The position numbers and the translations under genes are program-made. The notes below the pieces were generated by a model, which did not search any database, was not told the DNA's origin, and saw only the letters and a list, made by a program, of their open reading frames with translations. A stretch of DNA of 35,530 bases, taken from contig JAJPJR010000016.1 in the NCBI GenBank assembly GCA_021324165.1, positions 1-35,530 on the forward strand, given 5' to 3'. Position 1 is the first letter of the stretch; each line of letters begins with the position of its first letter. Shown here one piece after another: positions 1-35,530 of this stretch. The stretch comes from Armatimonadota bacterium. GTDB taxonomy: Bacteria > Armatimonadota > Fimbriimonadia > Fimbriimonadales > ATM1.

Positions 1-1224
1 TACGATGCCAACGGCAATCGGCTGACGAAAACGTTGAACGGCGCAACGGACTCGTACGCTTACGACGCGGCAGATAAGCTGCTTTCGATAACGGGTGCAA
101 ACAACAGAAGTTTTGCCTATGATGCGGCGGGGCGGACGGCTTCGATAACGCAGGCGGGTGTAACCACCAGTTTCGCATACGATTACGATGATCGAATCGT
201 TCAGGTTTCCCGTTCGGGAATGACGACCAACGCATCGGTTTATAACGCGTTCGGCGCGCGAGTGGGATTGAGCGATTCGCACGGCAGCCGCTCATTCGTG
301 CGCAACGGAGCCGATGTTTGCGCGCCGATTCTTTCGGACGGATCGGCGGTTTACACACCCGGCGTTTCTGAGCGAAGAAACGGCGTGTCAACGTTCACCG
401 CCTGCGGCGTGAAAGACGGCTATGCGCAGACGAACGGTTCGCAAACCGTTGTCGCTGCGAATCAGTACGATGCGTTTGGAAACCTGATCGGTGCGGCGGG
501 AAGTTGGAGCGGGCCGTTTGGATATGGCAGCGCGTTTGGTTACGAATCGGATTCGGACACTGGGCTTCAGCATCTTGGATATCGGTTTTATGATCCTTCG
601 ATTGGACGGTTCATTACGCGCGACCCGGCGCAGATGGGCGGGAACTGGTATGCGTATTGCGGAAACAACCCGCTGCTTTCCGCCGATCCGCTTGGATTGT
701 GGGATTTTCCTGGCTGGTGGATTTCGCTTGGCGAGTGGGTGGATGAGCACATCTTCAGCGGCGCGACTGAGAATTTTGGACGCGTAGCGGGCGAATACGA
801 CTGCGGAACCGCCAACGGTTTCCAATACTTCTGCGCGGCATCGTGGTTCGCGTTCGAATTGGGATCGAACGGAGTTTCGATGGGCACGGTCGGCGCGGTG
901 CGCGGCGGACTGAAGAGCATCACGATGGACACGGTCAAAAACATGATCGTGCGCCGCGGAGGCGAGACCGCGCATACCATCGCCGGACGCGCGATTCATA
1001 AGGCGCTGGAAAAGATTTGCGAATCGAAAGGCTGGAAGGTGGGCAAGGACGCTCATATCCGCGACAAGAACGGGAGGCTGCTGAAGCCAGACGCAATCGT
1101 GAACGGGCATCCGGTAGAGTTCAAGCCGAACACTCCGAGCGGCCGCGCAAAGGGAAAAGCACAGCTGAAGAAATACGAAGAAGCAACACGCAAGAAAGGT
1201 AGATTGGTGCTCTATGACAAATAG
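1..1224 (+). CDS. RHS/YD-repeat protein, C-terminal part with nuclease-like toxin tip (5' end outside window)
   Basis: The reading frame is open from base 1, so the gene begins upstream. The first ~180 codons carry YD-repeat units (YDANGN, YDAAGR, YDAFGN). They are followed by the RHS core end signature (GLQHLGYRFYDPSIGRF, then NNPLLSADPLGL near 660-700). That signature marks the cut between the conserved RHS shell and a variable tip in polymorphic toxins. After a linker, the last ~85 residues look like a PD-(D/E)XK nuclease fold: a helix (ETAHTIAGRAIHKALEKI), KPDAI with the acidic residue, then VEFKP as the E-x-K motif, then QLKKY as the helical Gln/Tyr motif. By family knowledge the tip would be a DNA- or RNA-cutting toxin released at contact or secretion; this is inferred. 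The stop lies 11 bases inside the next gene, the usual toxin-immunity coupling. The secretion route is not visible here. Confidence 0.88.
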   Translation, partial: YDANGNRLTKTLNGATDSYAYDAADKLLSITGANNRSFAYDAAGRTASITQAGVTTSFAYDYDDRIVQVSRSGMTTNASVYNAFGARVGLSDSHGSRSFVRNGADVCAPILSDGSAVYTPGVSERRNGVSTFTACGVKDGYAQTNGSQTVVAANQYDAFGNLIGAAGSWSGPFGYGSAFGYESDSDTGLQHLGYRFYDPSIGRFITRDPAQMGGNWYAYCGNNPLLSADPLGLWDFPGWWISLGEWVDEHIFSGATENFGRVAGEYDCGTANGFQYFCAASWFAFELGSNGVSMGTVGAVRGGLKSITMDTVKNMIVRRGGETAHTIAGRAIHKALEKICESKGWKVGKDAHIRDKNGRLLKPDAIVNGHPVEFKPNTPSGRAKGKAQLKKYEEATRKKGRLVLYDK

Positions 1225-1879
1225 GTCGCTTGGGCCTCAGAGTCCGAAGCAGGTGAAACAGCGCACGAAAAACCGAATACTGCGCGCGATTCGAGACGGC
1301 GCGCTTTTTGGACGGAAGTTTGTCGCAAAACCGGGCCGGCTGATCTGCCACGTAGGAAACGTCAAGCATGTGATCGAACTCCGAACCTTTCAGTGGGAGG
1401 GCACAGAGTACTTGTCATTGGGGTTGGGTGCGGGGGTGTCAGCGGACGGGTTCGAAACCGCTTTCGGAAGACCCGAGATCGCGTTCCCGCACGGCTGGGA
1501 CTGTTTGGTTTACATCATCGAACGTGAAAACCCCAAGGGCGGAATGATTTGGAAGGGCCAGCTGCCCTGGCCGGAAGAGACGTTCGAACGAATCACCGAT
1601 GAGATGAATGCGGTTTGCGAGGCAAGACTGCTGCCGTTCTTAGACGGTTTCAAGTCGCGGAGCGATTTGAGCGCGCTGCTGCTGAGCGCGCCCGCCGATA
1701 AGCTGCCCCTGCGCCTGCCGACCGAAGCCCATCGCTGGCAGCTTCTGGCTGTTCTTGCGAAGCTCGACGGCGATTTGGAAACGATGAACGACTATCTGGA
1801 TCGCGCCGGCGCGTGCGTTTCGAAACAGGGATTGGATTACCACGAAGCGATCTGCGCGCGCCTGCGCGGGACGGCGTAG
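1214..1879 (+). CDS. probable immunity protein for the RHS toxin tip (unknown family)
   Basis: A 221-residue soluble protein with no signal peptide or membrane segment. It starts at an ATG within the last codons of the RHS gene (11-base overlap), so it is probably translationally coupled to it. I do not firmly recognise a family. The N-terminal half has alternating beta-like stretches (VIELRTFQWEGTEYLSLGLG) that faintly recall DUF4304-like immunity proteins; the C-terminal half is helical and Leu/Ala-rich. The immunity role is inferred from position alone: polymorphic toxin genes are normally followed at once by a specific cytosolic inhibitor. An unrelated hypothetical protein cannot be excluded. 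Hairpin repeats begin directly after its stop. Confidence 0.65.
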   Translation: MTNRSLGPQSPKQVKQRTKNRILRAIRDGALFGRKFVAKPGRLICHVGNVKHVIELRTFQWEGTEYLSLGLGAGVSADGFETAFGRPEIAFPHGWDCLVYIIERENPKGGMIWKGQLPWPEETFERITDEMNAVCEARLLPFLDGFKSRSDLSALLLSAPADKLPLRLPTEAHRWQLLAVLAKLDGDLETMNDYLDRAGACVSKQGLDYHEAICARLRGTA

Positions 1880-1880
1880 A

Positions 1881-2213
1881 TCCTCCCCCTGTGAGCGAAA
1901 GCGAACGGTGAAGGGGGTGTTCCGGGAAGCACCGACCCCCTTCCGGCGCTGCGCGCCACCTTCCCCCTAAATGCAGGGGGAAGGGTGGAGTCTTTCAATC
2001 CACGCTGCCTCCCCGATTCCACGCTGCCCCCTGGAAACAGGGGGAAGCCCCGTGAGCGGAGCGAACGGTGAAGGGGGTGTGCCAAAAGATGAACCCCCTT
2101 CCGGCGCTTCGCGCCACCTTCCCCCTAATGCAGGGGGAAGGATGGAAATTCAACTCCGCACCAACCCCCTTCCGGCGCTGCGCGCCACCTTCCCCCTAAA
2201 TGCAGGGGGAAGG
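1881..2213. repeat. array of GC-rich palindromic (REP-like) repeats
   Basis: This 343-base gap between the immunity gene and the globin gene holds no gene but a repeat array. A ~50-base unit occurs three times in the same orientation (1935-1984, 2093-2141, 2164-2213). Each copy has a small hairpin GGCGC/GCGCC with a 3-base loop (a shortened version in the middle copy) and a larger one with perfect 10-base arms CCTTCCCCCT/AGGGGGAAGG and a 5-6-base loop (1959-1984, 2117-2141, 2188-2213). Two shorter units containing gaacggtgaagggggtgt (1881-1920, 2045-2080) resemble the reverse complement of part of it. A further hairpin CCCCCTG-GAAA-CAGGGGG lies at 2027-2044. The array sits at the 3' ends of two convergent genes, so it could stop transcription from both sides, but there are no T-tracts. 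It may be a family of dispersed mobile repeats. Confidence 0.85.
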
Positions 2214-2222
2214 ACGGGCAGT

Positions 2223-3104
2223 TTATTTTTTGACGATGTCTTTCTTCGTGGAACCCACAATCGCGAACAACTCTTTCTGCTCGCGCTCGGGAACGTTGAA
2301 CTTGTTCAGCACGTTCGCAAGGATTTTGGCCGCCGATTCCCACTCCTTTTCGGTGATCCCGAGGTCTTTGTGAGCAACGGCCATTTTGCGGCCGGAATAT
2401 TTTTGCGGACCGCCTGCCGCCTGGCACAGCTGCTCCGTAACCAGATACTTCAACCCTGCGGCGGTGATTTTGCCGGTCTGCAGCGATTTGACCGTGTTCG
2501 GGTTGGAAAGGAGCACCGGGTCTTGCGCAAGCTCATTCACGAACTCATCCACAACCGCGGCGATTGCGTCTACACCGCCCAACCGCGCATACAACGATTC
2601 CGGTTTGACATTCGGAACGTTCGACTTCCCTTTCCGGTTTGGATCCACGTTCACCACGTCTTTCTTCGTGCCTGCGACGAACGCGAGCAGTTCATTCTGC
2701 TCGGGCTTGGGAACGTTCATCGCGTCCATCGAGGCAATAAAGTCGGCCGCCGAAGCGTTCCACTCTTCCTCGGTGATCCCAAGATCCTTGTGGGCGGCCA
2801 CCAGGTCTTTGCCGACATATTTCTGCGGCCCGCCGGTCATTTGACACACGAACGCGGTTACCTGAAACTTGAGCGCGGGCGCGCCATGTTTTTTGACCGC
2901 TTCCATCACCTTTGGGTTGCCGGCCACGGCCTCGTCGCCCGCCACGCGGTTCACGAAATCGTCAATCAGCGCCGCAATCTTGTGCACGCCGCCAAGCCTT
3001 TCGTACAGCGGCTTCTGCTTCGGTTTGGGCTTATCGTAATCGTATTGAGCGAACGCTCCCACCGCGCAGACGATCAGCGCGGCCGCAACTAAAGTTTTCT
3101 TCAT
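2223..3104 (-). CDS. exported two-domain truncated hemoglobin (group I-like)
   Basis: A 293-residue protein with an N-terminal signal peptide (Lys-Lys, hydrophobic core, AFAQ end, about residues 1-20). Two homologous globin domains follow, at about 33-152 and 170-291. Both repeat the group I truncated-globin pattern: LYxRLGGV at the A/B helices, TGGPQKY or AGGPQKY, then AHKDLGIT with the proximal heme His (H105 and H245), then a tail ending VPxxEQxEL. Both also carry one Cys in the E-helix region (C87, C227). The usual B10 Tyr position appears replaced in both (DDFVNRV, DEFVNEL), so ligand chemistry may differ from TrHbN. Known group I globins bind O2 or NO as single domains in the cytosol; a tandem exported form is unusual. 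AAAGGAG lies 9 bases before the ATG. It is divergent from the CADD-like gene at 3248. Confidence 0.85.
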   Translation of the reverse strand: MKKTLVAAALIVCAVGAFAQYDYDKPKPKQKPLYERLGGVHKIAALIDDFVNRVAGDEAVAGNPKVMEAVKKHGAPALKFQVTAFVCQMTGGPQKYVGKDLVAAHKDLGITEEEWNASAADFIASMDAMNVPKPEQNELLAFVAGTKKDVVNVDPNRKGKSNVPNVKPESLYARLGGVDAIAAVVDEFVNELAQDPVLLSNPNTVKSLQTGKITAAGLKYLVTEQLCQAAGGPQKYSGRKMAVAHKDLGITEKEWESAAKILANVLNKFNVPEREQKELFAIVGSTKKDIVKK

Positions 3105-3133
3105 TTTCGGGTTCTCCTTTCCAGGGGTAGATG

Positions 3134-3156
3134 TCGCAGCGATAAAACTGCGATAA
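3134..3156. promoter_or_regulatory. possible operator between globin and CADD-like genes
   Basis: The 143-base space between the divergent globin and CADD-like genes contains a perfect 6-base inverted repeat, TCGCAG (3134-3139) and CTGCGA (3148-3153), around CGATAAAA. Overlapping it is a direct repeat GCGATAA at 3139-3145 and 3150-3156, with an 11-base period, one helical turn. This suits a dimeric DNA-binding protein acting on one or both genes. The binding role is inferred; no regulator gene is adjacent. Confidence 0.35.
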
Positions 3157-3247
3157 GTTCGATGAATTTACCGCCAATCACGTGCGAATCTCCGGGCGGG
3201 TGTGCCAAGATTCCGTGAACGCCAAACCAGGGAGGAATTGCGACACC

Positions 3248-3847
3248 ATGACAACCAAACAGCGGCTGGACGCCATCATTTCGAGATACGACCTGTTGAA
3301 TCACCCTTTCTATAAGGCTTGGAACGAAGGCACTCTTCCTGTCGAAGCCCTGAAGATTTACGCCGAGGAGTACGGCGCGTTTGTGGGGATCATCGCCGAC
3401 GGATGGGAGACGCTGGGCAGCAAGCAGTACGCCGACGAAGAGCGGTACCACGTGAGTTTGTGGTCGAAATTTGCCGAAAGTTTGGGAACCGAAGCGGCCG
3501 ATGGAAGGCTGCCGGAGACGCAGCACCTTTTGACCGAGTGCAGGCAGAACTTCGCGACGCCTGAGACGGCGGCGGGGGCGATGTACGCCTTCGAGGTTCA
3601 GCAGCCGGAGACTTCAAAATCGAAGATCGCGGGTTTGCGGGAGCATTACAGTTTGGGTGAAGAGGCTGAGGTTTACTTTCACGAGCACACCGCGAATCAG
3701 CACGAAACGCGGGCGCTGTTGAACCGGATGGCAGCGATGAACGCCGACGCGCAAGACAAGGCGGTGGAGGCTTGCGAAAGGACGGCGAAAGCGATGTGGG
3801 ACGCCCTGTCGGGGATTCAGCGCACGGTTCCTGAGTCTGTGTGTTAG
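3248..3847 (+). CDS. CADD-like heme-oxygenase-fold protein, candidate self-sacrificing p-aminobenzoate synthase
   Basis: A 199-residue protein of the TenA/PqqC/CADD (heme-oxygenase-like dimetal oxidase) fold. The ATG at 3248 is chosen because GGAGG lies at 3231-3235. The N-terminus (LLNHPFYKAWNEGTL) and centre (YAFEVQQP, KIAGL, VYFHEH) resemble Chlamydia CADD as I recall it. Metal ligands expected in CADD are present in part: E64 or E65, H68, E116, H145 and H152; the last two keep the seven-residue spacing of the CADD His pair, but the Asp between them seems to be Ala149. Y22 matches the CADD tyrosine that is cleaved to give p-aminobenzoate, and K126 the lysine thought to donate the amine. 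A folate-precursor role is therefore plausible but inferred; another redox role is possible. Its stop overlaps the convergent atpG stop by 4 bases. Confidence 0.7.
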   Translation: MTTKQRLDAIISRYDLLNHPFYKAWNEGTLPVEALKIYAEEYGAFVGIIADGWETLGSKQYADEERYHVSLWSKFAESLGTEAADGRLPETQHLLTECRQNFATPETAAGAMYAFEVQQPETSKSKIAGLREHYSLGEEAEVYFHEHTANQHETRALLNRMAAMNADAQDKAVEACERTAKAMWDALSGIQRTVPESVC

Positions 3848-4701
3848 CCTTTCAGCGCATCGGCGCCGGCGACGATCTCGAGAATCTCTTTGGTGATCGC
3901 GGCTTGGCGCGTGCGGTTGGCTTGAAGGGTTAGGGTTTTCACGAGTTCGGCGGCGCTGTCGGTGGCGTTGGTCATCGCGGTCATGCGGGCTCCGTGTTCG
4001 CTTGCGGTGGATTCGAGCAGCGCCTGCTGGATGAGCGTGAGCGCGTAGCGCGGAAGAAGTTCGGCAAGAAGCTCGGTGGAATCGGGCTCGAAGGTGTACG
4101 CTTTGGTCTGCACTTCGTCAGTTTGGGCGGGCGGTTCGATCGGCAGAAGCTGCACGACCTGCGGCACCTGTCTTATGGCAGAGATGAATTTGCTGTAAAT
4201 GAGATAGACGGCGTCGAGTTCACCCGATAGGAACAGTTTTTCGGCAGCATCCATGACGTCGGTTGCGTGGGCCTTTGTGGGTCCTGCCGTGGGGAGATTC
4301 AGTTGGTACGCGACGTTGTATCCGCGCTTTTCGAAAAACTGTTGTCCTTTGCGGCCAACGCACAGGAACACCGGCTCACCCGATTCGGAGCGCACGAAAT
4401 CGAACGCTTTTCGGTTGAGGGCGGAGTTGAACGACCCGCACAAGCCGCGTTCTGCGGTGACCAGAACCACGCCGTACCGTTTGATCTCTCTGCGGGCTAA
4501 GAGCGGGTGGTCGGGCAGGTCGCCCGCATTGGCGAGGCTTTGCACGAGTTCGCGCATTTTGTCGGAATACGGTCTGGCTTCGAGCACGCGGTCTTGTGCG
4601 CGGCGCAATCGGGCCGCGGCCACGAGTTTCATAGCCCGCGTTATTTGGCCGATGGTTTTTGCCGTTCGGATTCGGCCCCTAAGCTGTTTGAGGCTTGCCA
4701 T
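3844..4701 (-). CDS. atpG: ATP synthase F1 subunit gamma
   Basis: 285 residues, normal for the rotor shaft of F1. The N-terminal helix (KQLRGRIRTAKTIGQITRAMK) and the C-terminal helix (AMTNATDSAAELVKTLTLQ, then RQAAITKEILEIVAGA) are the two long helices that form the coiled coil turning inside the alpha3beta3 ring. The middle has the expected ERGLCGSFN segment. It follows atpA by 3 bases and is the last gene of the cluster. No beta (atpD) or epsilon (atpC) gene follows; instead the convergent CADD-like gene ends here, overlapping its stop by 4 bases. The partners that gamma needs must therefore be encoded elsewhere. Confidence 0.97.
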   Translation of the reverse strand: MASLKQLRGRIRTAKTIGQITRAMKLVAAARLRRAQDRVLEARPYSDKMRELVQSLANAGDLPDHPLLARREIKRYGVVLVTAERGLCGSFNSALNRKAFDFVRSESGEPVFLCVGRKGQQFFEKRGYNVAYQLNLPTAGPTKAHATDVMDAAEKLFLSGELDAVYLIYSKFISAIRQVPQVVQLLPIEPPAQTDEVQTKAYTFEPDSTELLAELLPRYALTLIQQALLESTASEHGARMTAMTNATDSAAELVKTLTLQANRTRQAAITKEILEIVAGADALKG

Positions 4702-4704
4702 GCG

Positions 4705-6264
4705 CTAAACCGCGGCGGGCTCCTTTTGTGCATTTTTTGAAGCGAGGAACTGCTTTTGGAACTCGTCCATCGCCTTGCGCGCGGTTTCTTCGATGTCGGG
4801 AGTCCACTCTCTGGTCGTTCGCACTTTTTCAACCATTTCGGGATATTTCTGCTTGATGAATTCGAGCATCCCTTTTTCGAACGGCGCGACGTCGGCGACT
4901 TCGAGCGGGTCGAGGAAGCCTCCGGTTCCTGCAAACACCGAAAAGATCTGATCTACGACGTCGTAGGGCGTGTAGATATCCTGTTTGAGAAGTTCGGTGA
5001 GGCGCTGGCCCCGCGCGAGCTGCATTTGGGTGGCTTTGTCGAGATCGCTTGCGAACTGCGCGAACGCCTGCACTTCGCGGTATTGGGCCATTTCGAGTTT
5101 GAGTTTGCCTGCGACCGATTTCATCGCTTTGATCTGCGCGGAGCCGCCGACACGCGACACCGAGATGCCGACGTTGATTGCGGGCCGCACACCTGCGAAG
5201 AACAGATCGGGCTCAAGATAGATCTGGCCGTCGGTGATCGAGATGACGTTGGTTGGAATGTAGGCCGAAACGTCGCCGGCTTGGGTTTCGATGATGGGAA
5301 GCGCGGTGAGCGATCCGCCGCCTTTTTCGTCGCTGAGTTTGGCGGAGCGTTCCAAAAGTCTGCTGTGAAGGTAGAAAACGTCGCCTGGATACGCTTCGCG
5401 TCCGGGCGGTCTTCGCAGAAGGAGCGACATGGTGCGATAGGCTTGCGCGTGTTTGGAAAGGTCGTCGTAAATGACGAGCGCGTGCATTCCGTTGTCGCGG
5501 AAATACTCGCCCATGGCGCATCCGGTGAACGGCGCCATGTACTGTTCGGCGCTGGAATCGGAAGAGGAAGCGGCCACGACGATGGTGTAATCCATTGCGC
5601 CGAGTTTGGTGAGGGTTTCGACCACGCGGCGGACGGAGCCCATGCGCTGACCGATGGCGACGTAGATGCAGAAGACGGGCGAGCCGCCCGGTTCGTGGGT
5701 TTTCTTTTGGTTGATGATGGTGTCAATGCAGATGGCGGTTTTTCCGGTCTGCCTGTCGCCGATGATGAGTTCGCGTTGTCCTCTGCCGATCGGGATCATG
5801 GCGTCCACGGCTTTGATTCCGGTTTGGAGCGGTTCTTTTACGGGCTGCCGCTGCACGACGCCGGGCGCGACGATGTCGAGAAGCGCGAGGTTTTCGGACG
5901 GAACGGGACCGCCGTCGTCAATCGGTTGTCCGAGCGCGTTGACGACCCTTCCAAGAAGGCCTTTGCCGACGGGGACTGAGATGATGCGTCCGGTTTCTCG
6001 CACCGCATCACCTTCTTTGATGCCTTCGTCGCTTCCGATGATGACCGCGCCGATGGTGTTTTCTTCCAGGTTGAGGGCGAGGCCGAACACGTTGCCGGGG
6101 AATTCGAGGAGTTCGCCCATTTGGCAGTTGGGAAGGCCGTAGACACGGGCGATTCCGTCGCCGACTTGCAGCACGGTTCCCACGTGTTCGGTTTTGGCTT
6201 TTGTCTCGAAGGTCGAGAGTTCTTGGGTTAGGATGCTTGTAATTTCTTCGGGTCGAATTGGCAT
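4705..6264 (-). CDS. atpA: ATP synthase F1 subunit alpha
   Basis: 519 residues from the ATG at 6264, which has GGAG 9 bases upstream; a TTG 15 bases further up is less likely. The protein is the non-catalytic nucleotide-binding subunit of the F1 hexamer. Visible features: N-terminal beta-barrel with [12 protein letters not shown]-loop GDRQTGKT (about 169-176), the [19 protein letters not shown] block, and the alpha signature ([18 protein letters not shown]) with the arginine that contributes to the catalytic site on beta. The C-terminal helical domain ends in an Ala/Lys-rich tail. atpH ends 16 bases upstream and atpG starts 3 bases downstream, so the three are one operon. Nothing unusual in the sequence itself. 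Confidence 0.98.
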
Positions 6265-6280
6265 TGATGGATTCTCCAAC

Positions 6281-6832
6281 TTAGGTTTGCTTCAAAACGT
6301 CGAGATAGAATTTCTCTTTGAGGCGCCTGAGGCCGGCTTTGACGGTTCCGTCGAGCAGATTGTCGCCATATTTGACGGCGATTCCGCCAATGAGCGAAGG
6401 ATCAACGGTGGTTTTGGTTTCGATTCTTTTGCGGGTTTGCGCTTCGAGTTTTGCGACGATCGCGCGGAGTTCGTTATCGGTGAGCGGAACTGCCGACAGG
6501 ACGTCAACTTTGAGCACGCCTTCCATTTCGTTTTTGAGTCTTAGAAACTCGGCGTAGATGAACTGGAGTGTGTCGGCTCTTCCTTTTTCGATGAGCAGGC
6601 GGAGGAGGCGCAGGGTTACGGGACGCGCGCGGTCGGCGAAGAGCCGATCAATGAGCGACAGTTTTTGTTCGCGCGGGATGCGGGGACTTTCGAGAAGCTC
6701 TTTGAAATCGGCTCGAGACTGAAGGATATCGCAGATGATGCGAAGGTCTTGTTCGGCTTCGGCGACTGCGCCCACCTGTTTCGAGGCGTTGATAAACGCT
6801 CGCGCGTAGCGGGTTGCGACGCGTGTTTCCAC
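6281..6832 (-). CDS. atpH: ATP synthase F1 subunit delta (OSCP-like)
   Basis: 183 residues, the usual size for the stator subunit that ties the top of F1 to subunit b. The N-terminal helical domain has the family pattern [13 protein letters not shown]. The C-terminal part contains the conserved segment ending [23 protein letters not shown], typical of delta/OSCP. The start codon is GTG; only 3 bases separate it from the atpF stop, so translation is probably coupled. It lies in the standard F-H-A order of the atp cluster. Confidence 0.95.
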
Positions 6833-6835
6833 GGT

Positions 6836-7420
6836 TTACGATCCGACCTCGGCGGTTTCGATGAACTGTTGTGCGAGTTTGCGCTGCCGCTCTTCATCCA
6901 TCGAGGCGCCGATCAGTTTTTCGGTTGCCGTGAGGGTGAGGTTGACGGCTTGCGCACGCAGATCAACGAGCATTTTGGCTCTTTCGCGGTTGAGGTCGGC
7001 CTCGCCTTTGGCGCGGATTTCTTCGGCCTGGGTGCGGGCTTCGGCGATCATGTTCTGTTTGAGTTGTTCGGCTTCGTGAATGGCGGATTGGATTTTGGTT
7101 CTTGCTTCCGATTCGGCGTCTTGCAGCCGTTTTTCGTAAGAAGATTTGAGTTCTTCCATCCGCGCTTTCAGCGAGTCGGCTTCGGAGTAGGTGTCCTCGA
7201 TATATTTGGTTCTTTCATCGAGCGCCTGCTTGAGGGGCTTCAGGAAGATCATGTCCACGATGGGAAACATGATCGAGATGACTCCCATTTGCACGAGCAC
7301 GGTGTGAAAGTTGAGGCCAAGCTGCTGCACGAGGCCGACTTCGTTGATCTGGTCCACAAACCCCAATGTGGAGAGGAACCAGAACAGCGCTGCGAGAACG
7401 ATACCGATGACCCAATTCAT
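6836..7420 (-). CDS. atpF: ATP synthase Fo subunit b
   Basis: 194 residues. It is the stator stalk: a membrane anchor followed by a long charged helix (about 62-180, rich in Glu, Lys, Ala and Arg, with EAEQLKQNMIAEARTQAEEI). CAGGAG precedes the ATG by about 9 bases. Oddity: the canonical b anchor (NFHTVLVQMGVISIMFPIVD, about 35-54) is preceded by another hydrophobic stretch, residues 2-20. Most b subunits start right at the anchor. The extra segment may be a cleaved signal sequence or a second membrane helix. Only one b gene is present, with no b' copy. Gaps to neighbours are 18 bases (atpE) and 3 bases (atpH). Confidence 0.94.
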   Translation of the reverse strand: MNWVIGIVLAALFWFLSTLGFVDQINEVGLVQQLGLNFHTVLVQMGVISIMFPIVDMIFLKPLKQALDERTKYIEDTYSEADSLKARMEELKSSYEKRLQDAESEARTKIQSAIHEAEQLKQNMIAEARTQAEEIRAKGEADLNRERAKMLVDLRAQAVNLTLTATEKLIGASMDEERQRKLAQQFIETAEVGS

Positions 7421-7438
7421 GATTCGGGCTCCTGCCTG

Positions 7439-7765
7439 TTATTGCGAGTCGTTTTCTCCGAACGCGAGTTTCGAGCCGTGATTGGGCGCGGGTTGAACCA
7501 TCGCCGATCCGGCTCCGCCGCTTGCTTCGACCTTGCCGGGGAGTTTGCCCGACAGCATGAAGCAGATGATCATTGTGAAAATGATGAGCGATTCGATGAA
7601 TGCAAGGCCGATGATCATTCCTGTTTGAATTTTGCCGGCGAATTCGGGCTGACGAGCCATGCCGTTGAGCGCGCCGTTCGCCGCGAGTCCTTGACCGATT
7701 CCTCCGCCAAGAACGGCAAGGCCCATGGCCAAGCCGATTCCGAGCGCTATTCCGTATACGTCCAT
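7439..7765 (-). CDS. atpE: ATP synthase Fo subunit c with C-terminal tail
   Basis: 108 residues. It forms the membrane rotor ring. Helix 1 (about 4-30, glycine-rich GGGIGQGLAANG), the cytoplasmic loop ARQPE (37-41) and helix 2 with the ion-carrying Glu58 (IGLAFIESLIIFTM) are clear. Q25, E58 and S59 match three sodium-ligand positions of the Ilyobacter c ring (Q32, E65, S66), but the Thr and Tyr positions are Leu60 and Phe63, so the coupling ion is uncertain. Oddity: a Gly/Pro/Ser/Asn-rich tail of about 35 residues follows helix 2 from residue 73; c subunits usually end there. With normal topology the tail would lie on the periplasmic side. GGAGG stands 10 bases before the ATG. Confidence 0.95.
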   Translation of the reverse strand: MDVYGIALGIGLAMGLAVLGGGIGQGLAANGALNGMARQPEFAGKIQTGMIIGLAFIESLIIFTMIICFMLSGKLPGKVEASGGAGSAMVQPAPNHGSKLAFGENDSQ

Positions 7766-7796
7766 TTGTTCATGTCCTCCATGAGTGATTTAGATT

Positions 7797-8549
7797 TTAG
7801 TGTGCATGAGCCGCCGTGTGAGAGCCCTGCTCTTCGTGGTCGTGCGATGTGAAGAGCGAGATGTAAACACAGGTCAGCATGGTGAAAACGAGCGCCTGCA
7901 CAATGCAGACGAAAACGCTGAGGGGAAACAGAAATCCGTGCAGCGGCACGGAGAAGTTGCCGATTTTGACGAGACCACCGATCACCTCGCCCACTCGATG
8001 CTCGCCCGACATGTTGCCTTGCAGCCGCAAAGAGAGCGAAAGCATTTTGGCGGCTTCCGAAATCAGTTCGATGAAAAACAGCAGAAACGAAATCGGGACA
8101 AGCCAGATGCTTCCAAGCGGCGGGCCGAAGAAATGTTTGACGTAGCCGCCGAGGCCGTGGGTTTTGATTCCTTGGCCCTGAACGTACATCACCACAATCA
8201 CCGCCATGCCGAAGGTAACACCCAGCTGGCTGGTCGGCGCCATCAGTCCGGTGAGGCCCAGAAGGTTGGAACACAAAACGAACAGATACACAGTGAACAC
8301 CAACGGGATGTACTTTCTGCCGTGGGGCCCGATGACTCCGATGCACATGTTCTCGATGAACAGGAACAAGTGCTCATAGAGCCTGCTGAAGATGCTGCGG
8401 GGCACTTTGGCCTTCAGTCCGAGGATCGCGATTCTGCCCGTAATGACGATGAACAGGCAGATGAGAACAGAAAAAACAATAGGCGCCCACCAAGCGCCAT
8501 GTTCACCTGCTGATTCTGTTTCTGCAACCAGCAAACTCAGTCTTTCCAT
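7797..8549 (-). CDS. atpB: ATP synthase Fo subunit a
   Basis: 250 residues with five or six membrane helices. It holds the two half-channels for ions next to the c ring. The essential arginine is visible as R175 in SLSLRLQGNMSGEH, inside the conserved a-subunit helix. The segment LFLFIENMCIGVIGPHGRKYIPLVFT is also typical. The C-terminus is His-rich (HDHEEQGSHTAAHAH), a probably flexible tail. It overlaps the 3' end of the atpI-like gene by 13 bases and is followed 31 bases later by atpE. Confidence 0.96.
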   Translation of the reverse strand: MERLSLLVAETESAGEHGAWWAPIVFSVLICLFIVITGRIAILGLKAKVPRSIFSRLYEHLFLFIENMCIGVIGPHGRKYIPLVFTVYLFVLCSNLLGLTGLMAPTSQLGVTFGMAVIVVMYVQGQGIKTHGLGGYVKHFFGPPLGSIWLVPISFLLFFIELISEAAKMLSLSLRLQGNMSGEHRVGEVIGGLVKIGNFSVPLHGFLFPLSVFVCIVQALVFTMLTCVYISLFTSHDHEEQGSHTAAHAH

Positions 8550-8905
8550 TCCCCGGATCGCTCACGAATCACCAACGACGCGAGCAGGGCCGAGTATACC
8601 AAAAAGAACCCCAGAATGAACCCAAAAACCGCGGCGCGGCCAAGGGAATTTGTGAAAAAAATCACGAGCGCCAACAGCGGAATCTTCGTGAGAAACGCCA
8701 GTTGCAGACGGGATACCGCCGCGGGCTTCGAGGCGCCAGGCACAACCGATCCCCTGACCATGAACCTGAGAAGCCCGAACGAACCCCAGCCGCTGGCCAG
8801 CCCGATCAATCCACCCGCCGTTCCGAGGAGCCCCCACAAGGCAGTCGAGGCCGCGAGTGTTACCAAACACGCCGCGATCCACCCGGCTTTATCGCGAATT
8901 GTCAT
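8537..8905 (-). CDS. atpI: AtpI-like ATP synthase accessory membrane protein
   Basis: 122 residues with about four hydrophobic helices (about 8-25, 27-45, 70-86, 90-112). Sequence conservation in this family is low, so the call rests on size, topology and place: directly before atpB in the atp cluster, as atpI is in many bacteria. AtpI-type proteins are thought to help assemble the c ring. The gene overlaps the end of atpZ by 17 bases and the start of atpB by 13 bases, suggesting coupled translation of all three. Confidence 0.7.
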   Translation of the reverse strand: MTIRDKAGWIAACLVTLAASTALWGLLGTAGGLIGLASGWGSFGLLRFMVRGSVVPGASKPAAVSRLQLAFLTKIPLLALVIFFTNSLGRAAVFGFILGFFLVYSALLASLVIRERSGEWKD

Positions 8906-9224
8906 TCAGCCTGTTCACCATGCGGATAAGGAGCACGAAGCCGAGGATCGTTCCAAGCAGCACGCCCACCGCCATGCCGACGGGGGCCGATGCGAACCGG
9001 CTGTCAAACAGCATCCCGATTCCTGCGAAGATCAGCACGGGCACGACCAGCGCAAACCCGATTCCCATGGCAAGGCCCATGCCCCGGAACGCACGTTCGT
9101 CCATCGCGTTTCTGGCAGATGACGGAGGGCGCCGGGACGGGCGTTTCCAATCCCAGTGGGGCGGATCGGGCAAGCCCGGCTGGGATTTGTCGGTGTGGTC
9201 ATCGAGGGGGTTTTCGTCGGGCAC
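8889..9224 (-). CDS. atpZ: AtpZ/AtpQ-like small membrane protein (ATPase_gene1 family)
   Basis: 111 residues from a GTG at 9224. A polar, proline-rich N-terminus is followed by MDERAFRGMGLAMGIGFALV and two membrane helices (about 50-70 and 80-100), the usual pattern of the small protein encoded first in many atp operons. It probably acts with AtpI in ion uptake or Fo assembly; this is family knowledge, not shown here. The GTG is preferred over longer upstream starts because TACAAT lies exactly 6 bases before it and no ribosome site is visible, as in a leaderless transcript. A start further up would overlap the divergent gene at 9268. It is the first gene of the eight-gene atp operon. Confidence 0.75.
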   Translation of the reverse strand: MPDENPLDDHTDKSQPGLPDPPHWDWKRPSRRPPSSARNAMDERAFRGMGLAMGIGFALVVPVLIFAGIGMLFDSRFASAPVGMAVGVLLGTILGFVLLIRMVNRLNDNSR

Positions 9225-9267
9225 TAACCGATTGTACGCCAAGTTGGTTCGGCAGTAGACTCGAAGG
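9225..9267. promoter_or_regulatory. compact divergent promoter pair, probably leaderless
   Basis: Only 43 bases separate the atpZ start (minus) and the peptidase start (plus). On the minus strand TACAAT (9236-9231) lies 6 bases before the GTG. On the plus strand TAGACT (9256-9261) lies 6 bases before the ATG. The minus -10 box overlaps TTGTAC, a weak -35 for the plus gene 18 bases from its -10. Neither gene has a usefully spaced ribosome site. TANNNT boxes at this distance from the start codon are the hallmark of leaderless transcripts in Deinococcus, for example. The two promoters would compete for polymerase. Confidence 0.5.
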
Positions 9268-10341
9268 ATGCTGGTTTGCGCGGCGGCGGTTTTTGTGAGC
9301 GGATGGCAGTCATCGGAGGTCAGGCTGGAAACCTCGCCAGGGCTTGCGACATTGAGCATGCGTCTTTCGGCTTCTCCGCTGAATCCGCCGCATTTTCCGC
9401 CGGGAGTACCGGAAGGTTATGCGTTTGCTGCGGAGGGGTTTCAGAATGGGGAGAAAAGATTTGAGGTGTATGCGCAGACCGCCGAAAGGCTGCCCCTTTG
9501 CGCGAAAGTGTGCCGGACGCTGCTTCGGCTTTGGTCGCTGGCGCACGAAAAGATGGGCCTCGACCACTCCCGCATCCATTCCTATCTTGTGGAGGTGTAC
9601 CTGACGGAATCGGGATTGGCGGGAGGTGAGCAGAAGTCTGTGACTCAGCTGACCGAGGGCGGAGTCCCCCGCCAGCACAACTGCATTTTCGTTTATCGGA
9701 TGGAAAGTTTCACCAAGCCGATGGAGATGCTTCGGGAGATCGCGCACGAATACGGGCACGCGATCATGCCTCCGATCGGAGGGTTTTCGAAGCCGGAGGA
9801 GTGGGGCAACGGATATTTGGGGGAGAATCTGTTTGTGCAGATGCTTTGCGACACCCCCGATCCGGCGATGGCGTGGGGCGAAGACACCTTGGGGGTTTCA
9901 AAAGAGATGGCAGAGCGGTGGCGGGCGCAGAACGGACTGCCGAAATCCGACGCGGTGTGGATTCACGGCGCGGATGAGAAACTGTTGGAAGGGAGCGGCA
10001 TCGAGGCGATGAACGCATACATCGGCCTGATGCTTTTTGCTCAAGAAGCGTTTCCGAGCCTGTTTGCGCGCATGCTTGCGCTTGCGGGAGGTCAGCGCGC
10101 GAGCGATGCGCTGAGCGGAGTGATTGCGGCGATCGGCGAACAGGACCGGGTTGTGGTGAGGATTCCCGAGCGGCTGAAGGGGAGGCCGATCTGGCTGCCG
10201 CTTCGCGGCGCATGGGATTTTTCGGGTGCGAAACAGACGGCCCGCAAGCGCAACTGGATCAAGATCGCGCCCACATCGAACGTGGTGACATTGACGAATC
10301 ATCATGAGCAGGCGGGAGGGCAGCAACCGTTTTTGCCATGA
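9268..10341 (+). CDS. putative exported zinc metallopeptidase (HEYGH motif)
   Basis: 357 residues. The N-terminus has a short hydrophobic stretch (about 2-12) that may be a weak signal sequence. HEYGH at 160-164 fits the HExxH zinc site, and E186 in NGYLGENLF is a fair third ligand as in gluzincins; both are inferences from pattern. No known family is recognised over the whole length, so the substrate is unknown. The region around ARMLALAGGQRASDALSG looks helical. The ATG is preceded by TAGACT at 6 bases. The stop overlaps the start of the following Fe-S gene by 4 bases (ATGA), so the two are co-translated, though no functional link is evident. Confidence 0.6.
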   Translation: MLVCAAAVFVSGWQSSEVRLETSPGLATLSMRLSASPLNPPHFPPGVPEGYAFAAEGFQNGEKRFEVYAQTAERLPLCAKVCRTLLRLWSLAHEKMGLDHSRIHSYLVEVYLTESGLAGGEQKSVTQLTEGGVPRQHNCIFVYRMESFTKPMEMLREIAHEYGHAIMPPIGGFSKPEEWGNGYLGENLFVQMLCDTPDPAMAWGEDTLGVSKEMAERWRAQNGLPKSDAVWIHGADEKLLEGSGIEAMNAYIGLMLFAQEAFPSLFARMLALAGGQRASDALSGVIAAIGEQDRVVVRIPERLKGRPIWLPLRGAWDFSGAKQTARKRNWIKIAPTSNVVTLTNHHEQAGGQQPFLP

Positions 10342-12347
10342 ACGAGGTTCCAACACGCACGGAGTTTCTGTTTTTGCCCGCGTGGCAGATTGCCGCGTTT
10401 TATCTGTTGATGGCGGCAAGCGTGCTCATTTTGGGAATTCAGATCGCCCAGCGCATTAGGGTTTGGATGCGCGGCGAAAAAGTTTCGTGGACGCCGGACT
10501 ATTTGGGCGGCATCGCAAAGTTTGTTCTTGCGCAACGAAAAGTGAAGAGCTCGCGACCGAAAAGCGGGGCTCCGATGCATCTTCTGATTTTTTACGGATT
10601 TTTGACGCTGTTTTTGGCGACGACTCTGCTTGCGATCAACACGTATTCGCCGTGGAAGTTTCACAAGGGCGCATATTATTTAACTTATGAATGGATCGCC
10701 GACGTGATGGGTTTGGGTTTTGTGATCGGAGTTGTGTGGGCGCTGTTTCGCAGACTGTTTTGGAGGCCGCGCGCGCTCACCCAAGCCCCGCCCGATTATT
10801 GGACGTTGATTCTGCTTCTGGCGCTTGGAGTTTCCGGCTTCGTTTTGGAAGCGTTTCGGATGAGCGCGAATCCGCACTGGTTTGACACGTCGGCGCCGAT
10901 CGGATATGCGATTTCGCGTTGGATCGGAACGATTTCGCCGCAGGCGTATGTGGCGTTTTGGTGGTTTCACGTGTTTTTGGTCGCCGGTTTTTTGATGGTG
11001 ATTCCGCGATTGCGTTTGCGGCACATTCTGTTTGCGATTTTTTCGACTGCGGGAGCCGATCCGAACGCGAAAATGGGTGCGCTGGCACCGCTGAGCATCG
11101 AAGATGTGGAGAGGACAGGACGGATCGGAGTGAGCGTGAAGAACGACTATTCGCGCTGGCATTTGATGTCGCTGGATGCGTGCATGGAGTGCGGAAGGTG
11201 CACCGAAGTTTGTCCGGCAAATTTGGCCGGAAAGATTTTAAACCCGAAAAAACTGGTGCAGGATATCCGCGGGATTCGGGATTCCGAAACCACCGTCGCT
11301 TCTGCCGTAAGCGAAGAGGCGCTGTGGGCATGCACAACGTGCAACGCGTGCGTCGAGGCGTGCCCTGTGCTGATTCGGCATGTGGATTTGATCGTTGATG
11401 CAAGGCGCAGCCTGGTTGCGGATAACAGGCTCGCAGGCAGCGCAGCGACGATGCTTCGTCAGCTGCAATCCACCGAAAGTTCGTGGGGGACTCCTTCGGC
11501 GGAACGCGAAAAATGGATGGAAGGATGCGACGTTCCTTTGGCGCGCGATTTGGCGGCAAGAGGCGAAACGTTTGAGGTTTTGGTGTGGGTGGGCTGCGCC
11601 GGAGCGATTGACGCAAACGCGATGAAAACCACGCGGGCGTTGGTATCGCTTCTGAAAAAAGCAGGCGTGAAGTTTGCGTGCCTTGGAATCGAGGAACGGT
11701 GCACTGGGGATTCGGCTCGGCGCATCGGCGATGAGTTTCTGTTTCAGCAGATGGCGCAGCAGAACATTGAAACGTTTGAAAAATACGGAGTGAAGAAGCT
11801 TCTAACGGCGTGCCCACACTGCTTTAATACGTTGAAGAACGAATATCCCCAGTTCCGCGGCGAATATGAGGTGATGCATCACACGCAGTTCATCGCGCGT
11901 TTGGTTGAAAGCGGCAGATTGCGCGCGCCGAAACTGCGCAATGGCGAAGTAACGATTCACGACCCGTGCTATTTGGCGCGGATCAACGGCGAAGTGGATG
12001 CTCAACGCATCGCGCTGGGGAGCGCATCGAGCGAAAACCGATATGAAACGCCGATGGGAAAATGGCTGAACGAACCGCTGGAGAATCCGGTTCGGATTGC
12101 AGAGCCCGAACACCGCGGAGTGAAAACGTTGTGCTGCGGAGCGGGCGGCGGACGAATGTGGATGGAAGAATCGGCCGATGAGCGCCCCAGCACGAACCGT
12201 TGGAACGAGCTGAAACAGACCGGCGCAGAAACGGTCGCCGTCGCGTGTCCTTTTTGCAGAATTATGCTGGATGCGGGCAAAGATGCCGAGAACCTGATTC
12301 GGTTGAAAGACATCGCCGAGATTGTTCACGAGGCGAACTGTGATTAA
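10338..12347 (+). CDS. membrane Fe-S oxidoreductase, FadF/EtfAB:menaquinone-oxidoreductase-like
   Basis: 669 residues. The N-terminal ~230 residues hold about six membrane helices like the cytochrome b-type NarI domain. Then come two 4Fe-4S sites, C282-x2-C285-x2-C288-x3-C292 and C332-x2-C335-x2-C338-x3-C342. The C-terminal half has two CCG domains as in heterodisulfide reductase HdrB/GlpC: one with GCAGAID (C420), ERCTGD and CPHCFNTLKNEYP, one with HDPCYLAR, C599-C600 in LCCGAGGG and CPFC (C637, C640). This domain order matches Bacillus YwjF/FadF, proposed to pass electrons from acyl-CoA dehydrogenases via ETF to menaquinone. That role is inferred; no etf or acad gene is in the window. acpS starts inside its last codons, which fits lipid metabolism. 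Confidence 0.85.
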   Translation: MNEVPTRTEFLFLPAWQIAAFYLLMAASVLILGIQIAQRIRVWMRGEKVSWTPDYLGGIAKFVLAQRKVKSSRPKSGAPMHLLIFYGFLTLFLATTLLAINTYSPWKFHKGAYYLTYEWIADVMGLGFVIGVVWALFRRLFWRPRALTQAPPDYWTLILLLALGVSGFVLEAFRMSANPHWFDTSAPIGYAISRWIGTISPQAYVAFWWFHVFLVAGFLMVIPRLRLRHILFAIFSTAGADPNAKMGALAPLSIEDVERTGRIGVSVKNDYSRWHLMSLDACMECGRCTEVCPANLAGKILNPKKLVQDIRGIRDSETTVASAVSEEALWACTTCNACVEACPVLIRHVDLIVDARRSLVADNRLAGSAATMLRQLQSTESSWGTPSAEREKWMEGCDVPLARDLAARGETFEVLVWVGCAGAIDANAMKTTRALVSLLKKAGVKFACLGIEERCTGDSARRIGDEFLFQQMAQQNIETFEKYGVKKLLTACPHCFNTLKNEYPQFRGEYEVMHHTQFIARLVESGRLRAPKLRNGEVTIHDPCYLARINGEVDAQRIALGSASSENRYETPMGKWLNEPLENPVRIAEPEHRGVKTLCCGAGGGRMWMEESADERPSTNRWNELKQTGAETVAVACPFCRIMLDAGKDAENLIRLKDIAEIVHEANCD

Positions 12348-12720
12348 AGGTGTTGGGATTGATGTGGTTGAAGTGGTTCGAATCGAACGGGCGATGCAAA
12401 ACCCGCGCTTTGTGGTGCGCGTTCTTACCGAAAGGGAGCGGGAGGGGCGTTTGGATGCCGCGTTCGTTGCCGGGCGGTGGGCCGCAAAGGAGGCGGTTGC
12501 AAAGGCCACGGGAGTGCCGATGAGCTGGCAGGATGTTGAGATCGTGAATCTTTCCGATGGAACGCCGAAAGTTGTTTTGCGGCAGAATCGAAAAATGGAT
12601 GACAAGACGATGATCGCTCCATCGGCGCTGTTCCGCGCGGAGCAGATCGCCGAAGAGATTCATATTTCGATATCACACGAAAGAGGGATCGCTGCGGCGA
12701 TTGCGATTTGGGAAGGATGA
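12340..12720 (+). CDS. acpS: holo-[acyl-carrier-protein] synthase
   Basis: 126 residues from the GTG at 12340. The enzyme transfers 4'-phosphopantetheine from CoA to apo-ACP. Both family motifs are present: GVGIDVVEVVRIER with the metal-binding Asp8 at the N-terminus, and VAGRWAAKEAVAKATG with the Glu of the second motif. ISISHERGIAAAIAI near the end is also typical. GAGG lies 6 bases before the GTG. It overlaps the Fe-S gene by 8 bases and purN by 4 (ATGA). A longer form from a TTG at 12322 would only add residues that do not fit the family. Confidence 0.95.
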   Translation: MIKGVGIDVVEVVRIERAMQNPRFVVRVLTEREREGRLDAAFVAGRWAAKEAVAKATGVPMSWQDVEIVNLSDGTPKVVLRQNRKMDDKTMIAPSALFRAEQIAEEIHISISHERGIAAAIAIWEG

Positions 12721-13298
12721 AGCGCGTGAGGATCGCCGTGTTCATCGGTCCGAAGGGGCGGGGATCGAACATGCGCGCGATTGTGGATGCGTGCAGGCAT
12801 GGACGGCTGCATGCCGATGTTGCGGCCGTTTACTGTTCGAATCCGGATTCACCGGCGATACAGAACCTTGAAATACCCGTGCGCGATCCTTTGAACCCGA
12901 ATCTGTTGGAGGATTTGCGGAATCTGCAAGTGGATTTGATCTGTTTGGCGGGATATCTGCGGCTGCTTCCCAGCGAAGTGGTCCACTCGTTTTCGGGAGC
13001 GATATTGAACATTCATCCGGCGTTGCTGCCGAAGTTCGGAGGCAAAGGGATGTACGGCGTTAGGGTTCATGAAGCGGTGCTGGCGGCGGGCGAAAAGGAG
13101 TCAGGCTGCACGGTGCATCTGGTAACCGAAAACTATGACGAGGGCCAGATTGTGCTGCAGAAAAAATGTCCGGTGCTGACCGGAGACACGCCTGAGAGTT
13201 TGGCTGAGCGGATTCTGCCGTTGGAGCACGAGGCGTATGTTGAAGCGATCCAGAACTGGATCGGCGCGCATCAGTCGGCGCGGAACGCATCTTTGTAA
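12717..13298 (+). CDS. purN: phosphoribosylglycinamide formyltransferase (GART)
   Basis: 193 residues. It formylates GAR with 10-formyl-tetrahydrofolate, step 3 of purine synthesis, in the cytosol. Visible: the phosphate-binding GRGSN loop (14-18), the catalytic Asn99 and His101 in NIHPALLPKFGG, and Asp141 in NYDEGQIV. The N-terminus reads FIGPKGRGSN rather than the common VLxSGxGSN, a small deviation. The start is the ATG inside the acpS stop (ATGA). Its 3' end overlaps the convergent yraN gene by 28 bases, leaving no room for a terminator. Confidence 0.93.
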   Translation: MKRVRIAVFIGPKGRGSNMRAIVDACRHGRLHADVAAVYCSNPDSPAIQNLEIPVRDPLNPNLLEDLRNLQVDLICLAGYLRLLPSEVVHSFSGAILNIHPALLPKFGGKGMYGVRVHEAVLAAGEKESGCTVHLVTENYDEGQIVLQKKCPVLTGDTPESLAERILPLEHEAYVEAIQNWIGAHQSARNASL

Positions 13299-13621
13299 TG
13301 CCGAACGTGCAGGCCTTCGATGGCCACAATGTCGAAGCGCGTGTTGAGTTTATCGGCTTCGGATTCTGCTAAAAACTGATCGGCGGTTTCCCAAAGCCTG
13401 TCCATCTTTGCGATATCTACCGACTCTTCGGCGGTTTGAAACCTGTTGGGCCGCCGCGATCGCACCTCGACAAACACCACGGTGCCGCCGTCCATGGCGA
13501 TGATGTCAATTTCACTTCGTCCGCGTTTGTAGTTGCGCGTGATGATGGTGTAGCCGAGATTGCGAAGAAATTCGGCGGCACGTTTTTCGGCATCGGCGCC
13601 TAGTTTTCGAGGGCGAGGCAT
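13271..13621 (-). CDS. YraN/UPF0102 family endonuclease-like protein
   Basis: 116 residues from the ATG at 13621. It has the UPF0102 nuclease-fold motif: RSEIDIIAMDGGTVVFVEVR, with D39 and the E-V-R at 52-54 where E-V-K is more common. The family is widespread, related to Holliday-junction resolvases in fold, and has no settled role. In many genomes it directly follows rnhB, as here, where it overlaps the rnhB end by 22 bases. The 3' end overlaps convergent purN by 28 bases. A longer upstream form would be read through most of rnhB in another frame and is not credible. Confidence 0.88.
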   Translation of the reverse strand: MPRPRKLGADAEKRAAEFLRNLGYTIITRNYKRGRSEIDIIAMDGGTVVFVEVRSRRPNRFQTAEESVDIAKMDRLWETADQFLAESEADKLNTRFDIVAIEGLHVRHYKDAFRAD

Positions 13622-14220
13622 GGCTGCGTCAACATCTGTTGGATCGGGCTGAAAGTTCTGCGATGAATTTCGCATGGGCCGTGTTCGGCGATTGCAGAAA
13701 GATGCTCTGGAGTTGCATATCCGAAATGGCGGTCGAACCCGTAGACCGGATAATCGGCGTGCAAGGTTTTCATAATTGCGTCGCGGGTTGTTTTGGCGAT
13801 GATGCCGGCGGCGGCGATCGCTACATAACAGCCGTCTCCGCGCACGACCGCTTCGCACGGGCGGCTTTCATCGGGCAGCGCGAGATTGCCGTCAATCAGA
13901 ACTCCGTCGGCATCGCAGCGCAGATCATCCAACGCTCGGCGCATCGCAAGAAACGTCGCCTGCAGAATGTTCAGCGCGTCAATCTCTTGATGCGTTGCGA
14001 TTCCCACGCCGATTGAACAATGTTTTCGTATGAGCAGGGCGGCGGCCTCGCGTTCATCGGGACTCATTGTTTTGGAATCTCGAATTCCTTTCGCGGGAAA
14101 CTTCTTCGCCGAAAAAACCGCCGCCGCAACCACCGGACCTGCGAGCGGCCCGCGCCCCGCTTCGTCCACGCCGATCCAGCCGATTCGATGTCTAAGCCGC
14201 AAGCCGGGCCTCCAACTCAT
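13600..14220 (-). CDS. rnhB: ribonuclease HII
   Basis: 206 residues. The enzyme cuts the RNA strand of RNA-DNA hybrids and removes single ribonucleotides from DNA. The signature VDEAGRGPLAGPVVAAAV gives the catalytic D19 and E20. IRDSKTMSPDER is the conserved dSK motif, VLIDGNLAL supplies another active-site Asp, and AAAGIIAKTTRD the last. The start ATG at 14220 lies 29 bases inside the lipB 3' end, so the two genes overlap and are probably co-translated; yraN begins within its last codons. Confidence 0.95.
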   Translation of the reverse strand: MSWRPGLRLRHRIGWIGVDEAGRGPLAGPVVAAAVFSAKKFPAKGIRDSKTMSPDEREAAALLIRKHCSIGVGIATHQEIDALNILQATFLAMRRALDDLRCDADGVLIDGNLALPDESRPCEAVVRGDGCYVAIAAAGIIAKTTRDAIMKTLHADYPVYGFDRHFGYATPEHLSAIAEHGPCEIHRRTFSPIQQMLTQPCLALEN

Positions 14221-14875
14221 CGGTTTCCATGCGCGATAAAGTTATTGAGAAAACTTTTTCGAATGCAGCAACGGCCGCGGGCAGCGCTTGTTGAACAGTG
14301 ATCTGTTTGTGAGATTCGATGCTGAGCGAAGTTACTCCGAAGCCGACGATTCCGCATGGAACGATCAGATCGAACGGCGAAAGATCGTTATCGCAGTTGA
14401 CCGCGATGCCGTGAATGGAGATCCAGCGGCTGATTTTCACGCCGATTGCGGCGAGTTTTCTGTTTCCGGCCCAAACACCGGTGTGCGGTGGAAACCTCCT
14501 TGCCGCAATGCCGAACTGTTGACAAATCTCGATGGCGCACTGCTCAAGATCGCGCAGCCAGGTATGAACGTCGCGCCCCAACTCTTTTATGTCAAAAACC
14601 GGATACAGCACGAGCTGGTTGGGGCCGTGAAAAGTAACGTCGCCTCCGCGGTCGGTGCGGACAAGATCAATTCCCCGCTCGGCATACTGCTCTTTGGAAA
14701 GCAGCAGGTTGGATTCGTGAAATCCCGCGCCAAGTGTGAGGACGGGCGGATGTTGAAGCGCCAAAAGAATATCTGGGACGACGCCGGCGGCGCGTTTCTC
14801 TGCGATCGTGCGTTGAAGAGTCCAACATCGGTTGTACTCGATCAATCCAAGATCAACGAACGCTCCTTTCGTCAC
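14192..14875 (-). CDS. lipB: octanoyl-ACP:protein octanoyltransferase
   Basis: 227 residues from a GTG at 14875. LipB moves octanoate from ACP onto lipoyl domains, the first step of lipoate synthesis. Key parts: RGGDVTFHGPNQLV (76-89), the Lys of the active site (K140 in GNRKLAAIGVKIS) and the nucleophile Cys174 in LIVPCGI. The family rarely has much before the AFVDLG strand, so the GTG is chosen; a TTG at 14920 would overlap mlaE by 20 bases and add a proline-rich stretch. No convincing ribosome site favours either. The 3' end overlaps rnhB by 29 bases. lipA is not in the window. Confidence 0.92.
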   Translation of the reverse strand: MTKGAFVDLGLIEYNRCWTLQRTIAEKRAAGVVPDILLALQHPPVLTLGAGFHESNLLLSKEQYAERGIDLVRTDRGGDVTFHGPNQLVLYPVFDIKELGRDVHTWLRDLEQCAIEICQQFGIAARRFPPHTGVWAGNRKLAAIGVKISRWISIHGIAVNCDNDLSPFDLIVPCGIVGFGVTSLSIESHKQITVQQALPAAVAAFEKVFSITLSRMETDELEARLAA

Positions 14876-14900
14876 GGCGGATAGGATACCGGCGGGTGTT

Positions 14901-15662
14901 TCAATAGATGGCGGCGGCAAGGAAGTAGTTTGAGATGTAAATGAGCACCATGCTAATGACTACAGCGTTGGTGGTTGCTTTGCCGACACCCACGGCACCG
15001 CCGGTGGCGCTGAGCCCCTGCTGACAACTCACCAGCGCCACGATGAGACCGAACAGCACGGTTTTTTCCAAACCGCCGATGAAATCCTTCGGTTCGGCAA
15101 ACACCTGAACCGATCGCCAAAACTGCGTGGGGGGAATTTTGTGCGCCCAAGCCACCAGCATGCCCCCGAGCACTCCCGAAGCGTCGGCAACCATTCCGAG
15201 CATCGGCAGCATCACGATGCCTGCAATCACTCGGGGAACCAGCAGATAGTTGTAAGGGTGCACGGCGAGAGATCGGAGCGCGTCAATCTGCTCGGTGACT
15301 TTCATCGAACCGATCTGCGCGGCCATCGCGCTTCCGCAGCGAGCGGCAACCATGATGCCGGCGATCACGGGGCCTACTTCCCTGCACACGGTGAGCGCGA
15401 TCATCGCGCCCTGGAGTTCTGCGGCACCGGACTGACGAAGAAGCGGCGCAAGATACAGCGACAAAACCGCGCCGGAGGCGAACGTTGTGAGCAGCACAAT
15501 CGGCACCGACGCCACTCCGATGAACGCCATCTGGCCGACCGTTTCATCCAGCTCGAACGGACGTTGAAACGTTCTCTTCAGGCTTTCGAAAAACAGAATC
15601 GTGATTTCGCCGATGAAGGCAAACGGCTTTCGAATCGAGTTTCCTAACTGATTTGCGCTCAT
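14901..15662 (-). CDS. mlaE: MlaE-family lipid ABC transporter permease
   Basis: 253 residues with about five to six membrane helices. The conserved MlaE/YrbE core is clear: REVGPVIAGIMVAARCGSAM, AQIGSMKVTEQIDALRSLAV and a LVPRVIAGIVMLPML helix. In Mla systems this permease works with an ATPase (MlaF) and an MCE protein (MlaD) to move phospholipid between the membranes, which implies an outer membrane. Neither partner is next to it: upstream is a comEA-like gene (4-base ATGA overlap), downstream lipB. The partner genes are presumably elsewhere. Confidence 0.93.
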   Translation of the reverse strand: MSANQLGNSIRKPFAFIGEITILFFESLKRTFQRPFELDETVGQMAFIGVASVPIVLLTTFASGAVLSLYLAPLLRQSGAAELQGAMIALTVCREVGPVIAGIMVAARCGSAMAAQIGSMKVTEQIDALRSLAVHPYNYLLVPRVIAGIVMLPMLGMVADASGVLGGMLVAWAHKIPPTQFWRSVQVFAEPKDFIGGLEKTVLFGLIVALVSCQQGLSATGGAVGVGKATTNAVVISMVLIYISNYFLAAAIY

Positions 15663-16255
15663 CGAATCATCACAAGGGGGCGGATCTTTTCGAGTTTCTT
15701 CGGGCCGATGCCTTTCACACCCAACAGATCTTCAACCCTCTTGAATGGACCGACGTTGTTGCGATAATCAATGATTCTTTGAGCAGTGACGGGGCCGACT
15801 CCGGGCAGCGAATCCAACTGTTGGAGCGTTGCGTGGTTGATGTCAATCAGAGCGCCCGCCTGCGGCTCGGAATCGGAATCTTTTATATGTGTCGGAGCGG
15901 CGTGCGCGGCATACACACCGAGTCTCGACGGGTCGTAAACCTCGCCTTTGGACGGCACATACAGCTGCGAGTTCGGCTCCATGCGCGCCGCGAGGTTGAC
16001 TTGCGAAAGATCGGCGTTTTCGGTTTCGCCGCCGGCCTGCCGCAGCGCCTCTTCGACAATCATGTCTGCGTTCGCGTAGATGACTCCGGGCCTTGCTACC
16101 GCTCCTGCCACGTGCACGGGAAACTCTCCGATTCCGGCGGCTGCCGAGCGTCCCGGCGCGATCGATTTGTAGCCCATCCAGGATGCTACTGCCGCGGTGA
16201 TTCCTACCAGCGACAGGGCCATGAAGCGCGAACGTGCGTCGAGGCCGTGCAGCAC
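15659..16255 (-). CDS. ComEA-like SLBB/helix-hairpin-helix DNA-binding protein
   Basis: 198 residues. A membrane anchor or signal near residues 11-28 is followed by an SLBB domain (about 45-102, starting FPVHVAGAVARPGVIYA) and a C-terminal pair of helix-hairpin-helix motifs (DINHATLQQLDSLPGVGP at about 138-155, then LLGVKGIGPKKLEKI). This is the domain order of ComEA, the surface or periplasmic receptor that pulls DNA in during natural transformation. The GTG at 16255 is favoured by AGGTG 5 bases upstream; an ATG at 16222 would shorten the anchor. No comEC is in the window, so competence is only suggested. It overlaps mlaE by 4 bases. Confidence 0.88.
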   Translation of the reverse strand: MLHGLDARSRFMALSLVGITAAVASWMGYKSIAPGRSAAAGIGEFPVHVAGAVARPGVIYANADMIVEEALRQAGGETENADLSQVNLAARMEPNSQLYVPSKGEVYDPSRLGVYAAHAAPTHIKDSDSEPQAGALIDINHATLQQLDSLPGVGPVTAQRIIDYRNNVGPFKRVEDLLGVKGIGPKKLEKIRPLVMIR

Positions 16256-16316
16256 GAATCACCTAATTCTTGACGGGCAGGGCGTTTCCTTCCGCGGTTT
16301 CGGTTCAAAAGAGTGA

Positions 16317-16322
16317 TAAAAT
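16317..16322 (+). promoter_or_regulatory. -10 box for the tRNA-Tyr/tRNA-Thr unit
   Basis: TAAAAT ends 12 bases before the mature tRNA-Tyr, so transcription would begin about 6 bases before the tRNA. The -35 region at the right distance (GCGGTT) is poor. The rest of the 79-base gap after comEA holds nothing else I can support. Confidence 0.4.
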
Positions 16323-16334
16323 TGGCGCCGGTTC

Positions 16335-16420
16335 GGGGAGATGCCCGAGTGGCCAATGGGAGCAGACTGTAAATCTGCCGGCGAACGCCTACGTAGGTTC
16401 GAATCCTACTCTCCCCACCA
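16335..16420 (+). tRNA. tRNA-Tyr (anticodon GTA)
   Basis: Acceptor arms GGGGAGA and TCTCCCC pair fully, with discriminator A and an encoded CCA at 16418-16420. The anticodon arm is CAGA-CTGTAAA-TCTG, giving anticodon GTA. A long variable arm and the GGTTCGAATCC T-arm are present, as expected of a class II tRNA-Tyr. Confidence 0.97.
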
Positions 16421-16439
16421 TTCTCCGACCGCTGTTCGA

Positions 16440-16514
16440 GCCTTTGTAGCTCAGGGGTAGAGCATCCCCTTGGTAAGGGGAAGGTCACGAGTTCGAATCT
16501 CGTCAAAGGCTCCA
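16440..16514 (+). tRNA. tRNA-Thr (anticodon GGT)
   Basis: Acceptor arms GCCTTTG and CAAAGGC pair fully, followed by T and an encoded CCA. The anticodon arm CCCCT-TGGTA-AGGGG region gives loop TTGGTAA and anticodon GGT. The T-arm has GTTCGAATC. It lies 19 bases after tRNA-Tyr, so both are probably one transcript. Confidence 0.97.
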
Positions 16515-16532
16515 GTTCGTTGAGCGGGCGGA

Positions 16533-16538
16533 TAAAAT
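16533..16538 (+). promoter_or_regulatory. -10 box 6 bases before the dienelactone hydrolase start
   Basis: TAAAAT followed by tggggc and the ATG at 16545 repeats the TANNNT-N6-start layout seen at 9225-9267. GGGG sits too close to the ATG to be a normal ribosome site. A leaderless start is inferred; read-through from the tRNA genes would be an alternative. Confidence 0.4.
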
Positions 16539-16544
16539 TGGGGC

Positions 16545-17228
16545 ATGGCAGGCGAAATCGTTCAGTTTGCATCCAACGGTCATCTGGTCGAAGGTTATCT
16601 CGCGCGTTCGGCGAGCGGAACCGGCCCTGGCGTGATCGTTTTGCAGGAGTGGTGGGGGCTGGTGGGTCACATCAAATCGGTTGTTGATCGGTTCGCTGCG
16701 GCGGGCTTTACGGCTCTGGCGCCCGACCTGTATGAAGGGGAAAGCACCTCCGACCCCGATGAAGCCGGAAAACTGATGATGGCTTTGAACATGGAAGCGA
16801 CCGAGAAGACGCTGCGAGGCGCCGTGGATCGCCTTTTGAATGATGAAGGCTGCAGCAGTTCGAAGGCGGGAATTGTGGGGTTTTGCATGGGCGGCCAACT
16901 CGCGTTGTTCGCGGCGTGCGCAAATTCAAAGATCGGCGCGTGCGTGGATTATTATGGCGTGCACCCAAGCGCGAAGCCGGATTTTGCGTCGCTGAAAGCG
17001 CCCGTTTTGGGGTTTTTTGCCGAACATGATGCGTTTGTGAACCGCGAGGTGGTGGCCAAACTGGACGCTGAGCTGACCGCTCACGGCGTCGAGCATGAGT
17101 TTCATACGTTTGCGGGAACCCAGCATGCGTTTTTCAACGACGACCGGCCCCAGGTTTACGACGCGGCCGCCGCGGAGACGGCTTGGGAGAAGATGACGGA
17201 GTTCTTCCGCGGGCGGCTGGGCGCTTAG
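16545..17228 (+). CDS. dienelactone hydrolase family protein
   Basis: 227 residues, alpha/beta-hydrolase fold, cytosolic (no signal peptide). The dienelactone-hydrolase triad is visible: Cys114 in GFCMGGQLALF, Asp162 in AEHDAFV and His194 in GTQHAFF, plus Glu35 in LQEWWGL, the residue that activates the Cys in the studied enzyme. Members open cyclic esters such as dienelactone in aromatic degradation, but many genomes carry paralogues of unknown substrate, and no aromatic-pathway genes are near. The stop codon lies inside a perfect inverted repeat (17225-17241). The gene sits alone between two tRNA genes and a histidine kinase. Confidence 0.92.
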   Translation: MAGEIVQFASNGHLVEGYLARSASGTGPGVIVLQEWWGLVGHIKSVVDRFAAAGFTALAPDLYEGESTSDPDEAGKLMMALNMEATEKTLRGAVDRLLNDEGCSSSKAGIVGFCMGGQLALFAACANSKIGACVDYYGVHPSAKPDFASLKAPVLGFFAEHDAFVNREVVAKLDAELTAHGVEHEFHTFAGTQHAFFNDDRPQVYDAAAAETAWEKMTEFFRGRLGA

Positions 17229-17241
17229 TTAGCATAACTAA
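17225..17241. promoter_or_regulatory. perfect inverted repeat upstream of the histidine kinase
   Basis: TTAGTTA-GCA-TAACTAA is a perfect 7-base inverted repeat overlapping the hydrolase stop codon. It lies about 75 bases before the kinase ATG in a locally AT-rich stretch that also holds TATATATAGT (17282-17291). Without a T-tract a terminator is unlikely; an operator for the kinase gene is a fair guess. Confidence 0.35.
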
Positions 17242-17314
17242 CCACATTGGAAATCTCGACGCAACCCTTGCATTTTTGCCGTATATATAGTACCATTTGT
17301 CCAGATTATTAATC

Positions 17315-18772
17315 ATGAAGAAGAGCCAGAAGCGCAAGGCGTCGCAGCGGGCGGTCGTTGAAGTGGGGGCGTATTCCGTTCTGCCTTCGATGGAGGAGGC
17401 GCTCCTGGGTGCGATCCGCGAGCCGGTGATCGAGCACGGGACGGACGGCAAGATTGAATGGTGCAACATCGCGGCGGAGCGGACGCTTGGGTACTCCTCG
17501 TCGGAACTTTGCGGCAAGCCGTTGACGGCGGTGCTCCCTGCCGACAGCGGGCTGGTGCATGCGAACACAAAGGCGGGCCAGCGCGCCTTACTCGACGTTC
17601 GGATTGCCGAGTATTCGGATCGCGGCAATCGGCGGATGCTGGCGGTTTGCGAAGATGTAACCGAACCGACGGAGCTGCGCGAACAGTTGACACAAGCGCG
17701 CAAAGAAGAAAGCATCGGCCGTCTTGCAAGCGGGATCGCGCACGATTTCAATAATCTGCTGACTGCGATTACCGGACACGCGGAGTTGGCGGCACGGCTG
17801 CTCCCCGAAAGCTCAAAGGAAAGAGTTCATGTGCAAAAAGTGATCGAAGCGGCGGAGCGTGCCGCTTCGTTGGTGAGTCAACTTCAGATGTTTGTTCGAA
17901 GGAGAGTGGCTGAACCAAAACTTGTGGACATCAACGAGGTGATTCGCAGAATGTGGGGACTGATGGAACGGCTGATGCGCGAAGACATTCGGTTTGAGTT
18001 TCATGCATCTGCAGAGCCGCTGTTTGTTGTGCTGGATGTGGTTCAGTTCGAACAGGTGATTATGAACCTGGTTTTGAATGCGCGCGACGCCGTGCTAAAA
18101 GACGGAGTGGTGGAAGTGAGAACCGAGCGGCGAGACAGCCGCGCCGTGCTGACCGTAAGCGATGACGGAATTGGAATGGACGAACAGACGCAGACTCAGA
18201 TTTTCGAGCCGTTTTTTTCGACGAAGCAGGTTGGGCAGGGCACGGGTCTTGGCCTGGCGGTTTGCAAAGAGATTGTTTCGAAACTGCGAGGCACAATCGA
18301 GGTGGAATCGAAGTTAGGGACGGGCACCAAAGTCACCGTTTCGATTCCAGCCGAAGATGCGCGCGGCCCTTTGGCACAACAGGATTATGCGCCGGCCAAC
18401 GAACGTCGGAATGCGGCTGTGTTGGTGGTGGATGACGATCCTTTCATGGTTGACGTGATTTCGGCGGGGCTGAGCGCAAACGGGTTCCGAGCGGCTGCGG
18501 CAAGATCGCCAGAATCGGCGCTCGAACAGATCAGCGATCATCGGCACCAGTTCAGCGCAGTTTTGATTGACGTTGTGATGCCCAAGATGAACGGTCCCGA
18601 ACTTGCGAAGAGGATTTTGCAAATTCGACCGGAGACGCGGGTAATTCTTATGTCGGGCTACAACACGTCGGTTGTGGCGCTGGACGGGGTGTTGGAAACT
18701 TCGGTGGAGTTTTTGCAAAAGCCGTTTACGATCGGCGAACTTGTCCGCCGTTTGGAGACTCCAGGCAGCTGA
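17315..18772 (+). CDS. hybrid sensor histidine kinase (PAS, HisKA, HATPase, receiver)
   Basis: 485 residues, no membrane segment, so a cytosolic sensor. Order: PAS-like domain (about 27-115, GTDGKIEWCNIAAERTLGY), HisKA with phospho-acceptor His143 in SGIAHDFNNLLT, HATPase with the N box LVLNARDAV and G boxes DDGIGMD and GTGLGLAVC, then a receiver (about 368-485) with D373-D375, acceptor Asp419 in LIDVVMPKMNG and Lys469. The HDFNNLL and FSTKxxGxGTGLGL motifs are typical of NtrB-like hybrid kinases. The partner (phosphotransfer protein or regulator) is not adjacent. The ATG at 17315 follows AT-rich sequence without a clear ribosome site; a TTG six codons earlier is the alternative. Upstream 17229-17314 has the inverted repeat described separately. 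Confidence 0.93.
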   Translation: MKKSQKRKASQRAVVEVGAYSVLPSMEEALLGAIREPVIEHGTDGKIEWCNIAAERTLGYSSSELCGKPLTAVLPADSGLVHANTKAGQRALLDVRIAEYSDRGNRRMLAVCEDVTEPTELREQLTQARKEESIGRLASGIAHDFNNLLTAITGHAELAARLLPESSKERVHVQKVIEAAERAASLVSQLQMFVRRRVAEPKLVDINEVIRRMWGLMERLMREDIRFEFHASAEPLFVVLDVVQFEQVIMNLVLNARDAVLKDGVVEVRTERRDSRAVLTVSDDGIGMDEQTQTQIFEPFFSTKQVGQGTGLGLAVCKEIVSKLRGTIEVESKLGTGTKVTVSIPAEDARGPLAQQDYAPANERRNAAVLVVDDDPFMVDVISAGLSANGFRAAAARSPESALEQISDHRHQFSAVLIDVVMPKMNGPELAKRILQIRPETRVILMSGYNTSVVALDGVLETSVEFLQKPFTIGELVRRLETPGS

Positions 18773-18784
18773 CTGCGAATTTGG

Positions 18785-18869
18785 TGGTGGGCAAGGGGGG
18801 AGTCGAACCCCCACGGGTTTCCCCACTGGAACCTAAATCCAGCGCGTCTGCCAATTTCGCCACTCGCCC
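18785..18869 (-). tRNA. tRNA-Leu (anticodon TAG)
   Basis: On the minus strand GGGCGAG pairs with CTTGCCC (one G-T pair), followed by A and an encoded CCA. The anticodon arm CTGGA-TTTAGGT-TCCAG gives TAG, reading CUN leucine codons. A long variable arm (GTGGGGAAACCCGT) is present as in class II tRNAs. Its 3' end lies 12 bases from the convergent histidine kinase stop. Confidence 0.97.
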
Positions 18870-18885
18870 ATGTGCGGCATCAAGG

Positions 18886-19851
18886 TTACCGCGCGGGAAC
18901 GGTGTATGAAAAACTGTCCATCGCGGCGTACTTGTTCGGCGCGACGCGGCCTTTGAACGTGATGGTTGCGCGGCGCCCGTCAATTTCGACCAGCATATAG
19001 CCGTAGGTATGGTCAATATGTTTCACGCGCTTAAGTTTCCATCCGCCGTTTTTGCCTGCGTATTCGCCGACGTTATAAAACGGCGCACCGGAAGTGCCCG
19101 CGACGATCTGGTGCATTTCGGGGCCGGGATTGGGTCCATCTCGAACCACAACCATGTGATCATACAGATGATCGTGCCCGGCAAAGAACACGCGCGAGCC
19201 TGACCGAATGAGACTTTCCCAAAACGCGTCGCGCGCTGCGGCGTTGGCATCCATCGTGTCTTTGTGCGATCCGTCCATAAATGCCGGCTCGTGACCCATG
19301 GCAAAGATGAACGGCTTTGGATAGGCTCTCAGCAGGCCGTCGAGCCACGGCTGATTGACCATCTCTTTGCCAAAAGTGTACTGATCTAATCCGATGACCA
19401 GCACGTTCGCTTTTCCATAGAAAAACGTGAGTCCTTTTTCGTTGGCGGGTCCGTTGTTGGGCATGGCGTAGCGTCCAGAAAAAACTTTGCGCCACACTTT
19501 GTCGCTGTCAACGGAGGCGGCCTCGTGGTTGCCTCGGCACGCGAGAATCGGGATGTGCGCATCGTAAACGGGCTGCATGATTTTTCGCCAGGTCATCAGC
19601 TGGGTTTCAAAAACTGCGGTATCGGATTCGTAGCCGGACACCAGGTCTCCTGTCCACATCAGAAACTTCGCCTTTTCTTTCAGCACGGCGTGCGCGATTT
19701 CGGCAGTGATGACGGTGTTCAGGCCGTTTATGTCTTCGGGTCTGTGGTTTCTCGGGTCGGCACGGCCATCGCCGGCGACCACAAAGCACCATTTTGCCGC
19801 GGCGGCGTGAGCAAAAACGGAAACGGTGAGCAGAATCGGTATCGTGCGCAT
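18886..19851 (-). CDS. exported calcineurin-like metallophosphoesterase
   Basis: 321 residues from the ATG at 19851, beginning with a signal peptide (about 1-19, ending AHAAAA). The two-metal phosphoesterase motifs follow in order: GDGR with Asp28 (in place of the usual D-x-H), GD with Asp69, GNHE at 107-110, a GHEP segment and GHDHLYDH near 225-232. It probably removes phosphate from nucleotides or other esters in the periplasm; the substrate cannot be told. AATACT lies 5 bases before the ATG, a possible leaderless start. The gene runs away from the small gene at 19915 and toward tRNA-Leu on the same strand. Confidence 0.88.
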   Translation of the reverse strand: MRTIPILLTVSVFAHAAAAKWCFVVAGDGRADPRNHRPEDINGLNTVITAEIAHAVLKEKAKFLMWTGDLVSGYESDTAVFETQLMTWRKIMQPVYDAHIPILACRGNHEAASVDSDKVWRKVFSGRYAMPNNGPANEKGLTFFYGKANVLVIGLDQYTFGKEMVNQPWLDGLLRAYPKPFIFAMGHEPAFMDGSHKDTMDANAAARDAFWESLIRSGSRVFFAGHDHLYDHMVVVRDGPNPGPEMHQIVAGTSGAPFYNVGEYAGKNGGWKLKRVKHIDHTYGYMLVEIDGRRATITFKGRVAPNKYAAMDSFSYTVPAR

Positions 19852-19914
19852 CGAGCAGTATTTTGGCACGAACTGCTAAAAGGATCGCACCAACCGAAAG
19901 AGGTGGGAACGCAG

Positions 19915-20121
19915 CTACGCTGCGGCTTCGTCTCGGTTGGAAAGTGTGCGCACTCGATCGAGCGAAATCTCGCCAAAATCAAATAGAAGATTTGTTCCGT
20001 ACATCGGAACATGCTGCACATCTACCAAAAACGCGATGGCCGAACATTCGTCTCCATGCCGATCGAAATAGTGAACTTCGACCTCTCGCCCCACAAAACT
20101 TTTTGCTTCTGAAACCGTCAT
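19915..20121 (-). CDS. small conserved-looking protein of unknown function
   Basis: 68 residues from the ATG at 20121. It starts MTVSEAKSFVGREVEVHYFDRHG and continues with beta-strand-like stretches (SAIAFLVDVQHVPMYGTNLLFDF), suggesting a small SH3-like barrel; no family is recognised. A longer form from the ATG at 20175 has GGGGG upstream, but its extra 18 residues are Cys/Pro/Arg-rich and would be translated from the hairpin sequence, so the shorter form is preferred. Codon use in the body looks like its neighbours. The gene ends 63 bases before the phosphoesterase start, and that gap holds nothing notable. Confidence 0.6.
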   Translation of the reverse strand: MTVSEAKSFVGREVEVHYFDRHGDECSAIAFLVDVQHVPMYGTNLLFDFGEISLDRVRTLSNRDEAAA

Positions 20122-20128
20122 CCTTGTT

Positions 20129-20156
20129 TTCCCCAGGCGGCACCTGCCCGGGGGAA
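20129..20156. repeat. imperfect GC-rich hairpin upstream of the small gene
   Basis: TTCCCC (20129-20134) and GGGGAA (20151-20156) can pair around a partly paired loop. It lies 7 bases before the small gene's ATG and after the trkA stop. It could weakly terminate the long operon or mask the start site. The surrounding bases (ccccttcatctctccccctgg) resemble the repeat array at 1881-2213 and may be a decayed copy. The rest of 20122-20249 holds nothing else I can support. Confidence 0.3.
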
Positions 20157-20249
20157 TGGTTCCACACCCCTTCATCTCTCCCCCTGGAATAATTGGCAGA
20201 TCACCTGGAAAACCTAAGAGCGGCGGCGATGCGAACTTGAGAAACGGCT

Positions 20250-20900
20250 TTAGAGAATCTGCCTGAGCAGCGCTTCGTGTTCGGTTTGCACGAGAGCAAC
20301 CAGCAGGTCTCCGGTTTGCAAAACGGTGTCGCCGTCCACCAGCATTCCTTCATCGTTGCGAAGAATCCACACGATGTTGCTTTTTGGCGGGAGTGCGAGG
20401 TCGCGCACTCGCTTGCCGACGCTTGGAGAACGGTGCGTGAGCGTGGCTTCCACCACCTCGATGTTGCCCATTTTTAGGGCGCCAAGCGGAATGACCTGAC
20501 CGACGGAGATCTCCTGCTCGATCAGGTTATAAAGCACGTCGGTTGCGCTCACGGTTCCGGAGATTCCCACTTCGCGAAACAGCCACGTGTGCGAAGGATC
20601 GTTCACACGCGCGATGGTTCGCTGCACGCCCCAACTGTTTGCGGCCATTTGACACACCACCAGGTTGTCCTCGTCTTCTCCGGTTACGGCGGCGACCACA
20701 TCGGCACGTTGGAAGCCTGCTTCTCGCTGGGTGGCCGCTTCGCAGCCGTCGCCCGTGAGCACGGCATCGCCGAACAGCTGCCGAAGTTCTCCTGCGGCAG
20801 ATGCACTTTTTTCAATCAGCAGCGCCTCTCGACCCTCGGCCAACAGGCGCTTCATCAGATACTGACCAACTTTGCCGCCGCCTACGACGATGACGTACAT
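20250..20900 (-). CDS. TrkA/KtrA-type RCK protein (NAD-binding plus RCK_C)
   Basis: 216 residues. The N-terminal Rossmann domain starts at once with IVVGGGKVGQYL and has the acidic residue after strand 2 (LLIEKS). The C-terminal RCK_C domain (about 135-216) contains the GNIEVVEATL and LQTGDLLVALV strands. Such proteins sit as rings on TrkH/KtrB K+ channels and gate them in response to nucleotide. No channel gene is in the window. The ATG follows the stop of the preceding RCK gene with no gap (TAAATG). It is the last gene of the run that starts at the sigma factor. Confidence 0.9.
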   Translation of the reverse strand: MYVIVVGGGKVGQYLMKRLLAEGREALLIEKSASAAGELRQLFGDAVLTGDGCEAATQREAGFQRADVVAAVTGEDEDNLVVCQMAANSWGVQRTIARVNDPSHTWLFREVGISGTVSATDVLYNLIEQEISVGQVIPLGALKMGNIEVVEATLTHRSPSVGKRVRDLALPPKSNIVWILRNDEGMLVDGDTVLQTGDLLVALVQTEHEALLRQIL

Positions 20901-21350
20901 TTAGAGTTCTCCGCCTTCGAGCACATTGTAAGTTTCGATGCTGGCGAACGGCTCTTCCACGATCCACGATTTCATCATGCCTGCGGTAAGAAGGTTGGGC
21001 GTGATGCAAAAAACGCCAAGTTTTTGATATTCGCGCGCACGCTCGGGGTCGTTAACTTTTGCGCAGATGCGCGGAACCGAATAACGCGCCCGCGCAATTT
21101 GAGCCGCCATGAGGTTCGAATTGTCGCCTCGGGTGGAGGCGATGAAGCAGTCGGCGGATCGAATTCCGGCTCGTTCTAAAATATCATCATCCAATCCGTT
21201 TCCCACGATGATTGTGCAGCCGTGATCTTGTCCCAATCGGCCAAGCATTTGCGGGTCGCGCTCGATCACAACCACTTCGTGCTTGAGCCGAGCAAGGCGC
21301 TTGGCGAGTGCTGCGCCCGTCCGCCCGCAGCCGAAAATGATGACGCGCAT
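20901..21350 (-). CDS. TrkA-N-only RCK protein
   Basis: 149 residues from the ATG at 21350: a single NAD-binding TrkA_N domain (IIFGCGRTGAALAKRL, then VVVIERDP) with a short tail and no RCK_C domain. The next gene carries both domains, so this could be a split or regulatory partner: E. coli TrkA has two such halves fused in one chain. TATATT lies 12 bases before the ATG in the 19-base gap after glnD, which may give a second promoter. A longer frame reaching back to 21620 runs through glnD and is not credible. Confidence 0.88.
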   Translation of the reverse strand: MRVIIFGCGRTGAALAKRLARLKHEVVVIERDPQMLGRLGQDHGCTIIVGNGLDDDILERAGIRSADCFIASTRGDNSNLMAAQIARARYSVPRICAKVNDPERAREYQKLGVFCITPNLLTAGMMKSWIVEEPFASIETYNVLEGGEL

Positions 21351-21369
21351 AGGTGAATCGTGAATATAC

Positions 21370-23706
21370 CTATGACTGGGCGGCGGAGAGCGCCTGTGCA
21401 ACTTCGGCGGCGGTGAGCGTTTGACCACCCGGCAGTTCCAGATAAAACCGGGCGATGGCGCGCCCCGCCCACAGACCGATGCGCGCAACCTGAACGTTCC
21501 ACCCGTGGTCGGCGAGCATTTTAGAGATGCGATACGGCATTCCCCGCCCGGGTGGAGTTTCGATTTCAAGAACGGCCGGAGTTCCCTCTTGAAACGTATA
21601 GGTGAACATCGTCTGCACACGATCGGGATCTTTGCCGAGTTTTGTAATCAGTTCGTTCGTTTTTTGGAGATCGCGCGCGGACGATTTGATGTCGGAAGCG
21701 ATGGAGGCGCAGATCGCGTCGGGCACGACCATGTTTTGATACGATACGAGCAGCGTATCGAGCGCGACAGGATCGTCACCCAGTGTGGAAGCGGCACGCA
21801 CCGAATGAAGGTTGACATCGTGCGCATACAAAATGCCAAGAATTCGGCTCAGCAGCCCAGGTTCTTTCAAGTCTCGCATGCAAACGGTCAGTTCGCTCAT
21901 TCTCATATCGAGCCGCGATTGAAAAACGATGATGCAATCGCCGTTTCTGGCTTTTTGCACATATTCGGCATGAAGCGGAAACAGTTCTACAGGAGTTGAA
22001 AGAACGTAGTGGGTTGGCATGGATTGCACGTGCGCCTCGGACGCGGCATCCAGCGGCCTTGAGCCTCGAAACCGCTGTTTCATTTTGAAGTCAACGCGAT
22101 AGGCAGCGGGGTCATTGGCCCACTGCTGCGAGGTTTCGATGAGTGGAAGCGAGTTTCGATAAAGTTCGGCAAGCGATGAGCGCATGTGCGGGGTGAGAAC
22201 GTCGTCGTTCACGGCAGAAATGTCGGCGAGTGTAAGCAGATAAAGCATCGCCATCCGATCTCGCCGTGCGCAAAACGCGGCAAATTCTGCGAGTGTCGGC
22301 AGATGCGCAAGATCGTGGGTCCGCGCGATTCGTCCCATGGTCTGATGGTTCTGAATGAGCCATTGCACGGTTTGAGTTTCATCTTGAGAAACGCCAAGCC
22401 GCTCGCAAACCTGGCTGCCGATCTCCGCTCCTGCCGATTCGTGATCGAACTTAGAAACCGTTTTTCCAACGTCGTGAAGCAGCGCGCTCAGATAAAGCGG
22501 GCGGTGATTGGTAATTTCGCTCCACACTTCCGCCATGCGTTCATCGTTTTTTGAACGATCCAGGAATTCAAGCAGGCGAAACGTATGTTCGCCGATCGTG
22601 TACCGATGCACGCTGTCGTCGGCAACTTTGGCGAATCCGCGTTCGAGTTCGGGAAGAATGAACCGAAGGAGGCCGGCCTTTCGGAGTGCTCGGCACACCT
22701 CGGCTCCGCCTGCAAGAATTTGCGTTAGGCGGGCAGGATCGCGCACTGCGCCGCCCGTTTCACACGGTTCGATGCGGATTCCAAGCCGAACGGCGCGCGC
22801 CACTGCTTGCGCAGCATCCTCGACCGTGCAGTTCTTTGCGATGATGCAAACGCCGTTTTCGGCGCGCGCGTTCTCGGCCAAGACGATTCTGCTTTTTAGT
22901 GTTGAGAATACTGTCTGCTCATAATGCGCGAAGATCGTTTGCGTTGAATGGAATAAACGCTCCAGCAGTTCATCGCGGGTGATTCCGAGAATTTCAGCAG
23001 TTTGTTCGCGCTTTGCGCCTACGAGTTGATCTTGTTTTTTGTGTGCGGCCAGGTGCAGGGCGTTGCGAACCTCGAGCAGGAATGTGTGTTCTTTTTCGGG
23101 CTGAGCGGGAACGCCTTGATTCGCGGCTTGCGAAATCCATCTTGCCGTTTGATAATCGCGCAATCCGCCCACTCCGTCGCGCAGATGCGGCTCGGCGACG
23201 TGCGGTGTTCCGTGCCATTTGGTGTGCAAACGGCTGCGTTCTTCGATTTTGTCAATCAAAAACTCCGCTTGCGGAAGCGTGCTCCAAAAACGCTCATGAA
23301 AGTTTTCCCACGCCTCGGTGGACCCGCACACCAGCCGCGCATCCATCAGCGCGGAGCGCGAAACCGAATCGAGAACGGGAAGATCGGCGAGCAGACGGTA
23401 GGCGTACCCAACCGGCCATTCCATTTGCGCGAACCGATCAATGATCAGCCGGAATAGGGTGCGGACGAACCGTTCTGTTGGTGCATCGTCTTGCAGCAGC
23501 GGAATGAACGCGATATCAATGTCGCTGTGGGGCGCCAGTTCGCGCCTGCCATATCCTCCGACTGCCACGAGCGCAAGTTCTCCGCTGCCATCTTCGCGGT
23601 TGGCGTGATACAGTTCGATCAGCTGTTGGTCGGCGAATTCGGATAGTTTTTCACACAAATCTGTTGTTGGAATCTGATCGGCGGCAGGCAGCGCTTTGGT
23701 GTTCAT
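21370..23706 (-). CDS. glnD: GlnD-type [protein-PII] uridylyltransferase/uridylyl-removing enzyme
   Basis: 778 residues with the full GlnD order. The nucleotidyltransferase site is GGYGRRELAPHSDIDIAF (50-67, D62 and D64 as metal ligands). The HD domain carries H374 in YTIGEHT and H411-D412 in ALLHDVGKTVSKFDHE. Two ACT domains lie near 615-690 and 705-775. GlnD adds UMP to PII when nitrogen is short and removes it when glutamine is high. The gene overlaps the membrane-protein gene by 4 bases and is followed by two RCK genes; PII, glutamine synthetase and amt are absent here. The place in an ECF sigma operon is unusual, so a target other than PII is possible. Confidence 0.9.
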   Translation of the reverse strand: MNTKALPAADQIPTTDLCEKLSEFADQQLIELYHANREDGSGELALVAVGGYGRRELAPHSDIDIAFIPLLQDDAPTERFVRTLFRLIIDRFAQMEWPVGYAYRLLADLPVLDSVSRSALMDARLVCGSTEAWENFHERFWSTLPQAEFLIDKIEERSRLHTKWHGTPHVAEPHLRDGVGGLRDYQTARWISQAANQGVPAQPEKEHTFLLEVRNALHLAAHKKQDQLVGAKREQTAEILGITRDELLERLFHSTQTIFAHYEQTVFSTLKSRIVLAENARAENGVCIIAKNCTVEDAAQAVARAVRLGIRIEPCETGGAVRDPARLTQILAGGAEVCRALRKAGLLRFILPELERGFAKVADDSVHRYTIGEHTFRLLEFLDRSKNDERMAEVWSEITNHRPLYLSALLHDVGKTVSKFDHESAGAEIGSQVCERLGVSQDETQTVQWLIQNHQTMGRIARTHDLAHLPTLAEFAAFCARRDRMAMLYLLTLADISAVNDDVLTPHMRSSLAELYRNSLPLIETSQQWANDPAAYRVDFKMKQRFRGSRPLDAASEAHVQSMPTHYVLSTPVELFPLHAEYVQKARNGDCIIVFQSRLDMRMSELTVCMRDLKEPGLLSRILGILYAHDVNLHSVRAASTLGDDPVALDTLLVSYQNMVVPDAICASIASDIKSSARDLQKTNELITKLGKDPDRVQTMFTYTFQEGTPAVLEIETPPGRGMPYRISKMLADHGWNVQVARIGLWAGRAIARFYLELPGGQTLTAAEVAQALSAAQS

Positions 23707-25265
23707 GGCTGATTGATTCTGTATACCACCGACTCGTTTTGAAAACGTTCGTTCACACCGGTTTGAAGAGTCTTATCCCAATACATGCAAACCGGGGTCG
23801 AAACGATGGTGCCGATCAGCCCAAGGATCGCGGCGATGAATCCAATGCGCGACATCGTTTCGCATGCGATGCTTACGGTCGGTTTTCTTTTCACTCGCGC
23901 CCACACGACCGCGCAAGGAATTGCAAGTGAGAACACCCCAGCGGCAAGTTCGAGCCAGGTTTGCGGGCGCGATGCGAGACGATCAACAACCGCCGCAACG
24001 TTTTCAAGCAGAAGTTTCGACGGGCTGATCGCGATAACCCACAGCATGAGGGTGATGAGCGAAAACAACGCGATGATCGCTTGCGCCGCATTGTTCAGGC
24101 CGTTCCATTCGGTGGGATTGGGATCGGCCACTTCGATCGGCCACGACAGTAGAACTCCCAAAAACAGGAACCAGACGGCCACAAGCCACGGACTTCCGGC
24201 AAACCAAAACAACGCAGCCGCCAAAACAAACACCAAAAAAACCCCGCCGCGGCTGGGATGCGGAATGGTTCGTGTGTGACTTGCCACAAGGTACATCGCC
24301 CCTGCAAGAAAAGCGAAGATGATGCCCGCCCACAAAAAAGCCGAGGGCATTGACGCGCACAACACCGCCTGCGACGAAAGTGTTCGAGATTGCGCTGCGA
24401 TCTCTTCATCGGATTTGAGCAGCGCGATCCACGAATCGTTTCGGCGCATCAAAACCAGAGCCGAAGTGGACGCTTCTTGTCCGAGCGTGTTGCGCACCTG
24501 AGTTTGAAACTCGATGTACCTTCGTTCGCGGGAAACAGGCAGAGCCTGCGTTTGGTTTTCGATATTGAGCCCCGAGGTTCGAAGCGATTCTTCGCTGGCG
24601 CGCCTTGCTCCATACAGCGAACGCGTGCCTTCGCGCAAAAGGTCGAGATTTGCGAGCGAATAGTATCGGCCCTCGATTCCGAAATGTTTGGAAAGGATTC
24701 CTGCGGTTCGGCAGATCAGCTGCGCGATACTCGTCGGCCGATTTCGCAGAGCAAGCAGTCCCTGCCAAGCCAGTTTTCTGTTTTCAATTGTGCTGAGGCT
24801 TTCCCAAAGGTCTTTGACTTGCGATTGCGTTCCGCACGCCCAAGTTGTAAGCGCGGACGCTTTTTTCCAATCTTCGAATGCCGCATCGAAATTGCCGTTG
24901 CGCGCTTTGATAGTTGCGAGCATCTGCGGCCAAATCGCATTGTCGCGGTCGTTGTCCCAAGAAAGTTGAAAAAACTTTTCGGCGATTTTGTATTCCCGCT
25001 CTGCCAGCGGCTGCGCTGGGTTTGCGATGAGCAGGGTTGCGATCTGCGATGCGGTGAGTTCCCGAAGCGCAGGATCGCGGTACGCGTTCGGCTGCGGCTC
25101 TGGAAGCAAGGTTTTCGAATCGGCAATCGGGCTGGATTCGAGCGATTCGATGACCGCATTGGTGCGGATGGGGTGGAGCAGGAGTGATCGGGACGCTGGC
25201 GAGGCGATCAGTGCAAGAACGGCCCCAACGCCAATCCCCAACAGCAGGCGCTGAGAAGCGGTCAT
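23703..25265 (-). CDS. membrane protein with large extracytoplasmic helical domain, unknown
   Basis: 520 residues. One helix near 7-25, a long soluble part (about 30-305) that is helical and Trp/Ala-rich with TPR-like spacing (DFKKA-type pairs such as FDAAFEDWKKASALTTW), then about six membrane helices between 310 and 500. No family is recognised. With the first helix as anchor the soluble part would face outward, so it may be the sensor or the target of the sigma/anti-sigma pair directly upstream. GATAAT lies 9 bases before the ATG, inside the anti-sigma 3' end, a possible internal promoter. It overlaps glnD by 4 bases. Confidence 0.75.
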   Translation of the reverse strand: MTASQRLLLGIGVGAVLALIASPASRSLLLHPIRTNAVIESLESSPIADSKTLLPEPQPNAYRDPALRELTASQIATLLIANPAQPLAEREYKIAEKFFQLSWDNDRDNAIWPQMLATIKARNGNFDAAFEDWKKASALTTWACGTQSQVKDLWESLSTIENRKLAWQGLLALRNRPTSIAQLICRTAGILSKHFGIEGRYYSLANLDLLREGTRSLYGARRASEESLRTSGLNIENQTQALPVSRERRYIEFQTQVRNTLGQEASTSALVLMRRNDSWIALLKSDEEIAAQSRTLSSQAVLCASMPSAFLWAGIIFAFLAGAMYLVASHTRTIPHPSRGGVFLVFVLAAALFWFAGSPWLVAVWFLFLGVLLSWPIEVADPNPTEWNGLNNAAQAIIALFSLITLMLWVIAISPSKLLLENVAAVVDRLASRPQTWLELAAGVFSLAIPCAVVWARVKRKPTVSIACETMSRIGFIAAILGLIGTIVSTPVCMYWDKTLQTGVNERFQNESVVYRINQP

Positions 25266-25275
25266 CAGGTGGCTA

Positions 25276-25710
25276 TTATCCGGGTTTCTTGGAGGATTTT
25301 TCCGGGGTGGTTTTGGGTGCGGTGAACAGGATGTTCGGCTGCTGGCCGTTTCGTTCGGCGCTGCCTATCGCGCGGGATTGGGCGGTTTTAGGTTCCGAGG
25401 TGAGAATCTGCAAAAACGTTCCCATGGCGAGCGCGGCAGTGGTCGCTGCGATGAGCGCGGGTTTCCACGGCGCAAGCGGGCTGCTTCGGGCTTTCCGAAT
25501 CGTTTCAACCACTTGATCGGTAAATTCGGTGGAGTTTCTGAACGAATCAAGCGAACTGTTCAGCACCGCGTCGGCGCGGCGCACCTGCTCGTCGAACTCG
25601 CGGCATTTTTGACATTCGCGAATGTGCGAGGCACAGTAGCCATCTAAGCCCGTCCCGCTTTCACGAAGCCGCAGCTTTCTAAACTTTCTGCAAGCCCAAT
25701 AAGATTTCAT
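25276..25710 (-). CDS. probable zinc-binding anti-sigma factor
   Basis: 144 residues. The N-terminal part has Cys26, His29, Cys33 and Cys36; H29-x3-C33-x2-C36 is the ZAS motif of anti-sigma factors. One membrane helix lies at about 83-102, followed by a short outer tail ending in a Lys/Pro-rich stretch. It would hold the sigma factor encoded just before it (TGA-A-ATG, 1-base gap) until a signal from outside. The signal is unknown. Without similarity over the whole chain, the call rests on motif, topology and neighbour. Confidence 0.82.
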   Translation of the reverse strand: MKSYWACRKFRKLRLRESGTGLDGYCASHIRECQKCREFDEQVRRADAVLNSSLDSFRNSTEFTDQVVETIRKARSSPLAPWKPALIAATTAALAMGTFLQILTSEPKTAQSRAIGSAERNGQQPNILFTAPKTTPEKSSKKPG

Positions 25711-25711
25711 T

Positions 25712-26266
25712 TCATTCGTTGGCGGCGATCCAAAAGGCCCGAAACCGTTCTCGCGCGGTGTGGAGCCGAGATCGAACCGTGCCCACCGGCACGTTCATCG
25801 CCTTTGCCACCTCTTCATAACTCAACTGCTCGATCTCTCGCAACACTAATGTTGTACGCAATTCGATGGGAAGTTTTTGCAGAAGCCTTTCAACCAGGAC
25901 TTTGGTCTCAATGGATGTGGGCGCGACCTTGATGCTCGCCTCGAGCGGCGAAATCTCTGGTTTTTTCAGGCGGAGCCTGTCCACGCACAGCCTCACACAA
26001 ATGCGATAAAGGAACGAACTGAACGCGCGGTTGTCGCGAAGGCGGTGCAGTTCGCGGAAAGCCTTCAAAAACGACTCCTGCGCAACATCTTCGGCTTCCA
26101 CCGCATCGCGCAGAATGTTCGCGGCGGTTCGGATCAGCCGCACTCTGTGGCGGTCTACCAGTTCTCGAAGCGAGTTCTCGTCTCCCTGCCGACATTTGAG
26201 AACTAATACAGCCTCATCGTCTCGAACTTGCGCCGCTGCCGCGCTTGTGATTCCCGATTGGATCAT
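25712..26266 (-). CDS. ECF-type RNA polymerase sigma factor
   Basis: 184 residues from the ATG at 26266. Sigma region 2 has EDVAQESFLKAFRELHRL (about 60-77, -10 recognition and core binding). Region 4 has LPIELRTTLVLREIEQLSY and EEVAKAMNVPVGTVRSRLHTARE (about 131-173, -35 recognition helix). Regions 1 and 3 are missing, as in group 4 sigma factors. A GTG at 26296 would add ten residues that do not fit the family. It heads a six-gene run (anti-sigma, membrane protein, glnD, two RCK genes). TTGAATTT and CGTC spaced ~15 bases apart upstream (about 26312-26340) are a possible self-recognised promoter, weakly supported. Confidence 0.94.
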   Translation of the reverse strand: MIQSGITSAAAAQVRDDEAVLVLKCRQGDENSLRELVDRHRVRLIRTAANILRDAVEAEDVAQESFLKAFRELHRLRDNRAFSSFLYRICVRLCVDRLRLKKPEISPLEASIKVAPTSIETKVLVERLLQKLPIELRTTLVLREIEQLSYEEVAKAMNVPVGTVRSRLHTARERFRAFWIAANE

Positions 26267-26376
26267 GGTTTTACGTCCCTGGGCCCAATGGCCCACTCCT
26301 ATCTTACACGAAGATGACGAAAAATCGGTGCATAAAATTCAAGCCGGGTGCGAGGTTTGAGCCCGGCACCTGGCAA

Positions 26377-26405
26377 TTTGCAGGGGGCGGGCCGGGGGGT
26401 ATATT
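26377..26405 (+). promoter_or_regulatory. apt promoter, probably leaderless
   Basis: TTTGCA (26377-26382) and TATATT (26400-26405) are 17 bases apart, and TATATT ends 9 bases before the GTG start of apt, leaving almost no leader. There is no ribosome site (ccgttcccc). The rest of the 148-base divergent space from 26267 holds GCCGGG/CCCGGC arms at 26343-26348 and 26362-26367, a possible hairpin of unknown role, and TGGGCCCA at 26280-26287. Confidence 0.5.
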
Positions 26406-26414
26406 CCGTTCCCC

Positions 26415-26933
26415 GTGGACCTTCAGGCGAAAACCCTTATCCGCGATGTGCCTGATTTCCCGAAGCCGGGGATCATTTTCAAGGACATCACCCCGGTTTT
26501 GCAGTCGCCGGAAGCGTTCCGGCAGGTGGAATCGGAGATGATCGCCACGACCCAGCAGTTCGGGGCGACGAGCGTACTTGGGATCGAGTCCCGCGGGTTT
26601 ATTTTTGCCGCTCCGATCGCCACCGCCCTGAACCTTCCGCTGATTCTTGCGCGCAAACTTGGGAAGCTGCCTTACAAAACGATGATTCAGGAGTATTCGC
26701 TGGAGTATGGAACCGCAACCATCGAAATGCACGAAGATTCGGTGAACCCGGGAGACAAGGTTGTGATTGTGGATGATCTGATCGCAACCGGAGGAACCGC
26801 ACTCGCCTCGGCGCAGCTGGTGGAGAAACTGGGCGGAACGGTTGCGGGGTTCTGTTTTCTTGTCGAGCTGAGTTTTCTTCCCGGGCGCGAACTGCTGCGC
26901 AACTATCCGGTCAAATCTTTGATTAAATACTAA
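26415..26933 (+). CDS. apt: adenine phosphoribosyltransferase
   Basis: 172 residues from a GTG. The enzyme salvages adenine with PRPP to AMP. The PRPP-binding motif VVIVDDLIATGGTA (116-129), the conserved start IRDVPDFPKPGIIFKDITP (9-27) and GIESRGFIFAAPIA (56-69) are all present; length is normal. The GTG start has TATATT 9 bases upstream and no ribosome site, as in leaderless transcripts. tpx follows 11 bases later and its ribosome site overlaps the apt stop. Confidence 0.97.
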   Translation: MDLQAKTLIRDVPDFPKPGIIFKDITPVLQSPEAFRQVESEMIATTQQFGATSVLGIESRGFIFAAPIATALNLPLILARKLGKLPYKTMIQEYSLEYGTATIEMHEDSVNPGDKVVIVDDLIATGGTALASAQLVEKLGGTVAGFCFLVELSFLPGRELLRNYPVKSLIKY

Positions 26934-26944
26934 GGAGTAACAAG

Positions 26945-27454
26945 ATGAGCCGAGCAACGACTTTGAGAGGTGAACCGCTTCCGGTCGAAGGAGCCGAACT
27001 GCACGCTGGCGACCCCGCTCCCGATTTCAAATTGCACATGATGGGAGAAGGCGGACTGAAAGACGTTTCCCTGAAAGATTTTCAAGGAAAGACGTTGATT
27101 CTTTCTGTCGTTTTGTCTTTGGATACCGGCGTATGCGCCGCTCAAAGCAGAAAGTTCAACGAAGCCGCTTCCAAACTTCCCGATGATGTGGAAGTGCTGA
27201 CGGTGAGCACCGATCTTCCCTATGCTCAAAGACGGTTTTGCGGCGCGGAGCACCTGGACAAACTGAAAACCGCGAGCGATCATCGCGACGTGTCGTTCGG
27301 CAAAGCGTATGGCGTGCTGATTCCGAGCCTCAGGACGTTGATGCGGGCTGCGTTCGTCGTGGGGCCCGATGGCAGCATAAAATATGCCGAATATGTTCCC
27401 GAACTGACCAGCGAACCGAACTACGACGCAGTGCTTTCGGCGGCAAAAGCGTAA
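26945..27454 (+). CDS. tpx: thiol peroxidase (Tpx-type peroxiredoxin)
   Basis: 169 residues. It reduces hydroperoxides using thioredoxin. T61-x2-C64 in SLDTGVCAAQSRKFNEA holds the peroxidatic Cys, with Gly where most Tpx have Pro; C99 in YAQRRFCGAEHL is the resolving Cys; R134 completes the active site. Length and the GDPAPDF start fit the family. AAGGAG lies 7 bases before the ATG and overlaps the apt stop, so the two are co-transcribed. Its stop is 1 base from the convergent permease stop. Confidence 0.96.
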   Translation: MSRATTLRGEPLPVEGAELHAGDPAPDFKLHMMGEGGLKDVSLKDFQGKTLILSVVLSLDTGVCAAQSRKFNEAASKLPDDVEVLTVSTDLPYAQRRFCGAEHLDKLKTASDHRDVSFGKAYGVLIPSLRTLMRAAFVVGPDGSIKYAEYVPELTSEPNYDAVLSAAKA

Positions 27455-27455
27455 A

Positions 27456-28688
27456 TCATTCGGTTCTCAGCGCGACGATCGGGTCGAGCCTCGCTGCGCT
27501 CCACGCCGGATATAACCCGAATACCATTCCCACCAGTGCAGAAAAGCCGACTGCGATCACCGCCGCATACAACGGAAACGTTACAACGATCCCGCTGTCA
27601 CCCAACAGATGCGCCTGCTTCGTGATATATGACACACCGTGACCGATCACGAACGCAGTCACCATTCCAATCACTCCGCCCGCGATCGAAAGAACCGCCG
27701 CTTCGATGAGAAACTGCCCCAAGACCGCGCCTTTTTTTGCCCCTACTGCTTTGCGAAGTCCGATTTCGCGCGTGCGTTCGGTAACTGAAACAAGCATGAT
27801 GTTCATGATGCCGATGCCGCCCACAAGAAGCGACAGTGCCGCAATCGCACCCAGCGCGATGCCGGCCACTCCGATCACTTTCCCGAACACTCCCAACAGC
27901 GATTCGCGCGAATCGAGCCGATAGAGCAGCCGGTTTCCCGATCGCTGCATCATCACTTCCCAAACTTCCTGCATTGTGGCTTCGACCTTTTTGCCCTCTT
28001 TTGGCCGAAACAGAATTGCGCCGAAATACTTGCCGCCGATCCATTTGTCCTGCGCCGTTGATCGGGGGACGAACATCACCACCGCCGTGCTTCGGGGTCC
28101 GATATCCAAGCGCTCGGTTACTCCGACAACTTCGAATGAGATGTCCTTCATCGAGATCCGTTTGCCTATCGGGCTGCCTTCGGGAAAGAGCGCTTTTCGA
28201 ATGTCATCGCCGATCACGCACACATTGGTTCGGTTCACGATGTCGAAGTCCGTGATGAACCGCCCCTGAACGACCTTGAATCGGTTCAGATCGTGATAGT
28301 TCTGATCAACGGCCACGATCTGTCCTTCTTTGTACTCTTTGTCGCCGTTTCTCATCGGCATGCTGCCGAGATCGAGCATGGTGCTGATGAGTCCCACCGA
28401 CGTGCAGCGATCGCGAATGAGCCTCACGTCGTCCTCGGTAAGCCCGGCGATTCCGCCGGTGGATTGACCTTGAAACCTTCGGCCTGGCGAATACACGATG
28501 AAAATCGTGTCCGATCCCAGTTTGTTGAACTGTTCGGTGATGTATCCGCGGAAACCTTCAGAAACCATCACGATGAGCGTTACGCTCATCACTCCGATGA
28601 TGACGCCAAGCATGGTGAGAAACGCCCGCAGCTTGTGCAGGCGCAGCATGTTAATCGCGATGCCGAACGCTTGAAAGAACTGTCTCAT
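27456..28688 (-). CDS. MacB/FtsX-type ABC transporter permease
   Basis: 410 residues. One helix near 18-42 (RAFLTMLGVIIGVMSVTLIVM) is followed by a large periplasmic MacB-type domain (GSDTIFIVYSPG, then residues to ~275) and three C-terminal FtsX helices with GGIGIMNIMLVSVTERTREIGLRKAVGA, the coupling segment for an ATPase. The ATP-binding domain found in E. coli MacB is absent and no ATPase gene is adjacent. It starts in the stop of the adaptor gene (4-base-type ATGA overlap), so the pair works together, probably exporting a peptide, lipid or drug from the periplasm. The ATPase must come from elsewhere. Confidence 0.92.
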   Translation of the reverse strand: MRQFFQAFGIAINMLRLHKLRAFLTMLGVIIGVMSVTLIVMVSEGFRGYITEQFNKLGSDTIFIVYSPGRRFQGQSTGGIAGLTEDDVRLIRDRCTSVGLISTMLDLGSMPMRNGDKEYKEGQIVAVDQNYHDLNRFKVVQGRFITDFDIVNRTNVCVIGDDIRKALFPEGSPIGKRISMKDISFEVVGVTERLDIGPRSTAVVMFVPRSTAQDKWIGGKYFGAILFRPKEGKKVEATMQEVWEVMMQRSGNRLLYRLDSRESLLGVFGKVIGVAGIALGAIAALSLLVGGIGIMNIMLVSVTERTREIGLRKAVGAKKGAVLGQFLIEAAVLSIAGGVIGMVTAFVIGHGVSYITKQAHLLGDSGIVVTFPLYAAVIAVGFSALVGMVFGLYPAWSAARLDPIVALRTE

Positions 28689-30304
28689 CAGCCGCTCATC
28701 ATTCCCTGCCTGGGCGGACCGGTGTATTCGGGTTTGGAGAGCACGTCGCCCTCTTTCAAACCGTCGGTCACTTGATAATCGGTTGTGGTGATGACGCCGA
28801 CTTTGATCTGGCGGCGTTCGGGAGTTTTGCTGCCTTGTTGAATGACGTTGACCCAATACCCTTTGTCGTCTTTCGTAACGAACTCGACCGGCACTTTCAG
28901 TACGTTCGCAACTTTCTCTACGAAAATCGTGCATTTTGCGGACATGCCCGGCCGGATGCGGGGGTCGGCGTTCGCAAGCGTAACGATCACTTCGTATTTC
29001 ACCACGGCATCAGTGGACGGCTGCGCACCCGGTGACGCAGCGGCAGTTTGGCTGGAAGGCGCGATTCGTTCAACAACTCCGTCGAATTTCACATTGGGAA
29101 TGGCATCCACTTCGACCGAAGCGTGCGATTGCGGCTTCAACTTCGCAACGTCAATTTCGTTGATCAAAAGTTTGACTTGCAGCCGCTTCAGATCAGCGAT
29201 CTGAACGATGGACGTACCGCCGGAAAAACTGTTGAGTGCGGAAACGAGTTCACCCACTTCCACGAACTTTTTCGTGACGGTTCCGCTCATCGGGGCTTTG
29301 ATTTTGGTTTCGCGCAGAAGGCGGTTGCTGTCGGCGACGGTTGCGCGGATTTGAGCGGCTTGTGCCGCAGCCTGCTCATACGAAAACTTTTCGAGCTGCA
29401 CGCGCCGCAAATCGGAGCGGGCCAAGTCTAAAGCGGCCTTCGCCTGATTCAGCGCATCGAGTTTGCCTTTGTCAATGTTTGCGCGCGCGAGCGCCTGGTC
29501 AAAGGCGGCCTTTGTTTCTGCAACCCGCTGCTCGGCGTTTTTGCGCTCCACGGACTGTTTGCTTTCCAGCCGGGTTTTGGACTCCTTGGCGTTTCGCAGC
29601 GCCGCTTCGCTCGCCGCAAACTGCGCCCGAGCGGCATCAACGTCACGCTGAGAGACGTACCCTTTTTCGAGCAGACCGGTGAGGCGGTCTACGTTCGCTC
29701 TGTCGCGGTCGAATTGCGCTTGTGCTTGCGAATGCGTCGCATCCACCAAAACCAGTTCCTGCGGGTGTGTAACTTGGGCCAAAAGGTCGCGCGCTCGCTG
29801 CGCCGATTCGTAGGCAAGACGCGACTGCTCCAGCGAAGTGCGCGTAAGCTCGGGCTGATTCTGCCAATCGCGAAGCGCCAGATTGTATCGCCCTTCGGCT
29901 TCGGTGAGCGAAGAGCGCAGCTGCTTTTCGGTGATGTCAATGTTTGCCCGGCTTCGCGCCGCCGAACTTTCGGCTCCTCGAAGCTGCGCCGTGCTTTGCT
30001 GCAACTGCAGATTCAACTCCTCGGGATCAATGGTCGCAATCTCCTGCCCTTTCTGCACGTTGTCGCCTTCTTCAACAAAAAGGTGCTGAAGCCTTCCCGA
30101 AACGCGGCTTTTGACCTCGACCGACTGCACGGCCTCGATCGAGCCGCTTTCGATGACCGAAGAACTCACCTCGCCGCGAACGACTGTGTAGGTGGGCCGC
30201 TCATTCTTATCGTCGTCGGCTGAGCCTTTGCGGCGGAGCGCCGAGAACGCGAAATAAAGCAGCACAATGCCGATGAGCAGAAGGATGATGTAGCGGAGTT
30301 TCAT
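28688..30304 (-). CDS. MacA-like periplasmic adaptor (HlyD/RND family)
   Basis: 538 residues. A membrane anchor (about 1-21) is followed by a biotinyl-lipoyl-like half (SGRLQHLFVEEGDNVQKGQEI), a long coiled coil (about 85-325, Ala/Gln/Glu/Arg-rich), the second lipoyl half (IKAPMSGTVTKKFVEVGELV), and beta-barrel and membrane-proximal domains ending near residue 530. The adaptor links an inner-membrane pump to an outer-membrane channel. The coiled coil is long compared with MacA, which may mean a wide gap or a different partner. TAAACT lies 15 bases before the ATG. The 125-base space up to tRNA-Arg holds its promoter and that of the tRNA. Confidence 0.92.
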   Translation of the reverse strand: MKLRYIILLLIGIVLLYFAFSALRRKGSADDDKNERPTYTVVRGEVSSSVIESGSIEAVQSVEVKSRVSGRLQHLFVEEGDNVQKGQEIATIDPEELNLQLQQSTAQLRGAESSAARSRANIDITEKQLRSSLTEAEGRYNLALRDWQNQPELTRTSLEQSRLAYESAQRARDLLAQVTHPQELVLVDATHSQAQAQFDRDRANVDRLTGLLEKGYVSQRDVDAARAQFAASEAALRNAKESKTRLESKQSVERKNAEQRVAETKAAFDQALARANIDKGKLDALNQAKAALDLARSDLRRVQLEKFSYEQAAAQAAQIRATVADSNRLLRETKIKAPMSGTVTKKFVEVGELVSALNSFSGGTSIVQIADLKRLQVKLLINEIDVAKLKPQSHASVEVDAIPNVKFDGVVERIAPSSQTAAASPGAQPSTDAVVKYEVIVTLANADPRIRPGMSAKCTIFVEKVANVLKVPVEFVTKDDKGYWVNVIQQGSKTPERRQIKVGVITTTDYQVTDGLKEGDVLSKPEYTGPPRQGMMSG

Positions 30305-30388
30305 GCGCAGTCGGCGGCCAGTTTAGCAAATCTAACGGTGGATGTTTCGATTTTGTCGAAAATTGGGTCTAAAATCCCGCGCGATTTT

Positions 30389-30418
30389 TTGACGAACCGA
30401 CCGCAAACCGGTCATACT
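30389..30418 (+). promoter_or_regulatory. promoter of tRNA-Arg
   Basis: TTGACG (30389-30394) and CATACT (30413-30418) are 18 bases apart; the -10 ends 11 bases before the mature tRNA. This is the best sigma-70-type promoter match in the window. Confidence 0.55.
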
Positions 30419-30429
30419 TTGGATCGAGC

Positions 30430-30505
30430 GCGCCTGTAGCTCAGCGGATAGAGCACCACCCTCCGGAGGTGGGTGTCGGGGGTTCGAGTCCCTTCAGGCG
30501 CGCCA
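30430..30505 (+). tRNA. tRNA-Arg (anticodon CCG)
   Basis: Acceptor arms GCGCCTG and CAGGCGC pair fully, then discriminator G and an encoded CCA (30503-30505). The anticodon arm CCACC-CTCCGGA-GGTGG gives CCG, reading CGG. D-arm (GCTCAGCGGATAGAGC) and T-arm (GGTTCGAGTCC) are normal. Confidence 0.97.
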
Positions 30506-30508
30506 GAT

Positions 30509-31351
30509 TCAATCGGCCAGAAGGGCTCGGGCGGCTGTCACGGATCGCGGCACGCCTGTGAAAGGGTCTTCCTCGGCTTCATATTCGATATTCACCCAGC
30601 CCGAGAACCCTGCCGTTTTCAAGGCGTGGATTGCGCCTTTCAGGTCGGCAGAGCCTTCGCCGATCGCCGTACCCCGGAACTTGGTTCCATCGGCCGCTTC
30701 GTAAACGTGACCTGATGCGCCTTCCGGCGCAGGCTCGAAATCTTTGAAGTGGCACATGCAGGCGTATTTGGCAACGGCTTGGGTTCCCTGCGACGATGTG
30801 TCGCCGCAAAGAAGGAAGTTTCCGGTATCGGGATTGGAGCCGAGCGTGTCGGTGCCGGTTTTTTGTCGAACCCGCTCGATGATTTCGGCGACTTGCGACC
30901 CCCGCCCGATCTGCAGTCCGTGGTTTTCGAGCGCAAGTTTGACGTTGTTGGCGTGGGCATATGCGCACGCTTCCGCAAGACCGTTTACCGATTCTTCGAT
31001 GAGCGCCTCGATGGAATCGGCCCCGTGCCCGCTGAAAACGCGCACCACGTTTGCGCCAAAAACGACGGCCTGATCCACCCCTTTATGAATGACCGCAACC
31101 TGCTCGGCGCGTTTGGAAGGATCGCCGAACATGTTGGCAACCGAAAACACACCGCATGCGAGCCCGGTTTCGTGAAGCGCTGTTTGAATCTTTTCGGTTT
31201 CGGGCTTCCAGTCGGACTGGTTGCGATAAAAGAAATCCAGAAGTTCGACCCCGTCAACACCGTACTGTTTGGCTTGGTGGATGAATTCCCAAACTTCAAA
31301 GCCGCGTTTCCACGGCTGCACGAAACTCCACATACTCAAGCCGAGTTTCAT
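30509..31351 (-). CDS. sugar phosphate isomerase/epimerase (xylose isomerase-like TIM barrel)
   Basis: 280 residues from the ATG at 31351. The AP-endonuclease-2/xylose-isomerase-like barrel is shown by GVDGVELLDFF (31-41), the metal ligands Glu142 (LENHG), Asp175 (NPDTGN), His201 (CHFKDF) and Glu256 (NIEYE), in the usual order. Members isomerise or epimerise sugars or inositols; the exact substrate cannot be told. Its ATG overlaps the nuoN stop by 4 bases, so it is translated as the last gene of the nuo operon. No sugar-pathway gene is near. The stop is 3 bases from the convergent tRNA-Arg. Confidence 0.9.
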   Translation of the reverse strand: MKLGLSMWSFVQPWKRGFEVWEFIHQAKQYGVDGVELLDFFYRNQSDWKPETEKIQTALHETGLACGVFSVANMFGDPSKRAEQVAVIHKGVDQAVVFGANVVRVFSGHGADSIEALIEESVNGLAEACAYAHANNVKLALENHGLQIGRGSQVAEIIERVRQKTGTDTLGSNPDTGNFLLCGDTSSQGTQAVAKYACMCHFKDFEPAPEGASGHVYEAADGTKFRGTAIGEGSADLKGAIHALKTAGFSGWVNIEYEAEEDPFTGVPRSVTAARALLAD

Positions 31352-32928
31352 GGTTTTTGCGCCACCGACCTTGAAGCCGATCCTGATTCGGCAGGCAGTG
31401 AAAGCCCCATGGTCTGCAAGACCGCACTTGTGAAAACTCCCATAGCAAGAACTGCAAGCGCGCACGCGCCAGCGGCAGTCAGCATGCCTGCATTCGGTTT
31501 GGCGAACTGTGATCGGCGTTCATCCGGTTCATCTACGCACACCGCGAAAACGATTCTCAGATAGTAAAACACACTAAGCACAGAGTTGATCCCCAAAGCG
31601 ATTGCAAGCCAAGTGTAATCTTGATCCAACGCGTCTTTAAAGATTAGAAGTTTTCCGACGAACCCTCCTGTGGGTGGAACTCCTGCAAGGCTTGCCATGA
31701 ACACGATCATCGCCGCGGCGGCAAACGGAGCGCGCTTCCAAAGGCCGTTGTAATCTTCGAGCTGAGTGCCCTCGCGGCCGGCCTTCGCCGTGAGCGACAA
31801 CACCGCGAACGCTCCGATGGTTGTGATGCTGTACGCGCCAAGATAATAAACGACGGTATCGAGACCGATCGAACCGCGCGAATGTGCCCACGCCACAACC
31901 GCAACCAAAAGATATCCAGCGTGCGCGATGCTGGAATAGCCGATGATCCGCTTCGCGTCGCGCTGCGCCAAGGCGATCAGGTTTCCGACGGTCATTGTGA
32001 GCACCGCAACGATGGCGAGCGCAGGAAGCCACGCATCAATGAGTTCGGGCTGCGTGATCGCGCCGACGAACCGAACCAGCGCGCCGAACGCCGCAGCCTT
32101 CGACCCTGCCGCCATGAATGCGGTAACGGTGGTCGGAGCGCCCTGATACACGTCGGGAGTCCACATATGAAACGGCACAAGCGCGGCTTTGAATCCGAAT
32201 CCGATGAGAACCATTGCGATGCCGCCGATGAGGATTTTGCCGGCGGTTGGATCGGCGGAAGCGTGGTTCATCAGCATCGGAATCCCCAAAATGTGCGTGG
32301 TGCCGGTCGCGCCATAAATCAACGCGATTCCGAACAGAAGGAAACTCGACGCGAATGCGCCGAGCAGAAAGTATTTCAAGGCCGCTTCCTGCGACCGTTT
32401 TTCTTTGCTGTTCAGCCCGGCGAGCACATACAGCGCGATGGACAGCGTTTCAAGCCCCAAAAAGAAGATCATGAGATCGCGCGTGGATGCCATGATCATG
32501 CCGCCGACCGCCGACCACAAAACGAGCGGATAGTATTCACCGAACGGAATGCGCCGCTCGCGAAGATAGCCTTCGCTGAAAAGGATGGTGATGAACGTGC
32601 TGGCAATGAGGATGAGTTGAACGGACTGCCCAAACCGGTCATGAATAAACAGCCCGCCTCCGGCTTCTTCCGGTGAACCGCCGAAACGCACACCGAAGAA
32701 TTCGGACGGCGGCTGATGGAAAACGGCCGCGGTCCAATCCAAGACAATCAGCGCTCCAGCAACTGCAAGACCAGCGAGCGACAGCACCACGATTAAGTTG
32801 TTTGTCTGTTTGGGCCTGAGCATTTCCACGCACATGCACAAAACCCCTGTGACAAAAACGATGATCATGGGCAGCATCGGCTCCCAAACGATGGGGGCTG
32901 GAGTGAGAGGTGCGTCGCCAAGATTCAT
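31348..32928 (-). CDS. nuoN: NADH-quinone oxidoreductase subunit N
   Basis: 526 residues with about 14 membrane helices, one of three antiporter-like pumping subunits of complex I. The conserved segments ALYVLAGLNSKEKRSQEAALKYFLLGAF and KAALVPFHMWTPDVYQGAP identify NuoN; they hold the Lys and Glu residues of the proton path. The GYSSIAHAGY motif is also typical. It starts inside the stop of the UroD-like gene (4-base overlap) and ends in the start of the isomerase gene (4 bases). Length is slightly above the usual 480-500 because of a longer N-terminus and loop near EFFGVRFGGSPEEAGGG. Confidence 0.97.
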   Translation of the reverse strand: MNLGDAPLTPAPIVWEPMLPMIIVFVTGVLCMCVEMLRPKQTNNLIVVLSLAGLAVAGALIVLDWTAAVFHQPPSEFFGVRFGGSPEEAGGGLFIHDRFGQSVQLILIASTFITILFSEGYLRERRIPFGEYYPLVLWSAVGGMIMASTRDLMIFFLGLETLSIALYVLAGLNSKEKRSQEAALKYFLLGAFASSFLLFGIALIYGATGTTHILGIPMLMNHASADPTAGKILIGGIAMVLIGFGFKAALVPFHMWTPDVYQGAPTTVTAFMAAGSKAAAFGALVRFVGAITQPELIDAWLPALAIVAVLTMTVGNLIALAQRDAKRIIGYSSIAHAGYLLVAVVAWAHSRGSIGLDTVVYYLGAYSITTIGAFAVLSLTAKAGREGTQLEDYNGLWKRAPFAAAAMIVFMASLAGVPPTGGFVGKLLIFKDALDQDYTWLAIALGINSVLSVFYYLRIVFAVCVDEPDERRSQFAKPNAGMLTAAGACALAVLAMGVFTSAVLQTMGLSLPAESGSASRSVAQKP

Positions 32929-33542
32929 GCGTTCCCCCGAAGATGATCCGCCTCGATTTGAAACATGACGGCTCCATTTTGATCTGTGCCTGGAGCAAGA
33001 AGTGCGGATGTCGAGCGCCGCAATTCGGCATCGCTGATTTTCGATCTGACGGGATCATAGGCGAGCACCGTGCACGGAAGCGAAGCGATCACATCGAAAT
33101 ACGCATCTTCTCCGACGTCGGCAAAAACCACCACCAGACCGGTTGTACTCGCTGCGGAGATGAGATTCCAATCGTGCTCGAACAGCAGTCCGCCATATTG
33201 CATGGGCGAAAGTCGTGCGGGATCGGCGCCAGAAAGCCGGTAGAACACTCCATCGAATCCGTTTGCAGCGATGCTTTTGATGATGGATTCTGCTTCAAAA
33301 GCCAACTGGTTGATGAGCGCGGCGGCGGCAACCGAATCGGAGCGGATTTTGGCGGGAAGATCCATCCCGCGGGATTCGGCGATCGCAAAAGGCGAGGGCA
33401 GTTCGCGCAAAACGATCTGCTGAGGCGAGGCTTTTGTAACGGCCGCATCGGTGGCGACGATTAAATCGTCATCGTTCGAACTGGGCCACCGAAATCTTAT
33501 CCCTTCAAGTCGGCGCACGTCGGGCTGATTTTGAATGGTCAT
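32925..33542 (-). CDS. uroporphyrinogen-decarboxylase-like short protein between nuoM and nuoN
   Basis: 205 residues from the ATG at 33542, no signal or membrane helix. The middle and C-terminus (IIKSIAANGFDGVFYRLSGAD, LSPMQYGGLLFEHDW, then VVVFADVGEDAYFDV and VLAYDP) follow the pattern of the second half of uroporphyrinogen decarboxylase (URO-D) family barrels. The N-terminal half of that barrel, with its substrate-binding Arg residues, is absent or much shortened. The family call is moderate. It overlaps nuoM by 4 bases at its start and nuoN by 4 bases at its end, so it is strictly co-translated with complex I subunits. It may help assembly or be a passenger enzyme; function is unknown. Confidence 0.55.
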   Translation of the reverse strand: MTIQNQPDVRRLEGIRFRWPSSNDDDLIVATDAAVTKASPQQIVLRELPSPFAIAESRGMDLPAKIRSDSVAAAALINQLAFEAESIIKSIAANGFDGVFYRLSGADPARLSPMQYGGLLFEHDWNLISAASTTGLVVVFADVGEDAYFDVIASLPCTVLAYDPVRSKISDAELRRSTSALLAPGTDQNGAVMFQIEADHLRGNA

Positions 33543-35248
33543 CGCTTCTCCCTTTCTGCCGAGATTGCGGAATCGCGCTGGCGGAAATGGTTCGAAGGCG
33601 CAATCACGCGGCCCTGTTTCCAATCGCCGATGTTTTCGGGGTTGCGCGACGAGGCTTGCACGACATCGCCTTGATGGTTGATGTCCACTCCGTCGTCGTT
33701 CCAGCACGGCCTTTGTCCTGCGGGAAGCGTGGTTTGATGCCGAACCGCATTGATGCTGGTTTCCATTTTTTCGGTGAAGAATGTGGGGAACAGTCCGAGC
33801 CAGAAGATCAGTACGACGAACAGTCCGCACGCGGCCTGTTCCCAAGGTTTGATATCACGCAGGCGGCGGTTTTCGGGCTGATCCAGTTTGCCGTAAAAGC
33901 TTTTTTGATACATCCACAACAGATAGACCGCCGCCAGAACGACGCCGCCTCCGGCAAGCACCGGCATCCAAAACGGAATGTGCAGCGCGCCTTCGAACGC
34001 GGCTTGGAACGATCCGGCAAGACATAAGAACTCTCCGATGAAACCGTTCAGGCTGGGGAGGCCTACGCTGCTGAGCATAACGATAAGAAACAGCGCGGCG
34101 AAGATCGGCATTTGGCGCTTGAGTCCGCCATAATCTTTGAACAAACGCGTGTGCCTTCGTTCATAAATCATGCCCACGAGCAGAAACAGCGCGCCCGTGC
34201 TTACTCCGTGATTCACGCTTTGCAGCACGCTTCCCGTCAGGCCGTTGTGATTGATCGCGAACACGCCGAGCATGACGAAACCCAGATGGCTGACCGACGA
34301 ATAGGCAACCAGCCGTTTCCAATCCACTTGCACCGCGGCCATGACGGCACCGTACAAAATTCCCACGACTGCCAAACCCATCATGAACGGCGCTGCCTGA
34401 ATGCTCGCTTCGGGAAACAGCGGCAGGCAGAATCGGATGAATCCGTACGTGCCCATTTTCAGCATCACGGCAGCGAGCACGATCGAACCCGCGGTGGGCG
34501 CCTCGGTGTGCGCATCGGGCAGCCAGGTGTGCACGGGGAAAAACGGCACCTTGACCGCAAAGGCGAGCGCAAACGCGGCAAACAGCCAGATTTGCACCGA
34601 ACCCGCTGCCAGGTTTCCTTGCGCCGCCAACACCTGAAGTTCCATCAAGTCGAACGTGCCTCTGCCGAGTTTCGATTTGGCGATGAAATACAGCGCGATG
34701 ATAGCAATGAGCATGAAAATCGAACCCAAAAACGTGTAGAGAAAGAACTTGATGGCAGCATAGGTGCGATTGCCGCCTCCCCAAATTGCGATGAGGAAAT
34801 ACATCGGAATCAGGGTTGCTTCGAAGAACACATAAAACTGAATCAAATCGAGCGAGCAGAACACTCCGATCATCGCCGTTTCCAAAATGAGCAGATAAAT
34901 CATGAACTCTTTTGCGCGGTGATTCACATAAAAGCTGAACCACACCGCAATGACACCGATGAATGTCGTGAGCAGTACCAGCCAAAGGCTGATACCGTCA
35001 ATTCCCACTTTGAAAGAGATTCCCAGCTGGGGAATCCACCGCGCTGCTTCGTAATATTGAAAATGGAACGTGTTGCCGCTGAAATCGCGATACAACGTTA
35101 ACGATGCGATGAACGTTACGACCGCCCCGCCAAGCGCCGCATAACGGTGAACGCGCACGAACTGCTGCGGAACCAGCATTAAAAAGACCGCAAACGCAAG
35201 CGGCAGAAAGATGACCGCCGTGAGCGGGCCGAGGGGAGTGGGCTGCAT
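33539..35248 (-). CDS. nuoM: NADH-quinone oxidoreductase subunit M
   Basis: 569 residues, about 14 membrane helices. Essential parts of the pumping channel are visible: the Glu in FYVFFEATLIPMYFL and the Lys in KVPFFPVHTWLPDAHTEAP. GISLWLVLLTTFIG and YSSVSHLGFVMLG are further NuoM marks. It pumps protons as part of complex I in the cell membrane. The ATG at 35248 overlaps the nuoL stop (ATGA), and its own stop overlaps the URO-D-like gene in the same way. The C-terminus has an extra polar tail of ~45 residues (from about position 525) that ends just before the next gene. Confidence 0.97.
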   Translation of the reverse strand: MQPTPLGPLTAVIFLPLAFAVFLMLVPQQFVRVHRYAALGGAVVTFIASLTLYRDFSGNTFHFQYYEAARWIPQLGISFKVGIDGISLWLVLLTTFIGVIAVWFSFYVNHRAKEFMIYLLILETAMIGVFCSLDLIQFYVFFEATLIPMYFLIAIWGGGNRTYAAIKFFLYTFLGSIFMLIAIIALYFIAKSKLGRGTFDLMELQVLAAQGNLAAGSVQIWLFAAFALAFAVKVPFFPVHTWLPDAHTEAPTAGSIVLAAVMLKMGTYGFIRFCLPLFPEASIQAAPFMMGLAVVGILYGAVMAAVQVDWKRLVAYSSVSHLGFVMLGVFAINHNGLTGSVLQSVNHGVSTGALFLLVGMIYERRHTRLFKDYGGLKRQMPIFAALFLIVMLSSVGLPSLNGFIGEFLCLAGSFQAAFEGALHIPFWMPVLAGGGVVLAAVYLLWMYQKSFYGKLDQPENRRLRDIKPWEQAACGLFVVLIFWLGLFPTFFTEKMETSINAVRHQTTLPAGQRPCWNDDGVDINHQGDVVQASSRNPENIGDWKQGRVIAPSNHFRQRDSAISAEREKR

Positions 35249-35530
35249 CACGGCATGGAACTCCGATATAAAATATACGAAACGAGAAGGAGGCTTCCCA
35301 ACAGCATCACAAATGCATAGTTGCGCACATAGCCAGTTTGAGTTCGTCTTAGAAGTTTTCCAACCGCGCCGGCCATGAACGCTGAGCCGTTCACGAACAG
35401 ACCGTCTATCACCACCATGTCGAACCATCGGTAAGCGCCGAAGGCAAACCTGCCTCCCCAGTTAACGAACAGCGTCAGCACGGTTTTGTCGAATCCCCAT
35501 TGGTCGGCAGCGCGCAGCTGGATTCCCGAA
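35248..35530 (-). CDS. nuoL: NADH-quinone oxidoreductase subunit L, C-terminal part (start outside window)
   Basis: The frame is open to the window edge; only the last ~93 residues are seen. The DQWGFDKTVLTLFVNWGG stretch is the usual link in NuoL before the final region, and the last membrane helix (NYAFVMLLGSLLLVSYILY) ends the protein. NuoL is the distal proton-pumping subunit with the long lateral helix. Its stop overlaps the nuoM ATG by 4 bases, confirming the operon order L-M-(URO-D-like)-N. Confidence 0.9.
   Translation of the reverse strand, partial: SGIQLRAADQWGFDKTVLTLFVNWGGRFAFGAYRWFDMVVIDGLFVNGSAFMAGAVGKLLRRTQTGYVRNYAFVMLLGSLLLVSYILYRSSMP

Follow-up and report, generated by a model that had tools for sequence, protein, structure and literature searches.

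The 35,530-nt stretch of DNA analysed here, called the window, carries a gene for a short protein of the CADD family. We propose that this protein is a compact CADD/PabS-type, self-sacrificing and O2-dependent p-aminobenzoate (pABA) synthase with a remodelled metal site, which supplies the pABA for folate in place of PabB and PabC, and we put the probability of this reading at about 0.78. The reading is built on observations: the sequence pattern of the protein, its predicted fold, and PabB being replaced across genomes. In the literature cited here (PMC11965152, PMC13108848), two self-sacrificing pABA synthases are known biochemically, and it is unsettled there how their metal site initiates the cleavage of the tyrosine.

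The gene and its convergent neighbour were placed in the window as follows.

3248 to 3847, plus strand: compact CADD-like gene (self-sacrificing pABA synthase type), 199 aa, ATG start, stop codon included.
3844 to 4701, minus strand: atpG, gamma subunit of F1 ATP synthase, assigned with Pfam and NCBIfam; convergent neighbour, given as context and outside the system.

A GTG at 3182, 66 bases upstream of the ATG, opens a longer mechanical ORF; the start region of compact relatives aligned with the ATG. The gene was found as a single copy in a genome of 2.33 Mb, of which the window is contig C45. The protein matched the CADD family model of NCBIfam, TIGR04305, with an E value of 1.9e-32 and 112.6 bits, short of the curated cut-off of 200 bits, and it matched the heme-oxygenase-like helical bundle of Pfam, PF14518, above the cut-off (E 3.5e-12). 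When the PDB was searched by sequence, the significant matches were pABA synthases only: NePabS of Nitrosomonas europaea (NE1434; 9pj4, E 6e-19) at the top, and CtCADD of Chlamydia trachomatis (CT610; 1rcw, E 8.6e-13, and 8va9). The AF2 model of the protein (pLDDT 92.5, pTM 0.90) was closest in fold to CtCADD (1rcw, 8va9, 8vag), with a Z score of 25.2 and an rmsd of 1.8 over 191 residues at 24% identity, and HrmI was the second-ranked protein (Z 21.5). With good probability the window protein behaves as a CADD-type pABA synthase, a functional reading that has genome content as its basis.

When 113 genomes of the order were searched with a profile, 38 proved to have a CADD-like copy. Together with three loci titled Anaerolineales (L006-L008) and a partial second copy in genome G107, these made up a compact set of 42 proteins of 192-204 aa (171 aa in the partial copy). 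They were compared with 15 full-length CADD-type proteins of 217-238 aa (L009-L015 and L113-L120) from the window's phylum, Rickettsia, Pelagibacteraceae, Dehalococcoidia and others. In a tree with the PqqC-like L121 as outgroup, the compact forms were one clade (SH-aLRT 100) nested among the full-length forms. The two copies of G107 lie about 4 kb apart in L081 (G107 C2, 3943-4458 and 8009-8599) and are identical over the first ~160 residues, after which the first copy diverges and stops early, resembling a partial duplicate or a broken copy; added gene dosage could matter to an enzyme that works once.

Residues corresponding to those consumed or essential in the known synthases were located in the window protein.

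3311 to 3313, plus strand: Tyr22, proposed sacrificial tyrosine (CtCADD Y27, NePabS Y25).
3359 to 3361, plus strand: Tyr38, counterpart of NePabS Tyr41, which is essential in that protein (PMC11965152).
3623 to 3625, plus strand: Lys126, proposed sacrificial amino donor (CtCADD K152, NePabS K159).

An earlier, sequence-only reading had held that the Tyr and Lys of the self-sacrificing synthase are kept, and this was borne out: Y22 and K126 aligned with their counterparts and were invariant in the compact set, in which Y22, Y38, E65, H68, W72, F115, E116, Q118, K126, Y143, H147 and E153 were each found in 42 of 42 sequences. The same sacrificial residues were present in the full-length forms, all 15 of which had an FY..W motif around the tyrosine, and a motif of the [FY]E.{9}K..G type was shared by every compact and every full-length protein (42/42 and 15/15). 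The position of Y42 was Tyr in 34 and Trp in 8 of the 42 compact sequences. NePabS has Tyr41, Trp99 and Phe148 at the positions of Y38, W72 and F115 (PMC11965152); F115 is thus Phe as in NePabS, while Y143, which stands at NePabS F177, is Tyr as in CtCADD. Apart from the canonical spacing of the ligands, the parts on the protein side that are named for CtCADD and NePabS (here Y22, K126, Y38, Y42 and W72) were all present in the window protein.

The metal site was where the compact proteins departed from the known synthases, and the motifs proposed to form it are listed below.

3437 to 3451, plus strand: E64-E65-R-Y-H68, proposed first metal motif, EExxH replacing the canonical E-x6-H.
3590 to 3595, plus strand: F115-E116, metal-ligand Glu (CADD E142) with the adjoining aromatic residue (CADD Y141, NePabS F148), both 42/42.
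3674 to 3706, plus strand: Y143-F-x-x-H147-x-x-N150-x-x-E153, proposed second metal motif, Hxx[DN]xxE replacing HxxxDxxH.

The pattern EE..H..[LM]W was found in 41 of 42 compact and none of the 15 full-length proteins, the sole compact exception having S at the first E, whereas the canonical E.{6}H..[LM]W was found in all 15 full-length proteins and in no compact one. Likewise, YF..H..[DNK]..E was present in 42/42 compact and 0/15 full-length proteins, and [FY]FxxHxxxDxxH in 0/42 and 15/15. Both HDO 3H/3C ligand motifs, E-x6-H and HxxxDxxH, were therefore absent from all 42 compact sequences, the window protein having lost the pattern that CtCADD shows. Because it scored below the NCBIfam cut-off and also lacks the 3H/3C motif, the window protein was regarded as a variant of the CADD family and not as a plain member.

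When profiles of the compact and full-length forms were aligned with hhalign (E 8.9e-49), N150 came to stand opposite the canonical Asp and E153 opposite the last canonical His, with gaps in the compact forms of ~12 residues ahead of alpha-3, of 3 residues from EE to H, and of a single residue following H147. The likeness to CADD over the whole length, claimed from the sequence, was thus overstated, since these residues are missing; the window protein is also shorter than NePabS between alpha-2 and alpha-3. The AF2 models agreed with the shortened E...H motif: in full-length L014 (pLDDT 91.3) the helix is interrupted at this motif (65-80 and 85-95), whereas in the window protein one uninterrupted helix, 59-78, runs across E64/E65-H68.

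This alignment and the conservation changed the ligand assignment of the sequence-only reading. Its E64, E65, H68 and E116 stood (41, 42, 42 and 42 of 42), but H145 and H152 did not: H145 is unconserved and the ligand of YFxxH is H147, while H152 is His in only 20/42 and it is E153 that aligns with the last canonical His. A149, which had been placed at the Asp position, is also unconserved, and N150 takes that position. What had been described as a single Asp-to-Ala change is instead a rebuild across the clade, in which the spacing has shifted and Glu has taken the place of a His. The compact metal site would then consist of E64/E65, H68, E116, H147, D/N150 and E153, probably two His and four carboxylates in most members, compared with three His and three carboxylates in the canonical site. 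Position 150 was D in 30, N in 10 and K in 2 of the 42 sequences, and the window protein itself has N where most members have D.

In a survey of 150 HDO groups, E-H-X-H-D/E-H accounted for ~85% and ~9% had no confident motif (PMC11363339); the survey section of that paper does not name the pattern of the compact forms among its HDO motifs. Precedents for altered ligands in the HDO fold are FlcD, which has a mononuclear E-H-X-H-V-R site, and SznF, which has a 3H/4C site (PMC11363339, PMC13108848), but neither has the E-H-E-H-[D/N]-E of the compact clade with its shortened spacing. We give even odds to the wider proposal that the whole order has a compact self-sacrificing pABA synthase whose site was rebuilt from three His and three carboxylates to two His and four carboxylates, similar to a ferritin-type diiron site. 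If true, a different metal centre would drive the same cleavage of tyrosine, and a comparison of the two sites would show which ligands the radical chemistry truly requires. The 42 natural sequences, in which the sacrificial residues are kept and the metal ligands changed, would be a ready-made experiment on how cleavage is initiated.

The distribution of the gene was compared with those of PabB and folP (dihydropteroate synthase) in the 113 genomes of the order. PabB was separated from TrpE by match span, frame length and a short motif, which we took to be PMKGT for PabB and PIAGTR for TrpE. The PabB motif was present in all PabB calls checked for it (29 of 45), and the motif agreed with every span-based PabB/TrpE call that was checked; G110 and G112 were undecided by span and frame length. 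Over all 113 genomes, 1 had both the CADD-like gene and PabB, 37 the CADD-like gene only, 44 PabB only, and 31 neither. In the 85 genomes with folP, the counts were 1, 36, 42 and 6 (Fisher 1.4e-16, relatedness ignored), and in the 68 of these that were at least 90% complete they were 1, 33, 30 and 4. Neither gene was found in any of the 20 genomes without folP at the same completeness. These counts indicated that near-complete genomes with folP nearly always have one pABA gene.

Among the 38 carriers of the CADD-like gene, 37 were without PabB and 37 had folP; in G004, which is 86% complete, folP was undetected. The TrpE motif was found in 33 of the 38, and the other five were G027 with PabB, G039 and G077 with fragments only, and G040 and G051 with no match. 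The genomes are drafts, so absences may be assembly gaps; that of the window is 97.2% complete. A complete pabABC set, which the sequence-only reading had named as evidence against a CADD-type route, was looked for in this genome, and neither PabB nor a spare class-IV aminotransferase was found. Its one chorismate-binding gene is a TrpE, folP is present, and the lone class-IV aminotransferase is most likely IlvE, so that no PabC is evident. Genome content thus gives good support to the suggestion of a CADD-type pABA route outside Chlamydia, in that the gene replaces PabB in genomes with folP. As for CtCADD, no sign of its host-directed role was seen for the window protein, whose organism is presumably free-living.

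Nine genomes of the phylum with a full-length CADD gene serve as a positive control for this reading of genome content: seven showed TrpE only, G150 a partial match and G154 no match, and PabB was shown in none of the nine. Six genomes with folP had neither PabB nor the CADD-like gene (G009, G013, G020, G037, G046 and G090, four of them at least 94% complete); they may have another pABA route, take pABA up, or have genes that were missed. In the genomes of L006-L008, for which completeness is not stated, no TrpE or PabB match was found and folP was present in two of three. G014, of the window's order, is positive for PabB and negative for the CADD-like gene, and Fimbriimonas ginsengisoli is described as making folate via chorismate (PMC4072686). 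The sole genome of the order with both genes is G027, with PabB at C64:20659-21606 (PMKGT, 640-aa frame) and the compact gene at C112:16981-17553.

Kinship between the genomes was controlled for with a COX1 tree. Of 76 stretches taken, that of G066, a fragment, was removed, leaving 75 genomes: 31 with the CADD-like gene alone, 37 with PabB alone, 1 with both and 6 with neither. Outside the tree were G011, nearly all genomes without folP, and those in which COX1 was fragmentary or only divergent. The tree needed 13 changes between CADD-like and PabB, and for the CADD label its supported branches forced no fewer than 8. In nine independent contrasts, none went in the same direction, a mean of 7.2 went in opposite directions and 1.8 showed no difference (sign test, median p 0.016, range 0.008-0.06). 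The exclusion between the CADD-like gene and PabB keeps its direction after correction for kinship, with modest significance.

It is therefore most improbable that genomes with the CADD-like gene and those with PabB are merely separate branches and that their exclusivity has no functional meaning. The genus g41 is PabB throughout, many genera are uniform and the Fisher tests are blind to kinship, but families f1, f2 and f3 each contain both states, as does genus g12, and the changes and contrasts in the COX1 tree argue against such an artefact. We consider it just as far-fetched that the protein is a TenA/PqqC-like enzyme, or a heme-oxygenase-fold protein, with no role in pABA synthesis. Pfam TENA_THI-4 did match, weakly and below PF14518, and TenA and PqqC entries did appear in the fold lists, but at lower positions, and the top matches in sequence and structure are pABA synthases; CADD ranked above PqqC and TenA on both counts. 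The near-exclusive distribution with PabB and the dependence on folP speak against this alternative as well.

Other alternatives accept the role in pABA synthesis and differ in chemistry. A true catalyst making pABA from a free substrate, derived from tyrosine or chorismate, at the altered metal site would have the same support from genome content and would suit a metal site rebuilt throughout the compact clade. We consider it improbable, because the two sacrificial residues, like the essential second Tyr, do not vary in any of the 42 sequences, for which there is no obvious need with a free substrate. A less distant, though still unlikely, alternative is a mononuclear or metal-poor variant in which the pABA reaction runs on one metal at E116/H147/H68, with E153 and N150 structural. 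FlcD, a mononuclear HDO protein with an altered motif for the last three ligands, is a precedent (PMC11363339), and D is replaced by N or K at position 150 in 12/42; against it, six candidate ligand positions are left, mostly invariant carboxylates or His.

For the preferred reading, a self-sacrificing synthase, we infer the chemistry, the use of O2 and the identity of the metal-binding residues. By analogy with CtCADD and NePabS, the metal site in the heme-oxygenase-like bundle would react with O2, and the oxidising equivalent would travel via aromatic residues to Y22. The side chain of Y22 would then be cleaved off as the aromatic ring, K126 would donate the amino group, and each protein molecule would perform one turnover. 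For the two known proteins it has been shown or proposed that reduced metals and O2 give a radical at the sacrificial Tyr ~14 Å away, that the Tyr side chain is released leaving Gly, that Lys is the amine source, and that the carboxylate oxygens of pABA come from O2 (PMC11965152, PMC13108848); in used NePabS, Tyr is converted to Gly and Lys to aminoadipate (PMC11965152). COX1 was found in 109 of the 113 genomes of the order, including that of the window, so O2 is available. An O2-free version of the reaction, considered because of the Anaerolineales titles of L006-L008, was dropped in view of this result and of COX1 in two of the three L006-L008 genomes. In NePabS, the F177Y substitution moves the preference from Fe/Fe to Mn/Fe (PMC11965152). 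Because the F115/Y143 pair is the pair of this variant, our guess is that the window protein may prefer Mn/Fe, a conjecture weakened by the altered ligands.

The results would add an order of aerobic bacteria (probably Fimbriimonadales of Armatimonadota) to the known range of this pABA route, which in that order alternates with PabB between genomes. Annotation of folate synthesis limited to PabABC would miscall the carriers as pABA auxotrophs.

The copies titled Anaerolineales fell within the compact clade, at a precise position without firm support. Their titles had at first suggested Anaerolineales for the window's order as well. Between L007 and L008, rpoB identity was 73%, and each was 42-52% identical in rpoB to nine members of the window's phylum; identity among members of that phylum was 47-77%, a range that overlaps that of L007/L008. 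No rpoB match was found in the genome of L006. The rpoB comparison fits a separate phylum for L007 and L008, though the ranges overlap, and transfer of the compact gene between phyla is therefore likely, as judged from these sequences.

No widespread recurring neighbour of the CADD-like gene, and no link to a folate gene, was found in 41 stretches. Genes similar to those of ATP synthase, identified by eye, recurred in four stretches, as they do in the window; given the missing folate link, we put this down to chance or to a shared order of genes. In L085 (G042 C93:30685-32386), the CADD-like gene adjoins trpE on the opposite strand. In the window, a protein with a formyl transferase domain (12708-13298, Pfam Formyl_trans_N), possibly the folate-using PurN, is encoded 9 kb from the pABA gene. 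The contig starts with an RHS repeat protein with an RHS-associated core domain (34-1224; TIGR03696, 1.1e-18), followed by two ORFs with no Pfam or NCBIfam matches (1214-1879 and 1971-3092). A 357-aa ORF without family matches (9268-10341) adjoins a gene for a 669-aa protein (10338-12347) with 4Fe-4S and two cysteine-rich CCG domains, similar to heterodisulfide reductase.
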